From Kordia algicida OT-1 (GTDB lineage Bacteria > Bacteroidota > Bacteroidia > Flavobacteriales > Flavobacteriaceae), in assembly GCF_000154725.1 (NCBI RefSeq), contig NZ_DS544873.1:4824649-4888648 (forward strand): a stretch of 64,000 bases of DNA. Direction: 5' to 3'. This document shows positions 1 through 64,000 of this stretch, piece after piece. The notes beneath the pieces were generated by a model. The model had not been told where the DNA came from, made no database searches, and saw only the letters and a program-made list of their open reading frames with translations. The position numbers and the translations under genes are program-made. Position 1 is the stretch's first letter, and the number at the start of each line of letters is the position of its first letter.

Positions 1-798
1 AAGTGCGCTTCCGCTTTCAACAAAGTTTTCAATATATCTTTGCGAATTTACAATGGCATCTTCACTTTTGGTAATGTACTCAATTCCTGAATAGAAAGAA
101 TTTCCAGAATAATCGAGTCGTGCAGAAAATGCATTCGTCATTTCGTCAAAACCTGTATTTTGGAATTCTTCAGGAATGTCTTCTTTTCTTCCCACATAAC
201 TTAATCCAGCAGAAAGTGAAGAAGTTTCCAGTTTAAATAGATTTGTCAGGTCAATTTCAGAGTTAAATCCAAAAATTTCACCTTCTGATACTTCAAAACC
301 ATCACGTTGTCTTGCGTACATTGCTGTAAAAGACAATGAATTTGAAGGATCGTATTTTATTCTTCCACCTCTAAATGCGTTATTAATACCTAAAGGTCTG
401 TTTTCCCAACCTCTTAAAATAAGTCCGCTTCCAAATTGTTCATAAAAATAACCAGCAGTTACTTCTAGTTTTCTTGTTTTGTACATTGCGTAGTACAATG
501 CAATTCCAGAGTCGTCTAATTTAGGAGAGTAATTTAGTAAAGGCATTGGTGCGTATGATTCTACTTGAATACCTGCAAACCAATTTCCGTAGTTGTAATC
601 TAACTTTAGATAGTTGTTTGATCTAAAATGTTCGTCTTCGGCAAACTTTCCTAGTTTTTTATCATCATTATACCATTGTATATTTGATTCAAATCCACCA
701 GTTAGTCTTCCCCAATCTTTCTTATCTTCATCATCTTGTTCTTGGGCGAATCCAATAGAAAAAGCCAATGCAAAAGAAAGGAATAGTAATTTTTTCAT
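1..798 (-). CDS. Outer membrane beta-strand protein, DUF6029-like (partial, C-terminus missing)
   Basis: The frame runs from an ATG at 798 leftwards off the window edge, so only the first 266 residues are visible. It begins with a signal peptide (MKKLLFLSFALAFSIGFAQ) and continues with alternating aromatic and polar strands, as in porin-like or outer-membrane barrel proteins of Bacteroidota (for example NYLKLDYNYGNWFAGIQ). The order DUF6029 protein, TlpA-like thioredoxin and Omp28-like lipoprotein recurs in flavobacteria as far as I recall, which supports the family call. It lies 49 bases downstream of the thioredoxin gene on the same strand and is probably co-transcribed with it. Substrate and function are unknown. 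Confidence 0.72.
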   Translation of the reverse strand, partial: MKKLLFLSFALAFSIGFAQEQDDEDKKDWGRLTGGFESNIQWYNDDKKLGKFAEDEHFRSNNYLKLDYNYGNWFAGIQVESYAPMPLLNYSPKLDDSGIALYYAMYKTRKLEVTAGYFYEQFGSGLILRGWENRPLGINNAFRGGRIKYDPSNSLSFTAMYARQRDGFEVSEGEIFGFNSEIDLTNLFKLETSSLSAGLSYVGRKEDIPEEFQNTGFDEMTNAFSARLDYSGNSFYSGIEYITKSEDAIVNSQRYIENFVESGSAL

Positions 799-847
799 GT
801 AAATATGTAGTTAGTTTAGTATAGTATTTTGGTTGGTTAGTCAGTAG

Positions 848-1336
848 TTACTTTGCGTTTTTCTTGACTACGTCGTAAAGTTGATTTTCTGCGCCAGGGA
901 AATATCCTGTGTGGCGAAATACAATTTTTCCATCCTTAATAACAATTACATGTGGAATTGTAGTGATGTTTAATGAACGTTGTAAATCTTGATTGTCATC
1001 CAAAAGAACTCTGTATTCCCAACCTTTACCATTAATTAAAGGCTTAATTCTTTTTTTGGTTCGTGCATCATCAGTAGCAATTGCTATCAATTCAACATCT
1101 GTTTCGTCTTTCCAATCATCGTATACTTCGCTAATTGCATCCAGTTCGTTGATGCAAGGAACACACCAAGTTGCCCAAAAGCTTAAAATTTTCACACCTT
1201 TTTCTTCAGTGATTTTTTTCATGCTGATGGCACTTCCATCTAAATTTTTAATAGTAACATTTGGAATTTCTTTTTGCGCATTTGCTTGTATTGTAAACAT
1301 TAAGAATACAACAACAATACTCATAATTGACTTCAT
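848..1336 (-). CDS. TlpA-like periplasmic thioredoxin
   Basis: A 162-residue exported thioredoxin-fold protein. A signal peptide ends near ANAQ at residues 18-21, and the redox motif WATWCVPC places the active cysteines at about 58 and 61. The cis-proline region is TTIPHVIVIKDGK. Such proteins reduce or isomerise disulfides in the periplasm. It is divergent from the Omp28-like lipoprotein gene, which itself has a CGWC thioredoxin motif, and sits upstream of the outer-membrane protein gene on its own strand, so all three may serve one envelope redox function. That link is inference. Confidence 0.9.
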   Translation of the reverse strand: MKSIMSIVVVFLMFTIQANAQKEIPNVTIKNLDGSAISMKKITEEKGVKILSFWATWCVPCINELDAISEVYDDWKDETDVELIAIATDDARTKKRIKPLINGKGWEYRVLLDDNQDLQRSLNITTIPHVIVIKDGKIVFRHTGYFPGAENQLYDVVKKNAK

Positions 1337-1566
1337 AATTTTTAGTTTAATAGTGAGAATGCTGTAAATATATAAAAGCTTGCGTTAAAAAAACAATAAA
1401 AATAAAATAAATCAATTTTAACATTTTCCCCACATTCTCTATATAAATTATAGGCTATTTGTTTGATTTACTGTTTGTTAGTTTTTTCTTTTTTTTAACA
1501 AAAATTTAATATAAATTAGTGCGCAAATTAGACCATTACCAAACTTTAATAAACAAAAAATGTCTT

Positions 1567-2886
1567 ATGAAAACAAAAAACATCTTTAAATGCTTATTGG
1601 CTGTAGCCGCTTTATTTGTCTACTCTTGTAGTAGCGATTCTGACGGAGACGGAGGAACAACGACACCACCAGGAGGTGGAGGAACTTCAGGAATTACTTC
1701 AATTACTGTAAATGCTAGTGATAGCTCAATTGAATTAGGAGGATCTATTACATTTACAGTTACTGCAAACGATGGATCAAATGTAACAGCCAATTCTACT
1801 ATATTAGTAAACAACTCTGCAATTACAGGAGTAGAGTATACGCCAACTGCTACAGGATCTTTCCAAATTACAGCAAAGTATGAAACACTTACAAGTGGCG
1901 CTATCAATGTTGAGGTTACGCCTCCAGTGATTACTGCTTTACGTGTAGAAAGTGCAGATACAAGTATCAAAGTAGGAGATACTGCTGAATTTATCGTGAT
2001 CGGAACTGATGCCGGAGGAAATGATTACACAATTACAAGTGAAGCAACAATTTCTGTAAACGGAACTGAAATCGTTGGAAACAGATTTATGGCAACTGAA
2101 ATTGCTGATATCGAAGCTTCTGCAACTAAAGACGGAATTACTTCTGCAGTATTTAACTTACCAGTAACAGACGATACTGCGCCAGGAACGTTTGCTAAAA
2201 ATGCAATTATTGAAGATTATACAGGAACATGGTGCGGATGGTGCCCAAGAGTATCATACGCAATTGAGCAAGTAGAAGCTCAGTCTGACAGAGTATTTGC
2301 TATCGCTGCACACAGTGGAGATGCAATGGAGAACTCTTACAGTGCTGCTTTAGATAATGTATATGTTACTTCAGGATATCCAACAGCTGTTCTTAATAGA
2401 GACGTAGATTGGACTTACCCAGAGCCAAGTAATGTTGCACAAGCTACAAACTTAGCTTCAGGAACTACAACTTCTGGATTGTCATTAAACTCTATGGTAG
2501 TTGGAAACAACTTAAGAGTATACGTTTCTGCTGCTTTTGCACAAAGTACACCAGGAGCTAAATTGGTCGTATTAGTATTAGAGGACGGAATTGTTGCTTC
2601 TCAAAGAAACTACACAAGTTACTATGGTGGAGCAGATCCAATCTCTCAATTTGTACACAACCACACTTTAAGACATTCTATTACAGATGTTTTTGGAGAT
2701 GCAATTCCAGCAGGAAGCACAGGAGCAGGACAAAGACACAAAGAAGTATTTGATATTCCAGTACCAGCTTTAGTAAATGACAGAAGCAAAATGTCAATCG
2801 TAGCAATGATTGTAGGATCAGATAACAAAGTTATCAATGCTACTGGAGCTCACGTAGGAACTGATAAGGATTATCAAGCAAACTAA
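1567..2886 (+). CDS. Omp28-related outer membrane lipoprotein
   Basis: Translation from the ATG at 1567 gives 439 residues with a lipoprotein signal (LLAVAALFVYSC) followed by an acidic and Gly-rich linker. A GTG 48 bases upstream would add 16 residues in front of the signal peptide and is rejected. Two Ig-like repeats follow (each opening with a strand like ITSITVNASDSS or ITALRVESADTS and a 'GxxxxFxVxxxD' core). A thioredoxin-fold Omp28 domain then carries GTWCGWCPR with cysteines at about 223 and 226. Omp28 was first described as a surface protein of Porphyromonas gingivalis; its exact role is unclear. A strong terminator follows 44 bases after the stop. Confidence 0.88.
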   Translation: MKTKNIFKCLLAVAALFVYSCSSDSDGDGGTTTPPGGGGTSGITSITVNASDSSIELGGSITFTVTANDGSNVTANSTILVNNSAITGVEYTPTATGSFQITAKYETLTSGAINVEVTPPVITALRVESADTSIKVGDTAEFIVIGTDAGGNDYTITSEATISVNGTEIVGNRFMATEIADIEASATKDGITSAVFNLPVTDDTAPGTFAKNAIIEDYTGTWCGWCPRVSYAIEQVEAQSDRVFAIAAHSGDAMENSYSAALDNVYVTSGYPTAVLNRDVDWTYPEPSNVAQATNLASGTTTSGLSLNSMVVGNNLRVYVSAAFAQSTPGAKLVVLVLEDGIVASQRNYTSYYGGADPISQFVHNHTLRHSITDVFGDAIPAGSTGAGQRHKEVFDIPVPALVNDRSKMSIVAMIVGSDNKVINATGAHVGTDKDYQAN

Positions 2887-2929
2887 TACTTAATTATAAT
2901 TAGCTAGAATTCTCTTAGATTCTTATACT

Positions 2930-2959
2930 AAAAAGCGACTCAATTGAGTCGCTTTTTTT
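2930..2959 (+). terminator. Intrinsic terminator after the Omp28-like gene
   Basis: Perfect 11-bp stem AAAAGCGACTC / GAGTCGCTTTT with an AATT loop and a following T run. Confidence 0.9.
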
Positions 2960-3141
2960 ATGGATTTTTTCTACAAATGGTTCTTGTCTTCTGTTTGTTA
3001 AAAAGAGTTTTTGTGGACGTTTAATTCGATTATAATGACCAAATATCTGTTTTTGGTTGAATTGTTAAATATGGTAAAACCATATCAGTCAGTGTGTTAT
3101 ATTTATTAAATTTAGATTGTTAACCAAAAACTATGTTATCA

Positions 3142-3290
3142 TGAAAAAAAGGAACCTAAAAAAAATCGGTTTAAACAAAAAAGTAGTTTCAACTTTTAGA
3201 GTACATGAGCTAAAAGGTGGAGCGTTAAGTGATTTATGGCATCAAGATGAAGACGGATATTACGTATGTTGTTCTGCTTTTGTATGCTAA
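3142..3290 (+). pseudogene. Class I lanthipeptide-type precursor, broken by a one-base frameshift
   Basis: An ATG at 3142 opens MKKRNLKKIGLNKK and then meets a stop at 3184-3186. In the frame shifted by one base, from 3183 to 3290, the reading continues VVSTFRVHELKGGALSDLWH and ends in a Cys-rich tail (YYVCCSAFVC). Joined, the two parts match the layout of the intact peptide at 23644 (MKKKNLK..LNKR, AISN, then a Gly-Gly), which is the style of Bacteroidota class I lanthipeptide leaders. The simplest reading is loss of one A in the run at 3178-3182 (five A; six would restore the frame). A sequencing error in the A run is possible. No modification enzymes lie nearby. A TATATTTA box at 3098-3105 could be its promoter. 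Confidence 0.6.
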
Positions 3291-3402
3291 AAGTTACGTT
3301 TACCACGCAAATAATTCTTTAAAAAAATTTAGAAGTTGCCTAAAAAGCCTAAAATGTTATTCGGTTTAACAATTTTTCTACTTTCCAGACAACTTTTTTT
3401 AG

Positions 3403-5820
3403 TTACTGAATGATAATTTTTTCGGTTTGAATTTTATCATTGAATTTTAATTGCAATACATACATGCCCGATTGAAGTGAAATAGGAACTTCTAATTTTG
3501 AAGAAGTCACGGTTATTTCTTTGTCTAAAACGATTCTTCCTGAAATATCATGTATTGAAATAGTCAATTCGTTGATAGAAGTTTGCACACGTAATTTTAA
3601 AACATCTTTTGTAGGATTCTGCGTTACTTGTATGCTGTTGTTTTGCACATTTGTAGAAACATTGAGCGTAGATTCTACAATTTCATTCCAGGCAAATGTT
3701 ACATTTGGATCAGTAAGAATCACATGTCCTTCATTAGATGGTGGCATATACCAATCGTCAAAAGGTGTGTCGTTTACCGTATTTTCAGTACTTGGATTTG
3801 GAACTGCATACCAATCATTCTGGTTTTTTAAAGCCATGCTACTTATTGTCGGGATGAAGTTAAAATAATCAGTTTCCAGTCCTAAAAAGAAAGCATCAAT
3901 TGTAGGATCGCCACCAACGAAACTGCCTGATAAAGCACCTAAGTCAAACAATCCGCCCATAGCGGCGTCAATTCCATTTGTGTATGATGGAGATCGTGAA
4001 TCTGCCGCAGCATTGATGTCACAGAAACATAAAAAAGGTGCATCAATCCAAATATTACTTACTTCATCTGAAACATTCGCAGGATGTGTATACCATACTT
4101 TTAAATGTGCATCTGTCAACAAAGCTACACCTTCTATGGTTATATCTAATACTTTTCTGCCCGGCAATACATCATTTCCAAGTTTATCTTGATAAGGCGC
4201 GCCATTTCCACTTCCATTAATGATAGAAACTTTACGTAAATTTTCGGGGAAACCAGAATTTGTTAAATTATTCATCCTGTCAAAAAATAAATCTTTAAAT
4301 GGATGCGCAGTTGGCAGCACAATGCTATTGTCAAAATCGGCTATTTGACCGTTTTGTAAATGTGCTTCCATGTGGTCTGTTAACATTTGTCGTGCTGCAG
4401 GCGATTTTAGCATTCCGTCTACAATTGGTCGTAACGATTCAACACTAAAATCTCCAACCCAAGTATCCAATCCGTATGCGAGATAGTTGAATAAATGTTG
4501 AAACCCTATCGGAACATTTGCTCCTAAATGCGGAGAATCAAAAGAAATCCACAAGCGTGTGTCATGATTTAGCGTAGGTTCACTTTCCATATAGTTTAGC
4601 GCATAACGTGAAATCAATCCGCCCATACTTGGACCAATAATTACGTTAGGTTCATTTCCTACTTTTTGACTGTTAATTGTATTGATAAGCTCTACCAAAA
4701 TCATGGCATTTCGTTCAATATAATCTGCGCCGCCATCAACTATTACACTACCTACAGGATAATCGTTGACATCTATAATTAGGTCATTATTTGTATCTGT
4801 AACATCACTAAGTAGCATGAGTGAATTGTCTGCCAAACGTAAATATTGCGGAAGATTTAACACAATAATATCAAAACTTTCTTCCGTACGTATGCGATCT
4901 GCTAAATTTTGAGTCGTTCCGTTGTTGTCAGTATAGGTAAGTAAGTCGTAAACGGCACTAATATTGCGAGTGTCGCCAGGATCAAAACCATCAATAACAA
5001 TAATAGGTTTGGTAATGTCGGTATTGCCTGCACCTAAAAAGACTTCATATTCTCCCATACCAGCAAAATTAGTTGCGCCCGAATAGATTGATAAATCTGG
5101 ACTTATAGAAGCTGTAATTCCTTGTGAATTTTCTTCATTCTCGGCAGTAGTTTTTCCGTGAACAATCAATTGTGAGGAGACTATTTTTTCTTCTCCAGAA
5201 ACCAAACGTACTTTAAATGTGAGTTGCTTCTTTCCTGCGCTTGTGTAATTGATAGCAATTGGCGTATCAAAGTTCACCGCAACAAAGCCATTACCATTGT
5301 CAAAATCAACAAAAAATTGAGAAATATTTGTTTCCGCGTCAGCGTTAAATAAAGAGCGATCTATATAAAAAGTAGTTTGTAATCCGTGTTTATGAACGCT
5401 CAAAGGCGCAATGAACACTTCTTTTTTCTGCTTAAAAACAGTTTCTGTAGCATTTTGGCGAACTTTATACGTGTTATTTTCTATAATAATGTCGTTGTTG
5501 GAAATAGCTTCTGGATTTACAATTTCATATTCGGCATAAATTCCTGCAATTTTGATTGTTTCATTGTATGAAGTAACGCGCATATTGTTTTCGATAGAAA
5601 GAAAAGGAGTTGTTTTTCCTGCATGCGACAATTCTTTAGAAGCTTGCAACAAACTGTACATGCTGTGATAATCCGAATGATTTTTTAAGACAGAAAACGG
5701 AGCTGTTTCTGTAACAAGTGTTTCTGTTTGTTTCGGAATAGAATTTAATTTAACATAATTGCTATCTATCTGAGCAAAAAGACAGATTGGAAACAAAAGA
5801 AATAGTAATTTCAGCTTCAT
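3403..5820 (-). CDS. T9SS-secreted lipase/esterase-like alpha/beta hydrolase
   Basis: Starting at the ATG at 5820 (MKLKLLFLLFPICLFAQ, a clean signal peptide; a longer start 14 codons upstream would bury it) gives 805 residues. A nucleophile elbow GPSMGGLISRYAL puts the serine at about 398, preceded by an oxyanion-type segment (IIVIDGFDPGDTRN), as in PGAP1/lipase-like hydrolases. The last 75 or so residues form a type A T9SS sorting domain (NPTKDVLKL, SGRIV, SGMYVLQL, TEKIIIQ), so the protein should cross the outer membrane by T9SS and be anchored or released with cleavage. The substrate cannot be told from sequence. It stands alone between the broken peptide gene and pruA. Confidence 0.85.
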   Translation of the reverse strand: MKLKLLFLLFPICLFAQIDSNYVKLNSIPKQTETLVTETAPFSVLKNHSDYHSMYSLLQASKELSHAGKTTPFLSIENNMRVTSYNETIKIAGIYAEYEIVNPEAISNNDIIIENNTYKVRQNATETVFKQKKEVFIAPLSVHKHGLQTTFYIDRSLFNADAETNISQFFVDFDNGNGFVAVNFDTPIAINYTSAGKKQLTFKVRLVSGEEKIVSSQLIVHGKTTAENEENSQGITASISPDLSIYSGATNFAGMGEYEVFLGAGNTDITKPIIVIDGFDPGDTRNISAVYDLLTYTDNNGTTQNLADRIRTEESFDIIVLNLPQYLRLADNSLMLLSDVTDTNNDLIIDVNDYPVGSVIVDGGADYIERNAMILVELINTINSQKVGNEPNVIIGPSMGGLISRYALNYMESEPTLNHDTRLWISFDSPHLGANVPIGFQHLFNYLAYGLDTWVGDFSVESLRPIVDGMLKSPAARQMLTDHMEAHLQNGQIADFDNSIVLPTAHPFKDLFFDRMNNLTNSGFPENLRKVSIINGSGNGAPYQDKLGNDVLPGRKVLDITIEGVALLTDAHLKVWYTHPANVSDEVSNIWIDAPFLCFCDINAAADSRSPSYTNGIDAAMGGLFDLGALSGSFVGGDPTIDAFFLGLETDYFNFIPTISSMALKNQNDWYAVPNPSTENTVNDTPFDDWYMPPSNEGHVILTDPNVTFAWNEIVESTLNVSTNVQNNSIQVTQNPTKDVLKLRVQTSINELTISIHDISGRIVLDKEITVTSSKLEVPISLQSGMYVLQLKFNDKIQTEKIIIQ

Positions 5821-5932
5821 ATACAATGATTTAGGGGTTAAAAAATCGTAGAAAATTAACATATTTATTGTGAAATATGAATTTTTTATCGCTTAAATAT
5901 TGTAAATGGTAAATGTAGTAGATACTTTTAAA

Positions 5933-5966
5933 CAAAAAAGCCGAAGACAATATCTTCAGCTTTTCT
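5933..5966 (-). terminator. Intrinsic terminator of pruA
   Basis: Near-perfect inverted repeat AAAAGCcGAAGA / TCTTCaGCTTTT, 21 bases past the pruA stop. A T run on the minus strand follows. Confidence 0.75.
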
Positions 5967-5986
5967 ATAAAATATATAAGATTGTT

Positions 5987-7612
5987 TTATCCTAAAAATG
6001 GATATCTGTAATCAATTGGCGTTACGAATGTTTCTTTGATGAGTCGTGGAGAAACCCAACGTAATAAGTTTTGAGCAGAACCAGCCTTGTCGTTAGTTCC
6101 AGAAGCTCTTGCTCCACCAAATGGTTGCTGTCCTACAACGGCTCCAGTTGGTTTGTCGTTGATGTAGAAGTTTCCAGCACAGTTTTCTAATGCTTTTGTA
6201 GCTTCGTCAATTGCATAACGATCTCCTGAGAATACGGCTCCAGTTAAAGCGTATTCAGAAGTTTCGTCAACTAACTTTAATGTTTCTGACCAATCTGCAT
6301 CTTCGTACACATACACAGTTACAACAGGTCCGAATAATTCCGTTTCCATGGTTGTGTATTTTGGATCTTTGGTAACAATTACTGTTGGATCAATAAAGTA
6401 TCCTTTCGATTTGTCGTAGTTTCCACCAGCCACAACTTCTGCATCTTCATCTGCTTTTGCTTGATCGATGTATTTTGCCAATTTGTCAAAAGAACCTTCG
6501 TGAATAACTGCCGTGATGAAGTTTCCTAAATCAGCAGGAGAACCCATTTTGAAAGAAGCAATGTCTTCTTTTACATAGTCAAGCACTTCATCAGCAATCG
6601 ACTTTGGTAAGTAGACTCTAGATGCTGCGCTACATTTTTGCCCTTGAAATTCAAAAGCACCACGAGAAATTCCTGTAGCAACTTGCTTCGGATTTGCACT
6701 TGGATGCGCCACGATAAAGTCTTTTCCACCAGTTTCTCCAACAATTTTTGGATAGGTTTTGTATGTGTGAATGTTATTTCCAATTTTTTTCCAAAGTTCT
6801 TTAAAAACGTATGTAGAGCCTGTAAAGTGAACTCCAGCAAAATCTGGACTCTCTAATACAGTGTCAGTTATCATTACAGGATCACCGTAAACAACGTTAA
6901 TAACGCCATCTGGCACGCCAGCTTCTTTAAAAATATCTACAATTACTTTTGCAGAGAAAATCTGACTGTCACTAGGTTTCCAAACAACAGTATTTCCCAT
7001 CATGGCAGCACTTGCAGGTAAGTTTGCCGCAATTGCAGTAAAGTTAAAAGGTGTAATGGCGTATACAAAACCTTCTAATGGTCTGTATTCAACACGATTC
7101 CAAATTCCTTCTGCTGAATCTGGTTGCTCCTCATAAATTTGCGACATAAATTCTACGTTAAAACGTAAAAAGTCAATCAATTCACAAGCGGCATCAATTT
7201 CTGCTTGGTGTACAGTTTTTGATTGCGCAATCATGGTTGCAGCATTTATTTTTGCTCTATAAGGTCCAGCGATTAACTCGGCAGCTTTTAAAAAGATAGC
7301 TGCACGTTGTTCCCAAGTTAACTGCGCCCATTTTTTTCTAGCTTCCAAAGCAGTTTCAATGGCTTGCGTTACATGTTTTTTTTCTGCTAAATGATAGGTT
7401 CCTACAATATGTTTGTGATCGTGTGGAGGAGACATTGTGTTGGTGTTTCCTGTTTTCACTTCTTCACTGCCAATATACATTGGTACATCTACATTTCCGT
7501 TAAAATATGCATCGTATTGTGCAGTTACAGCAGCTCTTTCCGGAGTTCCAGGTGCGTATGATTTTACTGGTTCATTGATGGCTGTTGGAACTTGAAAAAA
7601 TCCTTTTCCCAT
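5987..7612 (-). CDS. pruA: L-glutamate gamma-semialdehyde dehydrogenase (1-pyrroline-5-carboxylate dehydrogenase)
   Basis: Aldehyde dehydrogenase that oxidises glutamate semialdehyde to glutamate with NAD+, the second step of proline breakdown. Starting at MGKGFFQVPTAINEPVKSY gives 541 residues, the normal size for this stand-alone PruA type. Visible landmarks are the substrate/cofactor segment ITPFNFTAIAANLPA, the glutamate motif KIVGETGGKDF, the catalytic cysteine in GQKCSAAS at about residue 327 and the C-terminal PFGGARASGTNDKAG. A further 15 codons upstream are in frame but lie inside the 5' leader. A TATCTTTG promoter box lies 43-50 bases upstream. No proline dehydrogenase gene is adjacent. 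Confidence 0.96.
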   Translation of the reverse strand: MGKGFFQVPTAINEPVKSYAPGTPERAAVTAQYDAYFNGNVDVPMYIGSEEVKTGNTNTMSPPHDHKHIVGTYHLAEKKHVTQAIETALEARKKWAQLTWEQRAAIFLKAAELIAGPYRAKINAATMIAQSKTVHQAEIDAACELIDFLRFNVEFMSQIYEEQPDSAEGIWNRVEYRPLEGFVYAITPFNFTAIAANLPASAAMMGNTVVWKPSDSQIFSAKVIVDIFKEAGVPDGVINVVYGDPVMITDTVLESPDFAGVHFTGSTYVFKELWKKIGNNIHTYKTYPKIVGETGGKDFIVAHPSANPKQVATGISRGAFEFQGQKCSAASRVYLPKSIADEVLDYVKEDIASFKMGSPADLGNFITAVIHEGSFDKLAKYIDQAKADEDAEVVAGGNYDKSKGYFIDPTVIVTKDPKYTTMETELFGPVVTVYVYEDADWSETLKLVDETSEYALTGAVFSGDRYAIDEATKALENCAGNFYINDKPTGAVVGQQPFGGARASGTNDKAGSAQNLLRWVSPRLIKETFVTPIDYRYPFLG

Positions 7613-7654
7613 AGGTTGTATTGTTAATAGTGTTTGTATTAAATTTTTGAGGTG

Positions 7655-7662
7655 CAAAGATA
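7655..7662 (-). promoter_or_regulatory. Promoter -7 box of pruA
   Basis: Reads TATCTTTG on the minus strand, a perfect match to the Bacteroidota TAnnTTTG box, 43 bases before the chosen ATG. No clear -33 TTTG is seen. Confidence 0.6.
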
Positions 7663-7823
7663 CAAAAAAAAAGCACCTTTATTGGGATTTTGATTTTTCG
7701 ATGAATTTCTAGTTTCTTGCTAATTTCTCACTGGATTTCAAAAAAAATACACATTTCATAATTTAGGGGAATATCTAATGAAAATTTTGTAAGTTGTCAG
7801 CTTAAAGACAGACAAAAGCTACT

Positions 7824-8552
7824 ATGTGTACAGTTAGTTTTATTTACAAAGGAAATGATGCATTTGTGTTAACCTCAAACCGAGATGAATCGCCGAAAAG
7901 AGAGACAAAAGAACCTGCAATCTATACGATTTCTGATACAAAATTGATCTTCCCGAAAGATGCGCTCGGTGGCGGAACTTGGATTGGAATGAGTAACCAA
8001 AAACGTGTAGTTTGCCTATTAAATGGAGGTTTTGAAAAGCATGTGCGTTTGCCTAAATATCGACACAGTCGTGGTGTGGTTGTGAAAGATTTTTTGACAG
8101 CTTCTGATATTGAATCAACTGTAAAAAATTACAATCTCAATTTGATAGAACCTTTTACAATCGTACTTGCTGACTGGAACAATACGTTACAGCTTTTTGA
8201 ATTGGTTTGGGATGGCGAAGAAAAGCATTTTCAAAAGTTACCGCTAACAGTTCCACATATTTGGTCGTCTTCTACGTTATATACTGAAAAAATGAAGCAG
8301 TTGCGTCGTGATTGGTTTGCAACATTTCAACAGAAAGAAAATTTGAGCGCAAATACATTACTAAACTTCCACAAAACTGCCGGTGTTGGCGATCCGAATG
8401 TAGCTGTAATTATGGATAGAAATGTCGTAAAAACCATCAGTATTACACAAATAGAAAAAGATGCTGATACTATTTCAATGAAATATCACAATCTTGTTAA
8501 AGATACTGTTAGCACTATTTCATTTAATACTATAGAAGCATTGCATGAATAA
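7824..8552 (+). CDS. NRDE (TANGO2-like) family protein
   Basis: 242 residues that begin MCTVSF and contain the family signature SNRDE at about residues 18-22; an N-terminal Cys right after Met is typical of this Ntn-hydrolase-like family (formerly DUF833). Eukaryotic TANGO2 is linked to haem and lipid handling; the bacterial role is not settled. The stop overlaps the start of the next gene by 8 bases, so the two are likely translated together. Confidence 0.88.
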   Translation: MCTVSFIYKGNDAFVLTSNRDESPKRETKEPAIYTISDTKLIFPKDALGGGTWIGMSNQKRVVCLLNGGFEKHVRLPKYRHSRGVVVKDFLTASDIESTVKNYNLNLIEPFTIVLADWNNTLQLFELVWDGEEKHFQKLPLTVPHIWSSSTLYTEKMKQLRRDWFATFQQKENLSANTLLNFHKTAGVGDPNVAVIMDRNVVKTISITQIEKDADTISMKYHNLVKDTVSTISFNTIEALHE

Positions 8553-9558
8553 TTCGGGAATTATACTTACGTTGGCATATCCTGATACCATTGTAAGAAC
8601 TGCCGAAGAATGGTATTCACCTTTTCTGAGATTTATAGGAATCGGGAAGAAGCATTACATTCGTGCGGGACACGCCGCGTTGGTTTTGATTGATAAAACT
8701 ACTGGAAATCTGGATTATTACGATTATGGACGTTATGTGACGAAATTGTCTTACGGACGTGTCCGATCAAAAGTGCGCGATCGTGAATTGGATTTTCCGC
8801 TACAGGCAATCATCCGCAACGGCGAAATTGTCAATTTAAAAGAAATTTTACACTTTTTAGGAAACCATCCAGCGTTGACACACGGCGAAGGAAGAATGAT
8901 TGCTTCCGTATGCGATCAAGTTGATTATGAAGTTGCTCAAAATTATATTGAGTATTGCTTGCGTCAAGGTTCTACCACGTATGCGGCTTTCTTAAAAAAT
9001 GCTTCCAATTGCGCCCGATTTGTGACAGATACGTTGATTGCTTCCGTGACAAATTCAAAAATTAGAAAACAACTTAAAAAGTCTACGTGGTTTACGCCAA
9101 GTACTGTTGGAAATGTGATGTTGGCGAATACGACAAAACACGTATATGAAGTTGTCGGTGATAAAGTAAATATTTTTGATTCTACTTCTAGAAAGGAAAC
9201 TATGCGCTGTTTTTTAGATCGATTGAAAAATCACGAACCAAATTTATTAGGAAATATTGAACCTAAAAAACTTGATGTACTTTCAGAAAATGCACAATGG
9301 CTTTCAGGAATTGGTTCAGGAGTTTGGTTTGAAATTGAAGCGCTTCCTGCAATGATCTATTGTTATAGAATTCGCCGAATTTCTCCGTATGGAACTGTAG
9401 ATGTTGACGGAATTTTTAAAGTAAACAATCCTGAATTTGATGTGCAACAGCCATACGAGTTTATTTATGATTCCAATTGTGCGTATTGCAATATTTTACA
9501 AAATAATGTTGTGTATTATTTTAGTTTTCAGGAAGATTACACGCTGTCGATTGCATAA
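8545..9558 (+). CDS. Conserved protein of unknown function, possible permuted NlpC/P60-like fold
   Basis: 337 residues without signal peptide or membrane segment. It overlaps the NRDE gene by 8 bases and so belongs to the same operon. I recognise it only as a protein common in Flavobacteriaceae (possibly the DUF6695 group). Two conserved-looking patches stand out: HYIRAGHAALVLID near residues 33-46 and NASNCARFVTDTL near 152-164. A His strand followed much later by a Cys at a helix start is the order seen in circularly permuted papain-like (LRAT/NlpC-P60) hydrolases. That fold is inference. Confidence 0.75.
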   Translation: MNNSGIILTLAYPDTIVRTAEEWYSPFLRFIGIGKKHYIRAGHAALVLIDKTTGNLDYYDYGRYVTKLSYGRVRSKVRDRELDFPLQAIIRNGEIVNLKEILHFLGNHPALTHGEGRMIASVCDQVDYEVAQNYIEYCLRQGSTTYAAFLKNASNCARFVTDTLIASVTNSKIRKQLKKSTWFTPSTVGNVMLANTTKHVYEVVGDKVNIFDSTSRKETMRCFLDRLKNHEPNLLGNIEPKKLDVLSENAQWLSGIGSGVWFEIEALPAMIYCYRIRRISPYGTVDVDGIFKVNNPEFDVQQPYEFIYDSNCAYCNILQNNVVYYFSFQEDYTLSIA

Positions 9559-9659
9559 AAAATCTGATATATTTTTCATTAAGCATATTGTAATAATTAC
9601 AAGATTAATCGTAGGAATAGCAATTGAAAAACTTTATTTTTGTGAAAATCACAAATTGT

Positions 9660-10622
9660 ATGCAAGAATTTTTTCTTTCCAAACTTAAAGAAGCGTTGCC
9701 AGCAAATACTTCTTTGATTGATACTGTTGCTGAGGTTTTGGACATTAGTTATGATGCCGCACACCGACGCACAAGCTTAAAAAGTAAACTTTCGTTGGAA
9801 GAAGCGATCAAATTGTCACGCCATTTTAATATGTCAATCGATCAATTGTATGAAATCGGATTGCAAAATGTGATTGCTGTAGAAAAAACGCAAATGATAA
9901 CTTCGCAAGCAGAATTGCAAGCTTATTTTGAAGCATCTTATGAAAATTTAAAGCAAATTCTAGCGATTAAAGATTCAGAAATCATCTATTCAGCTAAGGA
10001 TTTGCCTATATTTTATACATCTTCTGACAATATATTATCACGATTTAAAATGTATGTTTGGTTACAATTATTGGGAGATGAACAAAAAGTAGGTGCTTTT
10101 GAAAACTTTGCACCTTCGGTTTCGTTAGTCTCTGCCGCATCACGCTTGGGCGAATTGTACGCAAATTTAAAAGTTACTGAAATTTGGGATGTAACTACGA
10201 TTAATAGTACGTTGAAACAAATTCATTTTTATTACAAATCGACGTTATTAACAGAAACAATAGCGTTGAAATTGTGTGAGGATATAAAGCAACTGATAGC
10301 AATGATTGAAGAAAAAGTTGCCAATGAGCCACAATACAGGTTGTTTTACAATGAATTATTATTGATGAATAATACGGTTTTAGTGAAAACTCCAATTATA
10401 AAAACCTTGTTTGTTCCATATACTATTTTGTCCTATTATAAAACGAGTGATACCAAAACACTAACACAGGTAGATGAACATTTACAACGACAAATGCGAA
10501 ATTCCAAATTATTATCTACCGCAGGAAAAAAAGAACAACGAATTTTTTTCAATAAAATGTATAAAAAGATAGATGCGTTAATGTATTTAATTCAAGCGGA
10601 AAATGTATTGGATTTTGAGTAG
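9660..10622 (+). CDS. Helix-turn-helix transcriptional regulator
   Basis: 320 residues from the ATG at 9660 (MQEFFLSKLKEALPANTSL); a TTG 36 bases upstream is also in frame but adds no domain. The N-terminal 60 residues look like a Cro/C1-type HTH (VAEVLDISYDAAHRRTSLK, then LSLEEAIKLSRHFNMSIDQL). The remaining 260 residues are helical with no family I can name. The same layout, an HTH followed by a large helical domain, is frequent in flavobacterial regulators. Target genes cannot be deduced. Confidence 0.75.
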   Translation: MQEFFLSKLKEALPANTSLIDTVAEVLDISYDAAHRRTSLKSKLSLEEAIKLSRHFNMSIDQLYEIGLQNVIAVEKTQMITSQAELQAYFEASYENLKQILAIKDSEIIYSAKDLPIFYTSSDNILSRFKMYVWLQLLGDEQKVGAFENFAPSVSLVSAASRLGELYANLKVTEIWDVTTINSTLKQIHFYYKSTLLTETIALKLCEDIKQLIAMIEEKVANEPQYRLFYNELLLMNNTVLVKTPIIKTLFVPYTILSYYKTSDTKTLTQVDEHLQRQMRNSKLLSTAGKKEQRIFFNKMYKKIDALMYLIQAENVLDFE

Positions 10623-10857
10623 TTTGGGTTCGCTTTGCTCATCAATTCAAGGATTTAAAAATTTAAGGGTTTAAGGTTGTTTCTGATGCCATTTTTAGGA
10701 TTGCAGTATTGTTTTGCTTTCAGACGTGGCTTTGCCTTTTAGAGTTTTTTTGTTTTTTGTGGATTTGTTCTTCGTGATTTCAAAGTGTACTTGTAACAAC
10801 ACTAATTCCTATTACCCAAAACTAAAGACCTAAAACCCAACGCCCAACACCTAAAGT
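10623..10857. other. Intergenic region with A/C-rich low-complexity text
   Basis: No gene seen. The right part, from about 10803 to the apaG stop, is built from short variants of 'acccaaaa', 'acctaaa' and 'gcccaac', and belongs with the other arrays in the window that end exactly at a gene boundary. Confidence 0.6.
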
Positions 10858-11244
10858 CTAGTTCAACGCAAATGGCGCACTTAATTTAAAAGTAGGAATA
10901 AAAACTCTGAACTTCTTTGTAGTTGTGAAGTTTACCATATTATAATGTCCGCGCATTGCACCAATTGGAGAAGATAATAAACAACCAGATTGATATGTGT
11001 GTGATTCTCCAGGTTTTAAAACAGGTTTTTTACCAATTACACCTTCGCCATCAACAATTTCAACACTATTCAAGGCGTCAAAAATTTGCCAGTGTCTTGA
11101 AGTCAACTGAACAGAGTCTTTACTTTGGTTTTCAATCGTAATTTGATAGCCAAAAGCAAAATGCATCTTGTAGTTCTTGAAGAAAGTACCTTCAAAACTT
11201 GTCTCTACGGATATTTTTATGCCTCTAGTTACCTGTTGAATCAT
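10858..11244 (-). CDS. apaG: ApaG domain protein
   Basis: 128 residues, the full ApaG length, with the hallmark FAFGYQITIENQ, SRHWQIFDA and the glycine/proline turn near VLKPGESHTYQSG. ApaG is an FnIII-like beta sandwich linked in enterobacteria to cobalt resistance and Mg2+ efflux phenotypes; its biochemical role is not firmly known. It is on the same strand as, and 140 bases downstream of, the T9SS plug protein gene. Confidence 0.93.
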   Translation of the reverse strand: MIQQVTRGIKISVETSFEGTFFKNYKMHFAFGYQITIENQSKDSVQLTSRHWQIFDALNSVEIVDGEGVIGKKPVLKPGESHTYQSGCLLSSPIGAMRGHYNMVNFTTTKKFRVFIPTFKLSAPFALN

Positions 11245-11383
11245 CTGTAATGTTTATAAAATTTATGAAAATATGCTGTCATTACGCACGCTTCATAAAT
11301 TACAATACACTCAAAAATACGAATTTTCTAAATACTTTGTTCAAAGTCATGAAAAATTTAACGATTTTAATTGAAATTAGGCT

Positions 11384-12643
11384 TTAATTCTTGATTACAC
11401 TTGAGTTTGTCGTGCCAATTCCAATAATACTATCGTAGATTTCGCCGAACTTTCGGAAGTACACAATAATCAAATAATCATTTTCTGTTTCAAAATTAGA
11501 ACCACTTATTTTTGTTGTGTCTACTTCACCTTTTTCGTTGACAACCACATATTTATAATTGTAAAATCCTTGTTTTAATAATAGTTGCGCTTCGTATAGA
11601 TCGGTTTCAGAATTGTAAAACAATTGATTTTCTTCATTGATTGCGTAGTTGTTAAAACGTCCTTGTACGTAAATTTTACTATTTGGTAATTCCATATAAT
11701 TCTCTAAGGAAAAATGGATCATGGCATAATCGGCTTCAATTGAAGGATCCGTTCCTTGAATTGTATTGATAAGAAAATCTCCGTTAATATCTGGATTAAA
11801 TGTATATGGCTGTAAAGCGCGTGTTGCATTGGTGTGTAAATAATTTTGATACACATCTTTCAACTCAATACTTGCAATGCTTACATTTCCGCCTCGAATT
11901 TCTTTATTATCAAAATTAAAATATTCGTTTCCGCCAGGAAAACTTGTTTCGGTATTGTAGCGATAAATCAATCGTTTGCCAATAGTATATTGCGGTTTAA
12001 TATTCGTGATAGCAGTTTTCCAATTGTAATTCTGTAAAATAGCAACCTTTACTTCACGTTCAGGATTTCGCAACAACATATTCGGCGAATTGATCTCAAA
12101 TTGAATCAGTTGATTTTGCTGAATTGTATTTAAATCACGCGTTCTATGTACAGCTGCGGCAACACCTACAGAATTTTGATATACGATAAACTTCCTAGAA
12201 AACATCAATTCGTCATCGTCATTATAAATAGAAAGCATATAGTTTCCGGTAAGTAACAAGGTTGTCAAGTTGTTCGGAATTGTCAATCTATAATTAGAAT
12301 ACAATTGTAACGTATTAAATGAATTCTCATAATTAATAATGCGCTGATTGTCAAAACCTTGCATGTATTGTGCTTTCGCGAGATTGGAAGGTGTCCAATC
12401 GTAATTGCAATGCACTATTTTATAATAGTAATCAGCTTCATCACCATTAATATCATCAAACGTAATCTTTAAAGGTTCACCCAGTTTTAAAACAGGAAAT
12501 TGATCACCTTGATTAGTACCAGCGAGTTCGATACTTTTTATAAAGTATGGAGGATCAACTTCTTCTAAAGGTTTGGTTTGCGCTTGTAAAGAAAGGTTTA
12601 CAAAAGCTAAAAAAGTGAAAATTTGAAAAATGCGAAGCTTCAT
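11384..12643 (-). CDS. Type IX secretion system plug protein (DUF5103)
   Basis: 419 residues from the ATG at 12643, giving signal peptide MKLRIFQIFTFLAFVNLSLQAQ. The body fits the DUF5103 family (LKITFDDINGDEADYYYKIV, CNYDWTPSNL, FDNQRIINYENSFNTLQLY). In Flavobacterium johnsoniae a member of this family was found bound to the SprA translocon, closing its periplasmic end, hence the name Plug. It would act in the outer membrane of this organism, which makes sense given the two T9SS cargos in this window. A TATCTTTA box on the minus strand (12660-12667) overlaps the leader closely. Confidence 0.82.
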   Translation of the reverse strand: MKLRIFQIFTFLAFVNLSLQAQTKPLEEVDPPYFIKSIELAGTNQGDQFPVLKLGEPLKITFDDINGDEADYYYKIVHCNYDWTPSNLAKAQYMQGFDNQRIINYENSFNTLQLYSNYRLTIPNNLTTLLLTGNYMLSIYNDDDELMFSRKFIVYQNSVGVAAAVHRTRDLNTIQQNQLIQFEINSPNMLLRNPEREVKVAILQNYNWKTAITNIKPQYTIGKRLIYRYNTETSFPGGNEYFNFDNKEIRGGNVSIASIELKDVYQNYLHTNATRALQPYTFNPDINGDFLINTIQGTDPSIEADYAMIHFSLENYMELPNSKIYVQGRFNNYAINEENQLFYNSETDLYEAQLLLKQGFYNYKYVVVNEKGEVDTTKISGSNFETENDYLIIVYFRKFGEIYDSIIGIGTTNSSVIKN

Positions 12644-12797
12644 TCGTTTAGATTTTTTGTAAAGATACGCAAAATGCATGCCCAAACGATTTTTTCAATT
12701 TGGAGCAAAGAAAACATTGCAATAAACACTTAATTTAGAATCAGTATAAATAAATTTTATAGTTCTCTATTGGCTTTTAGTTGAGTTACTAAATGCT

Positions 12798-12805
12798 TAA
12801 ATTTG
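12798..12805 (+). promoter_or_regulatory. Promoter -7 box of the nqr operon
   Basis: TAAATTTG matches TAnnTTTG exactly and lies 27 bases before the nqrA ATG, so the leader would be about 20 bases. The -33 element is unclear. Confidence 0.65.
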
Positions 12806-12832
12806 CATGTTTTTTAGAAAAAATCCATAACT

Positions 12833-14182
12833 ATGTCAAAAGACATTCGCATAAAAAAAGGCTTAGATATTAAGCTTGTTGGCGAAGCAGAAAAAACTAC
12901 TGATGCTGCAAAGGCTAGTAGTTATTATGCGATAAAGCCAGAAGATTTTCACGGTATTATTCCTAAATTATTAGTGAAAGTCGGTCACAAAATTAAAGCC
13001 GGAGAGGCACTTTTCCATTCAAAATCAGACGAGACATTAGTATTTCCTTCTCCTGTAAGCGGAGAAATTTCAGAGATTATTCGTGGAGCAAAGCGTAAAA
13101 TTTTAGAAATTAGAATTTTGGCAGATGCTACACAAGTACATCACGATTTCGGAAAAAAAGATGCTTCAAAAATGTCTGGTGAAGAAGTCAAAGCACATTT
13201 GCTTGCTACAGGATGTTGGCCATTTATCAAACAACGTCCGTATGACGTAATTGCAAATCCAGCAAATTCGCCAAAAGCGATCTTTGTTTCAGGTCACAAT
13301 AGTGCGCCTTTAGCTGCAGATTTAGAGTATGTGTTAGCAGGGAAAGAAGCTGAATTGACAGCAGCATTGACAGCTTTAACGAAACTTACGGAAGGAAGTG
13401 TTCATGTAGTTACGAAAAAAGGAGGTAATTCTCCTTTAGCAAATGTTGCAGGTACAACTTCTCATACTGTTTCAGGTCCGCATCCAGCAGGAAACGTTGG
13501 GACGCACATCAATAAAATTGATCCTGTAAATAAAGGAGAAACTGTTTGGACAATTGCAGCACAAGACTTAATCATCATTGGAGAAGTTTTGCTTACGGGT
13601 AAATTCAATGCCACAAGAACTATTGCTGTAACAGGTTCACAAATTTCAAACCCGAAATACGTAACAGCAATTGCTGGCGCAAATATTAAAGACCTTGTTG
13701 CAGGAAACATCAATCTAGATAATACACGTGTTATTAGCGGAAATGTGCTTTCAGGAAGACAAGAAGGTGCAGAAGGTGTTTTAGGATATTATGACAATCA
13801 AATTACGGCAATTCCAGAAGGTGACGATTACGAATTTTTCGGATGGAACAAGCCAATCTTCAATAAAGTAAGTACTTCAAGAGCACTTACATTCTCTTGG
13901 TTAAAACCAAACAAAAAATACGATCTAAATACAAATACAAACGGAGAACATCGTGCTTTTGTAACTACAGGAACGTACGAAGAAGTATTTCCACTAGATA
14001 TTTACCCAATGCAAACGCTAAAAGCGTGTATGTATGCAGATTTGGATGAAATGGAAGCTTTAGGAATGTACGAAGTTGCACCTGAAGATTTTGCATTGAC
14101 AGAATTTGTATGTGTGTCAAAACAGCCACATCAAAAGATCATTAGAGAAGGTTTAGACTTAATGCTTAAAGAAATAGGATAA
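12833..14182 (+). CDS. nqrA: Na+-translocating NADH:quinone reductase subunit A
   Basis: 449 residues, the usual NqrA size. It has the opening MSKDIRIKKGLDIKLVGEA, a biotinyl/RnfC-like hammerhead (VKVGHKIKAGEALF) and the central HTVSGPHPAGNVGTHI segment. NqrA is the peripheral cytoplasmic subunit of the sodium-pumping NADH dehydrogenase and takes part in quinone binding. It is the first gene of a tight operon; nqrB starts 4 bases after its stop. Confidence 0.97.
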   Translation: MSKDIRIKKGLDIKLVGEAEKTTDAAKASSYYAIKPEDFHGIIPKLLVKVGHKIKAGEALFHSKSDETLVFPSPVSGEISEIIRGAKRKILEIRILADATQVHHDFGKKDASKMSGEEVKAHLLATGCWPFIKQRPYDVIANPANSPKAIFVSGHNSAPLAADLEYVLAGKEAELTAALTALTKLTEGSVHVVTKKGGNSPLANVAGTTSHTVSGPHPAGNVGTHINKIDPVNKGETVWTIAAQDLIIIGEVLLTGKFNATRTIAVTGSQISNPKYVTAIAGANIKDLVAGNINLDNTRVISGNVLSGRQEGAEGVLGYYDNQITAIPEGDDYEFFGWNKPIFNKVSTSRALTFSWLKPNKKYDLNTNTNGEHRAFVTTGTYEEVFPLDIYPMQTLKACMYADLDEMEALGMYEVAPEDFALTEFVCVSKQPHQKIIREGLDLMLKEIG

Positions 14183-14186
14183 CGCT

Positions 14187-15413
14187 ATGAGCTTGAAAAG
14201 TAAATTACATAATTTAAAGGAAAAGTATAAAGGAAAAAAAATGGCGCCGGCGTTCAATGCGTTGCATACATTTTTATACTTACCTAACGAAACTACGCAC
14301 GGCGGAACACACGTAAAAGCGGCCGACGATTTAAAGCGTACGATGAACACAGTAATCATGGCATTAGTTCCATGTTTAATTTACGGAATGTTCAATGCGG
14401 GTTACCAACACTATTTAGCCACTGGAGCAATTGAAGCTGCAGATGGTTTCTTGGGCGCTTCTTTTTGGACGCTCGATAACTTAATTCTCGGTGCTTGGCA
14501 AGTATTGCCATTAGTCATTGTATCTTATGGTGTCGGATTGGCGGTTGAATTCTTATTCGCAGTTATCAAAGGACATGAAGTAGAAGAAGGATACTTAGTA
14601 ACAGGAATGTTAGTGCCACTTATTGTACCCGTTGATATTCCATTATGGATGTTGGCAGTAGCGGTAATTTTTGGTGTTGTCATCGGAAAAGAAGTTTTTG
14701 GTGGAACAGGAATGAATATCTTAAATCCAGCATTAACCATTAGAGCCTTTTTATTCTTTGCATATCCAACTTGGATGTCAGGAGATAAAGTATGGGTTCA
14801 CGGAGCAGTTGAAAGATCACAACAAATAGCAGCAGGACAAAATGTAGATGCTATTTCGGGAGAAACACTCTTAGGAGCATACGCACAGAACAGTACATTA
14901 CCAGGCATTGACTATTGGGATATGTTTTGGGGATTGATTCCTGGTTCTGTTGGAGAAACCTCTAAATTCTTAATCATCATTGGTGCATTATTCTTAATCT
15001 TTACAAAAGTAGGAAGCTGGAGAATTATGCTAAGTACTATAATTGGTGCTTTAGTAATGGGATTAATCTTTAACGGAGTTGTAGATGCAGGATGGATTCC
15101 TGATACAAGCAAATTTTACGGATTAATGAGTGTTCCATTCTGGCAACATTTAATTATAGGAAGTATATTATTTGGAGCCGTATACATGGCAACCGATCCT
15201 GTAACTGCTTCACAAACAAACAAAGGAAAGTGGATTTATGGTTTCTTAATCGGTTTTATCTCGATTATGATTCGTGTATTCAATCCAGCATATCCAGAAG
15301 GTGTATTCTTAGCAATTCTATTAATGAATGTATTTGCACCAACAATTGACCATTATGTGGTTCAAGCCAATGTGAAGAAAAGAATGAAACGTCTAAAAGT
15401 AAAAACAGCTTAA
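14187..15413 (+). CDS. nqrB: Na+-translocating NADH:quinone reductase subunit B
   Basis: 408 residues with about ten membrane helices. Characteristic segments include GKEVFGGTGMNILNPALTIR, YMATDPVTASQTNKGKWIYG and the C-terminal FAPTIDHYVVQANVKKR. NqrB carries riboflavin and a covalent FMN on a threonine in an SGAT motif in well-studied enzymes. Here the matching place reads AISGETLLG with the threonine at residue 227, so the residue before it is Glu instead of Ala. Sodium passage is assigned to this subunit in the family. Confidence 0.97.
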   Translation: MSLKSKLHNLKEKYKGKKMAPAFNALHTFLYLPNETTHGGTHVKAADDLKRTMNTVIMALVPCLIYGMFNAGYQHYLATGAIEAADGFLGASFWTLDNLILGAWQVLPLVIVSYGVGLAVEFLFAVIKGHEVEEGYLVTGMLVPLIVPVDIPLWMLAVAVIFGVVIGKEVFGGTGMNILNPALTIRAFLFFAYPTWMSGDKVWVHGAVERSQQIAAGQNVDAISGETLLGAYAQNSTLPGIDYWDMFWGLIPGSVGETSKFLIIIGALFLIFTKVGSWRIMLSTIIGALVMGLIFNGVVDAGWIPDTSKFYGLMSVPFWQHLIIGSILFGAVYMATDPVTASQTNKGKWIYGFLIGFISIMIRVFNPAYPEGVFLAILLMNVFAPTIDHYVVQANVKKRMKRLKVKTA

Positions 15414-15415
15414 CG

Positions 15416-16210
15416 ATGGAAAAGAGAACAGATAAAAATTCATATACCGTAATATTCGCTATCGGAATGGTATTGGTGGTAGGTGCATTACTTGCTTATT
15501 TAGCATCAGCATTAAAACCAATGATTACTGAAAATCAGCGTTTAGAAAAGCAGCAAAACATTTTGTATGCGATGGGAATTAATAACAACACGCCAGGTAG
15601 CGCTACTTTTATATCTACAGATGAAGCTCCTGAAAAGTTTGAAAAGTACATCACAGATCAAGTTGTTTTAGAGGTAAAAGATGGAAAAATTGTAAGTCAA
15701 CTTTCTAGAGAAGAATACAAAGCGAAAAACTCTGGACAAGAGCCATATTTGATTGATGTAAAAAAGCAACAAGCCAACGCAAAAGCTGGAAAAAATAGAA
15801 AACTTCCATTATTTGTAGGAGAAAAAGAAGGTAAAAAATTCTACATAGCGCCAATAAGAGGAAAAGGTCTTTGGGATGCTATTTGGGGATATATTGCTAT
15901 GGATGAAAATATGGTTGTACAAGGAGCATATTTTGACCACAAAGGAGAAACACCAGGACTTGGAGCAAATATCAAACAACGTTACTTTATGGACGATTTT
16001 TACGGAGAACATTTGCTAACGGAAGCAGGAGTATTCAAAGGAATCACGATTTCTAAATCGAATGCAGATCCTACAAATCAAGATAAAAAAGATTACGAAA
16101 TTGATGCGATTGCAGGAGCAACAATTACAGGAGACGGAGTTACAGCAATGATTAAAAAAGATTTGAAGTTGTACGTGCCATATTTCAAGAACTTAAAAAA
16201 TAAACAATAA
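15416..16210 (+). CDS. nqrC: Na+-translocating NADH:quinone reductase subunit C
   Basis: 264 residues with one N-terminal membrane helix (VIFAIGMVLVVGALLAYLAS) and a periplasmic FMN-binding domain. The flavinylation motif is AGATITGDGVTAM near residues 235-247, in which a threonine takes FMN by phosphoester bond from ApbE. Other landmarks are GKGLWDAIWGYIA and KGETPGLGANI. It starts 2 bases after nqrB. Confidence 0.97.
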   Translation: MEKRTDKNSYTVIFAIGMVLVVGALLAYLASALKPMITENQRLEKQQNILYAMGINNNTPGSATFISTDEAPEKFEKYITDQVVLEVKDGKIVSQLSREEYKAKNSGQEPYLIDVKKQQANAKAGKNRKLPLFVGEKEGKKFYIAPIRGKGLWDAIWGYIAMDENMVVQGAYFDHKGETPGLGANIKQRYFMDDFYGEHLLTEAGVFKGITISKSNADPTNQDKKDYEIDAIAGATITGDGVTAMIKKDLKLYVPYFKNLKNKQ

Positions 16211-16213
16211 ATC

Positions 16214-16846
16214 ATGGGAAAAGATACTAAACTTATATTAGACCCATTAGCAGATAATAACCCGATTACAATTCAGGTATTAGGAATCTGTTCAGCATTA
16301 GCAATTACGGCAGAACTCGAAGCTTCTATTGTAATGTCTATATCTGTATTATTTGTACTTGGAGTAGGAAACGTAGTTATTTCGTTAATGCGTAACATCA
16401 TTCCATCAAAAATTAGAATTATTGTGCAACTTATTGTTGTAGCAACTCTAGTAATTATTGTGGATTTGGTACTGAAAGCATTTGCTTATGAATTGAGTAA
16501 AACACTATCAGTATTCGTCGGATTAATTATTACAAACTGTATCATCATGGGGCGTTTTGAAGCTTTTGCTTTAGGAAATGGACCTTGGAGATCATTCTTA
16601 GACGGAATTGGAAACTCATTAGGATACGCAGTGATCTTAATCATTGTAGGTTTCTTTAGAGAATTACTAGGTTCAGGAACTTTATTAGGAATTAAAATTC
16701 TTGGTGATCCTGTAGCAAAAACTGGTTTGTACGCTTTCGGATATGAAAACAACGGATTCATGCTACTATCACCAATGGCATTAATTGTAGTTGGAATCAT
16801 TATTTGGGTACAACGTTCAAGAAACAAAGCTTTAATAGAAGACTAA
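16214..16846 (+). CDS. nqrD: Na+-translocating NADH:quinone reductase subunit D
   Basis: 210 residues and six predicted membrane helices. The two cysteines that with NqrE hold an intramembrane iron-sulfur cluster are visible: C26 in LGICSALAI and C109 in ITNCIIMGR. Other family segments are RFEAFALGNGPWRSFLDGIG and FFRELLGSGTLLG. It follows nqrC with a 3-base gap. Confidence 0.97.
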   Translation: MGKDTKLILDPLADNNPITIQVLGICSALAITAELEASIVMSISVLFVLGVGNVVISLMRNIIPSKIRIIVQLIVVATLVIIVDLVLKAFAYELSKTLSVFVGLIITNCIIMGRFEAFALGNGPWRSFLDGIGNSLGYAVILIIVGFFRELLGSGTLLGIKILGDPVAKTGLYAFGYENNGFMLLSPMALIVVGIIIWVQRSRNKALIED

Positions 16847-16921
16847 AAAAAGTAGTGAGCTATTAGATATGAGAACTGAGATTTCTCAATACTAATTTCT
16901 CATAACTCAATACTAAAATAT
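16847..16921 (+). repeat. Low-complexity spacer inside the nqr operon
   Basis: The only sizeable gap in the operon (75 bases; the others are 2-4 bases or overlap). It contains near-repeats TCTCAATACTA (16884) and ACTCAATACTA (16905). The reverse complement of the first recurs at 39070-39101, and a close form at 61655. Confidence 0.6.
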
Positions 16922-17644
16922 ATGGAACATATAGAATTATTTTTCAAATCAATATTCATAGATAACATGGTATTCGCTACGTTCTTAGGAATGTGTTCTT
17001 ACCTAGCTGTATCTAAAAAAGTGACCACTGCTGTGGGATTGGGTGCTGCAGTAATTTTTGTACTTGCCATCACTGTACCTTTAAACTGGTTACTTGACCA
17101 ATTCATTCTACAACCAGGTGCTTTATCTTGGTTAGGAGCAGAATATGCTGATTACGATTTAAGTTTCTTATCATTTATCATGTTTATTGCAACCATTGCA
17201 ACCATGGTACAATTGGTAGAAATCATCGTAGAGAAATTTTCTCCATCACTATACAACTCACTAGGGATATTTTTACCATTAATTGCGGTAAACTGTGCCA
17301 TCTTAGGAGGTTCGTTATTTATGCAGTCAAGAGAAATTGCGACTTTAGGTTTGGCAACTACGTACGGCATTGGTTCAGGAATCGGATGGTTCTTAGCCAT
17401 CTTAGCTATTGCAGCCATTCGTGAAAAAATCAGATATTCAAATGTACCAGCGCCATTAAGAGGCTTAGGAATTACCTTTATCATTACAGGATTAATGGCT
17501 ATCGGATTTATGAGTTTTGGAGGTATGTTAACAGGTGGTGATGAAGAAGGTGAAGCACTTGAAGACAAATCAGCTCAGATCGAAACTGTACAAGACAAGA
17601 GTACTACAAATGAAATCGCTAACAATACAAAAGTAATTGATTAA
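16922..17644 (+). CDS. nqrE: Na+-translocating NADH:quinone reductase subunit E
   Basis: 240 residues: six membrane helices with cluster cysteines C25 ([11 protein letters not shown]) and C125 ([12 protein letters not shown]), then a hydrophilic acidic tail of about 40 residues ([12 protein letters not shown] onward to NNTKVID). The textbook NqrE is about 200 residues long, so the tail is an extension of unknown use. The end of the gene abuts nqrF, whose ATG is 2 bases past this stop. Confidence 0.96.
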
Positions 17645-17645
17645 T

Positions 17646-18956
17646 ATGATATTAGCAGCAAGTACAACAGGAACAATCATAGCAACTGTAGCGGCCTTTT
17701 TACTAATTACATTAGTATTGGTTTCTCTATTGTTATTTGTAAAGCAAAAACTATCACCATCAGGACCCGTAAAAATTACCATTAATGGTGAACGTGAAAT
17801 TGAAGTAGCTTCAGGAAGTACGCTTTTATCTACTTTAGGAAACGAAAAAATATTTTTACCATCTGCTTGTGGTGGTGGTGGAACATGTATTCAATGTGAG
17901 TGCCACGTATTAGAAGGTGGAGGAGAAGCATTGCCTACGGAAGTTCCGCACTTTACGAGAAAAGAACTAAAACATGGAGCACGTTTAGCTTGTCAGGTAA
18001 AAGTAAAGCAAGACATGAACATTACAATTCCAGAAGAAGTATTCGGAATTAAAAAGTGGGAAGCTGTCGTAGTTCGTAACTACAATGTAGCATCATTCAT
18101 TAAGGAATTTGTTGTTGAAATTCCAGAAGATATGGGTTACAAAGCTGGTGGATATATTCAAATTGAAATTCCTCCATGTGAGATAAAATATGCAGATATC
18201 GACATTACGGCACATCCAGAAGAACATGAAACTCCAGACAAATTTCAAGCTGAGTGGGATAAGTTCGGATTATGGCCTTTGGTAATGAAAAATACTGAAA
18301 CTGTAGAGCGTGCTTACTCAATGGCTTCATATCCAGCAGAAGGACGTGAAATCATGTTGAACGTTCGTATTGCAACACCGCCATGGGACAGAGCTAAAAA
18401 CCAATGGATGAATGTAAATCCAGGAGTTGCATCATCATACATATTTGCTCAAAAGCCAGGAGACAAAGTAGTTATTTCAGGACCTTATGGAGAGTTCTTT
18501 ATCAACGAATCGGATGCAGAAATGCTGTACGTTGGAGGTGGAGCAGGAATGGCGCCAATGCGTTCGCATTTGTACCACTTATTCAAAACGATCAAGACAG
18601 GAAGAAAAGTTACATATTGGTACGGAGGACGTTCTAAGCGTGAGCTATTCTACATTGAGCACTTTAGAGAATTAGAAAGAGATTTTCCAAACTTCAAATT
18701 CTACATGGCACTTTCTGAGCCGTTAGAAGAAGATAACTGGAAAGTGAAAAAAGATATCAACGATGAAGAAGGAGACGGTTTTGTAGGATTTATTCACAAC
18801 TGTGTAATTGACAACTACTTAAACCATCATGAAACTCCAGAAGATATTGAATTATACTTCTGTGGACCACCATTAATGAACCAAGCTGTTCAAAAAATGG
18901 GTGAGGATTTTGGAATTCCAGACGAAAACATCCGATTTGATGATTTCGGAGGATAA
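17646..18956 (+). CDS. nqrF: Na+-translocating NADH:quinone reductase subunit F
   Basis: 436 residues from the ATG at 17646; a TTG three codons earlier, inside nqrE, is less likely. One N-terminal membrane helix is followed by a 2Fe-2S ferredoxin domain (CGGGGTCIQCEC, with the fourth cysteine in RLACQVKV) and an FAD/NADH-binding reductase part (RAYSMASYP, YVGGGAGMAPMRSH, FCGPPLMNQAVQKM). It is the electron entry point of the complex. The operon ends with a strong terminator 20 bases on. Confidence 0.97.
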   Translation: MILAASTTGTIIATVAAFLLITLVLVSLLLFVKQKLSPSGPVKITINGEREIEVASGSTLLSTLGNEKIFLPSACGGGGTCIQCECHVLEGGGEALPTEVPHFTRKELKHGARLACQVKVKQDMNITIPEEVFGIKKWEAVVVRNYNVASFIKEFVVEIPEDMGYKAGGYIQIEIPPCEIKYADIDITAHPEEHETPDKFQAEWDKFGLWPLVMKNTETVERAYSMASYPAEGREIMLNVRIATPPWDRAKNQWMNVNPGVASSYIFAQKPGDKVVISGPYGEFFINESDAEMLYVGGGAGMAPMRSHLYHLFKTIKTGRKVTYWYGGRSKRELFYIEHFRELERDFPNFKFYMALSEPLEEDNWKVKKDINDEEGDGFVGFIHNCVIDNYLNHHETPEDIELYFCGPPLMNQAVQKMGEDFGIPDENIRFDDFGG

Positions 18957-18976
18957 AACTCATTTCAATTCAATAC

Positions 18977-19010
18977 AAAAAAAGATCGTCACTACTGACG
19001 ATCTTTTTTT
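18977..19010 (+). terminator. Intrinsic terminator of the nqr operon
   Basis: Perfect stem AGATCGTC / GACGATCT with loop ACTACT, flanked by A and T runs. The same stem sequence is used by the terminator after the next gene. Confidence 0.92.
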
Positions 19011-19045
19011 TGTATGCTATTTTCATACAGATCTTATAATTGTAC

Positions 19046-19075
19046 TTTGAAAAAGCAATAATCTGCTTATCTTTA
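19046..19075 (+). promoter_or_regulatory. Promoter of the S9 peptidase gene
   Basis: TTTG at 19046-19049, 18 bases, then TATCTTTA at 19068-19075: both Bacteroidota promoter boxes at acceptable spacing, 24 bases before the start codon. Confidence 0.6.
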
Positions 19076-19098
19076 TAGCTTACTATTTATAATACAAA

Positions 19099-21867
19099 AT
19101 GATTCAAAAAATACTTTCAGTCATCTTTATTCTTACCATAGGAATAGCCTTTGCACAAAAAAAGCCAATTACCCATGACGATTACGATTTATGGAAGTCA
19201 ATGAGTGATGTCAAAGTCTCAAAAAAAGGTAAAATAATCGCTTCAACAATCGTAACGCGTACAGGTCGTGGCGATGGTTATGTTCATATTTACAACACAC
19301 AAACAAAAGATTCAACACATTATTTTAATGGTAGCGAAACGGCTATCACAGACGATGAGAAATTTGTCATATTCAGAAAAAAAGCTGATTATGTCACAAA
19401 AAGGAATGAAAAAAAGAAGAAAGTAAAAGACAAGGACAAGCAAAAAGATGTATTGTATATCTATGATGTAGCTTCAAACAAAATCTACGATTCTATTACA
19501 CGAATAAAATCATACAAACTATCAAAAAGGAATAGCGACTATTTAGTTATTGAAAAATTTAAAAACAAAAAAGACTCGATAAAAGGAGACAGTTTGCCAG
19601 CATGGAAAAATAACTATGCATTAGTTTACAACCTAAAAACAAAAGGAAAAGATACTATTTTTAATATCAAAGATTTCATAATTCCTGAAGAAGGAAACAC
19701 GTTTTATTACACCACTAAGCATCCAAAAAGAAAGAAAAAAGCCAAAGGAGTTTTTGCATATAATGTAGCTGCTAACTCAAAAAAAGTAATTGATACTTTA
19801 CTATACGATTACAAAAAATTAAGAGTAAACAAACAAGGAAATCAACTTGCGTATATTGCTGAAAGAGATTCTGTAAAAACAGATTCAGTACCATTCAAAT
19901 TATTTCTTTACAAAGAAAACAAGCTAAAACTATTAGTTGAAAATGAAGAAAAGCAATTTGGTAAAAATCAAACGCTAAGTGAAGCAAAACCACCATTCTT
20001 CTCAGAAGATGGAAAACGTTTATATTACTATTCAAAAATAAAAAGTCAATACAAAAAAGACACTACCTTACTAGATGATGAAATTCCGCAAGTAGATGTT
20101 TGGCATTGGAAAGATAAAATAACACAACCTAGACAAAAAGCCACTGAAAAGACTAATAAAGAAGACACAAAGCAGAGGTACTATGATATTGATAAAGATC
20201 GTCACGTACAATTACAAGATGATATAATAGACTTTGTTTATTTATTTGATAAATATGCTTCAAAATATATAGTTGGTATAGATAACTCTCCGTATGCAAC
20301 GCAAACATGGAAATCGCCTTCGGAATATGATTATTATGTAATTGACAGAGAAACTGGGAAAAAACGATTGCTAATAAAAAAAGCAACCTCACGAGTAGAT
20401 ATTTCATTAGATGGTAAATACGGAATTTACTTTGACAACACTACAAATGATTGGATTTCGTATAATTTAGAAACACTAGAGCGTTACAACATGACGCAAA
20501 ATATCAAGGTGAGTTTTGCAAATGAAGATAATGATATTCCAGCCGCAGCGCGTCCGTATAACTCAGGAGGTTATGACAAAGAAGGAAATATATTATTTTA
20601 TGATAAATATGATATATGGGCAGTTTCGCCAAATGGAAAAACGAAACCTAAAAATATCACGAAGAAAGGAAGAAGAAAAAAAATAACATTTCGTACCAGA
20701 AGGGTAAGAGACAATTTTTCGTTGGCAAGATACGTAAATGATGAACTGTTACTTGTTGGATTTGATGAAAAAACAAAAGCACACGGCATCTATCTTTTAG
20801 ATGACAAAGGGAAATTAACAGAAAAAATTGCACCTAAAAATCATATAATTTATCTACTACAAAAAGCGGAAGAAGGAACTGTTGAAGTATTTACCAAAGA
20901 AAATTTTAAAACATTTGAAGACCTTCTTGTAACAACGGACAACTTTAATACATACGATAAAATCACTGACGTTAATCCGCATGAAAAAAACTTTAAATGG
21001 GGAACTGCTGAATTGGTTTCTTGGAAAGCATACGATGGTACAAAACTAAAAGGAATTGTACATAAACCAGAAAATTTTGATCCTTCCAAAAAGTATCCAA
21101 TGATTGTATATTTCTATGAAAGAAGCTCTGACGGACTTCACAATCATTACTCGCCACAACCTAGTGCATCTACTGTAAACAAAATTTATGCTGTAAGCAA
21201 TGATTATATTGTTTTCACACCAGATATTGTATACAAAACAGGGCAGCCAGGAGACGACGCATACAATTGTGTAATTTCGGGTGTAGAAATGATGGAAAAG
21301 AAAGGATACATTGATAGCAATCGTATGGCGTTGCAAGGTCAAAGTTGGGGTGGATATCAAGTAGCATATCTCATTACCAAAACAAATAAATTCAAGGCGG
21401 CAATGGCAGGAGCACCTGTGAGTAACATGACATCTGCATATGGCGGAATTCGTTGGGGAAGCGGTTACAGCAGAATGTTTCAATATGAAAAAACACAAAG
21501 TCGTATTGGTAAAAACTTATGGGATGGTTTTGATTTATACGTAAAAAACTCACCATTATTCAGTTTGCCAAATGTAGAAACACCATTGCTTATCATGCAC
21601 AATGACAACGATGGCGCAGTTCCATACTATCAAGGAATTGAATTATTTATGGGAATGCGTAGACTGCAAAAACCTGTTTGGATGTTAGTATACAACAACG
21701 AAGCACACAACTTACGTAAAGTGAAAAATAAACAAGATTTATCTATCAGAATGATGCAGTTTTTCGATCACTACTTAAAAGATGCGCCACCGCCAGTATG
21801 GATGACCAAAGGAATTCCAAGGAGAGAAAAAGGAATCAACTTTGGGTATGATCTCGATAAAGAATAA
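19099..21867 (+). CDS. Exported S9-family (prolyl oligopeptidase) serine peptidase
   Basis: 922 residues. A signal peptide (MIQKILSVIFILTIGIAFAQ) leads into a long, lysine-rich beta-propeller region and a C-terminal alpha/beta hydrolase domain. The catalytic triad is readable: serine in GQSWGGYQ (about 749), aspartate in NDNDGAVPYYQ (about 838) and histidine in NEAHNL (about 870). Such enzymes cleave short peptides, often after proline, in the periplasm. It has its own promoter and terminator, so it is monocistronic despite sitting between nqr and apbE. Confidence 0.92.
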   Translation: MIQKILSVIFILTIGIAFAQKKPITHDDYDLWKSMSDVKVSKKGKIIASTIVTRTGRGDGYVHIYNTQTKDSTHYFNGSETAITDDEKFVIFRKKADYVTKRNEKKKKVKDKDKQKDVLYIYDVASNKIYDSITRIKSYKLSKRNSDYLVIEKFKNKKDSIKGDSLPAWKNNYALVYNLKTKGKDTIFNIKDFIIPEEGNTFYYTTKHPKRKKKAKGVFAYNVAANSKKVIDTLLYDYKKLRVNKQGNQLAYIAERDSVKTDSVPFKLFLYKENKLKLLVENEEKQFGKNQTLSEAKPPFFSEDGKRLYYYSKIKSQYKKDTTLLDDEIPQVDVWHWKDKITQPRQKATEKTNKEDTKQRYYDIDKDRHVQLQDDIIDFVYLFDKYASKYIVGIDNSPYATQTWKSPSEYDYYVIDRETGKKRLLIKKATSRVDISLDGKYGIYFDNTTNDWISYNLETLERYNMTQNIKVSFANEDNDIPAAARPYNSGGYDKEGNILFYDKYDIWAVSPNGKTKPKNITKKGRRKKITFRTRRVRDNFSLARYVNDELLLVGFDEKTKAHGIYLLDDKGKLTEKIAPKNHIIYLLQKAEEGTVEVFTKENFKTFEDLLVTTDNFNTYDKITDVNPHEKNFKWGTAELVSWKAYDGTKLKGIVHKPENFDPSKKYPMIVYFYERSSDGLHNHYSPQPSASTVNKIYAVSNDYIVFTPDIVYKTGQPGDDAYNCVISGVEMMEKKGYIDSNRMALQGQSWGGYQVAYLITKTNKFKAAMAGAPVSNMTSAYGGIRWGSGYSRMFQYEKTQSRIGKNLWDGFDLYVKNSPLFSLPNVETPLLIMHNDNDGAVPYYQGIELFMGMRRLQKPVWMLVYNNEAHNLRKVKNKQDLSIRMMQFFDHYLKDAPPPVWMTKGIPRREKGINFGYDLDKE

Positions 21868-21891
21868 AATCAATACTACTTTAAAATATAG

Positions 21892-21920
21892 AAAAGATCG
21901 TCTGTAATGACGATCTTTTT
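21892..21920 (+). terminator. Intrinsic terminator of the S9 peptidase gene
   Basis: Stem AGATCGTC / GACGATCT with loop TGTAAT and a T run. The stem is identical to the nqr terminator 2.9 kb upstream. Confidence 0.9.
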
Positions 21921-21967
21921 TATACTCTAAAAAAAGTAATACAATACCAAATCAGCTTAAATTACAG

Positions 21968-21975
21968 TATCTTTG
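21968..21975 (+). promoter_or_regulatory. Promoter -7 box for the 22098-apbE pair
   Basis: TATCTTTG in the context 'cagtatctttgcaa', a strong flavobacterial -7 box; it implies a leader of about 115 bases in which no structure was recognised. Confidence 0.5.
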
Positions 21976-22097
21976 CAATAAGGTATTTTGTAGATGAAAA
22001 TTGTATTTCGTCGAGATTTATCACAAAAAAGAAAAAAATAATAAGCACTATCAATAAACCAATACTTTCGTAATGTGTTGGAATATAATTTCTAACG

Positions 22098-22460
22098 ATG
22101 GAGAAGCTGACAAAACAAGAGTTGCATAATCTTGCGATGAATATCGTAGGAAAAGAATTGGAGGACAAAGGATATGAATTTCTGGCAGTAAATAGCAAAC
22201 TAAACAAACATCCACAATTTGTTTGTATAGACAAGAACAACAAAAAGAAATTTGTACTTGTAAAAGCCGTTGCCTATCCTGAAGATCCAAAAGAATATGA
22301 TGCCATATGGATGGAAACATTCAAAAAGCACGTAGAAAAGTTTGAAGCAGAACTCTATTTTGCTGGCGTCGGACTCGGAAATGCAGACAATCCACTCGAA
22401 GAAGTACTAAAAAACCAACCGTACATACTAGACTATGATGGTTTAATACAAATTACATAA
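22098..22460 (+). CDS. Small conserved protein of the nqr-apbE neighbourhood
   Basis: 120 residues, soluble, no signal peptide, rich in charged residues (MEKLTKQELHNLAMNIVGKE; later ECxx-free). Homologues in flavobacteria are often labelled 'NADH:quinone reductase subunit F' in databases, but none of the NqrF domains (2Fe-2S cysteines, FAD or NADH motifs) is present, so that label is misleading. The segment KFVLVKAVAYPEDPKEYD recalls a small nuclease-like or restriction-fold strand pattern, but not enough to call. It is 2 bases ahead of apbE and so co-transcribed; a role linked to flavinylation or Nqr assembly is only inference. Confidence 0.78.
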   Translation: MEKLTKQELHNLAMNIVGKELEDKGYEFLAVNSKLNKHPQFVCIDKNNKKKFVLVKAVAYPEDPKEYDAIWMETFKKHVEKFEAELYFAGVGLGNADNPLEEVLKNQPYILDYDGLIQIT

Positions 22461-22462
22461 TA

Positions 22463-23500
22463 ATGAAAGCAGTTACATTACCCCTATACATATGTATAGC
22501 TTTTTTACTCACATCTTGTGTCGAAAAACCTAAAGATGTCATGATGCATACCAATACAGGTTATGCTTTAGGAACTACATATTCGATAAAATATGAAGTC
22601 CAAAATGAAAAGGAAGACTACAAAAATGACATAGAAAACGTATTTCACGAAGTCAATCAATCCATGTCTGCATACATACCAACATCTGATATTTCTAGAA
22701 TCAACAGAGGAGAAACTGATGTCATTATTGATGATTATTTTAGAACGGTATATGACTTTTCTCGAGAAGTATATGAAAAAACAGAAGGTTACTTTGACCC
22801 AAGTGTAGGCGCTTTGGTAAATGCATGGGGATTTGGTCCAGAGAAACCAATCAATAATCTTACAAAAAAACAAGTAGACAGCATCATGGCGTTTACAGGT
22901 TTTAATAAAGTTAAAATTTCAAAAGAAGGGAAAGTGTACAAAGAACATCCTTCGCTTACATTTGACTTTAATTCGCTTGGAAAAGGATATGCCATTGATC
23001 TTATTGGTAAAATGTTTGATAAAAAAGGAATCAAAAACTACATCATTGAAGTTGGTGGAGAAATCTTAACCAAAGGGAAAAATACCCAAAAAGTAAAAAA
23101 ATGGATGGTTGCCATCGACAGTCCTGTGCAAGATGGAAATGAACGGCAATATATAGAAGTAATCAGGCTTGAAAACAAAGCGATGGCAACTTCTGGAAAC
23201 TACCGAAAATTTAGAGTCGATCCAGAAACAGGCGATCATTACGTGCATATTCTCAATGCAAAAACAGGATACCCAATGAAAAACAACGTATTGAGTGTTT
23301 CTGTCGTAGCAGATAATTGTATGAAAGCAGACGCATACGCAACGGCTTTTATGGTAATGCCATACGAAAAAACAAAGCAGCTCCTTAGCGAATTAAAAGA
23401 CGTTGATGCATACATTGTAAGTAGAGATCAATACGGAAACATTCAAAAGTACACGACCAACGGTTTTCAAGAATTAATCGTAAAATCCCCTCAAGAATAA
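22463..23500 (+). CDS. apbE: FAD:protein FMN transferase
   Basis: 345-residue lipoprotein (lipobox LLTSC, Cys 19) of the ApbE family. It shows GTTYSIKYE, the flavin-binding DPSVGALVNAWGFGP, FDFNSLGKGYAID and the metal-site region VVADNCMKADAYATAFMVM. ApbE moves FMN from FAD onto a threonine of target proteins; the obvious targets are NqrB and NqrC, coded 5-9 kb upstream. It shares a transcript with the 120-residue protein before it. Confidence 0.95.
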   Translation: MKAVTLPLYICIAFLLTSCVEKPKDVMMHTNTGYALGTTYSIKYEVQNEKEDYKNDIENVFHEVNQSMSAYIPTSDISRINRGETDVIIDDYFRTVYDFSREVYEKTEGYFDPSVGALVNAWGFGPEKPINNLTKKQVDSIMAFTGFNKVKISKEGKVYKEHPSLTFDFNSLGKGYAIDLIGKMFDKKGIKNYIIEVGGEILTKGKNTQKVKKWMVAIDSPVQDGNERQYIEVIRLENKAMATSGNYRKFRVDPETGDHYVHILNAKTGYPMKNNVLSVSVVADNCMKADAYATAFMVMPYEKTKQLLSELKDVDAYIVSRDQYGNIQKYTTNGFQELIVKSPQE

Positions 23501-23643
23501 TTAAGTAGGATAGTTTTAATGTACTGATTGTCTAATTTTAAAATAATGTTAAATAAGGTTTTAGAATACATTTAGTGTGGTTTAAAAATATAGAATATAC
23601 TTTTAAATGACGTAATTTTAGGTACAAACTTAAAATAAAGGTC

Positions 23644-23907
23644 ATGAAAAAAAAGAACTTAAAAACCAACGGATTAAAATTAAACAAAAGAGCAATCTCA
23701 AACTTAAAATTAGGAACACTCACTGGTGGTGGAACAAACTCCTGTTTTCAGTATGCTGATACAAGATGTGCGGTAACGATAGGATGTAATTATACAGATA
23801 CCTGTCCGCCAACAAATGGTTGTCCACCTCAAACAAATGGTTGTCCGCCTCAAACAGATGGTTGTCCTTTCATTTCACAATCTTGTCCTGTAAACGGAAT
23901 CTGCTAA
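23644..23907 (+). CDS. Class I lanthipeptide-type precursor with Cys/Pro repeats
   Basis: 87 residues. The leader is MKKKNLKTNGLKLNKRAISN followed by LKLGTLTGGG, the Lys/Asn-rich leader with a Gly-Gly exit typical of Bacteroidota class I lanthipeptide precursors. The core holds nine cysteines plus many Thr and Ser residues, including three near-identical turns of the type NGCPPQT. A TACTTTTA box lies at 23598-23605, and a strong terminator follows 24 bases after the stop, so it is a single-gene unit. No LanB, LanC or transporter gene is visible nearby. Whether it is modified at all is unknown. Confidence 0.75.
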   Translation: MKKKNLKTNGLKLNKRAISNLKLGTLTGGGTNSCFQYADTRCAVTIGCNYTDTCPPTNGCPPQTNGCPPQTDGCPFISQSCPVNGIC

Positions 23908-23931
23908 AAAAAACAATCGCAAATACATTAC

Positions 23932-23969
23932 AAAACGATCATTAAAAGCAATTTTAATGATCGTTTTTT
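23932..23969 (+). terminator. Intrinsic terminator of the peptide gene
   Basis: Perfect 16-bp stem around AAAACGATCATTAAAA with loop GCAA, then a T run. Confidence 0.93.
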
Positions 23970-24005
23970 ATATCAAATTCAAAAATTAAACTACGTACAC
24001 CATAT

Positions 24006-24073
24006 TTTGAGAAACTCAAAAACAACTTTCAACAAAAAATAAAATAAATCCGTCATATAAAATTGTAGTTTTG
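24006..24073 (+). promoter_or_regulatory. LytTR-type operator and promoter of the sensor kinase gene
   Basis: Direct repeats TTTGAG (24006) and TTTCAA (24027), 21 bases apart, with AACTCAAA in the spacer. The -7 box TAGTTTTG starts at 24066, 34 bases after the second repeat. The same layout occurs at 27863, 32006 and 32186. No -33 TTTG is present, as expected for a promoter that needs an activator. It supports autoregulation of the two-component system. Confidence 0.7.
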
Positions 24074-24093
24074 GAAGTTATAACTCGATACAA

Positions 24094-27033
24094 TTGGTAA
24101 AAAAATTACACTGTTTATTAGTATTACTTGCCTTCTGTGCTGTGTACGGACAACATCCAATCTACACGCAGTTTTCAGAAAAAGACGATCTTCCCGATAT
24201 TGAATTTTACAATATGACGGAAGATAGTAAAGGATTTATTTGGCTTGCCGCCGATAAAGGATTTTATCGTTACGACGGAAATCAATTCAAACTCTACACC
24301 AACAAAGAAAAACGCGGATTTTCAGTTTTTGAACCCAAAGAAGATCACATAGGACGCGTTTGGTGCTGCAATATCTCAGGACAATATTTTTATGCAGAAG
24401 ATGATAAACTAACGATGTTTATTGACTTAAGTCAAGAAATTCGTTGGCAACTCGGAAGCTTTCTGGTTACCAAAAAACATCTATTAGTATTTGCATCTCA
24501 AGTAGTTTATAAAATATCTTTAGAAACAAAAAAAATAGAACAACGCATAAAACTTACGGATGGTTTACTAGGAAATCCATATCAATACGAAGATGAAATA
24601 TTCATCACAACAAACAATAGTATTTTGGTTTTAGATTTAGAATTAAATATTCTTAAAAAAATTACCTCAGAAGCCATTCATAATGATTTAGAAAACAGAA
24701 GTCTTGGACGAACAATCATAAACGGATACAAAGGAAAAACCTATCTAAAATTTACGGATCAAAAAAACGAATCAAACCTGTATTTATTTGACGTAAACAC
24801 TGGGCAATATGACAAAGTAGAACTTGAAGAAGAATTGCGTAAAAGTCATTTGGTAACCTTCGATTTTTACAATGACGAAATGTTACTGTCTACGTCTACA
24901 GGACTTTGGCTGTACACGGTGCAACCTGATGGGAAAATTGTATACAAAAATAAATATTTTGATAATGAATACGCTTCTAGAGTTATTGTAGATAAAAGTG
25001 AAAACTATTGGTTAACAACGCTGCGAAATGGAGTATTTGTAATTCCAAACATAAACAATTACAGTTTTGACTTCCCAAAAGAAATTAAAGACATCAAATG
25101 CATTGAAAAAATAAACGAAACAACCTTCTTCTTTGGTTCTGCCAACGGAAAAGCAGGGTTTTACAAAATGAAAACCAATTCCATTGAGTGGATTCCATTA
25201 AAAGACAAAACAGCAGTTACAGCCGCTCTTTATGATAAAAATGAGCAAATTCTATACATCAGTCAGCAAAACAGTGCGGTCATCTATGATTTACAAACAA
25301 AAACGCATACACAAAATGCAGTTTTTATAAACAGTCGTAGCATCTCTTACCTAAAGAAAAACACCTTTTTCTTTACCAACTATCGCGGCGCTATCAAAAT
25401 AAATAATGGCAAAGAAGTATCACGAATTGGAACTTTACGTGCATATTTGGGCTTTCACGACACGATCTCCAAAAAAAGTTATGTCTCTTACGTTGATGAT
25501 TTGATAAAATATGATATCGATTTCAACGAAAAAAAAATTCGCTACAAAGGAAAACGAATCAACGCAACGGGAATTACAAAAACAGCCAACGGAATTGTGT
25601 GGGTTTCTACCTTTAAAGATGGGATTTACGGAATAAAAAATGATAGCATTATTGCAAACTATACAGAAGAAAACGGTTTAATTTCCAACTCAACTCACAA
25701 AATAAAAGGAGACAATAACGAACTTTGGATCGTGACCAACAAAGGAATTCAGTTGTTTGACATAGAAACGGAAACCTTTAAAACACTAACAAAAAGAGAT
25801 GGAATCAGTACGTATCTTATCAGTGGAATAATTCCGTTTAAAAACAATGTGGTTTTTGCCACAAACAATGGCGTATTTTCAATTGATCGTAAAACGGTAT
25901 TTAACAAAACAGTAAAACCAGAAATTTACTTTACGGGAATTCAAATCAACGAAAAAGATACTTTACTTCAAGACAAATATGAATTGCCACACTATCAAAA
26001 TGCAATAAAAATAAGCTTCAATTCCAACGGTTTTCGATCAAAAGAGCACATTCGCTATTACAGTCGCTTACTAGGTTTTAATGATGATTGGATTGCGGTT
26101 GATGAAGGTATCGATTTTGTAAAATACAACAGTTTGCCTGTCGGAAACTACACGTTTCAAGTAAAAGCAGCTTCTAGCTCTTTGGCAGGTGAATCTGAAA
26201 TTACTGCTATTAAAATTGCCATAAAAAGTCCGTTTTGGAAACGCACTTGGTTTATAACAAGTATGGTAATTGCTAGTTTACTTCTTGTAATCTTTTACTA
26301 TAAAAACATTCTTAAAAAACGTGAAAAACAGAAAAATAAAGAATTTGAAAAGTTGGAGCAAGAACGCGAATTGGTCTTTTTAAAACTAGAAAACTTGCGT
26401 TCGCAAATGAATCCGCACTTTATCTTCAATGCGTTAAATTCGATTCAGGAATACATCATTCTCAACAAAAAAAATCTGGCAAGTGATTATTTGGGAAAAT
26501 TTGCCGATTTAATTCGCACCTATCTCAATCACAGTAACAAAGGAGTTATTTCTTTACAAGATGAAATAGATTGTTTGGAAATGTACTTAGAACTAGAAAA
26601 ACTTCGTTTTGAAGACAAGCTCAACTATAGCATAAAAATTGACAATGAAGTTGATTCGGAAGCGATTTCCATTCCTACGATGCTCATTCAGCCATATGTT
26701 GAAAATGCACTAAAACACGGATTATTACACAAAAAAGATAACAGGGAACTGAGTATTACTCTTGAAACTTCTCAAGAAAACGACACCATTACTTGTACCA
26801 TTGAAGACAATGGTATTGGGCGAGAAAAAGCATTGGCAATCAAACAAAAGAAAGACAAAATGCACCAATCTTTTGGAACGCAAGCAACACAAGATCGCTT
26901 GGATTTGCTCAACTACGGAAAAGAAAAACAAATAGGCGTTTCCATTGAAGACTTACACGATCACACAACGCAACAAGCCAACGGAACAAAAGTGATTATC
27001 ACCATTCCAATTACCAAAATAAAAAACAACTAA
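24094..27033 (+). CDS. LytS-type sensor histidine kinase with beta-propeller sensor
   Basis: 979 residues. I take the TTG at 24094 as start: it gives an intact signal peptide (VKKLHCLLVLLAFCAVYGQ), no ATG fits, and the predicted transcription start is only about 14 bases upstream. The periplasmic part has repeated two-component-propeller motifs (GFIWLAADKGFYRYDG, WVSTFKDGIYGI, LWIVTNKGIQLFD) and a Y_Y_Y domain near residue 650. A single membrane helix (TSMVIASLLLVIFYY) precedes a LytS-type kinase with the phospho-accepting His near 775 in QMNPHFIFNALNSIQ and an ATPase domain (PYVENALKHG, EDNGIGR). Its stop overlaps the regulator start (TAATG). Confidence 0.94.
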   Translation: MVKKLHCLLVLLAFCAVYGQHPIYTQFSEKDDLPDIEFYNMTEDSKGFIWLAADKGFYRYDGNQFKLYTNKEKRGFSVFEPKEDHIGRVWCCNISGQYFYAEDDKLTMFIDLSQEIRWQLGSFLVTKKHLLVFASQVVYKISLETKKIEQRIKLTDGLLGNPYQYEDEIFITTNNSILVLDLELNILKKITSEAIHNDLENRSLGRTIINGYKGKTYLKFTDQKNESNLYLFDVNTGQYDKVELEEELRKSHLVTFDFYNDEMLLSTSTGLWLYTVQPDGKIVYKNKYFDNEYASRVIVDKSENYWLTTLRNGVFVIPNINNYSFDFPKEIKDIKCIEKINETTFFFGSANGKAGFYKMKTNSIEWIPLKDKTAVTAALYDKNEQILYISQQNSAVIYDLQTKTHTQNAVFINSRSISYLKKNTFFFTNYRGAIKINNGKEVSRIGTLRAYLGFHDTISKKSYVSYVDDLIKYDIDFNEKKIRYKGKRINATGITKTANGIVWVSTFKDGIYGIKNDSIIANYTEENGLISNSTHKIKGDNNELWIVTNKGIQLFDIETETFKTLTKRDGISTYLISGIIPFKNNVVFATNNGVFSIDRKTVFNKTVKPEIYFTGIQINEKDTLLQDKYELPHYQNAIKISFNSNGFRSKEHIRYYSRLLGFNDDWIAVDEGIDFVKYNSLPVGNYTFQVKAASSSLAGESEITAIKIAIKSPFWKRTWFITSMVIASLLLVIFYYKNILKKREKQKNKEFEKLEQERELVFLKLENLRSQMNPHFIFNALNSIQEYIILNKKNLASDYLGKFADLIRTYLNHSNKGVISLQDEIDCLEMYLELEKLRFEDKLNYSIKIDNEVDSEAISIPTMLIQPYVENALKHGLLHKKDNRELSITLETSQENDTITCTIEDNGIGREKALAIKQKKDKMHQSFGTQATQDRLDLLNYGKEKQIGVSIEDLHDHTTQQANGTKVIITIPITKIKNN

Positions 27034-27785
27034 TGAAAGTAATTATCATAGACGATGAACGAAAAGCACGGAATTTGCTCCATGTCTTAATAGCTGAAAA
27101 TTGCCCAAAAATCACAGAAATATTTGAAGCAGAAGATTTACTTTCGGGCGTAGCACTCATCAAAAAAGAACAACCACAAATAGTATTTCTAGACATCGAA
27201 ATGCCACAACATTCTGGCTTAGAAATTGCAAGCTTTATAGAAAAAGACAACTTCAATTTCGAAATCATCTTTACTACTGCATACAGCGAATATGCTATAA
27301 AAGCATTTCAACTTTCTGCAATCGATTACCTGCTAAAACCTGTACGCGCAACGCAAATACAAGAAGCTGTAGAAAAAGCACTCAAACACATCGGAAAATC
27401 GCAAATAAACAGCAAACTTGAAGAACTCAAAAAAAGTCTGGCTTCTTCCAACTTTAACAAAATTGGATTGCCTTTTTCAGATGGTTTCAAATTTGTAGAC
27501 TTTAACGAGATCATTCTACTAGAAGCTGATGGAATGTATACAAAAATCACAACGGTTAACGATTCGGAAATCTTAGTTAGCAAACCACTAAAACACTTTG
27601 TCTCGTTATTAGAAAACATAAAAACCTTCTACAAACCACATCGTTCGTATCTCATCAATCTCAAATACATCAAAGAATACATCAAAAAAGATGGTGGTTA
27701 CATCATTATGGACAATAACGAAACGGTTTCCATTTCCAAAGACAAAAAAGAGGAATTTCTTGCCATTGTTCAAAACATTGGATAA
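27033..27785 (+). CDS. LytTR-family response regulator
   Basis: 250 residues: a receiver domain with acidic pocket IIIDDER and phospho-acceptor D54 in VFLDIEMP, then a C-terminal LytTR DNA-binding domain (ILLEADGMYTKI, FYKPHRSYLINLKYI). LytTR proteins bind two direct repeats about two helical turns apart, which matches the 21-base repeats found upstream of four promoters here. Start and stop overlap with the kinase ties the pair together. Confidence 0.95.
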   Translation: MKVIIIDDERKARNLLHVLIAENCPKITEIFEAEDLLSGVALIKKEQPQIVFLDIEMPQHSGLEIASFIEKDNFNFEIIFTTAYSEYAIKAFQLSAIDYLLKPVRATQIQEAVEKALKHIGKSQINSKLEELKKSLASSNFNKIGLPFSDGFKFVDFNEIILLEADGMYTKITTVNDSEILVSKPLKHFVSLLENIKTFYKPHRSYLINLKYIKEYIKKDGGYIIMDNNETVSISKDKKEEFLAIVQNIG

Positions 27786-27862
27786 GCAATACTTGAAAGA
27801 AAAAACATAATTTCATTTCTCATAAATCGTTAAAAATGTACTTGCGACAAAAACGAAAAAAC

Positions 27863-27929
27863 TTTCAGCAACTCAAAACTAACTTTCAGAAGACAGAACA
27901 TTACATAGATAATTAGCAAGATACTTTTG
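27863..27929 (+). promoter_or_regulatory. LytTR-type operator and promoter of the beta-helix surface protein gene
   Basis: Exact direct repeat ACTTTCAG at 27861 and 27882 (21 bases apart) with CAACTCAAA between. The -7 box TACTTTTG starts at 27922, 33 bases after the second repeat, and the gene starts 26 bases further on. Confidence 0.78.
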
Positions 27930-27955
27930 CCTTCATAAACTATAAATTATACATA

Positions 27956-30900
27956 ATGAAGACAAAAGTTTTTTCCCTATTTCTCTTTGTAATTAGTATC
28001 TCATTAGCGCAAGTTCCTACGAACGGACTCACGCATGAATACCTATTTACAAACGGAAGCTACAACACTACTGTCGGATCTAACAATCTTACACAATCTG
28101 GAGGAACAATCGCAACAACAGCCGATCGTGAAGGCGCTCCTACAAACGCGATAGAATTAAACAATTCTTTCCTATTTACTCCACAACTAGCTTCTGGGTT
28201 TAGAGTCTCAGTAAGTTTTTGGATTAAAACAAATACCAACGATTCCTTTGATCGTGCTATACTAGATTACCATGCGCGAAACGTACGTATTCCAACCAAT
28301 ACGGAAACTGGCTTCTTTCTTACCTTAGATGATGGAAAAATTGATCTCAGTGCCAACTATCGATACGGATATAACTTTATGCAAACATCTGAAACTACTT
28401 TCTATACAGGAAATCACGGTTTTCGAAGTAATGCGTCTGTTGCAGACAATAACTGGCATCACATCACACTAACAATAGATACAGGAGCGACAAACGGAAA
28501 CATCTTCTATCAATACAACTTGTATATTGATGGTGTGTTAGACAATACACTTACAAGAACCAGCACGCCACCTGCACAATCAGGACAAATATATGCGATC
28601 CTATTTCCTAATGAACGTGTAACGATAGGAAACAGTAAAAATGGAAATCTAATTTCCGATCGTGTTTACGGCGATACCATCGATGATATTCGTTGGTACA
28701 ACAGAACCTTAAGTCTTTCTGAAGTAAATGCACTCTACAATGATGTTGACAGTTGTATTCCAACACAACTTACAGCAACAAATGTACAATCAAATGCTGT
28801 CGACTTATCATGGATGGCAACGCCCGATCAAACTTCTTGGGATGTTTCATACACAACACCAGGAAGCAGTCCAGATTCAGGAACAATCGTTAGCAATGTA
28901 GGCGCAAGTCCATACACACTCACAGGATTATCTCCAACAACTTCATACGACATATACATTAGAAGTACTTGTAACGGAATTATCTCAGGTTGGTCAAATG
29001 TGGCAGCTATAACCACTACTGCTGTACAAGAAAGAATTTACGTTGACATTGATGCTACAGGAGCAAACGATGGATCTAGTTGGGCAAATGCATACACAAG
29101 TCTAAACGATGCACTCACAGGAATTGCTACAGGAACAGAACGTACCATTTGGGTAGCAGAAGGAACGTACATTCCAACAACGACAAATGCTGATGCCAGA
29201 ACAGCAACATTTTCCATTCCAACATTGGTAAAACTCTATGGAGGATTCAACGGAACAGAAACCATGCTGTCACAGCGTAATCCTTTGTTACATATTGCAA
29301 AACTTAGTGGCGACATAATGGGCGACGATAATGGAATACTGTTACCGACAGAAAGTACGCGAGCAGACAATGTGTTTCATGTAGTATCCTTACGAGAAAA
29401 CATGACAGATGTAATCATTGATGGTGTCACAATTGCGGATGGAAATGCTTTAGGTGGAGGAACGCTTACTGGACCAGTAGCAAACCGTGTAAACTATGGA
29501 ACTGGTGGCGCGGTCTATGTGGCATTGGTAAACACTTCCGAAAGGGTAGAAGCTACATTTAACAACTGTATCTTAGAAAATAACTCAGGGCAAAACGGCG
29601 CTGTCTATGGAAATTATGTACAAAACCCATCGGCTTCTGTTAGTTATCAAGTAGATTTCATAAACTCAAAAATTCGTTCCAACTATGGAAGTCTTAGTTC
29701 TATAGTGTTATATTTTGGGCAAAACGGAGCGACGAGTTCAGGTAAAATTGTCAACTGTCTCTTTACAAACAATACAACGCCAGTTTCAAGAAATATTGGT
29801 TCTTGTTTGTGGATCGGTCGTTTAAACGGACCTGCAAGTGTAGTACAGCTAGATGTTGTCAATACTACATTTACCGACAATTCTGGGCAAAGCGGACAAG
29901 TAATTACAACTACGGGCGCGCCAGAATTATCAAACATTAATAATAGTATTATCTATGGCAATGGAAGCAATACGCCTTTAGATTTCAATACTGCGCCATT
30001 TCCGGCAGTAAACAATTCTATTGTAGAAGGTGGACAAGAAGGCGGAATCAACCTCGATCCTTTATTTACAAGTGCTACCGACTTTACATTGCAGTTAACT
30101 TCGCCAGCAATCAACGCAGGAAACAATGCATTTGTACCTGTAGATATTACAGAAGATATTGATGGTAATCAACGTATTTTTGACACTACTGTAGATTTGG
30201 GAGCATATGAATTTAATGCCAATTGTGGAGAATTTTTCAATGTTGTGCTTACGCCAAGTGCAACAGTTGCCACAGAAGCAACACTTACGTGGGATCATCC
30301 ATTCGATACAGGAGATACTTTCGATTTAGTATATGTAGTGAGTGGAATGCCCATCGGAAACGGAACAGCTATCAACGGAATCACTGGAAACAGTCAACTG
30401 CTCACAGGATTAAGTTCTAACTTTTACGATATTTATCTAAGAGCAAACTGCTCAGGAACACCAAGTGCTTATGAATTGTACACTGTTGGTTTTAAAGTGC
30501 CAATTTTTGTAAATGCAAATGCTACAGGCGCAAACAATGGAAGCGGATGGAACAATGCATACACATCACTAGAAACTGCTTTAGCGGCGGCAAGCGACGA
30601 CGATACTATTTGGATTGCTAGCGGAACGTACAAACCAGCAGGAACAAGTCGTTTAAATTCTTTTATAATAGCCAATAATAACCTAACGATTTACGGCGGA
30701 TTCAACGGAACTGAAACACAACTTTCGGAACGTGATTTTACAGTAAATGAAACGATCCTTTCGGGAGATTTAAACGATGATGACACAGTAAACACATTTA
30801 ATGGTGGCGGAAGAAACGAAAATCTATATCACGTTGTAGAAATAACAGGACAAAACGTTACTCTTGATGGAATTGTGGTTTCTGGCGGACAAGCAACGGC

Positions 30901-31945
30901 AAGTTCTGGTGACGATCGTCTTGGCGCAGGAATCTACAAAGATGCAGGTGTAGATAATTTAACCATAATGAACAGTACATTTCGAAACAATGTTTCCGTT
31001 GGCGGTTCAGGAATTTTTGGACGCTTTGCCACAGGAGAAACGATTACTGTTTCAAATAATATATTTCACGATAATTTAGCAAACTATGGAGCAGGTTTTT
31101 ACACACTCAACACGAATAACGTGAATTACACAGTAACGTTAGCAAATAGTTTATTCTATAATAACACTACAAGAAATTCCTCAACCAATTTAGGATTTAC
31201 GGGAAGTTCTATTTGGTTGCGATCCAATAGCTCTGGCGGAACATTAACAACTACTGTAACTAATTGCACATTTGCAGACAATACAGACGTTGGTACAGAA
31301 TCATCGTCATCCAATAGAGGAACATTCAGTGTAAGTCGTGGTTCTACAGGAACGCATAATGTAGTAGTTGCTAATTCAATTTTTTACGGAAACAGAGGTG
31401 CTGGTGGTGCAATTACACGAGCAGTAACCAAAGGTCATACTGTAATTGCTAATTCTGTATCAGTGAATTATGCAATTGATGAAAATAACTTTGCCGGATT
31501 GCCAGCAGGAACTAACAGATCAAATGCCAATCCTATGTTTGTAGATGCTGCTTCGGGCGATTATTCGCTTTCGGCTTCTTCTCCAGCAATTAATACAGGT
31601 AATAATGCAGATGTAATCGGTACAACAGATGTGATAAATAACAATCGTATTGTTGACACTACAGTAGATTTAGGAGCGTATGAATATGATGCTACATTGA
31701 GTGTTGAAGAAGTGTCATTAGCAAGCGACAGTCTTGTAATATATCCAAATCCAACCTCAGGAATTATCAATATTCAAACAAAAACAAATATAAAAAATGT
31801 TGCAATTTTCAATATATTAGGGAAAAAAGTATTACAGGCAACTACTGCTACAATAGATGTTTCTCAACTTTCAGGAGGAATGTACGTAATGAAAATTACA
31901 ACTGAAAACGAAACACAAATCACCAAACGCTTTATCAAGCAATAA
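27956..31945 (+). CDS. Large T9SS-secreted protein: LamG, FnIII and two beta-helix regions
   Basis: 1329 residues. Signal peptide MKTKVFSLFLFVISISLAQ; a concanavalin/LamG-like domain to about residue 265 (VSFWIKTNTNDSF, WHHITLTIDTG, DDIRWYNRTLS); an FnIII domain (VDLSWMATPDQTSWDVSY); then two copies of a right-handed parallel beta-helix module, each opening 'YVDIDATGANDGSSWANAYT' or 'FVNANATGANNGSGWNNAYT' and closing with a choice-of-anchor-like 'RIxDTTVDLGAYE'. A T9SS type A sorting domain ends the chain (SLVIYPNPTSGIINIQ, SGGMYVMKI, KRFIKQ). It is probably a surface adhesin or polysaccharide-active protein. Its operator suggests control by the adjacent LytTR regulator. Confidence 0.9.
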   Translation: MKTKVFSLFLFVISISLAQVPTNGLTHEYLFTNGSYNTTVGSNNLTQSGGTIATTADREGAPTNAIELNNSFLFTPQLASGFRVSVSFWIKTNTNDSFDRAILDYHARNVRIPTNTETGFFLTLDDGKIDLSANYRYGYNFMQTSETTFYTGNHGFRSNASVADNNWHHITLTIDTGATNGNIFYQYNLYIDGVLDNTLTRTSTPPAQSGQIYAILFPNERVTIGNSKNGNLISDRVYGDTIDDIRWYNRTLSLSEVNALYNDVDSCIPTQLTATNVQSNAVDLSWMATPDQTSWDVSYTTPGSSPDSGTIVSNVGASPYTLTGLSPTTSYDIYIRSTCNGIISGWSNVAAITTTAVQERIYVDIDATGANDGSSWANAYTSLNDALTGIATGTERTIWVAEGTYIPTTTNADARTATFSIPTLVKLYGGFNGTETMLSQRNPLLHIAKLSGDIMGDDNGILLPTESTRADNVFHVVSLRENMTDVIIDGVTIADGNALGGGTLTGPVANRVNYGTGGAVYVALVNTSERVEATFNNCILENNSGQNGAVYGNYVQNPSASVSYQVDFINSKIRSNYGSLSSIVLYFGQNGATSSGKIVNCLFTNNTTPVSRNIGSCLWIGRLNGPASVVQLDVVNTTFTDNSGQSGQVITTTGAPELSNINNSIIYGNGSNTPLDFNTAPFPAVNNSIVEGGQEGGINLDPLFTSATDFTLQLTSPAINAGNNAFVPVDITEDIDGNQRIFDTTVDLGAYEFNANCGEFFNVVLTPSATVATEATLTWDHPFDTGDTFDLVYVVSGMPIGNGTAINGITGNSQLLTGLSSNFYDIYLRANCSGTPSAYELYTVGFKVPIFVNANATGANNGSGWNNAYTSLETALAAASDDDTIWIASGTYKPAGTSRLNSFIIANNNLTIYGGFNGTETQLSERDFTVNETILSGDLNDDDTVNTFNGGGRNENLYHVVEITGQNVTLDGIVVSGGQATASSGDDRLGAGIYKDAGVDNLTIMNSTFRNNVSVGGSGIFGRFATGETITVSNNIFHDNLANYGAGFYTLNTNNVNYTVTLANSLFYNNTTRNSSTNLGFTGSSIWLRSNSSGGTLTTTVTNCTFADNTDVGTESSSSNRGTFSVSRGSTGTHNVVVANSIFYGNRGAGGAITRAVTKGHTVIANSVSVNYAIDENNFAGLPAGTNRSNANPMFVDAASGDYSLSASSPAINTGNNADVIGTTDVINNNRIVDTTVDLGAYEYDATLSVEEVSLASDSLVIYPNPTSGIINIQTKTNIKNVAIFNILGKKVLQATTATIDVSQLSGGMYVMKITTENETQITKRFIKQ

Positions 31946-31966
31946 TTTATAGTTTACGTTATTGTA

Positions 31967-32003
31967 TAAATCCTGTAAGTTTTCATGCTTACAGGATTTT
32001 TTT
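31967..32003 (+). terminator. Intrinsic terminator of the beta-helix protein gene
   Basis: 12-bp stem AAATCCTGTAAG / CTTACAGGATTT with loop TTTTCATG and T run. Confidence 0.92.
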
Positions 32004-32005
32004 GC

Positions 32006-32072
32006 TTTAGCAGTCAAGAATACACTTTCAGAAATTAGCGTATAATAGGAATTAATCTAAAATGTAGCTTTG
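32006..32072 (+). promoter_or_regulatory. Fourth LytTR-type operator with promoter, no clear gene attached
   Basis: TTTAG (32006) then CAGTCAAGAATACAC then TTTCAG (32026-32031). This matches the 27863 site except for one missing base in the first half-site. The -7 box TAGCTTTG is at 32065, again 34 bases after the second half-site. Confidence 0.5.
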
Positions 32073-32078
32073 TCACCC

Positions 32079-32172
32079 AATAAGTAAAAGAAATAATACA
32101 ATACATTACCCAAACTAGCAATTTGCTAGCAGAATTTGATCGGATTGTAAAACGGCTTCAATCCGATCATTT
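32079..32172 (+). ncRNA. Possible short transcript with two hairpins
   Basis: Starts where the 32065 promoter would initiate. It contains hairpin CTAGCA/TGCTAG (32115-32129) and a perfect 11-bp hairpin TGATCGGATTG / CAATCCGATCA (32137-32169). There is no ATG-led ORF. The second hairpin has only a weak T tail, so termination is uncertain. An ATG-less open frame from 32084, or from a TTG at 32123, to 32221 is the alternative reading. Confidence 0.3.
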
Positions 32173-32185
32173 CTCAAAAAATACT

Positions 32186-32253
32186 TTTCAGAAACTCAAA
32201 TTGGCATTTCAGAAAATATGAAAAGATTAAAATCTACCAAGTATTTATATTTA
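32186..32253 (+). promoter_or_regulatory. LytTR-type operator and promoter of the small exported protein gene
   Basis: Direct repeats TTTCAG at 32186 and 32207 (21 bases apart), AAACTCAAA between, and -7 box TATATTTA at 32246, 34 bases after the second repeat. Transcription would start near 32260, which excludes the in-frame ATG at 32218. Confidence 0.72.
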
Positions 32254-32280
32254 TTCCTGAAACAAAAAATAGAAGCTTTT

Positions 32281-32601
32281 ATGAAATTAACAATCATTGC
32301 CATTAGTTTGCTTTCGGTACTTTCATTCACATCGATCTCAGAAACGACTACAACCGTACAAGAAACAACAGAAGCAGTTTATGGAAGCAGTTTTTCGCTT
32401 ATCAATGACACTAAAAATAAAGTTTCCATCTACACAGGAACTGGTTACGTATCCTTAAACAAAGGAAGTAAAACCAGCATTTCATGTAAAGTTGGAAAAA
32501 CGGTGCATTGGGCAAACAAAGGAAAAAAAGGCGACGTCATTTTCAAAATCACCAGTGATATGTGTGGCGAAACGGTCAAACTGTCTAAAGTGATGGATTA
32601 A
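32281..32601 (+). CDS. Small exported protein of unknown function
   Basis: 106 residues from the ATG at 32281, with signal peptide MKLTIIAISLLSVLSFTSIS. The mature part (about 85 residues) is beta-rich with two cysteines (TSISCKVGKT and TSDMCGETVK) that may form a disulfide. An earlier in-frame ATG at 32218 lies upstream of the predicted promoter -7 box and would bury the signal. It carries the same LytTR-type operator as the two-component system and the large surface protein, so it is probably expressed with them. Confidence 0.75.
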   Translation: MKLTIIAISLLSVLSFTSISETTTTVQETTEAVYGSSFSLINDTKNKVSIYTGTGYVSLNKGSKTSISCKVGKTVHWANKGKKGDVIFKITSDMCGETVKLSKVMD

Positions 32602-32699
32602 TTAAAAAAAAGGGGTAATTTTTTAAAAGTTAAAATCACAAAACTAACCAACCAGAAATCTAGTTTTTTAAAAGGAAAGAAAGTATTACTTTCTTAGTG

Positions 32700-32734
32700 T
32701 AAAGAGAATTTTCGAAAGAAGGTTCTCTTTTTTT
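32700..32734 (+). terminator. Intrinsic terminator after the small exported protein gene
   Basis: Stem AAAGAGAA / TTCTCTTT with a long loop and a T run, about 100 bases after the stop. Confidence 0.65.
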
Positions 32735-32778
32735 ATGAGATCGTTTTTCTTAGCTTAGATGTTATAAGAATAGTTGAA

Positions 32779-33087
32779 ATGGGAAGAATTCTATGCAAAA
32801 AACACGGAACACAAGCATTCTATGAAATGTGTGTGCATTGTTATGCGGATGTAACTCGCGGTGTAAAATCGAAAGTACATACGATTGCGATATTAAACTT
32901 AAAAATATGCGATGATTGTTATCGTGAACATACTTTTAAAGAAATTGAAAACATTGAGCTAGATGAGGTTTTGAAACTATCAGATGATAAAGTCAATACG
33001 ATTGAAATGTTAATATTTCAAAAATATAACTCGATTGAAAAAAAAGGAATTTGTATAAAATGCTACGAAGACATTAATATCCTTTAA
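32779..33087 (+). CDS. Small protein with four Cys pairs, possible zinc binder
   Basis: 102 residues, no signal peptide. Metal-ligand-like pairs are CKKH (residues 6-9), CVHC (18-21), CDDC (44-47) and CIKC (97-100), which could form two zinc sites. I do not recognise the family. It ends about 325 bases before a convergent gene and has no partner on its strand. Confidence 0.6.
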   Translation: MGRILCKKHGTQAFYEMCVHCYADVTRGVKSKVHTIAILNLKICDDCYREHTFKEIENIELDEVLKLSDDKVNTIEMLIFQKYNSIEKKGICIKCYEDINIL

Positions 33088-33412
33088 CAAGCACAAAAAC
33101 TAAAAATACAACAGACGCAATAATCAAAACGATTGCCAAAAGCTTATTATAAGGAGTTAAAAAGTTATGAGTTTTTAGTTATGAGTAAAAGTAAAACAAG
33201 CTAAAAAAATCGTGGCAATTCAAAACACTAGAGTCTCTAACAAAAACAATTCGTGAATTCGTGGTAAAAACACGTCTGAGTAAGAACAACGAAATTTAAA
33301 ATAAAAAACTCAAAATATTAAATGAAAAAGTAACTTAACACACAACACACAACACACAACACACACACAACACACACAACAACACACAACCAAGAGCGAA
33401 GCGACCAAAAAA
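33088..33412. repeat. Gene-free stretch ending in an ACACAAC array
   Basis: No gene seen. Contains 'gttatgagttttta' and 'attcgtg' near-repeats, then from 33338 to 33391 an A/C-only array that includes three exact copies of the heptamer ACACAAC (33340-33360) and looser variants. It ends just before the stop of the methyltransferase gene. Confidence 0.7.
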
Positions 33413-34177
33413 TCACTTAAAACAAACAGGAATAATTTCGCCTTCCATCAAGCAATATCTTTCAAGTTCTTCAGGAGTAAATTCAGCCGTATAATCTTCT
33501 TCTTTTACGGTAAAACCAATGCTTCGGAGTTTATCAAAATAATCCCAACCGTACACACGCACATGATCGTACTGACCAAAAATTTCCGTGCGTTCTTTTT
33601 TATCGGTAATCGTGTCATCTTCAAAAGTAACTTCGCGTTCCAAATCTTGCGGAATTTGTAAAATTGCCATACCGCCAGGTTTCAACACACGATACAATTC
33701 TTGCATTGCTTTGGTATCATCAGGAATATGTTCCAACACATGATTACACAAAATGGTATCAAACGAATCGTCTTCAAAAGGCAAATCACAAATATCAGCT
33801 TTCACATCTGCCAACGGCGAAAACAAATCTGTTGTCGTGTATTCTAGATTCTTCTGATTGCGAAAACGTTTGTAAAATGCTTGTTCGGGTGCAAAATGCA
33901 ATACTTTTTGTGGTTTGGTAAAGAAATCAGTTTCATTCTGTAAATACAACCATAACAACCGATGACGTTCTAAAGATAACGTGCTTGGCGACAAGGCATT
34001 TTCACGATTAATCGTATATCCATACGACAAGAACGTTCGGAAACTCTTACCGTCAATCGGATCCGTATAATTATTTCCCTTCAATACAAAAGTTACAAAC
34101 GGACGAATCCAATAACTCATCTTGATTAATAGCGGTCGCGGAATCGTGTTGAGTATGTATTTAAAGAGTTTTTTCAA
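33413..34177 (-). CDS. Class I SAM-dependent methyltransferase
   Basis: 254 residues with a recognisable Methyltransf_11 core: motif I-like KVLHFAPEQAFYKRFR, TTDLFSPLADVKADICDLPF, DSFDTILCNHVLEHIPDD, and the post-motif LKPGGMAILQIP. The glycine-rich SAM loop of motif I is altered (HFAPEQ), as in one flavobacterial subgroup of these enzymes. The substrate is unknown. It is the last gene of a five-gene minus-strand run that begins at gpmI. Confidence 0.85.
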   Translation of the reverse strand: MKKLFKYILNTIPRPLLIKMSYWIRPFVTFVLKGNNYTDPIDGKSFRTFLSYGYTINRENALSPSTLSLERHRLLWLYLQNETDFFTKPQKVLHFAPEQAFYKRFRNQKNLEYTTTDLFSPLADVKADICDLPFEDDSFDTILCNHVLEHIPDDTKAMQELYRVLKPGGMAILQIPQDLEREVTFEDDTITDKKERTEIFGQYDHVRVYGWDYFDKLRSIGFTVKEEDYTAEFTPEELERYCLMEGEIIPVCFK

Positions 34178-34186
34178 ATCGTGCGA

Positions 34187-34600
34187 TTATTTTACTTTAA
34201 TCATATATCCTTTGACATCAGAATTTTTCAATTCGCGAAGTTGTGCCGTAAAATAAATCGTATCTCCTTTTCTTGCAGTGTATGTAACCATAAGTCCGCC
34301 ATACTTGCGAAACAAAGCTTCATTAGGATCTTCATTTTCTTTTTTAGCATCAGGAACAATTAAATAGCTGCAATCTGTTAACCATTTTAAACGTGAACTT
34401 CGTTGTGAACCATCACTAATGTATTCAGTTTGAAATTTTTCGGTACGAACTATTTTTGTGGAAAGCGGAACAACATCGTCACTAGGAATGACAAAAGTAC
34501 CCGATTTTACACCTTCACAATTAACTTCTTTTTCTTCTTGTGCAGTTACAGAAAAAGCAATACAAAATGTTAAAAGGAAACTTAGAAATGATGTATTCAA
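34187..34600 (-). CDS. Small exported protein of unknown function
   Basis: 137 residues, signal peptide MNTSFLSFLLTFCIAFSVTAQ, then EEKEVNCEGVKSGTFVIPSD with one cysteine and a beta-rich body (RTEKFQTEYISDGSQRSS). Common in flavobacteria in this form, without a known role. It starts 20 bases after the map stop and ends 9 bases before the methyltransferase gene, so it is in the same transcript. Confidence 0.75.
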   Translation of the reverse strand: MNTSFLSFLLTFCIAFSVTAQEEKEVNCEGVKSGTFVIPSDDVVPLSTKIVRTEKFQTEYISDGSQRSSRLKWLTDCSYLIVPDAKKENEDPNEALFRKYGGLMVTYTARKGDTIYFTAQLRELKNSDVKGYMIKVK

Positions 34601-34620
34601 AATATACAGTGTTTTACGGT

Positions 34621-35427
34621 TTATGCTTGTCTGAATTCGTCTTCTTCGTTACTTTCAATACCTAATGCTTCGTATACATATTTAAATGTCGATAACAATT
34701 CAGGTTTTCCATTTACCAACGCAACATCGTGTTCAAAGTGTGCACTTGGTTTTCCATCTTTCGTCAAAACAGTCCAACCATCACGAAGAAATTTAATGTC
34801 TTTTACGCCCATATTAATCATCGGTTCAATGGCAACTACCATTCCTTCAATAAATTTCTTTCCGCGTCCGCGACGACCAAAATTTGGCATGTTTGGATCT
34901 TCGTGCATTTTTCTTCCTAAACCATGTCCAACCAAGTCTCTAACAACACCGTAACCGTGTGCTTCGGTATACTTTTGAATTGCATACCCGACATCGCCTA
35001 CGCGGTTTCCAGCTTTAAATTCACGGATTCCTACGTATAAAGATTCTTTAGTGACTTGGAGTAATTTTTCTGTTTCAGGATCAATCTCTCCAACGGCAAA
35101 CGTATATGCATGATCGCCGTAAAATTCATTTTTAATCGCACCACAATCTACCGAAATAATATCGCCTTCTTGCAACGGATTGTTATTGGGAATTCCATGT
35201 ACAACTTGCGCATTTGGACTCATGCACAAGGTGTTTGGAAAGTCATACAATCCTAAGAAACCAGGAATTGCATTATGATCGCGAATAAATTCTTCCGCTA
35301 ATTTGTCTAGATATAAGGTAGTTACGCCAGGCTTAATTTCACTAGCGATCATTCCTAATGTTTTGGAAACAATCAATGCACTTTCTCGCATCAATTCAAT
35401 TTCTTCTCGTGTTTTTGGTATAATCAT
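34621..35427 (-). CDS. map: Type I methionine aminopeptidase
   Basis: 268 residues from ATG 35427 (MIIPKTREEIELMRESALIV). That ATG overlaps the stop of the upstream gene (ATGA), a sign of coupled translation, so longer starts inside that gene are rejected. Metal-binding landmarks are SVDCGAIKNEFYGDHAYTF, the histidine of GHGLGRKMHEDP and EPMINMG. It removes the initiator methionine from nascent proteins in the cytoplasm. Confidence 0.96.
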   Translation of the reverse strand: MIIPKTREEIELMRESALIVSKTLGMIASEIKPGVTTLYLDKLAEEFIRDHNAIPGFLGLYDFPNTLCMSPNAQVVHGIPNNNPLQEGDIISVDCGAIKNEFYGDHAYTFAVGEIDPETEKLLQVTKESLYVGIREFKAGNRVGDVGYAIQKYTEAHGYGVVRDLVGHGLGRKMHEDPNMPNFGRRGRGKKFIEGMVVAIEPMINMGVKDIKFLRDGWTVLTKDGKPSAHFEHDVALVNGKPELLSTFKYVYEALGIESNEEDEFRQA

Positions 35428-35834
35428 TTCTTGAGAAAGGAAAACAGTCCTTTTTTCTTTTTTAATGTTACGTTTGGCGTTTCGTTGGTGAGCAACTGAT
35501 ATACTTTTCCCCAACCTATAAAACCGCCAATATTTCTATCGTCTATAAAATAGTCTGCGTTGATTTTTCGACTTACTTTGCCTTCAAATATTTCTTCAGG
35601 GTAACTATTGTTTACAGCGTAAAAAACGATGCCATTTTCTTTGCAAAATGCAACCGCTTCGTCCAAGCGTTTTCCGCTTCTGTATGTCCATAAAATTAAT
35701 CTATGTCCATCTTGCTCCAAACGTTTTAAAGTTTCAAAAGCAAAAATTTTAGCCGTTCCAATTTTTGGGTAGGCATCTTCTACAATAGTACCATCAAAAT
35801 CTACCGCAATCAATAAGCTCTCTTTCACAATCAT
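35424..35834 (-). CDS. HAD-type phosphatase, BT0820-like
   Basis: 136 residues. The HAD nucleophile motif is VDFDGTIVED near the N-terminus, followed by LILWTYRSGKRLDEA and IDDRNIGG as later HAD motifs. This short form without cap resembles the Bacteroides protein BT0820. The substrate is unknown. It is the first gene of the map transcript, with a TAGCTTTG promoter box 23 bases upstream. Confidence 0.85.
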   Translation of the reverse strand: MIVKESLLIAVDFDGTIVEDAYPKIGTAKIFAFETLKRLEQDGHRLILWTYRSGKRLDEAVAFCKENGIVFYAVNNSYPEEIFEGKVSRKINADYFIDDRNIGGFIGWGKVYQLLTNETPNVTLKKKKGLFSFLKK

Positions 35835-35856
35835 TCCACTTCCTATTTTGTGCTTG

Positions 35857-35864
35857 CAAAGCTA
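35857..35864 (-). promoter_or_regulatory. Promoter -7 box of the HAD-map transcript
   Basis: TAGCTTTG on the minus strand, exact TAnnTTTG match, between the stop of the thioredoxin-like gene and the start of the HAD gene. Confidence 0.6.
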
Positions 35865-35879
35865 CAAAGAAATACTGTG

Positions 35880-36467
35880 TTATTCAGCATATGTATGTTT
35901 ATAGTCTTTTCCAGACAAAATGGTAAACATATCTTTTTCTAATGATTCTACTGGCGATTCTACAATTCGGTTCAGTTCTTTGCCATCTTTATAAAAAATA
36001 AATGTTGGTACATTGGTAATATCAAAACCATCTTCCAAATGTTCAGGAGTCATTTTATCTTCATCCACAGTAATAATTTCAATATTTTCTTCAGAAGCTT
36101 TTATAACATCTATAATGCGGAAAAATTGCGGAACTTCTCGCTGACTATCTTCACACCAAGTTCCCATAAAAAGCTTCACTTTTACATCTTTTAATAATGG
36201 TTTTACTAAAAAAGCTACTTCTTTATCAACAGGATAGGTTGAATAATTTGGTCCAAACCAACTATCATAGGGTATTTTTGAAATGGCTGTTCGAGTTTGG
36301 ACACCTGTCAAAATTGGTAATTTTTTTTCTTCTTCCTCGGTTTCTGTATCAGCTTTTACTGTTGTTGCAGTTGTTTCTGTTTCAGTTGTTTTAGAAGAAG
36401 ATGTTTTCTTTTCGTCTTTACAGGCAAAAAATGTAAGTGCTATACATAGGTATAAGATTTTTTTCAT
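35880..36467 (-). CDS. Thioredoxin-fold lipoprotein without CxxC
   Basis: 195 residues, lipoprotein signal MKKILYLCIALTFFAC, then a Ser/Thr/Glu-rich linker of about 40 residues and a thioredoxin-like domain (VKVKLFMGTWCEDSQREVPQ, DITNVPTFIFYKDGKELNR with a normal cis-proline). The active site reads WCEDS, so the second redox cysteine is missing. A single-Cys thioredoxin fold cannot do dithiol exchange in the usual way; a glutaredoxin-like or structural role is possible. The stop codon of gpmI abuts its start. Confidence 0.85.
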   Translation of the reverse strand: MKKILYLCIALTFFACKDEKKTSSSKTTETETTATTVKADTETEEEEKKLPILTGVQTRTAISKIPYDSWFGPNYSTYPVDKEVAFLVKPLLKDVKVKLFMGTWCEDSQREVPQFFRIIDVIKASEENIEIITVDEDKMTPEHLEDGFDITNVPTFIFYKDGKELNRIVESPVESLEKDMFTILSGKDYKHTYAE

Positions 36468-37984
36468 TAGATAAGTGATTTTTGAGTCATTAATTCAGGT
36501 TGTGGAATTCCGATCATTTTTAAAATAGTTGGTGCAATATCGCCCAAAACTCCATCTTTTATATGCTTGATATCTTCATCCACCAAAATAATTGGCACTG
36601 GATTCGTTGTATGTGCCGTATTTGGACTTCCATCAGGATTTATCATCGTATCGCAATTTCCATGATCGGCAATTACAATGGTACTATAATCGTGTTTTTG
36701 AGCAACTTCAATGATTGCTTTGGCGCATTCGTCTACGACTTCACACGCTTTTACAGCTGCTGCAAAATCTCCTGTGTGACCAACCATGTCTGGATTGGCA
36801 AAATTTAAACATACAAAATCGGTATCTGCTTTTTCTAATTCAGGGATGATTTTATCACGAATATCGTACGCGCTCATTTCTGGTTTTAAATCATACGTTG
36901 CAACTTTTGGCGACGGACATAGTAAGCGTTCTTCACCATCAAAAGGTGTTTCTTGTCCGCCATTGAAAAAGAACGTTACATGCGGATATTTTTCTGTTTC
37001 TGCAATGCGAATTTGTTTTTTACCATGTTTGGATAATACTTCTCCCAACGTATCTTTTATATTTTCTTTGTTGAAAACGACATGAACATTTTGGTAAGAA
37101 GCGTCGTAATTTGTCAGCGTCACATAATAGAGTGGAAGCTTTTTCATGCCAAACTCAGGAAAGTCTTTTTGTGATAATACTTCAGTCAACTCACGCCCAC
37201 GATCTGTTCTGAAATTAAAAAAGATAACAACATCATCTGCTTGAATTTTAGCAATTGGTTCGTTATTGCTGTCTGTCATTACAATTGGTTTGATAAATTC
37301 ATCTGTAATATCAGCATCATAACTTTCTTGAATACTTGCCGTAGCGTTTGTGCTTAATGTTCCTTTTCCATGAACCAACGCGTTGTAGGCTAATTGAACT
37401 CGCTCCCAACGTTTATCTCTGTCCATAGCGTAATAACGACCTGTAATCGTGGCAAGTTTTGCATTTGCCTTTTGGCAGAATGTTTCCGTTTGCGAAATAA
37501 AGTCTTTTCCTGATTTCGGATCAACATCTCTACCATCTGTAAACGCGTGTACAAATACATTTTCTACTTGATGATTGTTTGCCAAATTGACCAAACCTTC
37601 CAAATGATTGATGTGTGAATGTACGCCACCATCGGAAACCAATCCTAAAAAATGTACTGACTTATTATTGTCTTTTGCATGTTGAAGCGCTTCTGTGAGA
37701 ACAGCTTCATCTTTTAAAGTATTATTTTTAATTGCTAAGTTGATTTTGGCTAAATCTTGATACACAATGCGTCCTGCGCCCAAATTCATGTGTCCAACTT
37801 CGCTATTTCCCATTTGTCCTTCTGGCAGACCGACATTCATTCCATCAGTCAATAAATTGGCGTTTGGATATTTTGTATATAAGCTATCGATAAAGGGAAC
37901 ATTGGCATTGGCAATCGCAGAAACTTTCGGATCTGGCGATTTTCCCCATCCATCTAAAATCATTAAAATAACTTTCTTATTCAT
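36467..37984 (-). CDS. gpmI: 2,3-bisphosphoglycerate-independent phosphoglycerate mutase
   Basis: 505 residues, the standard length. Glycolytic interconversion of 3- and 2-phosphoglycerate using two Mn2+ ions. The N-terminal ILMILDGWGKS, catalytic serine S61 in GNSEVGHMNLGAGR, FTDGRDVDPKSG, ITGRYYAMDRDKRWERV and metal-binding ADHGNCD are all present. It is the first gene of the minus-strand run toward 33413. Confidence 0.97.
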   Translation of the reverse strand: MNKKVILMILDGWGKSPDPKVSAIANANVPFIDSLYTKYPNANLLTDGMNVGLPEGQMGNSEVGHMNLGAGRIVYQDLAKINLAIKNNTLKDEAVLTEALQHAKDNNKSVHFLGLVSDGGVHSHINHLEGLVNLANNHQVENVFVHAFTDGRDVDPKSGKDFISQTETFCQKANAKLATITGRYYAMDRDKRWERVQLAYNALVHGKGTLSTNATASIQESYDADITDEFIKPIVMTDSNNEPIAKIQADDVVIFFNFRTDRGRELTEVLSQKDFPEFGMKKLPLYYVTLTNYDASYQNVHVVFNKENIKDTLGEVLSKHGKKQIRIAETEKYPHVTFFFNGGQETPFDGEERLLCPSPKVATYDLKPEMSAYDIRDKIIPELEKADTDFVCLNFANPDMVGHTGDFAAAVKACEVVDECAKAIIEVAQKHDYSTIVIADHGNCDTMINPDGSPNTAHTTNPVPIILVDEDIKHIKDGVLGDIAPTILKMIGIPQPELMTQKSLI

Positions 37985-38340
37985 TCGAGATAAATTGATT
38001 TAAAAAAATAAAAATAAGTGTATTTCATAACATTACACAGCTCAAACCTAAAAAACAAACTATTTTAAGAAAGGATTATCATATTCACAGAAAAAGGCAG
38101 TTTTTTCCGAAAGAATGTCAAAGAATATTGATTAAGAAATTCTTAAAAAAATCTATAGATATTCTTAATAGATTTTCATTTTTTAAGATGGCTTTAACAG
38201 ATTTTACACGCAATCGTTAAGGTACTGTTATAATTGAAAAAAACGTGCAACAATTTTCTAGAAGTGTCGTCTCTTTAGTGTAATCAAATTACAAATCAAC
38301 AATAAAAATTAACATCATCAATTAAAAATCAACAATCATT
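37985..38340. other. Divergent intergenic region between gpmI and the ankyrin gene
   Basis: No gene seen in 356 AT-rich bases. A 22-base element at 38193-38214 (TTTAACA, 2 bases, TTTTACACG, 1 base, AAT) is shared with the region upstream of the Tat-signal protein gene at 62554-62575. Confidence 0.5.
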
Positions 38341-38733
38341 ATGAGAAAAACAATTTTTATGATCGCTCTTATAGTAGGAGCTTCATTCACTACGGCTAAC
38401 GCAACTGAAGGAAACAATGAATCAGCAACAACAAACAAAGTAACTGTTACAAAAATTGTAAAGGTAAATGCATTTTGTGTTGCAATTTCGAAAGGAGATT
38501 TTGACACGGTTAAAAAAATGATTCAGTTTGGAGAAAATGTAAACAAAACTTCCAACGGAAAAACACCTTTAATGTATGCAGCACGTTACAACAGAGCTAA
38601 AATTGCCAATTTATTACTAGAAAATGGTGCAAAATTAGATTATAAAGATAAAAATGGACGTACTGCAATTGACTATGCAAAAATTTCAAAAGCAACTGAC
38701 GTAAAAGTAATTTTGGAAAACGCTTCCAAATAA
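38341..38733 (+). CDS. Exported ankyrin-repeat protein
   Basis: 130 residues with signal peptide MRKTIFMIALIVGASFTTANA and a Thr/Asn-rich linker. About three ankyrin repeats follow (FCVAISKGDFDTVKKMIQFG, TPLMYAARYNRAKIANLLLENGA, NGRTAIDYAKISKATDVKVI). Ankyrin repeats bind other proteins; the export signal places this in the periplasm. It is monocistronic, ended by a strong terminator. Confidence 0.9.
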   Translation: MRKTIFMIALIVGASFTTANATEGNNESATTNKVTVTKIVKVNAFCVAISKGDFDTVKKMIQFGENVNKTSNGKTPLMYAARYNRAKIANLLLENGAKLDYKDKNGRTAIDYAKISKATDVKVILENASK

Positions 38734-38753
38734 TTAAAAAAATAGCTAACAAG

Positions 38754-38783
38754 AAAGCCGTTTCTGAGAGGAAACGGCTTTTG
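38754..38783 (+). terminator. Terminator between convergent genes
   Basis: Perfect 11-bp stem AAAGCCGTTTC / GAAACGGCTTT, loop TGAGAG, T-rich on both sides, so it may serve both the ankyrin gene and the peptide gene on the other strand. Confidence 0.9.
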
Positions 38784-38799
38784 TATTTTATAAAAAAAA

Positions 38800-38976
38800 T
38801 TAATCTTGTCTAGGCCATTTCTGACATTGATTGGCGCCATAACATCTCGTGATGTTTACAGTTTCCACGGGACATTGTCTCGAAAAACCTGATGGTCTTC
38901 CACCAGTAATTGCGGATTGATTTAAAATACTAATTTGTTTCTTGTTTAAACGTAATTGATTGTTCTTTTTTTTCAT
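38800..38976 (-). CDS. Class I lanthipeptide-type precursor
   Basis: 58 residues. Leader MKKKNNQLRLNKKQISILNQ then SAITGG, matching the leader of the peptide at 23644 in its Lys/Asn start, its 'LNKKxIS' core and the Gly-Gly exit. The tail has three cysteines (RQCPVE, TRCYG, NQCQK) and several Ser/Thr. Convergent with the ankyrin gene. No modification or export genes are adjacent. Confidence 0.68.
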   Translation of the reverse strand: MKKKNNQLRLNKKQISILNQSAITGGRPSGFSRQCPVETVNITRCYGANQCQKWPRQD

Positions 38977-39193
38977 GATTTCCTAATTAAGTTTTTGATG
39001 TTTAGAAATATAAATAGAAAAAAGAACAGTTTGTTACTGTTTTACCTTCTTTGTAGTAGTGTTGGATTTTAGTATTGAGATTTGAGATGTTAGTATTGAG
39101 AATGTTTTTAGTTTCAAAGAACATTTTGATAAACTTAGTATGCATGAATTTCATAACTAAAAATGCTGAATGTTGAATTATGAATTTTGAATT

Positions 39194-39290
39194 GAAAAAA
39201 CTTCTCAGAAAATACATTGCTACAAACTTCAAAACGTCACTTCGAGTTAAATTTTAGCATGAAAATTTTGTATCGAGAAGTACTTTGAAA
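39194..39290. repeat. REP-like dispersed element, copy 1
   Basis: About 80 bases align with 59351-59428 (shared cores CTTcTCAGAAAA, AACGTCACTT, AAATTTTAGCAT and AAAATT). The copy is bounded by ACTTCGAG and TCGAGAAGT, an imperfect inverted repeat common in intergenic elements of Bacteroidota. Confidence 0.65.
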
Positions 39291-39311
39291 TATTAAATTG
39301 AAAACATCTTT

Positions 39312-39346
39312 CAAAAAACAAAAAACAAAAAACAAAAAACAAAAAA
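39312..39346. repeat. Heptamer array, 5 x CAAAAAA
   Basis: Five exact 7-base units, 13 bases before the stop of the M48 peptidase gene. Confidence 0.9.
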
Positions 39347-39359
39347 CGAACAACAAAAC

Positions 39360-40124
39360 CTACTCCCGATAATTCGCAATAACTTCTTTAATTTTTTCAA
39401 TACGATTTTCAGGATCTGGATGTGTACTTTGAAATTCAGGAGTTCTATTTGGACCTGCAGCAGATTTTAAGATTTTCATCACTTCAATCATCGCTTCAGG
39501 TTCGTAGCCTGCGTACATCATCAATAGTACGCCAAGTTCGTCACTTTCTAGTTCGTCTTCACGACCATTTTTTAATAAGGTAGATTGTGCAATTCCGCCA
39601 ACCATTCCGCCCATATCAGCACCAACAGACGCACCTGTAGAAACAGTTTGCCAAAAGTCAGTTTCCGCAATACGTTCTGCGGAATGTCTTCCCAAAACAT
39701 GTCCAATTTCATGTCCTAAAACACCAGCCAATTGTGCATCATCTAATTTGCTGTACAAGGCATTTGTAATAAAAATTTGTCCGCCAGGCAACGCGAAAGC
39801 ATTGATAGCTCTATTATCTGCGAGGAGATGAAATTCAAATTTATAAGGAGATTCTGCTGCCATTGAGTTCGATTTCACTAGCTTTTCGCCAATCATATCT
39901 ACACGAGCTTGCGCGCCAGCATCAGGATACAAACCACCGTGTTGTTGTGCCATGGCATTTCTGTTGGCAAAACCAAGCTGAATTTCTTCCTCAGAAGTCA
40001 TATTAATCGTTTGCACGCGATTCGTATACGGATTTACTTCACGATTTGCACATTTCTTAAAAAAGGCAAAAGCGACAATAGCAAGTCCAATCAACAGTCG
40101 GATTTTTAATTTACTTCCTCTCAT
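39360..40124 (-). CDS. M48-family metallopeptidase
   Basis: 254 residues with an N-terminal hydrophobic anchor (IRLLIGLAIVAFAFF). The zinc motif HEIGH is at 138-142 in GVLGHEIGHVLGRHS, with the third ligand region DELESDELGVLLM. It resembles exported Oma1/BepA-like peptidases of 25-30 kDa that degrade or process envelope proteins. A cysteine in KKCANRE just after the helix may be a lipid site, but the lipobox is poor. Confidence 0.92.
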   Translation of the reverse strand: MRGSKLKIRLLIGLAIVAFAFFKKCANREVNPYTNRVQTINMTSEEEIQLGFANRNAMAQQHGGLYPDAGAQARVDMIGEKLVKSNSMAAESPYKFEFHLLADNRAINAFALPGGQIFITNALYSKLDDAQLAGVLGHEIGHVLGRHSAERIAETDFWQTVSTGASVGADMGGMVGGIAQSTLLKNGREDELESDELGVLLMMYAGYEPEAMIEVMKILKSAAGPNRTPEFQSTHPDPENRIEKIKEVIANYRE

Positions 40125-40160
40125 AACATATTACTTGATGTTCTATAAAAGTACAAAACC

Positions 40161-40892
40161 TTAGGATAAAAGCTCAGGATTGATATCTAGAATGTTTTCT
40201 TTTATATATGAATTGATAAACTTTTCGTTGAAATGCTCACTTCCCATTAATTTTTCAGCTTGAAGCATCTTTTTTATATCTAATTTTCGATATTCGGTCA
40301 ACATGGGTTTGGAAAGTGGCGCGTAACTATAATGCCAAGGTTCATATTTAAAACCTTTGCGATTGGCGCGATCGGTATACACAATGTAAAAACCATAGGT
40401 ATTTGCGTTTGCTTCCAGCCATTCACGGAGTTTGCAAAATGGTCCGTCGCCGTGAAATTTACGTGGAACCAACACATCACCGCTATACGTTGTGTTCTTA
40501 TCAATAATATCAATGTCGGTTGCCCAATGATGTCTAGAAGTTCCAGGAATGGTAGAATAAGCGATGATTTTTTCAATGGCTTTTATGGGCGATAAACCTT
40601 GCTTGGTAAAGCGTTTGTACTTGCGTTCCCAAATGCGGTTTTGATGAGCATAATTGCGATAACTTGAAACAACATGAATTGAAATTCCTTCTTTTTCTGC
40701 GGCAGCGCGCATTTTTACAAAAGCATCGTACGCTTCTTTTCGTAAAGAAAATCCGTTGCCAAAAACGGTCGGATTTCCTTTGCCAATAAGTTCTAAAGTA
40801 TCTGTATTTCTTGTATTAAAAGCCATGCTTGGGAAACTATGAAGGGCAACAGAACCCAATCCGAGAAGTTTGATAAAATTTGTTCTATTCAA
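40161..40892 (-). CDS. M15-family D-alanyl-D-alanine carboxypeptidase-like protein
   Basis: 243 residues. Motifs of the VanY/LAS group: SSYRNYAHQNRIW, zinc site SRHHWATDIDI and EPWHYSY. It should trim peptidoglycan stem peptides in the periplasm. The N-terminus MNRTNFIKLLGLGSVALHSF looks like a Tat-type signal but has Arg-Thr where two arginines are normal. It overlaps the upstream propeller gene by 8 bases, so the two are coupled. Confidence 0.9.
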   Translation of the reverse strand: MNRTNFIKLLGLGSVALHSFPSMAFNTRNTDTLELIGKGNPTVFGNGFSLRKEAYDAFVKMRAAAEKEGISIHVVSSYRNYAHQNRIWERKYKRFTKQGLSPIKAIEKIIAYSTIPGTSRHHWATDIDIIDKNTTYSGDVLVPRKFHGDGPFCKLREWLEANANTYGFYIVYTDRANRKGFKYEPWHYSYAPLSKPMLTEYRKLDIKKMLQAEKLMGSEHFNEKFINSYIKENILDINPELLS

Positions 40893-41856
40893 GTTGAATT
40901 GATTTTAATAATTTTTCAAACGAAAGATAATAAATTTTTGAAGTTCCATTGCTACCTTCATTGATAACTTCTTTCAATGTATCAAAAGACATTTTTTCAT
41001 ACATCGGTTCAATAGTGCTTTTTTCGCTTGTGTAGAAAAAGTATTTTTTATCAAAAGTGACAAACGGACAATAATCTATTTGATTAGAATTGATGAGTTT
41101 TCCCAAATGAATCGCTTCTTTCCAGATACCATTTTCATTGAAACTTATATATAAATCTCCACGTCCCAAACTACCTTTTCGTCCGTAGGAACCAAAAATG
41201 ATAAAAGATTCGTCAGGACTCACATACGCGTTGTATTCATAGGTTTTTGTATTGACACCAGTTCCTAAACTTACAGGTGTTTGATAGTTTCCGTTTACAA
41301 ACTCACTCTTGTAAATATCTTCCTTTCCTTTGGCATCCGCACGTTCTGCAGTAAAATAAATAGTGCCATTATTTGCTAAGGAAGGATAATATTCATTCTT
41401 ATCAGTATTGATCGTTTCTGGCAATCGTATCGGATTTTTCCAAACACCATTTACTTTGGTAACAAACCATAAATCGTAATCTTTCTTTGGAGTTTTTTCT
41501 TTACCAGTTGGGCGTTTGGACGCGAAAAATAATTTTGTGCCATCAGGAGAAAATGCAGGCTCAATATCGTAGTAATTTCCTGAAAATGCAGCAATTGAAA
41601 ATTCCGACCATTTTCCATTTATCTTTTTAGACGTTAAAATCGTTCTAAAGGCATTTTTTGGTGCATCAAGCGTGAAGAAAATTTCGTCGTTCTTGGGTGA
41701 AATTGCCATATCTCTCACGTTGATATTTTTAAATTCTGGAAGATGTATAAAAATTTCAGGCGAAGTAAGATTTTTTTCAAATGCAATAGTAGCTTGCTTT
41801 TGCGCAAATAGTTGTGTGCTTGCGAATACAAGAAGAAGTAGTAGTATTTTTTTCAT
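40885..41856 (-). CDS. Exported PD40 (TolB-like) beta-propeller protein
   Basis: 323 residues, signal peptide MKKILLLLLVFASTQLFAQ. Repeated PD40 blades are clear: AFSPDGTKLFFASKRP, YYPSLANNGTIYFTAERA, AYVSPDESFIIFGSYG. Such propellers bind proteins or peptidoglycan-linked partners. Coupling by overlap with the M15 carboxypeptidase suggests a cell-wall role, which is inference. Confidence 0.88.
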   Translation of the reverse strand: MKKILLLLLVFASTQLFAQKQATIAFEKNLTSPEIFIHLPEFKNINVRDMAISPKNDEIFFTLDAPKNAFRTILTSKKINGKWSEFSIAAFSGNYYDIEPAFSPDGTKLFFASKRPTGKEKTPKKDYDLWFVTKVNGVWKNPIRLPETINTDKNEYYPSLANNGTIYFTAERADAKGKEDIYKSEFVNGNYQTPVSLGTGVNTKTYEYNAYVSPDESFIIFGSYGRKGSLGRGDLYISFNENGIWKEAIHLGKLINSNQIDYCPFVTFDKKYFFYTSEKSTIEPMYEKMSFDTLKEVINEGSNGTSKIYYLSFEKLLKSIQLE

Positions 41857-41944
41857 TAGGAATATAGTTTGATTGATGATTATTGGATTAAAAAGTACTT
41901 GTTTTACTTTGCGAGAAGCGTTAAGAACTCGTTAATCTTTGTAA

Positions 41945-42394
41945 TTACAGTGCTTTAATCATCACAAAATGCAATCCAATTTTTGGAATATTAAAAGGTT
42001 TAGCATGTTTTTGATAGCCTAATTTTTCATAGAATCGAACAGCAATTTCACGTGCATTCATCCAAATAAATGTTCCGCCACGAGCGAGAATCATTTTTTC
42101 AGCTTTTTTCACTAAAACCTCGCCAATGCCTCTTTTTTGAAAGTTAGTCAATACAGCCATTCCGCGTAATTGAAATGCTTTTTCTGTGGTAATATCGTCG
42201 CGATTATTTACCATTAAAGTCACTACGCCAACCAATTGTTCCTTTGTGTAATATCCTAAATGAAAAGTCGTTGGCAAATCATCGCCATCAAAATGGCAAG
42301 AATCTAGAGGTTTTCCCTCGCGCAACACAGGATGACGCACATCATAAGCTGTTTTGGCAGTAATTTCTTTAACGGTGAAGTTTGGAGTTTCCAT
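41945..42394 (-). CDS. GNAT-family N-acetyltransferase
   Basis: 149 residues from the ATG at 42394 (METPNFTVKEITAKTAYDV). The acetyl-CoA loop is QLRGMAVLTNFQKRGIGEVLVKKA split over motif A, and the C-terminal YEKLGYQKHAKPF is the usual motif B. The substrate is unknown. It is divergent from a second GNAT gene. Confidence 0.88.
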   Translation of the reverse strand: METPNFTVKEITAKTAYDVRHPVLREGKPLDSCHFDGDDLPTTFHLGYYTKEQLVGVVTLMVNNRDDITTEKAFQLRGMAVLTNFQKRGIGEVLVKKAEKMILARGGTFIWMNAREIAVRFYEKLGYQKHAKPFNIPKIGLHFVMIKAL

Positions 42395-42486
42395 AATCAC
42401 AAAATTTATACAATTACTCAAAAGTATCACTAATTTGGAAGTTTAAATTTATAGAAATGAATTATTTTTGAATAAATTTTTCAGGT

Positions 42487-42912
42487 ATGCAAATTACGTT
42501 CAAGTTGCTCGATAAAGAAGAAGCATTGATTATTTTACCATATTTAGACATCATGAATCAGCAAAAAGTCCCGATGGATTTGCTAACAGCGCGTTTTCAG
42601 GAAATGTTGTCACAAAACTATGAAGCCTTCGCCATTTATGATGGCGATCAATTAATTGGTTGTTTTGGTTTGTGGAGCATGACGCGTCATTATTGCGGAA
42701 GAAGCGTAGAGCCCGATCATGTTTATATTGAAGAAGCTTATAGAAGTAAAGGAATTGGAGCAAAATTATTTCAGTGGATTGAAACGTACGGAAAAGAAAA
42801 AGGCGTAACAACTGTTGAGTTGAATACATATATCGAAAATTTTCCGTCACATAAATTCTATTATAATCAGGGATTTATAGCACGCGGCTATCATTTTTTG
42901 AAAAAAATCTAA
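42487..42912 (+). CDS. GNAT-family N-acetyltransferase
   Basis: 141 residues, with motif A EEAYRSKGIGAKLFQWIE and motif B KFYYNQGFIARGYHF. It is a different subfamily from the divergent neighbour: the central strand reads IYDGDQLIGCFGLW. Substrate unknown. The tRNA-Gly promoter starts directly after its stop. Confidence 0.88.
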   Translation: MQITFKLLDKEEALIILPYLDIMNQQKVPMDLLTARFQEMLSQNYEAFAIYDGDQLIGCFGLWSMTRHYCGRSVEPDHVYIEEAYRSKGIGAKLFQWIETYGKEKGVTTVELNTYIENFPSHKFYYNQGFIARGYHFLKKI

Positions 42913-42919
42913 AAAAACA

Positions 42920-42952
42920 TTTGGAATAAGAAACCTTATTTCTGTATATTTG
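42920..42952 (+). promoter_or_regulatory. Promoter of tRNA-Gly
   Basis: TTTG (42920-42923), 21 bases, TATATTTG (42945-42952): a textbook Bacteroidota promoter, ending 10 bases before the tRNA 5' end. Confidence 0.85.
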
Positions 42953-42962
42953 CACCCGCAAT

Positions 42963-43035
42963 GCGAAAGTAGCTCAGTTGGTAGAGCGTCAGCCTTCCAA
43001 GCTGAATGTCGCCGGTTCGAACCCGGTCTTTCGCT
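42963..43035 (+). tRNA. tRNA-Gly(TCC)
   Basis: 73 bases fold as a full cloverleaf: acceptor GCGAAAG / CTTTCGC, D-arm GCTC/GAGC, anticodon stem TCAGC/GCTGA with loop CTTCCAA (anticodon TCC), and T-arm with TTCGAAC. The 3' CCA is not encoded. It has its own promoter and terminator. Confidence 0.97.
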
Positions 43036-43038
43036 CTT

Positions 43039-43071
43039 CAAAAGCCGATTCAGTCCGAATCGGCTTTTTTT
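43039..43071 (+). terminator. Terminator of tRNA-Gly
   Basis: Perfect 11-bp stem AAAGCCGATTC / GAATCGGCTTT, loop AGTCC, T run. Confidence 0.93.
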
Positions 43072-43111
43072 ATGGTAAACTTTTTAGAAGAAGTAATGTG
43101 TTGTTATCCTT

Positions 43112-43816
43112 TTAAGAAAAAGTAATTTTTGAACCTGTCGGAATTTCGTACGGAGTTTTGTCATGTTCAAAAACGCGTGCGGTATGTGCTCCTTCAAGTG
43201 TAATTTGATCGCCTTTGACGCGAATCCAGCTTCCTTCTCTAATACCAACTACAGGAAGTGTATTAAATTTATGAAATTCTTTGATGCGTGTTTCGCGCGT
43301 TTCTCCCATGTGTGTACTTCCTTCAATCGGATCTAAATAATGCGGATTGATATTAAAAGGAATCACTCCAAGCGTTTTAAAACTTGGTGGATAAATGATT
43401 GGCATGTCGTTCGTTGTTTGCATGGTAAGTCCGCAAATATTACTTCCTGCGCTTGTTCCTAAATAGTTTGTTCCGTTTAAAATAGCTTCTCGCAACGGTT
43501 GCATTACTTCGTGTTTATATAGTTGCGAAACCAATAAAAATGTATTTCCACCACCTGTAAAAATGCCTTTCGCATCAGCAATAGCTGCTATTGGATTTTC
43601 AAATTCGTGAATGCCGCGCACAGTTTTTCCTATCTTTTCAAAGGCTTTTCCAGCGACAGCGGTATATGCATCGTGTGTAATTCCGCCAGGACGTGCATAT
43701 GGGATAAATAAAATTTCTTCCGTATCTTTATAAAACGAAGCAAGTTCGTCAAGAATATATGCTAAATAGCCACTTCCGTGAACCGTTGAAGTACTAGCAA
43801 TAATAATGTTTTGCAT
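43112..43816 (-). CDS. pepE: Dipeptidase E (alpha-aspartyl dipeptidase, S51)
   Basis: 234 residues. Nucleophile serine in LGTSAGSNICG and the downstream TTNDMPIIYPPSFKTLG and NPHYLDP segments match PepE of enterobacteria, which splits Asp-X dipeptides in the cytoplasm. The family usually has about 230 residues. It is monocistronic and convergent with tRNA-Gly. Confidence 0.92.
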   Translation of the reverse strand: MQNIIIASTSTVHGSGYLAYILDELASFYKDTEEILFIPYARPGGITHDAYTAVAGKAFEKIGKTVRGIHEFENPIAAIADAKGIFTGGGNTFLLVSQLYKHEVMQPLREAILNGTNYLGTSAGSNICGLTMQTTNDMPIIYPPSFKTLGVIPFNINPHYLDPIEGSTHMGETRETRIKEFHKFNTLPVVGIREGSWIRVKGDQITLEGAHTARVFEHDKTPYEIPTGSKITFS

Positions 43817-43972
43817 AAGGCGTAAAGTCTAAAATTTATTCTAAATTGTAAAAGTAATGATTAAAAGGTTTTAACAAAAGTTTAATGTGCATTGGCATTT
43901 TTTTAAGGAGAATAGTTAATTTCTTTATGCCATTATTTTAAAAAAACTAAGTTAACCACCAATTCAATAGCT

Positions 43973-44734
43973 ATGAAAATAAAACTACTCTTATTTTTTA
44001 TCTTAATGTCCTCAATGCTGCTTGCGCAAGATGGAGAACGGAAAATTTTACGCGGTGCCGTTGTGTACAGAAATGTCAAGGTTGTCGGTGTAAATATTGT
44101 AAATAATACAACGAGCAAAGGCGCTACGACCAACGGAAAAGGTGAATTTGAAATTCTGGTAAAGAAAGATGACATTTTGATCTTTTCTTCGGTGCAGTAT
44201 ACGATCAAGGAAATTGTGATTACAGATAAAATTTTGAAAAATAATCGTTTGGTTGTTGAGGTGACAGAAAAAGTAGAAGAATTAGACGAAGTTGTCATCA
44301 GTCCAGAAAATAAAGAGAAATTTTTAGACTTTCAGGAAAAAGAAATTGTAAAATATAAGGATTACCAATTTGCAGACGATCGTTATTCTACGGTAAAAAA
44401 TGAAGCATTAGGACAGGCAAATTTTCAAGGGGCAAATATTATTGGATTGGTTGGAATGTTGGTAAACTCCATCTTTAAAGGCGGAAAAAAGAAAGAAAAG
44501 GAGAAAGCAATATATGAACGTACAAGTTTTAACGAAATTCGTTATCGTTATAAAGACAAATTTTTCACAGACAACTTAGGAATTCCAGAAGATAAAATAA
44601 GTGCGTTCTTGTATTTTTGTGATGATAAAATGCCTTCGGAAGATATCTTTTTAGAAAAAAATGAATTCTTAATGATTGATTTTATGGTAAAACAAAGCAA
44701 AGCATATCTAAAGACTATCGAGTCAAAAAACTAA
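43973..44734 (+). CDS. Exported carboxypeptidase-regulatory-like domain protein
   Basis: 253 residues, signal peptide MKIKLLLFFILMSSMLLAQ. The first 110 residues form a CarboxypepD_reg-like Ig fold (LRGAVVYRNVKVVGVNIVNN, TTNGKGEFEILVK, ending LDEVVISPEN), the plug-like start also seen in SusC-type receptors. The rest is charged and has no barrel, so it is not a receptor itself. Function unknown. Confidence 0.85.
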   Translation: MKIKLLLFFILMSSMLLAQDGERKILRGAVVYRNVKVVGVNIVNNTTSKGATTNGKGEFEILVKKDDILIFSSVQYTIKEIVITDKILKNNRLVVEVTEKVEELDEVVISPENKEKFLDFQEKEIVKYKDYQFADDRYSTVKNEALGQANFQGANIIGLVGMLVNSIFKGGKKKEKEKAIYERTSFNEIRYRYKDKFFTDNLGIPEDKISAFLYFCDDKMPSEDIFLEKNEFLMIDFMVKQSKAYLKTIESKN

Positions 44735-44783
44735 GAAAGAGAATCACCACAATAAAAAAACACAATTTGGAATGCTTTTTGGA

Positions 44784-44791
44784 TATCTTTG
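44784..44791 (+). promoter_or_regulatory. Promoter -7 box of the DUF6702-like gene
   Basis: TATCTTTG, exact match, 30 bases before the chosen ATG. It rules against an upstream GTG-type start at 44789. Confidence 0.6.
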
Positions 44792-44821
44792 TCACGACAT
44801 CGTAAAAACGTCTTATTCTTT

Positions 44822-45322
44822 ATGAAAATTCAAAAATTCCTTATTTTATTTATAGCGATTCCGTTATTTGCTTTTACAACAGCGCATAAATTTTACGTAA
44901 GTGTAACCAATATAGAACATAATCAAAACGAAAAAGCGCTTCAAATTACCACGCGAATTTTTATTGATGACTTTCAAAGCGCTTTAGAAGAACGATACGA
45001 CTTGAAAGAAGAATTAACTGTGGAAAAAGCAACACAAGAAGTGGAGCAAATGATGGCGAAATATCTAAAAAAGAAATTGAAAATTTGGGTAAATGGCGAG
45101 CAAAAAACATTCAAATTTTTAGGAAAAGAATATGAAGATGATGTCACGATTTGTTATCTCGAAATTTCAGGTATAAATAAAGTAAATACGCTCGAAGTTG
45201 AAAATGCTATTTTGTATGAAATGGAGGAAGATCAGCAAAATTTGGTACATGTAAAAATCAATAACGAGCGCAAAAGTTTATTATTAGTAAAAGAAAACGA
45301 TAAAGGTTTGTTAAAATTTTAA
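44822..45322 (+). CDS. Exported DUF6702-like protein
   Basis: 166 residues from the ATG at 44822, signal peptide MKIQKFLILFIAIPLFAFTTA then HKFYVSVTNIEHNQ, the conserved opening of this flavobacterial family, which is often coded next to M1 peptidases. The body alternates strands and one helix (IDDFQSALEERYDLKEEL). Function unknown. Its stop codon lies in a perfect 18-base palindrome, and the M1 peptidase gene starts 63 bases further on, so the two may share a transcript. Confidence 0.82.
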   Translation: MKIQKFLILFIAIPLFAFTTAHKFYVSVTNIEHNQNEKALQITTRIFIDDFQSALEERYDLKEELTVEKATQEVEQMMAKYLKKKLKIWVNGEQKTFKFLGKEYEDDVTICYLEISGINKVNTLEVENAILYEMEEDQQNLVHVKINNERKSLLLVKENDKGLLKF

Positions 45323-45325
45323 CAA
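45308..45325. promoter_or_regulatory. Perfect 18-base palindrome before the M1 peptidase gene
   Basis: TTGTTAAAATTTTAACAA spans the stop of the preceding gene and lies 60 bases before the M1 start. Its core GTTAAAATTTTAAC recurs just upstream of the S8 peptidase gene. Operator function is inference. Confidence 0.4.
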
Positions 45326-45385
45326 TAAATATTCAAAATGGTTACTTTTAGGGTTTGAAAATATAAACCTATTTTAATAAACCTA

Positions 45386-47659
45386 ATGAAACGCATACAT
45401 TTCCACATTCTCGCAATCCTATTTCTAGGTGCGAATCTTGCCTTTGCACAGGAGAAACAAGATGATGAAAAGCCGCAGGGACACATTAACAACAACAAAT
45501 TTAGGCAACTCTATCAAGAGTTTTCTACACCTAACATGTACAGAACTGCTTCTGGAGCTCCAGGAAAAGCATATTATCAACAACAAGCTGACTATGAAAT
45601 GGACATTGAGCTTGATGATAAAAATCAAAAGTTATACGGAGTTGAAACCATTACGTATACCAACAATTCCCCTGATGATTTAGAATATCTTTGGGTACAA
45701 CTAGATCAAAATATTAGAGCAAAAAACTCCCAAGCAAAACTTAAAAACGGAGCTCGTATTCCACGTTTAACAAGAGCATCATCTTTTGTAAATCGTTATG
45801 TAGCTGATCCTTTTGATGGAGGTTTTAACATTGATTATGTGAGAAATGCTAAAGGAAGACCAATGTCATATACCATCAATGAAACGATGATGCGTATTGA
45901 TTTGCCACAAGCTTTAAAATCGGGAGACAAAATTTCGTTTTCTATCAAATGGTGGTACAATATCAACAATCACGTAACTAACAGAGGTCGTTCAGGATAT
46001 GAATATTTTGCCAAAGATGGAAACTACGCATATGTAATTGCACAATTTTTTCCAAGAATGGCAGTTTACAACGACGTAGAAGGATGGCAAAACTATCAAT
46101 TTTGGGGTAATGGTGAATTTGCATTGCCATTCGGAAATTATGAAGTAAACATTACTGTTCCTGCCGATCATGTTTTAGATGCAACAGGAAAATTACAGAA
46201 TAGAAAAAGCGTATTTTCAAAAGAAATGATGAAGCGTTACGAGCGTGCTTTAGAATCGTACGACGAACCAGTAATCATTGTTTCACAAGAAGAAGTAGAA
46301 GCAGCAGAAAAGAATTTTTCAAACAAAAAGAAAACATGGAAATTTTACGCCGAAAACGTAAGAGATTTTGGTTTTGCTACTTCACGTAAATTTATTTGGG
46401 ACATGCAAGCAGTTGACATTAACGGAAAACGTGTAATGGCAGTTTCTATGTATCCAAAAGAAGGAAATCCGCTCTGGGAAAAATATTCTACAAAAGCTGT
46501 AGCGAGTACTTTAAAAACGTATTCAAATCACACATTCGATTATCCTTATCACAAAGCAATTTCAGTACATGCTAAAAATCAAGGAATGGAATATCCTATG
46601 ATTTGCTGGAATTATGGACGTCCAAACGAAGATGGAACTTACTCTGAACGTACAAAATTCGGAATGATTAGTGTAATTATTCACGAAGTAGGACACAACT
46701 TTTTCCCAATGATTGTAAACTCTGACGAGCGTCAATGGGGATGGATGGATGAAGGTTTGGATACATTTATGCAATATTTAGCTGAGCAAGATTTTGCAAA
46801 AGCGCATCCAGAATCTGTTAAAAGACAAGGAGGGAAATATCCTTCGCGTAGAGGAGAACCTTCTAAAATAGTGCCTTACATGAAAGGAAGTCAAGAATAT
46901 TTGTCACCAATCATGTCAAACCCAGAAAATGTATATCAATTAGGGCCTAATGCGTATGGAAAACCAGCAACAGGATTAAATATCTTACGAGAAACGATCA
47001 TGGGACGTGAAGCGTTCGATCATGCTTTTAAAACATATGCACAGCGTTGGAAATTTAAACACCCAACACCAGAAGACTTCTTTAGAACTATGGAAGATGC
47101 CTCAGGAATTGATTTAGATTGGTTTTGGAGAGGTTGGTTTTACACAACAGATTACACAGATATCGGCATTGAAAGTGTGAGAAAATTTCAAGTAATTTCA
47201 CAAAAAGGGCAGGCTTTTGATCGCGTATATTTTGTTCCTGAAGGTGATGATCGTTACAAAAAAGAAAACGAAGGAAAATCTATCATCAATAATGAAGATA
47301 ATGAGCCATTAAAAGAATACTTAATGGATAACTTTACGGCAGCAGAAAGAGCTACTATGGGAGATCCAAAATATTTCTATGAAGTATCATTCAACAAACC
47401 AGGAGGTTTGGTAATGCCACTTATTGTAGAATGTACGTATGCTGATGGATCTAAAGAAATGATGAAGTATCCAGCGCAAATTTGGAGAAAGAATGACAAA
47501 AGAGCAAAAATTGTAATTGCTTCAGATAAAGAATTAAAAAATATTCAAATTGATCCTAAGTTAGAAACTGCTGATATCGACACGTCAAACAATTCTTGGC
47601 CAAGAAAAGATGGGCAAACAGATTTTAATAAATTCAAAGACAATAAGGTGAAACAATAA
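45386..47659 (+). CDS. Exported M1-family metallopeptidase
   Basis: 757 residues, signal peptide MKRIHFHILAILFLGANLAFAQ. The N-terminal beta saddle is typical of M1 (YEMDIELDDKNQKLYGVETI). Zinc motif HEVGHNFFP starts at His 433, and the third ligand Glu is in WGWMDEGLDTFMQ, 18 residues on. The GAMEN-like exopeptidase motif is not evident; instead MEYPMICWN precedes the zinc motif. It should act as an aminopeptidase on peptides in the periplasm or at the surface. A strong terminator follows. Confidence 0.93.
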   Translation: MKRIHFHILAILFLGANLAFAQEKQDDEKPQGHINNNKFRQLYQEFSTPNMYRTASGAPGKAYYQQQADYEMDIELDDKNQKLYGVETITYTNNSPDDLEYLWVQLDQNIRAKNSQAKLKNGARIPRLTRASSFVNRYVADPFDGGFNIDYVRNAKGRPMSYTINETMMRIDLPQALKSGDKISFSIKWWYNINNHVTNRGRSGYEYFAKDGNYAYVIAQFFPRMAVYNDVEGWQNYQFWGNGEFALPFGNYEVNITVPADHVLDATGKLQNRKSVFSKEMMKRYERALESYDEPVIIVSQEEVEAAEKNFSNKKKTWKFYAENVRDFGFATSRKFIWDMQAVDINGKRVMAVSMYPKEGNPLWEKYSTKAVASTLKTYSNHTFDYPYHKAISVHAKNQGMEYPMICWNYGRPNEDGTYSERTKFGMISVIIHEVGHNFFPMIVNSDERQWGWMDEGLDTFMQYLAEQDFAKAHPESVKRQGGKYPSRRGEPSKIVPYMKGSQEYLSPIMSNPENVYQLGPNAYGKPATGLNILRETIMGREAFDHAFKTYAQRWKFKHPTPEDFFRTMEDASGIDLDWFWRGWFYTTDYTDIGIESVRKFQVISQKGQAFDRVYFVPEGDDRYKKENEGKSIINNEDNEPLKEYLMDNFTAAERATMGDPKYFYEVSFNKPGGLVMPLIVECTYADGSKEMMKYPAQIWRKNDKRAKIVIASDKELKNIQIDPKLETADIDTSNNSWPRKDGQTDFNKFKDNKVKQ

Positions 47660-47681
47660 GAAGAACCTTCAATAAAATCAT

Positions 47682-47712
47682 AAAAAAAACCAGCAATTAA
47701 GCTGGTTTTTTT
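47682..47712 (+). terminator. Terminator of the M1 peptidase gene
   Basis: Stem AAAAAACCAGC / GCTGGTTTTTT, loop AATTAA, T run. Confidence 0.92.
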
Positions 47713-47733
47713 ATATCATAATATTTACTTGAT

Positions 47734-47741
47734 TATATTTG
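47734..47741 (+). promoter_or_regulatory. Promoter -7 box of tatA
   Basis: TATATTTG, exact match, 20 bases before the tatA ATG. Confidence 0.62.
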
Positions 47742-47760
47742 TATTATAATAGAACATAGT

Positions 47761-48033
47761 ATGGCATTATTTATTAGTGGTGGAGAAATATTTGTAATCA
47801 TGCTTATCGTAGTCATGGTATTTGGTGCAGACAAAATACCTGAAATCGCAAGAGGCTTAGGAAAGGGAATGCGTCAACTAAAAGATGCTACCAATGAAAT
47901 AAAGCATGAAATTCAAAAAAGTGCAGAAGACAACGGATTAGATACTGACATTGCAGGCGATGTTCAAAAAGAAATCAATAAAGTAAAAGAAGATATTGAA
48001 GACATGTCAGGACCTATCAAAAGGCAGTTTTAA
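47761..48033 (+). CDS. tatA: Sec-independent translocase subunit TatA/E
   Basis: 90 residues: a short membrane helix (GGEIFVIMLIVVMVFGADKI), the FGADKIPEIARGLGKGMRQ hinge and amphipathic helix, then a charged tail, exactly the TatA plan. It forms the pore for folded Tat substrates such as the two Tat-type signal proteins in this window. The stop overlaps the start of the PAP2 gene (TAATG). Confidence 0.93.
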   Translation: MALFISGGEIFVIMLIVVMVFGADKIPEIARGLGKGMRQLKDATNEIKHEIQKSAEDNGLDTDIAGDVQKEINKVKEDIEDMSGPIKRQF

Positions 48034-48596
48034 TGCTTGATGATTTATTGACATATGACAAAGAATTACTAATCTACATAAACAATTTAGGGGAAACTCC
48101 ATTTAATCCCTTTTGGATATATGTCACAAGTTTTATTTATTGGGTTCCACTTTTAACCTTTATTTTTTATAGAATAAGCAGAAAATTTCCTCGAAAACAA
48201 GCAAGATATATAATCAGTCATGGACTTTTTATTTTATTTGTTTCATTACTATTGGTAGAATTGGTCAAAATTGGAGTAGAACGTTTACGTCCCTGTAATG
48301 ACCCAACAGTAGCACCATTTATCAATATCGTTATTCAGCCAGAAAACTACAGTTTCTTCTCAGGACATGCAACGGTTTCTTTTGCTTTAACAACATTTCT
48401 CTTTTTAATGTTGAAAAAAGTATTCTACTGGATTCGCTTCTTATACGTTTGGCCTATGTTATTCATTTATAGTCGACTGTATTTTGGAGTGCATTATCCT
48501 TCGGATATCCTTACCGGAATTATTGTAGGAATTATAATTGGGATTGTATTTCATCGAATTTGTAATGCGCGCATAGTAAGATTACATATTTATTAA
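48033..48596 (+). CDS. PAP2-family membrane phosphatase
   Basis: 187 residues, about five membrane helices. The three PAP2 catalytic motifs are KIGVERLRPCNDP, SFFSGHATVSF (Phe where Pro is usual) and SRLYFGVHYPSDILTG. It should remove phosphate from a lipid such as undecaprenyl diphosphate or phosphatidate at the outer face of the membrane. Translationally coupled to tatA. Confidence 0.93.
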   Translation: MLDDLLTYDKELLIYINNLGETPFNPFWIYVTSFIYWVPLLTFIFYRISRKFPRKQARYIISHGLFILFVSLLLVELVKIGVERLRPCNDPTVAPFINIVIQPENYSFFSGHATVSFALTTFLFLMLKKVFYWIRFLYVWPMLFIYSRLYFGVHYPSDILTGIIVGIIIGIVFHRICNARIVRLHIY

Positions 48597-48603
48597 TATA
48601 TTC

Positions 48604-48617
48604 GTTAAAATTTTAAC
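48604..48617. promoter_or_regulatory. 14-base palindrome before the S8 peptidase gene
   Basis: GTTAAAATTTTAAC, identical to the core of the 45308 palindrome, ending 19 bases before the S8 start. Confidence 0.35.
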
Positions 48618-48636
48618 CAATTAATACTTTTAAAAC

Positions 48637-50151
48637 ATGAAAAAAATTAATCTCAGAGTAGCCCTGGTAATAGCTGCTTTAAGTGTAATTTCTTGTTCTA
48701 ACGATCCTACAATCGAGAACATAGAAGAACAAAACAATGTCGAGGTTTTACAAAAAACACCGCTAACACCTACACAAATTAATGCTAAAATCAATGAAGT
48801 TGCTTCAAGTCGTGAACAATTTGAATGGACAAACATGGATGCACACTTTATTTGGAGTGCAACAGTTCATGGAGATCAAATCTTAACGATTGGATATGGA
48901 AGCGATGACAATGATTTTAACAAAGAAAATTCGAACGCAGAAGGAATCAAAAACAGACTGATTCAACGAATTGCTGCTGTAGAAGGCGATGGACAAAAGA
49001 AAACAAGCGATTTTCTAATTGACGAAGATGATACATTCAATATCATTGATGTAAAAGTTGAAGACTTAGCAACGGTGAGAGATTTATTATCTCAAAAAGG
49101 AATTCGTTACATTGAACCAACAGGTTACAGGTACTTAGATCATGAAGTAACTGCTAAATCTGGAGCAGGATGTGGATATGGTTCTGCAACATTAAACTCA
49201 GCAGATTACACAACCGTAGCGCCAGGAGCAAAAGTACCATGGACATTCTACGAACACAATATTCCATCTGCATGGAGTTACAGTACAGGTTCTGGAGTTG
49301 GAATTGGAGTAATTGACACTGGATTAACACCAAACAACTCTCTAATGAACGGAAGTTTCAATGATGGATATTCATCAGGAAGATACGTTCAGAAATACGG
49401 AACGTATGTAGATTCATGGTGGCCATGGTCTTCAAGTACAGATGGACCAAATGACAAATGTGGTCATGGAACAAGTATGACTGCTGTAGCAACTGCGCCT
49501 AGAAATAACAATGGAATGCCAGTTGGAGTTGCATATAATGCAAATTTAATTAGTTATCGTGGAACAAAAAACGTAGTTTTAGACGGTTATCACGAACAAA
49601 AAGGTGTTGCAAACGCATTGACAGCTTTAGGAAACAGAAGCGACGTAAAGGTAATTTCAATGTCTATTGGACACATCTTTTCTGTAGGTAGAATCAAGGA
49701 TGCAGTACGATATGCAAATAATAGAGGAAAATTAATCTTCGCAGCAGGTGGAACTTCAACAACTTTCACTAACTTTGTAGGAGTAATATTTCCAGCATCA
49801 ATGAGTGAAACGGTTGCAGTAACAGGTGTAACTGATGCAAATTACTATAAAGAGTGTGATATTTGTCACAAAGGAAGTAAAATTGATTTTACTGTAGTAA
49901 TGCAACGTGATGGTAACGGAAGTAGAACAACGCCAGTATTAAGTTACTATAACAACCAAGCAGATTATGTTGGTGGTTCATCAGTAGCAACGGCAACAAC
50001 AGCAGGAATCGCGGCTTTAGTATGGTCTAGACATCCAAGCTGGTCAAAAACGCAAGTATTAAACAGATTGAAACAATCTGCAGATTTCTATCCAAACAAA
50101 AATTCTCAGTATGGATATGGAAATATAGACGCATTGCAAGCAGTTCAATAG
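48637..50151 (+). CDS. S8-family subtilisin-like serine peptidase (lipoprotein)
   Basis: 504 residues with a lipoprotein signal (LVIAALSVISC) and a propeptide of about 150 residues. The catalytic triad is complete: Asp 227 in GVIDTGL, His 277 in CGHGTSMTAVA and Ser 449 in GGSSVATATTAGIAALVW. It lacks a T9SS sorting tail, so it is probably kept at the outer membrane by its lipid. It would act as an endopeptidase. Two cysteines in KECDICHKG may form a local disulfide. Confidence 0.94.
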   Translation: MKKINLRVALVIAALSVISCSNDPTIENIEEQNNVEVLQKTPLTPTQINAKINEVASSREQFEWTNMDAHFIWSATVHGDQILTIGYGSDDNDFNKENSNAEGIKNRLIQRIAAVEGDGQKKTSDFLIDEDDTFNIIDVKVEDLATVRDLLSQKGIRYIEPTGYRYLDHEVTAKSGAGCGYGSATLNSADYTTVAPGAKVPWTFYEHNIPSAWSYSTGSGVGIGVIDTGLTPNNSLMNGSFNDGYSSGRYVQKYGTYVDSWWPWSSSTDGPNDKCGHGTSMTAVATAPRNNNGMPVGVAYNANLISYRGTKNVVLDGYHEQKGVANALTALGNRSDVKVISMSIGHIFSVGRIKDAVRYANNRGKLIFAAGGTSTTFTNFVGVIFPASMSETVAVTGVTDANYYKECDICHKGSKIDFTVVMQRDGNGSRTTPVLSYYNNQADYVGGSSVATATTAGIAALVWSRHPSWSKTQVLNRLKQSADFYPNKNSQYGYGNIDALQAVQ

Positions 50152-50185
50152 AACAGTTGGCATATTTAGTTTAGTAAATAGGGAG

Positions 50186-50217
50186 AAACTCTCGTCGTAA
50201 TGGCGAGAGTTTTTTTA
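50186..50217 (+). terminator. Terminator of the S8 peptidase gene
   Basis: Stem ACTCTCG / CGAGAGT with a 9-base loop and T run. Confidence 0.85.
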
Positions 50218-50470
50218 TTAAAGTGATTTAAACTTTTTCCTGATAAAAGATTCTTAAATTTTTAGAAGATAAAGAAAATGCCCTTTTGAAAATCTTAAGT
50301 GTAAAAACTCATCACGTCACAGCAATTTTTGATACATTGTTCTACCAAAAATCATTCGAATTGATGCTTTGTAAACGATAAAGAAAATTTTTATTATTTA
50401 GAACGACAAAGTGAAAATGCTAAATTAGAACTGTCGAATTTTAAAACCAAAAAACCAAAAAACCAAAACC
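50218..50470. other. Gene-free stretch between convergent genes
   Basis: AT-rich, no gene or RNA recognised. The last 28 bases (50443-50470) are a CCAAAAAA-type array that ends at the O-methyltransferase stop. Confidence 0.6.
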
Positions 50471-51112
50471 CTAAATAACTCTACTAATCGTCAAGCCATC
50501 ACGAATGGGCAAAACCACAGTTTCTATGCGAGTATCTTCTTTTAAAAGTGAGTTGTATTCCAAAAGTGCTTCCGTAGAAACATCATTTTTCTGTAAAGGT
50601 TCAATCACTTTTCCGCTCCATAAAACATTATCAGACAAAATAATTCCGTTTGGATTCATCTTTTCAATAATCGCATGAAAATATTGTGGATAATTTGGTT
50701 TGTCAGCATCAATAAACACCAAATCAAACGTAGTTTCTAGTGTTGGAATAATGTCTAAAGCATTTCCTGTATGCTGATGGATTTGCGCTCCAAACTCAGA
50801 AGCATCAAAATATTTACGTTGAAAATCGTGCAATTCTTCGTTAATATCAATTGTGTGTAATACACCATCTTTTTGCATTCCTTCAGCCAAACAAAGTGCC
50901 GAATATCCTGTGTACGTTCCAATCTCTAAAATTGTTTTCGGTCGAATCAATTTAGACAACATACTTAACAATCTTCCTTGATAATGTCCACTCAGCATAC
51001 GCGGTTGCAAAATCTTTTGATACGTTTCACGCGTCAACGCTTTCAGTAATTCTGGTTCATCGGCAGAATGTTTCACCACATATTCGTCTAAAGCTTCTGG
51101 AATAAAATGCAT
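50471..51112 (-). CDS. Class I O-methyltransferase (catechol/caffeoyl-CoA type)
   Basis: 213 residues, the compact bacterial form of this family. SAM motif ILEIGTYTGYSALCLAEGM, the metal-binding FIDADKPNYPQYF, and LSDNVLWSGKV are clear. Members methylate a catechol-like hydroxyl with Mg2+. It is divergent from kynU by 124 bases; a role on 3-hydroxykynurenine or 3-hydroxyanthranilate is possible but not shown. Confidence 0.92.
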   Translation of the reverse strand: MHFIPEALDEYVVKHSADEPELLKALTRETYQKILQPRMLSGHYQGRLLSMLSKLIRPKTILEIGTYTGYSALCLAEGMQKDGVLHTIDINEELHDFQRKYFDASEFGAQIHQHTGNALDIIPTLETTFDLVFIDADKPNYPQYFHAIIEKMNPNGIILSDNVLWSGKVIEPLQKNDVSTEALLEYNSLLKEDTRIETVVLPIRDGLTISRVI

Positions 51113-51236
51113 AATTTGTGAATTTCTACAAAAATATCAATTAAAAACGATTCGCATAAAAAGTGATTTATAAAATGATAAATATCTTTTTATTCCAAAA
51201 ATGGAATACGTATTTTTGGTAAAAATAGCATTCAGC

Positions 51237-52496
51237 ATGTTTCAAAATACATTGGCGTTCGCACAAGCGCAAGACGCAAAAGATCCTCTAAAAAGCTACC
51301 GAACAAAATTTCACATTCCCAAAGATGCCGAAGGTAACGAATGGTTATATTTTTGTGGAAATTCACTTGGATTGCAACCAAAAGTTACTCAAGAATACAT
51401 TCAGCAAGAATTGAAAGATTGGGCAAACTTGGGTGTAGAAGGACATTTTGACGCCAAAAATCCTTGGATGCCATATCATGAGTTTCTTACGGAAAATATG
51501 GCGAAAATAGTAGGAGCAAAGCCGATTGAAGTCGTGATTATGAATACCTTAACGACGAATCTTCACTTATTGATGGTTTCTTTTTATCAACCAACAAAAA
51601 CCAAATATAAAATTGTTATTGAAAGTGACGCGTTTCCTTCTGATCGATATGCAGTAGAATCACAACTAAAATTTCATGGTTTTGATCCAAAAGAAGGATT
51701 GCTAGAATGGAAACCACGCAAAGGCGAAGAATTACTTCGTATGGAAGATTTGGAAACCATGCTTGAAGCAGAAGGCGACGAAATTGCCTTATTGATGATT
51801 GGTGGTGTGAATTATTACACAGGACAATATCTTGACATCAAAAAAATAGCAGAGCTCGGACACGCAAAAGGCGCGATGGTTGGCATTGATTTGGCACATG
51901 GCGCAGGAAACATTCAGCCGAATTTACACGATTCAAATGTAGATTTTGCCGCTTGGTGTACGTACAAATATTTAAACTCAGGTCCAGGAAGTTTGGCAGG
52001 TTTATTTGTTCATGAAAAACATGCACATAACAAAGAATTGAATCGTTTTGCAGGTTGGTGGGGACACGATAAGGAAACACGTTTTAACATGCGTTTTGAC
52101 TTTAATCCGATTCCAGGTGCGGAAAGTTGGCAATTGAGCAATCCGCCAATACTATCTATGGCAGCAATCAAAGCTTCACTCGATATGTTTGATGAAGTTG
52201 GCATGGACGCTTTGCGCGAAAAATCAGAAACGTTGACCGCATATTTTGAATATTTAATCAACGAAATTGATACCGATCGTATCAAAATCATTACACCTTC
52301 AAATCTAGCAGAAAGAGGTTGTCAATTATCGATTCAAGTCAAAAATGCCGACAAGTCTTTGCATCAAAAACTCATAGACAGACACATCATTACCGATTGG
52401 CGTGAACCAGACGTAATTCGTTGTGCGCCAGTTCCATTATACAATACTTTTCAAGATGTTTATCGCATGGTAGACGAACTAAAAAAATGCTTATAA
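51237..52496 (+). CDS. kynU: Kynureninase
   Basis: 419 residues from the ATG at 51237 (MFQNTLAFAQAQDAKDPLKS); an ATG 12 codons earlier adds an unlikely hydrophobic lead. PLP enzyme that splits L-kynurenine or 3-hydroxykynurenine into alanine and (3-hydroxy)anthranilate. Family landmarks are FCGNSLGLQPK, IDLAHGAGN and the PLP lysine K244 in WCTYKYLNSGPGS. The kmo ATG is 1 base after its stop, so the two enzymes are made together, which favours the 3-hydroxyanthranilate branch. Confidence 0.96.
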   Translation: MFQNTLAFAQAQDAKDPLKSYRTKFHIPKDAEGNEWLYFCGNSLGLQPKVTQEYIQQELKDWANLGVEGHFDAKNPWMPYHEFLTENMAKIVGAKPIEVVIMNTLTTNLHLLMVSFYQPTKTKYKIVIESDAFPSDRYAVESQLKFHGFDPKEGLLEWKPRKGEELLRMEDLETMLEAEGDEIALLMIGGVNYYTGQYLDIKKIAELGHAKGAMVGIDLAHGAGNIQPNLHDSNVDFAAWCTYKYLNSGPGSLAGLFVHEKHAHNKELNRFAGWWGHDKETRFNMRFDFNPIPGAESWQLSNPPILSMAAIKASLDMFDEVGMDALREKSETLTAYFEYLINEIDTDRIKIITPSNLAERGCQLSIQVKNADKSLHQKLIDRHIITDWREPDVIRCAPVPLYNTFQDVYRMVDELKKCL

Positions 52497-52497
52497 C

Positions 52498-53898
52498 ATG
52501 AAAACAAAAGAAAACATACTGATCGTTGGCGCAGGATTGTGCGGCTCATTATTGGCACTACGCTTAGGACAACGTGGTTATAAAGTTACGGTCATGGAAA
52601 GTCGTCCCGATTTGAGAAAAGTAGATATTTCTGCGGGAAGATCGATCAATTTAGCATTTTCAGACAGAGGAATCAAAGCCATGAATATGGTAGGAATTGC
52701 CGATAAAGTAATGCCATTGTGTATTCCGATGCATGGACGTTTGGTACACGATGTAGAAGGAAATATATTTATGTCTAACTATTCTGGTCGCGATAACGAA
52801 TACATCAATTCTATTTCACGTGGCGACTTGAACGCTTTGTTACTCACAGAAGCGGAAGAACATGAAGCCGTAGATATTATTTTTAATAAAAGATGTACAA
52901 AAATTGATATTGAAGAAAACATCGCTACGTTCTATTGTTACGAGACGAAAAAAGAAATTGAAGTAAAAGCAGATGTTATTTTTGGAGCAGATGGCGCAGG
53001 TTCGATGTTGCGTAAAAGTTATTACTTAGAACGTAAATTTTTATTTAGCTATTCTCAGAATTATCTCAGTCATGGCTATAAAGAGTTGAGTATTCCGCCA
53101 ACCGCAACAGGCGGATTCCGAACAGAGAAAAACGCATTACACATTTGGCCACGAGGCGATTTTATGATTATTGCCTTACCAAACTTAGACGGAAGTTTTA
53201 CGGTAACATTGTTTTTATCGTATGATGAAGGTGAATACAATTTCAACAATCTAACAACGGCGGAACGTGTACAGGAATTCTTTGAAGCGCAATTTCCAGA
53301 TTTAATACCGTTGATTCCTGAGTTGACTAAAGAATACTTTGAAAACCCAACTTCGCCATTAGGTACCGTAAAATGTTCGCCGTGGTCGTATAAAAATAAT
53401 ACTTTATTAATGGGCGATGCAGCACATGCCATTGTTCCGTTTTACGGACAAGGAATGAATGCTTCTTTTGAGGATGTTGTGGTATTTAATGAAGTTTTAG
53501 ATCAGTATGAAGGCGATTGGGAAAAAGTATTTAAAACTTATGAAAAAATACGTAAAAAAGACACAGATGCCATTGCCGATTTGGCGATAGATAATTATTA
53601 CGAAATGCGCGATCATGTGGCAAATCCGATTTTTAAAGAAAAGCGAAAGTTGGAAATGGACTTAGAGAAAAACTTCCCTGAACAGTATTTTTCTAAATAT
53701 TCGATGGTAACGTTTAATGAAGATTTACCATACAGCAAAGCTATGAAAATAGGACGCGCACAAGACAAAGCATTATTAAATATGATTGCGGATGACGAAA
53801 TTGACACAACAGCCGATTTAAAAGAAATTCTCAAAAAAGTACAAGCAGAAACCAACGAAATTTTAGACGAAGATACTGTGGCGAATTTGAAGCATTAA
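52498..53898 (+). CDS. kmo: Kynurenine 3-monooxygenase
   Basis: 466 residues, a flavin monooxygenase. FAD-binding VGAGLCGSLLALRLG, the arginine motif DISAGRSINLAFSDRG typical of Kmo, VIFGADGAGSMLRKS, and GDAAHAIVPFYGQGMNASFED are present. It hydroxylates kynurenine with NADPH and O2. Its end overlaps the end of a convergent lipoprotein gene by 4 bases, leaving no room for a terminator. Confidence 0.96.
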   Translation: MKTKENILIVGAGLCGSLLALRLGQRGYKVTVMESRPDLRKVDISAGRSINLAFSDRGIKAMNMVGIADKVMPLCIPMHGRLVHDVEGNIFMSNYSGRDNEYINSISRGDLNALLLTEAEEHEAVDIIFNKRCTKIDIEENIATFYCYETKKEIEVKADVIFGADGAGSMLRKSYYLERKFLFSYSQNYLSHGYKELSIPPTATGGFRTEKNALHIWPRGDFMIIALPNLDGSFTVTLFLSYDEGEYNFNNLTTAERVQEFFEAQFPDLIPLIPELTKEYFENPTSPLGTVKCSPWSYKNNTLLMGDAAHAIVPFYGQGMNASFEDVVVFNEVLDQYEGDWEKVFKTYEKIRKKDTDAIADLAIDNYYEMRDHVANPIFKEKRKLEMDLEKNFPEQYFSKYSMVTFNEDLPYSKAMKIGRAQDKALLNMIADDEIDTTADLKEILKKVQAETNEILDEDTVANLKH

Positions 53899-54398
53899 TT
53901 TGTTTTTCGAATAAGTTCTCTATTCGCGCGATGTTTTCGAATTTCGAAATATTCTTTGCCAATTCCTTGACCGAGATTTGCGGATAAATTTACTATTTCG
54001 CTAGTATCAAGCTTTACATTTTCTATAATGACGCGATTGTAGCCAATAAACTGAAACTCTATGTTATAAGTCGCGGCAGGAATAAAAATATTATACAAAC
54101 CATCTACTTTTGAAGTTGTACCTAATACTTCTTGAGTTTTCAAATTGGTAAATGCAACATTTGCATATTCTAAAATATCTGTAATGGTATCATTTCCATC
54201 GTGAATATAACTTCCTAAAACTTTTCCTGAAACATTGACAACTGTTGTATCTGCGATGAGCCGATTTTCATTAATTGTGACTACACTTTGTAACTTTTTC
54301 GGATTCATATTTTCGCCAATCAAAGCGCATCTAACTACTTTTTTTGCACAAGCTGTCAATAAAAATAATGTGACACAGTAAAGAATTCCTTTTTTCAT
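53895..54398 (-). CDS. Lipoprotein with carboxypeptidase-regulatory-like domain
   Basis: 167 residues, lipobox LFLLTAC, then an Ig-like CarboxypepD_reg fold (VANVAF-like EYANVAFTNLKTQEVLG, SKVDGLYNIFIPAATYNIEF, GYNRVIIENVKL). Binding role unknown. Its start overlaps the stop of the TPM gene by 4 bases. Confidence 0.8.
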   Translation of the reverse strand: MKKGILYCVTLFLLTACAKKVVRCALIGENMNPKKLQSVVTINENRLIADTTVVNVSGKVLGSYIHDGNDTITDILEYANVAFTNLKTQEVLGTTSKVDGLYNIFIPAATYNIEFQFIGYNRVIIENVKLDTSEIVNLSANLGQGIGKEYFEIRKHRANRELIRKTN

Positions 54399-54922
54399 GA
54401 ATCTTTCAATTCCTTAATAATCTCTTGAATTCCTTTTTGAAAACCCGTATAAAAATCATTTTTCTTAAATTCAGGAACCATGAGCTTTTTGATGATATCT
54501 AACGTTTCATCATCGGTAAGTTTGTGCATAATTCCATCACCATTGTGAATCCAAATACGACGATCTTTCATGTATAACGCAATTAAAACGCCATTATTTT
54601 TATCTCTTTGACCAATTCCCCAATGATTTGCTAAATCCAACGAATATTCTTCCAAGCCACTATAATCTTGAATAGAAGTCAAGGTTACAATCGCAATTTG
54701 ATTGCTAGTTTCGGCTTCGTGTTGTTTCACTAAATTCAATAAAGTTACTTCTTGTTCGTCAGATAAAATATTGTCAAAATCATTGATAAATCCAACAGGA
54801 ATCGGGAATTCTACATTTTTAGTATGCACAGCCGCATACGAGTGAGAATGCGTGTTATGCGTTGCTTCACAACTAACACAAAGTATAACCAGCAGGGCAA
54901 GCAGGAGACTTTTAAGTTTCAT
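54395..54922 (-). CDS. TPM-domain lipoprotein
   Basis: 175 residues, lipobox VILCVSC. The TPM (TLP18.3/Psb32/MOLO-1) domain is clear: INDFDNILSDEQEVTLLNLV, NQIAIVTLTSIQDYSGLEEY and NHWGIGQRDKNNGVLIALYM. TPM domains are linked to membrane protein maintenance and can act as phosphatases. It lacks the Gly-rich C-terminal tail of the YgcG type. Co-transcribed with the next lipoprotein gene. Confidence 0.92.
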   Translation of the reverse strand: MKLKSLLLALLVILCVSCEATHNTHSHSYAAVHTKNVEFPIPVGFINDFDNILSDEQEVTLLNLVKQHEAETSNQIAIVTLTSIQDYSGLEEYSLDLANHWGIGQRDKNNGVLIALYMKDRRIWIHNGDGIMHKLTDDETLDIIKKLMVPEFKKNDFYTGFQKGIQEIIKELKDS

Positions 54923-54980
54923 AATAGGCTATTAAGATCAATTTGGGTAACAGCTAATATAAGAAATTCCTTTTAATTAG

Positions 54981-55727
54981 TCAGTAAAAATCGACGTCTG
55001 AATCTAGCAACTGTGTTTCATGTATAAAACCTTCAAATTGGTTGGAATAGGCTGAACCTAGTTTTAAGCATAATTTGGTTTTAAAATTTCCTTTAAAAAT
55101 AGTAGTTTCCGTGATAAGTGTGTCTTTTTCGGGAAGTACAAATAGGGTACGACCTGTAGCACAAGCAATGAATTGTATTCCTTCAATTTGTTTCCACTCA
55201 TTTTCTTTATTCAGGGCTTCTAGCAACATGTCCATCTTACTATTCAAACCCAATACAACAGTGTCTTTAACAGAAGTATTCACAACATACGTAGCATATG
55301 CTTTGTGTAAAATTAATTTTTTAGCATGTCTATTAAAATATATTTTACTGATAATTGCTGTCGTATCAACAAAAATTTTGATAGTATTCGCAGTTGGTTT
55401 CGTTACATTATCGGCAATGATATTTGTTCGATGATACCGCATATAATTTTGATATTCAGTTTCTGACATTTTACCTGTCAAGCTTTCATAAATATCGTGA
55501 TTTACAAAAATAGTATCTGTAATTTTTTTGAATGTAATAGGTTTGTAGTTAGCTTTCAATCTTATTTTTGTCTCTAGGTATTCAGCTTGCTCGGCTAGTG
55601 TATCTATCAAAACAGGAAACAATCGTTTTTCCTTTTTAACAACAGGAATTATTTCTTTATCCGTCGAAAGACAACTTATCAGTATAAAAGTTATGGCAAC
55701 AAGAAATACGATTGGTTTTAGTTTCAT
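54981..55727 (-). CDS. Lipoprotein of unknown function
   Basis: 248 residues from the ATG at 55727 (MKLKPIVFLVAITFILISC, a lipobox). A longer in-frame start at 55757 would overlap the dioxygenase gene and bury the signal. The body is beta-rich (KLILHKAYATYVVNTSVKD, GIQFIACATGRTLFVLPEK). Not recognised. Confidence 0.75.
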   Translation of the reverse strand: MKLKPIVFLVAITFILISCLSTDKEIIPVVKKEKRLFPVLIDTLAEQAEYLETKIRLKANYKPITFKKITDTIFVNHDIYESLTGKMSETEYQNYMRYHRTNIIADNVTKPTANTIKIFVDTTAIISKIYFNRHAKKLILHKAYATYVVNTSVKDTVVLGLNSKMDMLLEALNKENEWKQIEGIQFIACATGRTLFVLPEKDTLITETTIFKGNFKTKLCLKLGSAYSNQFEGFIHETQLLDSDVDFY

Positions 55728-55746
55728 GACAACATATTTTATAGTA

Positions 55747-56466
55747 TTAAAGCGCACAATATTCTTGCCATTCTAACGGTTTTGCCAATTGTTTAGTGCT
55801 AAATTCCAAATGTAATACACGACGCTGTTTGTGATTTGTAGTGCGATTGGAAGCGTGAAGCGTTAACGGTTTCATCAACATTACGCCGCCTTTTTCAACT
55901 TCACAAACATGTTCGGTTTCGGTAGTCCAATCAATTGTTTCAGGTCTGTAGATACCTTTCAAATGTGATTTCGGAATGACTTTTAGTGCGCCATTTTCTT
56001 TTTCAGTTTTGTCTAAATGAACTCTGACCGTGACAATATTTTCCAAAATATCAAGTGGCGGTTGTACGCCGTATTGCCCTTTTTTAAATGTCCAATTTGT
56101 ATAGTTTGAAACGTCTTGTTTGCGATCAACCGAAATACTCAAATCTTGATGATATGCCACAAACCAATTGGATTCGCTAGGTTTGTCAAAATAAATAGCT
56201 TTTGTTAAAAAACAGTCTTCCTCAAAAACGTTCTTTAACAACTCGTGAAACTTCTCTGTAAATAGCAACGATTTCAATTCAGGAATCTTTTTCATGAGTT
56301 GTCTAATGGCAAATACATGTTTTGCGTTTTCATCCGATCTTACATCTGCGGAAGCTTTTGTAATACAGTCAATAATTTCCGTAATCTCAGCTTCTGAATA
56401 TACAGAGTTAATAACTGAGAATCCTTCTTTTTGTAACTTTTCAATAGTAGCGATTAGCGTATTCAT
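55747..56466 (-). CDS. Phytanoyl-CoA dioxygenase-family protein
   Basis: 239 residues. The Fe(II)/2-oxoglutarate site is visible: the HxD in AYHQDLSI and the distal His in KPLTLHASNRTTNHKQRRVLH region, with Arg in that stretch for 2-oxoglutarate. Proteins of this family hydroxylate small molecules; the substrate is not predictable. It leads the minus-strand group that ends at the kmo gene. Confidence 0.9.
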   Translation of the reverse strand: MNTLIATIEKLQKEGFSVINSVYSEAEITEIIDCITKASADVRSDENAKHVFAIRQLMKKIPELKSLLFTEKFHELLKNVFEEDCFLTKAIYFDKPSESNWFVAYHQDLSISVDRKQDVSNYTNWTFKKGQYGVQPPLDILENIVTVRVHLDKTEKENGALKVIPKSHLKGIYRPETIDWTTETEHVCEVEKGGVMLMKPLTLHASNRTTNHKQRRVLHLEFSTKQLAKPLEWQEYCAL

Positions 56467-56520
56467 GTAGTTTTAAAGAATGAGCAAGGTTCGGAATTAT
56501 AATTAATGCGTAACTAAACT

Positions 56521-57555
56521 TTAATAATATTTCAACGTTCGCTTTACAGCATCAGAAACAAATTTTTCATCACCTTCATACAAAGCACGTTGTGTCCAGT
56601 TGCCTTTCTTATCATATTTATACCAATATCTGGTTACGTTTTTACTGCCTTCAGTTTTTGAGTGATTTGTGGGATAAAAAATAGTGTAGGTTGTAACATC
56701 ATTTTTATCATTATATGTTTCGGTAGTACTTTTTACAAACTTATCATCACCATCGTATTCTTCATAGCTTAAACGATTATTATTAGCATCATATGTATTC
56801 ACCATGCGTTTTTGTTGTTTTCCATCGTAATCATAACTAACCTTTTCTAAACTATTTCCTCGTGCATCTTTGGTTTCTTTAAACTGTATTACAAAGGTAT
56901 CATCACGTTTGTCTTTTTCAACCATTGTCAATCCGTTGTTGCTATATTCATAGGTGCGTACGTCTAATTCAACACCAGCTTTATTATATTCTCCTTTAAA
57001 AATACACTTTCCGTTTGTGTTGTATTTGTATATCGTTTTTTGGTAAGGATTACTTCCAAAACCTTTTGAACTTGGTCGTTCGTATATCTCTTCTATAAGT
57101 AAACTTTGTGAATTGTATTTGTAGGTTGTGGTAGCTTCTAATGTTTTGTCTTCGTATTCTTTTTTAAACATTAATTTACCAGTTAAATTATAGATAAACA
57201 CTTTCTTCTCTACTTCATCTCCGTAATCTTCTTCAATGCTAGTAATTCGATTATTTTTATACGTATACGTATTTTCACTTTGCAAAGAACCATCTTCATA
57301 TGTTTTTAAAGAGATTAAATTTCCGTTTTTATCATAAGCTTCTTTGTATGTGGTTTCGCAATCTTCGTACGTCAACGGTGGATTTGCTTGATCTATATAA
57401 CAACCAGATTCTTCTTTAATACTTTTGATCTTTGTGTTTGTAATTCGTTTTTTGTTAATTTCGATGTAACCTGTGGTATCAAAATCAAAATCTTGCGCGT
57501 GTAGTTTAGGAATGCAGATAAAAACCAAAAGGCTTAGTCTAATCAGTAATTTCAT
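56521..57555 (-). CDS. Exported YD/RHS-like repeat protein
   Basis: 344 residues, signal peptide MKLLIRLSLLVFICIPKLHAQ. It is built from about ten short repeats of the type 'YDKNGNLISLKTYEDGSL', 'YNTNGKCIFKGEYNKAG', 'YDANNNRLSYEEYDGDDK', which resemble YD (RHS) repeats without the toxin core. Likely a beta-solenoid-like surface or periplasmic protein of unknown use. Confidence 0.85.
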   Translation of the reverse strand: MKLLIRLSLLVFICIPKLHAQDFDFDTTGYIEINKKRITNTKIKSIKEESGCYIDQANPPLTYEDCETTYKEAYDKNGNLISLKTYEDGSLQSENTYTYKNNRITSIEEDYGDEVEKKVFIYNLTGKLMFKKEYEDKTLEATTTYKYNSQSLLIEEIYERPSSKGFGSNPYQKTIYKYNTNGKCIFKGEYNKAGVELDVRTYEYSNNGLTMVEKDKRDDTFVIQFKETKDARGNSLEKVSYDYDGKQQKRMVNTYDANNNRLSYEEYDGDDKFVKSTTETYNDKNDVTTYTIFYPTNHSKTEGSKNVTRYWYKYDKKGNWTQRALYEGDEKFVSDAVKRTLKYY

Positions 57556-57691
57556 AGTTTAATCTTTGCGAATACGAGTTGTTAGGGATGTAATTAAAAA
57601 GCATGGTAGTATTATGAAGGTTAAATATACTATTTTTCAATGTATAAAATCTCTACTTGAAGAAAAACTATAGCATATTCACTCCGTCAGA

Positions 57692-58582
57692 CTACACTAA
57701 TTTTTCTTTAAAAAATGCAATGGTTCGTTCCCAAGCCAACGTTGCTGCTTTTTTGTCGTAACGTGGTGTTGTATTGTTGTGGAATCCGTGATTAACGTTC
57801 GGATAAAAATGTGCGGTATAATCAATATTATGCGCTTTCAATACTTTTTCATACGCTTCCCAACCTGCATTTACACGTTTGTCCAAATCAGCATATTGCA
57901 ATAACAAAGACGCTTTAATTTTTGCAGCATCTTCGTCACTTGGTTGCCTTCCGTAAAATGGAACTGCCGCTTGTAAATCGTTTAATCTTACTGCCATCAT
58001 GTTCGAAATCCATCCGCCAAAACAAAAACCAACCACGCCGACTTTTCCATTACATTTCGGATGATTTTTTACATACTCGTACGCAGCAATAAAATCTTCC
58101 AACATTTCGTTTCGATCACGTTTTTTCTGCATTGTTCGTCCGTCGTCATCATTTCCAGGATAACCACCTAACGGAGTTAAGGCATCAGGTGCCAAACTGA
58201 TAAAACCTTCTAAGGCTGTACGTCGTCCAACATCTTCAATATACGGATTCAAACCTCTATTTTCATGTACCACAATAACGCCAGGCACTTTTTTTGTAAC
58301 ATCTTTTGGTAAAGAAAGCAAACCTTTCATTTTTCCTGCGCCTTTTGGAGAATCGTACATAATATATTCAGATTCCAAGTTCGGATGGTCTTTGGCAACT
58401 TCCGCAGTTGTTTTATAATTTGGCGACATAAAACTGAGCAAAGAACCTACAGTAACGCTTCCTGCGGCATACAAGGAAAGTCGTTCTACAAACTGTCGAC
58501 GCCCAATCTTATTATGTGCATAATCGTCATACAAATCAAATACTTCTTGTTTGATATCTTCTTTTTTTAATTCGCTCATCAC
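57692..58582 (-). CDS. Dienelactone hydrolase-family protein
   Basis: 296 residues. The nucleophile is Cys in [14 protein letters not shown], the family hallmark, with Asp in [11 protein letters not shown] and His in NHGFHNN. The N-terminus contains [18 protein letters not shown] followed by a hydrophobic stretch, which looks like a Tat signal placed about 25 residues in. Natural substrates are dienelactones or similar small lactones/esters. Start may be either of the first two Met codons. Confidence 0.92.
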
Positions 58583-58776
58583 ATAAAAATTTTTGGTTGT
58601 TTTAAAGTTATGGAATTTTGCTGAACTATTCCGTTGAGAAAAGTTGCTTATTGAGTATTATTTGTTGTTTTTGAAACAAACAATTTTACAAAAAATACTT
58701 TTCAATGAATTTACCAGTTTAAGAAAACTCAACGAATAGAATAGACCAATAAACAAATGAACAAACAAAAAAAATG

Positions 58777-58784
58777 TATCTTTG
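58777..58784 (+). promoter_or_regulatory. Promoter -7 box of the DUF1697 gene
   Basis: TATCTTTG, exact match, 22 bases before the ATG at 58806. Confidence 0.62.
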
Positions 58785-58805
58785 AAACACAACCAAAAAA
58801 CCACT

Positions 58806-59327
58806 ATGATATACATTGCCATCTTACGCGGAATCAACGTTTCTGGAAGTAAAAAATTGCCCATGGCAGCATTTCGAGAGTTGCTTTCTAAATTGGGTTT
58901 TGAAGACGTTCAGACATACATTCAAAGTGGAAACGTAGTATTCAGATCAGCTAAAAAAAATCAAGAAGAATTAGGGGATTTAATTGCCAAAGCGATCAAA
59001 AAACAATATGATTACGATGTTCCTGTTTTGGTAAAAACTATCGATCAATGGAAAACGGCAATTGCCAACAATCCGTTTACAGAAACAGATATTTCAAAAC
59101 AAGGAATTACATTTCTAGCAACAACACCAGAAGAAACAACCATTGAAATTGATAGCAAAGACGATCGTTTCAAAATTATCAATTCAGAAATATATTTAGA
59201 TTGTCCTGGAGGTTTTGGACGTACAAAACTTACAAACAATTTCTTTGAGCGCAAACTCAAAACACAAGCAACCACAAGGAACTGGAAAACGATTTATAAA
59301 TTATTGGATCTCGCAGAATCGCTGTAA
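58806..59327 (+). CDS. DUF1697 family protein
   Basis: 173 residues from ATG 58806 (MIYIAILRGINVSGSKKLPM), the diagnostic opening of DUF1697, followed by QTYIQSGNVVFRS and CPGGFGRTKLTNNFFERKL. The start 8 codons earlier (58782) sits on the promoter box and is rejected. The family is widespread and has no firm function. Confidence 0.93.
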   Translation: MIYIAILRGINVSGSKKLPMAAFRELLSKLGFEDVQTYIQSGNVVFRSAKKNQEELGDLIAKAIKKQYDYDVPVLVKTIDQWKTAIANNPFTETDISKQGITFLATTPEETTIEIDSKDDRFKIINSEIYLDCPGGFGRTKLTNNFFERKLKTQATTRNWKTIYKLLDLAESL

Positions 59328-59350
59328 AAATTAAAATATTGAATGCTAAA

Positions 59351-59428
59351 TTAAAAAGCTTTTCAGAAAAGTATTGCTATCAACTCTGAAACGTCACTTG
59401 GAGTGAAATTTTAGCATCAAAATTACAC
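59351..59428. repeat. REP-like dispersed element, copy 2
   Basis: Aligns with 39194-39290 over most of its length (TCAGAAAA, AACGTCACTT, GAAATTTTAGCAT, AAAATT). It lacks the right-hand TCGAGAAGT arm seen in copy 1. Confidence 0.62.
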
Positions 59429-59448
59429 GAAAAACAAAAAACAAACAA

Positions 59449-59468
59449 CGCTTCGACAGGCTCAGCGT
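59449..59468. repeat. CTTCGACAGGCTCAGCG element
   Basis: Short GC-richer block with the sequence CTTCGACAGGCTCAGCGT, a motif seen in intergenic repeats of many bacteria, set in otherwise A/C-rich text that runs to the RidA start. Confidence 0.5.
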
Positions 59469-59498
59469 AAACGAACAACACAAAATAAAACCCAAAAA

Positions 59499-59903
59499 AT
59501 GCAAGAAAAAAAAGTAACACCAAGAGGCGCTTATCCACATACAAAACGTGTGGGCGACTTCATATTTGTATCAGGAACAAGTTCACGACGACCAGACAAT
59601 AGTATTGCAGGCGTTGATATCATTGACGAAATGGGAACAAAACACTTAAACATTGCAACGCAAACGCGTGAAGTACTAAAAAATATTGACAAAAATTTAC
59701 AAAGTGTTGGCGCAAGTCTTGCCGATGTTGTCGATGTCACTTCGTTTCTCGTAAACATGAATGACTTTGCAGGCTACAACAAAGCTTACGGAGAATTTTT
59801 CGATAAAGAAACTGGTCCGACACGAACAACAGTTGCTGTTCATCAATTACCACATCCCGATTTAGTAGTAGAAATCAAAGTAGTTGCGTACAAAAAACAA
59901 TAA
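59499..59903 (+). CDS. RidA-family protein, 2-aminomuconate deaminase-like
   Basis: 134 residues with the RidA plan: [41 protein letters not shown] and [20 protein letters not shown], in which the Arg before TTV is the ligand-binding arginine. The [13 protein letters not shown] ending and the company of kynurenine genes point to the aminomuconate deaminase (AmnD) type, which releases ammonia from 2-aminomuconate. General RidA enamine hydrolysis is the alternative. The aldehyde dehydrogenase gene starts 8 bases later. Confidence 0.85.
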
Positions 59904-59911
59904 CTTACAGC

Positions 59912-61357
59912 ATGAAAAAGATTCTAAACTATATCAACGGAAGTTATATAGCACCAAAAAGCAATGCGTGGCTTGACAATTACAATCCGTCAAATGGAGA
60001 AATCTACGGACAAATTCCTAACTCGTCTGCAGAAGATGTAGAAGCCGCCTATCAAGCAGCAAAAGCAGCCTTTCCAAGTTGGTCAGCAACAATCTTAGAA
60101 GAACGCAGTCGAATTCTAAACAAAATCGCTTCGCTCATAGAAGAAAACTTAGCCGATTTGGCGCATGCAGAATCTTTAGACAACGGAAAACCACTCAGTC
60201 TCGCCACACAAATTGACATTCCAAGAGCGACAAGCAACTTCAAATTCTTTGCGCAAGCCATTACGCAATTTTCAAGTGAAGCACACGAAAGTATTGGACT
60301 TAACGCAATGAATTTTACCTTGCGACAATCTATCGGAGTCGTAGGTTGTATTTCACCATGGAATTTACCACTATATCTCTTTACATGGAAAATTGCACCA
60401 GCGTTAGCCACAGGAAATACCGTTGTCGCCAAACCAAGTGAAGTCACACCAATGACAGCGTATCTTTTAGGTGAAATATGTACCAAAGCTGGTCTGCCAA
60501 ACGGCGTATTAAACATTGTACACGGTTTAGGACACACCACAGGGCAAGCCATTACAGAGCATCCACATATAAAAGCAATTTCTTTTACAGGCGGAACGGC
60601 AACAGGAGCGCATATTGCCAGAACGGCAGCACCAATGTTTAAAAAGCTTTCGCTAGAATTAGGAGGGAAAAATCCAAACATCATCTTTGCAGATTGTGAC
60701 TATGACGAAATGCTCAAAGTTACGGTACGATCTTCGTTTGCGAATCAAGGGCAAATCTGTTTATGCGGATCGCGAATATTTGTGGAAAGAAGCATCTATG
60801 ATAAATTCAAAACGGACTTTGTGGCACGCGTGAAACAACTCAAAGTTGGAAATCCATTTGAGGAAACGACAAAAATTGGCGCATTAGTATCAAAATCACA
60901 CTTAGAAAAAGTAAAATCATACATAGAAATTGCCAAAGAAGAAGGCGGAACTGTTTTATGTGGCGGAAACGAAGTCACGGTCAAAGGTTTTGAAAACGGT
61001 TATTACCTCGAACCAACAGTCATCGAAGTAAAAACCGATCAATGTCGTGTAAATCAAGAAGAAATATTTGGTCCCATAGTAACTATCATGCCGTTTGATA
61101 CTGAAGAAGAAGTTTTGGGAATGGCAAATGGAGTTCGCTACGGATTATCATCTACACTATGGACAAACAATTTGAATCGTACCATGCGCATGTCTAAACA
61201 ACTCGAAGCAGGAATTGTTTGGGTAAATACATGGTTATTGCGTGATTTGCGTACACCTTTCGGTGGAATGAAAAACTCAGGCGTTGGTCGTGAAGGCGGG
61301 TTGGAAGCCTTGCGTTTCTTCACAGAACCAAAAAACATTTGTATCAAATACTCGTGA
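59912..61357 (+). CDS. Aldehyde dehydrogenase, 2-aminomuconate semialdehyde type
   Basis: 481 residues. NAD-binding and catalytic residues are present: SPWNLPLYLFTWKIAPALA, LELGGKNPN (general base Glu) and catalytic Cys near 283 in NQGQICLCGSR, then EIFGPIVTIMPF. The closest functional match by context is 2-aminomuconate (or 2-hydroxymuconate) 6-semialdehyde dehydrogenase, which acts right after ACMSD in the kynurenine route. Specificity is inferred from neighbours, not proved by sequence. Confidence 0.9.
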   Translation: MKKILNYINGSYIAPKSNAWLDNYNPSNGEIYGQIPNSSAEDVEAAYQAAKAAFPSWSATILEERSRILNKIASLIEENLADLAHAESLDNGKPLSLATQIDIPRATSNFKFFAQAITQFSSEAHESIGLNAMNFTLRQSIGVVGCISPWNLPLYLFTWKIAPALATGNTVVAKPSEVTPMTAYLLGEICTKAGLPNGVLNIVHGLGHTTGQAITEHPHIKAISFTGGTATGAHIARTAAPMFKKLSLELGGKNPNIIFADCDYDEMLKVTVRSSFANQGQICLCGSRIFVERSIYDKFKTDFVARVKQLKVGNPFEETTKIGALVSKSHLEKVKSYIEIAKEEGGTVLCGGNEVTVKGFENGYYLEPTVIEVKTDQCRVNQEEIFGPIVTIMPFDTEEEVLGMANGVRYGLSSTLWTNNLNRTMRMSKQLEAGIVWVNTWLLRDLRTPFGGMKNSGVGREGGLEALRFFTEPKNICIKYS

Positions 61358-61409
61358 ATTAAAATGTTAAATGCTAAATTTTGAATTTTAAATGTAAAAA
61401 AGTTTTTTT

Positions 61410-61477
61410 GACCCAAAAGACCCAAAAGACCCAAAAGACCCAAAAGACCCAAAAGACCCAAAAGACCCAAGACCCAA
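61410..61477. repeat. Array of GACCCAAAA units
   Basis: Six exact 9-base units (61410-61463) followed by two 7-base units GACCCAA. Confidence 0.95.
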
Positions 61478-61487
61478 GACCAAATAA

Positions 61488-61519
61488 CGAATAGCGAATA
61501 GCGAATAGCGAATAGCGAA
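61488..61519. repeat. Heptamer array, 4 x CGAATAG
   Basis: Four exact 7-base units and a partial fifth. Confidence 0.95.
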
Positions 61520-61560
61520 ATTAAAAAGTTGAATTTTAAATTAAAAAAAAGTTTCTTTTT

Positions 61561-61623
61561 AAAACCCAAAACCCAAAACCCAAAACCCAAAACCCAAAAC
61601 CCAAAACCCAAAACCCAAAACCC
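61561..61623. repeat. Heptamer array, 9 x AAAACCC
   Basis: Nine exact 7-base units. The sequence resembles telomere-type repeats but sits inside a bacterial gene cluster. Confidence 0.97.
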
Positions 61624-61670
61624 AAAGCAACAATCTCAAGACTCAATAATAATATCTCAATACCAAACAC

Positions 61671-62459
61671 ATGAATCTAAACTTACAACATAAAAACGCA
61701 CTCGTTTGCGGAAGTACTCAAGGAATTGGAAAAGCTGCCGCACAACAATTAGCCAATCTTGGTGCAAACGTAACACTCGCAGCAAGAAACGAAGAAAAAC
61801 TACAAAATGTACTTGCAGAATTAGACGTTTCTAAAGGACAAAAACACAGTTATATTGTAGCAGACTTTCAAAATCCAGATGATTTACGAACAAAAATTGA
61901 AGCATATATTGTTGAAAAACATTCGTTTCATATCCTTGTCAACAATACTGGCGGACCTGCTGGCGGACCTGTTTTTAATGCAAAAATTGACGAATTTGAA
62001 CGTGCCTTTACACAACACTTAAAGTGCAATCATGTATTAGTGCAAAGTGTAGTAGCAGGAATGAAAGAAGCTGGTTACGGACGCATCATCAATGTGATTT
62101 CGACTTCGGTAAAACAACCATTAGATGGTTTGGGAGTTTCCAATACCATTCGTGGAGCCGTTGCCAATTGGTCAAAAACGCTGGCAAATGAACTCGGACA
62201 ATTCGGAATTACGGTAAACAACGTTTTACCCGGAGCCACAGCAACCGAACGTCTTTCAGAAATCATAAAAAACAAAGCAGTAAAAACAGGAAAATCTATT
62301 GATGAGGTAAGTACCGCAATGAAAAACACAATACCTGCCAGACGTTTTGCTGAACCAGAAGAAATTGCCAACGCGATTGCGTTCTTGGCAAGTGAAGCGG
62401 CATCATACATCAACGGAATCAATGTTCCTGTAGATGGCGGACGTACGAAGTCTTTGTAA
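61671..62459 (+). CDS. Short-chain dehydrogenase/reductase with altered active site
   Basis: 262 residues. Cofactor loop CGSTQGIGKAAA, the NNTGGPAGG turn (usual NNAG), and a C-terminal YINGINVPVDGGRTKSL. The catalytic serine lies in VISTSVKQ, but the usual YxxxK reads SNTIR in GLGVSNTIRGAVANW, so Tyr is Ser and Lys is Arg. This exchange occurs in one SDR subgroup. It lies between the aldehyde dehydrogenase and ACMSD-like genes, so a role on a kynurenine or muconate intermediate is likely but unproved. Confidence 0.9.
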   Translation: MNLNLQHKNALVCGSTQGIGKAAAQQLANLGANVTLAARNEEKLQNVLAELDVSKGQKHSYIVADFQNPDDLRTKIEAYIVEKHSFHILVNNTGGPAGGPVFNAKIDEFERAFTQHLKCNHVLVQSVVAGMKEAGYGRIINVISTSVKQPLDGLGVSNTIRGAVANWSKTLANELGQFGITVNNVLPGATATERLSEIIKNKAVKTGKSIDEVSTAMKNTIPARRFAEPEEIANAIAFLASEAASYINGINVPVDGGRTKSL

Positions 62460-62553
62460 TTTTATCAAATTATTAGTTCGAGCATTATTGAGATCAAAAT
62501 TATTCAAAAAATCAACTAAAAATCCTACAACCACAAAAGTAAAACTACCTGAC

Positions 62554-62575
62554 TTTAACATTTTTTACACGTAAT
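62554..62575. promoter_or_regulatory. Shared 22-base element upstream of the Tat-signal protein gene
   Basis: Matches 38193-38214 at 19 of 22 positions (TTTAACA, 2 bases, TTTTACACG, 1 base, AAT). It lies 91 bases before the gene, compared with 126 bases for the ankyrin gene. It is followed by GTGAAAGTGTTAA, a partial inverted repeat of its own start. Confidence 0.4.
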
Positions 62576-62666
62576 TATGTGAAAGTGTTAAAAAATTCTT
62601 AAATTGAAAATCAGAAAACCATTTTTGTAATGTATAATACATTGCAGACTAATAAACTAACCATAT

Positions 62667-63251
62667 ATGAACAGAAGAAACTTTATTGTATCTAGTGTAA
62701 TGGGCGCAGGTGCGCTTTCGATGTTCCCTAGTTCAGCATTAGCCAGCAACAACGGTATTTCCCTAGTGAGTATCGGAAAAGGATTCAATCGTTTGAAAAG
62801 TACTGTTGAGCACATTTCTGTTGCTAATTTGCCAAGTAGCGTTGCAAATGCACATGAACGTTTGCTGAAAGTATTAAGCAAAGATGAATATGTGTACAAT
62901 GCTACCGAAGTTATTAAGTTAAACAACTCGTGTTTTGCTGTACCACTTCATAAAAAGCCAATATTAGGCTTTAATAGCAAAGAATTGGCACTCATTGTCA
63001 AACAACATGGCACAAGTAAATTTTACATTTTGAATGAAAAGCTAGCTACGGAATTTTCAGAATTAGTGGAAAATTTTAGTAAAAATGCCGAATCACACGA
63101 ACTAGATTTAGATGCCGCCTCTTTTGCATTTCCTGTAAAAGTAATAGCACAAAAACAAGGAAAAGAAACAACATTTGCCTACCAAAATAAATTTGACAAC
63201 ACGATTATCTTAAAAAGCACTCGAAAAAAATCGGAAGTTGCCATAAGTTAA
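62667..63251 (+). CDS. Tat-signal protein of unknown function
   Basis: 194 residues. Twin-arginine signal MNRRNFIVSSVMGAGALSMF ending near ALA at 25-27, then a mature domain of about 165 residues that I do not recognise (STVEHISVANLPSSVANAHE, LALIVKQHGTSKFYILNEKL). Export by Tat suggests it folds or binds a cofactor in the cytoplasm. Own terminator downstream, so not in one transcript with the ACMSD-like gene. Confidence 0.82.
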   Translation: MNRRNFIVSSVMGAGALSMFPSSALASNNGISLVSIGKGFNRLKSTVEHISVANLPSSVANAHERLLKVLSKDEYVYNATEVIKLNNSCFAVPLHKKPILGFNSKELALIVKQHGTSKFYILNEKLATEFSELVENFSKNAESHELDLDAASFAFPVKVIAQKQGKETTFAYQNKFDNTIILKSTRKKSEVAIS

Positions 63252-63277
63252 GCAAATAACCAACCATACATATGATG

Positions 63278-63329
63278 CTAGCCTTTGTCTTTTTGAGGAT
63301 TCAAGAAGAAACAGAGGCTAGTTTTTTTA
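63278..63329 (+). terminator. Terminator of the Tat-signal protein gene
   Basis: Stem TAGCCTTTGT / ACAGAGGCTA (one G-T pair) with a long loop and a T run. Confidence 0.7.
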
Positions 63330-63459
63330 ACTTAATTATTTTAAAACGTTAAATTCAACACAAATTCTATAAGAAATACTATTTTTATAGGATTAATTTC
63401 GCGTGAAGGATAGAGGCATTGTTGAAGCTCCTCGTAGAGAGCGACTGCCGAAAGCCTGA

Positions 63460-63501
63460 CCACGAAAGTACACGAAGCAAAGCCGAAGTGAACTTTTGTG
63501 G
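63460..63501. repeat. GC-richer inverted-repeat element before the ACMSD-like gene
   Basis: CCACGAAAGT (63460-63469) pairs with ACTTTTGTGG (63492-63501) apart from one G-T pair. The surrounding block (about 63410-63510) is richer in G and C than all neighbouring intergenic DNA. It may be a dispersed repeat or a structured RNA. Confidence 0.55.
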
Positions 63502-63524
63502 GCACGCCCAAAAACCAAACAACC

Positions 63525-64000
63525 TTGAAACGAAAACTACGCATCAACGGACATTCACATTTGTTGCCTTATCCTGAGCAAATTCCTCAGTTTATGAAGG
63601 AAAAAAAGATTTTTTGGGTAGATGATGAACGGAAATATATGTTGCAAGACGATTGGAAACGTCCTGTAACGGACTCTAGTTTTTTCTTGAATGAAAAGCT
63701 AGATTGGATGGCGCGAAATAAAATAGATCATGCAGTCATCTTAAATCTATCGCAATTGTATGGAAACGGTTTACGCCTAGAAGCAATGAAACATGCATTA
63801 CGTTTTCAAAATGATTTTAATGCGGAAGTACAACAAAATCATCCATCGAAATTTACCTGCGGATTTGTAGTGCATCCAGGATTTATACACGGTGCTTTGT
63901 GGGAAATTGAACGTTGTGTAGAACAGTTAGGATTGCGCGTGTTGTGTTTGCCAACGCACTTTATGGACTCTATCGGGCAATGGCGTTGTGTGTTTGATGA
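63525..64000 (+). CDS. Amidohydrolase, ACMSD-like (partial, cut by window end)
   Basis: The frame opens after a stop at 63489-63491 and runs off the right edge. The best start is the TTG at 63525, giving MKRKLRINGHSHLLPYPEQI; a GTG at 63498 is the alternative, inside the inverted repeat. The NGHSH at the front is the HxH metal site of the amidohydrolase family, and KFTCGFVVHPGF and QLGLRVLCLPTHFM fit the barrel strands of 2-amino-3-carboxymuconate 6-semialdehyde decarboxylase relatives. With kynU and kmo in the window, ACMSD function is a reasonable inference. Confidence 0.78.
   Translation, partial: MKRKLRINGHSHLLPYPEQIPQFMKEKKIFWVDDERKYMLQDDWKRPVTDSSFFLNEKLDWMARNKIDHAVILNLSQLYGNGLRLEAMKHALRFQNDFNAEVQQNHPSKFTCGFVVHPGFIHGALWEIERCVEQLGLRVLCLPTHFMDSIGQWRCVFD

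Follow-up and report, generated by a model that had tools for sequence, protein, structure and literature searches.

A conserved 21-base direct repeat as the predicted operator of a LytTR two-component system in Kordia and related Flavobacteriaceae

Organization of the locus

The window, a stretch of 64,000 nucleotides from the 5.03-Mb Kordia genome analysed here, contains the genes for a sensor histidine kinase and the response regulator P0002, which share one base, and for a T9SS cargo protein and a small exported protein (SP) (Table 1). In line with the original prediction that a LytTR regulator is coded between the first two operator sites, Pfam identifies both a receiver (PF00072, 77.3 bits, E 1.3e-21) and a LytTR domain (PF04397, 63.7 bits, E 2e-17) above cut-off in P0002. 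The kinase matches PF06580 with 83.8 bits and HATPase_c slightly below cut-off, and no Pfam match was obtained for SP with a query starting at 32284. The locus hence combines what characterizes a LytTR two-component system: a receiver plus LytTR regulator, an adjacent histidine kinase and a direct repeat of about 21 bases upstream of the core promoter.

Table 1. Coordinates of the genes, candidate operators, promoter boxes and hairpins in the window
Feature	Position	Strand	Remarks
Operator S1, kinase promoter	24006..24035	+	half-sites TTTGAG 24006, TTTCAA 24027; genome-wide E 2.0e-11 (R1), 4.3e-4 (R2)
-7 box TAGTTTTG, kinase promoter	24066..24073	+	direct reading; aligned in 7 Kordia genomes
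Sensor histidine kinase, 979 aa, TTG start	24094..27033	+	Reg_prop, Y_Y_Y, His_kinase (PF06580), HATPase_c
Response regulator P0002, 250 aa	27033..27785	+	Response_reg + LytTR; presumed operator binder
Operator S2, T9SS gene promoter	27863..27892	+	TTTCAG 27863 and 27884; E 1.3e-13 (R1), 4.7e-5 (R2)
-7 box TACTTTTG, T9SS gene promoter	27922..27929	+	direct reading; aligned Kordia relatives
T9SS cargo protein, 1329 aa	27956..31945	+	LamG-like, fn3, choice-of-anchor Q domain, Por_Secre_tail
Terminator-like hairpin behind T9SS gene	31968..31999	+	terminator-pattern match
Operator S4, orphan promoter	32005..32034	+	CTTTAG 32005, TTTCAG 32026; E 1.4e-7 (R1, held out), 3.7e-5 (R2)
-7 box TAGCTTTG, orphan promoter	32065..32072	+	direct reading
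Hairpin TGATCGGATTG/CAATCCGATCA	32137..32169	+	ends putative ~100-nt orphan transcript; stem in aligned relatives
Operator S3, SP promoter	32186..32215	+	TTTCAG 32186 and 32207; E 2.5e-8 (R1), 2.0e-6 (R2, genome's best R2 match)
-7 box TATATTTA, SP promoter	32246..32253	+	direct reading; aligned Kordia relatives
Small exported protein SP, 106 aa	32281..32601	+	Pfam query began at 32284
Terminator-like hairpin behind SP gene	32701..32730	+	terminator-pattern match

Operator sequence and promoter geometry

Sequence reading and a weight matrix place the same direct repeat, with a half-site period of 21 bases throughout, before the kinase gene (S1), the T9SS beta-helix gene (S2), the SP gene (S3) and an orphan promoter (S4). 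The original prediction, TTTCAG-15 bases-TTTCAG at four promoters, is partly confirmed. S2 and S3 read exactly so, and the 21-base distance holds for S1 to S3 at the positions given; S1 keeps the layout but reads TTTGAG-AAACTCAAAAACAAC-TTTCAA, so that neither of its halves is TTTCAG. S4 had been placed at 32006 with one base missing, whereas a register starting at 32005 (CTTTAG-CAGTCAAGAATACAC-TTTCAG) retains the period of 21 and rules out a deletion. The matrix, trained without S4, peaks there with 21.1 bits, while the five other starts printed score -16.9 or lower. The stretch [AC]AACTCAAA, described as common to all sites, is absent from S4. The operator consensus is kTTYAGMAnnTCAAAnnnnnnTTTCAGMA.

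Direct reading also recovered the four -7 boxes at their predicted starts; the interval between right half-site and box is 32–33 bases instead of the 33–34 proposed. Over the comparison set, the distance from right half-site to box start is 38 or 39 bases at 53 of 57 boxed sites (39 also at S4), and it lies at 37–40 in 53 of 69 sites compared to a mean of 4.0 and a maximum of 11 with shuffled downstream sequence. A TTTG at -33 spacing, already reported missing from these promoters, occurs at none of 58 sites. Since the upstream repeat keeps a constant spacing to the -7 box while the -33 element is lacking, the promoters look activator-dependent. Sequence does not reveal the direction of control, and the regulator might instead repress by blocking the promoters; we consider this very unlikely, since the repeats precede the core promoter with the geometry just described, and since AgrA of Staphylococcus aureus, whose repeats are centred near -60 at agr promoters with suboptimal spacers, occupies the same position according to excerpts of one report (PMC4227749).

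Specificity of the motif

The bare pair TTTCAG-N14-16-TTTCAG occurs three times in the window (0.08 expected), one copy (9281) lying outside the S1–S4 set, and 14 times in the genome as compared to six in a reversed control. It is thus unspecific by itself, and TTTCAG-N15-TTTCAG was discarded as too loose to define the motif. The longer pattern TTTCAGNAACTCAAAN6TTTCAG gave 11 versus 5 genome matches with up to three mismatches. With the same tolerance, a consensus pattern composed after the sites had been seen gave five matches versus 0.29 expected, four of which are S1–S4.

We further built two models, whose E-values are rough owing to a shortened calibration. In the 5.03-Mb genome, the best four matches of R1, which was trained with S1–S3 while S4 was held out, are S2, S1, S3 and S4 in this order (E 1.3e-13 to 1.4e-7); the sixth (53474, E 0.0017) falls within a gene and is chance-like. 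R2, built from non-Kordia sites alone, returned seven matches at E<=0.02, namely S1–S4, two leader-peptide promoters and position 2657351, behind which no gene was found. Its sequences are independent but its choice of motif is not, because the training sites had been located with the Kordia matrix. The possibility raised with the original prediction, that the pattern might be equally frequent at random places, does not hold for the full motif, although the bare hexamer pair is unspecific.

Conservation across Kordia and other genera

Within Kordia, all seven genomes with an orthologue of the regulator carry the operator both before the kinase and directly after the regulator gene, these sites having trained the matrix. 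Outside Kordia, with sites on which the matrix had not been trained, the post-regulator scan covered 49 of 79 loci (four Kordia loci and 26 distant or short ones were left out). A site within 350 bases past the regulator stop was found in 20 of 22 loci with a regulator identity of at least 65% (17.2–35.0 bits; none of 200 shuffles reached the score at any of them) versus none of 27 at 61% or less, where no score exceeded 13.7 bits. Two Dokdonia loci lack the site despite 66–67% identity. Upstream of the kinase, matches of at least 15 bits occur in 13 of 19 testable close loci versus 0 of 26 testable distant ones, and Ulvibacter has an additional site of 30.1 bits beyond the scanned stretch. 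Regarding background, the reverse strand reached at most 9.9 bits across the 49 loci, with column-permuted matrices one close locus still gave 15.5 bits behind the regulator and a second gave 17.6 bits upstream of the kinase, and a 17.1-bit match at L159 lies within a gene and is chance-like. The conservation sought in orthologous regions is therefore seen within Kordia and in other Flavobacteriaceae genera.

These data bear on whether the similarity might represent a family of promoter sequences without a dedicated regulator, either A/T-rich upstream elements or one duplicated promoter. The sequence is A/T-rich and S1, S2 and S3 possibly derive from one duplicated promoter, but across genera the half-sites stay constant while the stretch from operator to -7 box varies, and at each of the 20 close loci with a post-regulator site the true matrix outscored the reverse strand as well as all of 200 column permutations, which makes such an origin exceedingly improbable.

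The non-Kordia alignment (A3) omits the sites of L148, L150, L159 and L160, the L151 kinase site, the upper repeat pair at L141 and the low-scoring matches L142 -1793 and L154 +757. L141 carries a triple repeat, and comparable repeats with the 21-base period precede the genes of paralogous LytTR loci.

Unlinked leader-peptide targets

In Kordia, the operator also precedes genes for double-glycine leader peptides at unlinked chromosomal places, as seen among the R1 matches outside the main locus at E<=0.0022 (21 of 22 rows inspected, all but G001:C2:70296). The regulon had been proposed to be local and to comprise cell-surface proteins; the predicted Kordia regulon is wider in both respects. 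At two leader-peptide loci, sites of at least 14 bits occur in 9 of 14 cases with the regulator versus 0 of 8 without (Fisher 0.0055, a statistic that ignores kinship; the Kordia tree shows three changes in the presence of the regulator), each locus singly being non-significant (0.06 and 0.19). All four regulator-less Kordia genomes miss the sites at both loci, and their R1 matches at E<=0.01 amount to three, all of them at the promoter of SP or what remains of it. Individual genomes deviate: G004 possesses the regulator and has no site at either locus, G003 has a YbaB-locus site (17.8 bits) without a recognised peptide, and G006 scores 12.6 bits at the YbaB locus despite lacking the regulator.

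Some of the operator sites could be bound by another LytTR protein, because G000 has 27 LytTR matches (20–62 per Kordia genome) and similar repeats precede paralogous genes. Other or several paralogues might accordingly bind the operators, P0002 serving only part of them and the leader-peptide promoters being under another regulator; that several leader-peptide sites read nTTGAAA instead of nTCAAA would fit as well. We regard this as unlikely, since the operators track the P0002 orthologue both at the main locus (20/22 versus 0/27) and at the two leader-peptide loci, and since the few matches in regulator-less genomes are confined to SP.

A double-glycine peptide is also encoded beside the locus (23644–23907), with copies at other Kordia loci, and the matrix has no match before it. 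Such locus-side peptides are kept in the three regulator-less Kordia genomes inspected (all but G006), and a strict leader pattern found none beside 22 non-Kordia loci, 19 of which reach past the kinase. The idea that leader peptides beside the kinase may be its general ligand is weakened.

The ordinary porU gene was ruled out as a target, since no operator precedes it in any of the 11 genomes; a second porU copy, in G007 and G009 alone, has a site.

Small exported protein and orphan promoter

The SP operator is absent from G007 and G009 and weak in G004 (18.1 bits). No SP gene was found in G008, where the operator and SP-like leader and terminator sequence persist, and G002 and G010 likewise retain the promoter without the gene. 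For the orphan promoter, operator S4 and -7 box recur clearly in G003 alone (operator 37.3 bits) and weakly in G001 (16.3 bits). The stretch behind it contains no ATG-started frame of at least 8 aa before the hairpin, and only this hairpin, which is absent from the terminator-like pattern matches, is conserved in the aligned Kordia relatives. Rfam gave no match at gathering score over 23900–32800. With clear recurrence in G003 alone and poor downstream conservation, a conserved small RNA is unsupported. Within the predicted regulon this promoter, which has no conserved product, is the least well supported; it may be a relic, as the gene-less SP promoters of G008, G002 and G010 suggest.

Proposed mechanism and comparison with known systems

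Taken together, the comparison supports and extends the proposed LytTR regulon, and we consider it highly probable that P0002 uses the direct repeat as its operator to control the kinase-regulator operon, the T9SS cargo, SP and, in Kordia, the leader peptides. The propeller-type kinase would sense a periplasmic or outside signal and phosphorylate P0002. Its dimer would then occupy both half-sites, which are spaced by two helical turns and face the same side of the DNA, with a centre near -58, and would recruit sigma-A polymerase to promoters with a -7 box and no -33 element. Since its own operon is among the targets, positive feedback would result; further predicted targets are the adjacent T9SS-exported LamG/beta-helix protein, SP and the unlinked Kordia leader peptides.

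Among the matches listed in the open literature, no title or beginning of an abstract named an operator for a Bacteroidota LytTR protein. A family-wide operator at fixed promoter distance would let sequence predict which genes such systems control, and it would supply ready reporter constructs for a kinase-ligand search. The predicted regulon would unite lanthipeptide-like peptides with T9SS cargo and, in two genomes, with a porU copy, and bench testing is possible because the operator layout recurs in related genera.

By analogy, the geometry is that of the known LytTR operators of YpdB and AgrA. An oligonucleotide table gives the Escherichia coli YpdB site as GGCATTTCAT-N11-GGCATTTCAT (PMC4847170), and the YpdA/YpdB (LytS/LytTR) target is the YhjX transporter in an excerpt of PMC5552118. 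As far as these extracts go, both systems share a TTTCA-core direct repeat, the 21-base period and a regulator-kinase pair, whereas the Kordia sensor is of the Reg_prop/Y_Y_Y type and its predicted targets are T9SS cargo and leader peptides. The Kordia left half-site differs further by its nTCAAA extension and the promoter by its Bacteroidota -7 box. With AgrC/AgrA, in the excerpts cited above, Kordia shares direct repeats at the same promoter position, whereas a peptide is at most a candidate ligand of the Kordia kinase.

HdrRM and BrsRM of streptococci are further comparable LytTR systems, and so are ComDE and Blp, of the peptide quorum-sensing type (ComCDE/Blp/Agr) in which a cognate signal peptide gene is linked to kinase and regulator. 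Excerpts of PMC6193735 describe HdrRM and BrsRM as LytTR Regulatory Systems that autoregulate via 9-bp repeats 12 bp apart, matching the 21-base period in Kordia, and control bacteriocin genes. These systems employ a membrane inhibitor and no phosphosignalling, whereas the Kordia system has a receiver domain and a histidine kinase and thus does not belong to this class. Double-glycine peptides adjoin the locus in Kordia but, by the strict leader pattern, none of the 22 non-Kordia loci. It is unlikely, in our view, that the system is a Bacteroidota counterpart of Gram-positive peptide-induction circuits, in which a processed, lanthipeptide-like double-glycine peptide would be the inducer and the kinase/LytTR pair would activate, through one operator, its own synthesis, T9SS surface cargo and dispersed lanthipeptide-like peptides.

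In Bacteroides hybrid two-component systems, the kinase is fused to a receiver and an AraC-type output. The Kordia kinase resembles these in its propeller repeats and Y_Y_Y region; Pfam detects no receiver or AraC-type output fused to the 979-aa protein, which places it outside this class, and its output is a separate LytTR regulator.

Operators in the window and the reading they support

The original prediction placed the same operator-promoter arrangement at four promoters, and direct reading finds all four, with the -7 boxes at the predicted positions. The half-sites TTTCAG-N15-TTTCAG are exact in S2 and S3 only, S1 having TTTGAG...TTTCAA and S4 CTTTAG...TTTCAG. S4 had been thought to lack one base; the register starting at 32005, the only one in which it fits, restores the 21-base period. 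The right half-site and the -7 box are separated by 32–33 bases instead of the supposed 33–34. While the hexamer pair TTTCAG/TTTCAG by itself is unspecific, the full motif is much more specific.

Features of the LytTR locus (half-site and -7 box entries are start positions)
Feature	Position	-7 box	Remark
Leader peptide	23644-23907		double-glycine type, 87 aa, just 5' of kinase
S1	24006/24027	24066	operator of kinase
Sensor kinase	24094-27033		predicted start TTG
LytTR response regulator (P0002)	27033-27785
S2	27863/27884	27922	operator of T9SS cargo gene
T9SS cargo gene	27956-31945
S4	32005/32026	32065	operator of orphan promoter
S3	32186/32207	32246	operator of SP
Small exported protein (SP)	32281-32601

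The best reading, which we regard as very probably correct, is a LytTR two-component system that regulates its own expression and works as an activator through the 21-base direct repeat. Judging from family knowledge and position, the regulator would bind the repeat and, once bound, activate the target promoters, so that the kinase-regulator operon would feed back on itself. This confidence allows for a weak match in a regulator-less genome (G006) and for the motif dependence of the model R2, both described below.

Conservation within Kordia

Among 11 Kordia genomes (G000–G010, G000 being that of the window), regulator orthologues occur in six congeners at 86–93% identity; a scan of named genomes gave 92–95% identity to four Kordia records. 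By matrix scan, the operator lies upstream of the kinase in all seven genomes with an orthologue and directly 3' of the regulator gene in 7/7; in G008 this second operator precedes a small leader peptide, not the T9SS gene. Both half-sites, nTCAAA after the left one and the -7 box are conserved in the aligned upstream regions. The three bases of the predicted kinase start are identical in all seven aligned genomes. SP carries the operator in four of the six genomes retaining both SP and regulator (the G004 copy is weak, 18.1 bits); the two without it, G007 and G009, are sister genomes. Counterparts of S4 score 37.3 bits in G003 and a weak 16.3 bits in G001.

No regulator orthologue was found in G002, G005, G006 and G010, which encode only relatives with at most 55% identity. 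Presence and absence require three changes on a tree of two proteins. We read these as losses, the alternative being one gain and two losses, since other genera hold orthologues and G002, G005 and G010 retain the SP gene or a promoter remnant: in G005, SP stands behind a degenerate operator whose right half is TTTAAA (22.2 bits), and in G002 and G010 the SP promoter persists but SP itself is absent. Deletion scars were seen at L118 (G002), L124 (G010) and L045 (G008, ~7488 kinase-forward), where the SP frame is missing but its promoter, the 5' leader and a terminator-like end survive. The first two of these have no kinase, regulator or T9SS gene in the stretch from the peptides to the SP remnant.

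Two unlinked Kordia loci with double-glycine leader peptides were compared between genomes with and without the regulator. The operator is present in 5/7 genomes with the regulator versus 0/4 without it at the YbaB locus (at least 17.8 bits), where G006 has a 12.6-bit match, and in 4/7 versus 0/4 at the AprA-like locus. Fisher tests, which ignore phylogeny, gave 0.0055 pooled and 0.06 and 0.19 for the single loci. Leader peptides without operator persist in G005 (YbaB locus) and in G006 and G010 (AprA-like locus).

Operators in other genera

Regulators at 65–79% identity were found by the named-genome scan in Flavobacterium, Winogradskyella, Polaribacter, Lutibacter, Bizionia, Ulvibacter, Dokdonia, Tenacibaculum and others. 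Within 350 bases past the regulator stop, the Kordia-trained matrix detected a forward-strand site at 20 of these 22 loci (17.2–35.0 bits), the misses being two Dokdonia loci. The best post-regulator score at the 27 loci with at most 61% identity was 13.7 bits, and the reverse-strand maximum over 49 non-Kordia loci was 9.9 bits. Kinase-upstream scores of at least 15 bits occurred at 13/19 testable close versus 0/26 testable distant loci. Both non-Kordia genes behind a post-regulator site that were given to Pfam encode a T9SS sorting tail, one also a LamG-like domain. In Flavobacterium profundi, the operator precedes a second kinase-like gene (by eye), and two further operators nearby each lie upstream of an exported-looking gene. 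The kinase promoter of Flavobacteriaceae bacterium RhTr2 (L141 6937–6985) has three tandem half-sites of period 21.

The peptide adjacent to the kinase, with a Cys-rich repetitive core of CPPQTNG repeats, invites an analogy to quorum sensing. One to three relatives lie near the same spot in other Kordia loci, none being seen in G004. The analogy is weakened, however, because a strict pattern found no double-glycine peptide in 22/22 non-Kordia loci (19 extend past the kinase) and the matrix scan no operator upstream of the window's peptide.

Genome-wide scans and further candidate targets

R2, a sequence-only model of 31 non-Kordia sites, was run on 18 genomes; as the Kordia matrix served to find these sites, their sequences are independent but the choice of motif is not. 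On the window alone, R2 scores S1–S4 at 23.0–30.4 bits and the next hit at 9.2. In the whole genome it yields seven hits at E<=0.02: S1–S4, the leader-peptide promoters 554377 and 3955511, and 2657351, behind which no gene was found; the best of the seven is S3. The regulator-less genomes G002, G005, G006 and G010 gave 0, 0, 3 and 1 hits; two of the three in G006 lie beside a paralogous LytTR gene, and that in G010 has E 0.018. R1, trained with S1–S3 and with S4 held out, ranks a leader peptide (554390, E 1.8e-4) after S1–S4 and also matches 53474 within a gene (E 0.0017) and the leader peptide at 3955511 (E 0.023).

Over the 11 Kordia genomes, R1 gave 22 matches at E<=0.0022 off the main locus, and 20 regions holding 21 of them were read. 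The operator lies 87–122 bases upstream of a small double-glycine-leader peptide in 11 regions, before a second porU copy in two (the G007 copy is PorU by NCBIfam), at the SP promoter, or at what is left of it, in three, before other secreted-looking proteins in two and inside genes in two. The ordinary porU lacks an upstream operator in 11/11 genomes. The second, diverged porU occurs only in G007 (L133) and G009 (L121), both with operator, and adjoins a gldA-like gene (by eye).

At E<=0.1, 9/14 peptides match NF038153 (class I lanthipeptide leader, NCBIfam). Since eight of the nine matches fall below the cut-off, the exception being a kinase-adjacent peptide without operator, and five peptides are unmatched, a "lanthipeptide-like" nature is a lead. 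A single LanB-type dehydratase match was obtained in every one of the 11 genomes. The AprA-like winged-helix/methyltransferase protein (519 aa; L227–L237) is conserved, with one match per genome, and double-glycine leader peptides lie just 5' of its gene in 8/11.

Promoter geometry

Of 69 sites (20 from the Kordia locus, 31 from other genera and 18 at other Kordia promoters, S4 counted apart), 57 have a -7 box by pattern and 12 do not. The box starts 38 or 39 bases past the right half-site in 53/57 boxed sites and at 39 in S4; with shuffled downstream sequences the mean was 4.0 of 69 and the maximum 11. TTTG at -33 spacing is absent (0/58 boxed sites, S4 included). AgrA repeats have a period like that of YpdB and HdrR. 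If the sigma-A box occupies -12 to -5, its position in Flavobacterium psychrophilum (PMC9723704), the operator centre falls at about -58, close to the -60 of the AgrA repeats (PMC4227749). Direct-repeat LytTR operators of 21-base period are already known for YpdB (PMC4847170) and HdrR (PMC6193735). Among the literature matches listed, titles and abstract beginnings describe no LytTR operator in Bacteroidota, and the operator, promoter geometry and regulon of such a system in this phylum appear to be new.

At the paralogous LytTR loci L048 and L052, a hairpin ending GGCATTTTTG occupies the -7 box position behind the paralogous regulator (by eye), and because of this position one sequence may serve as both terminator and promoter box.
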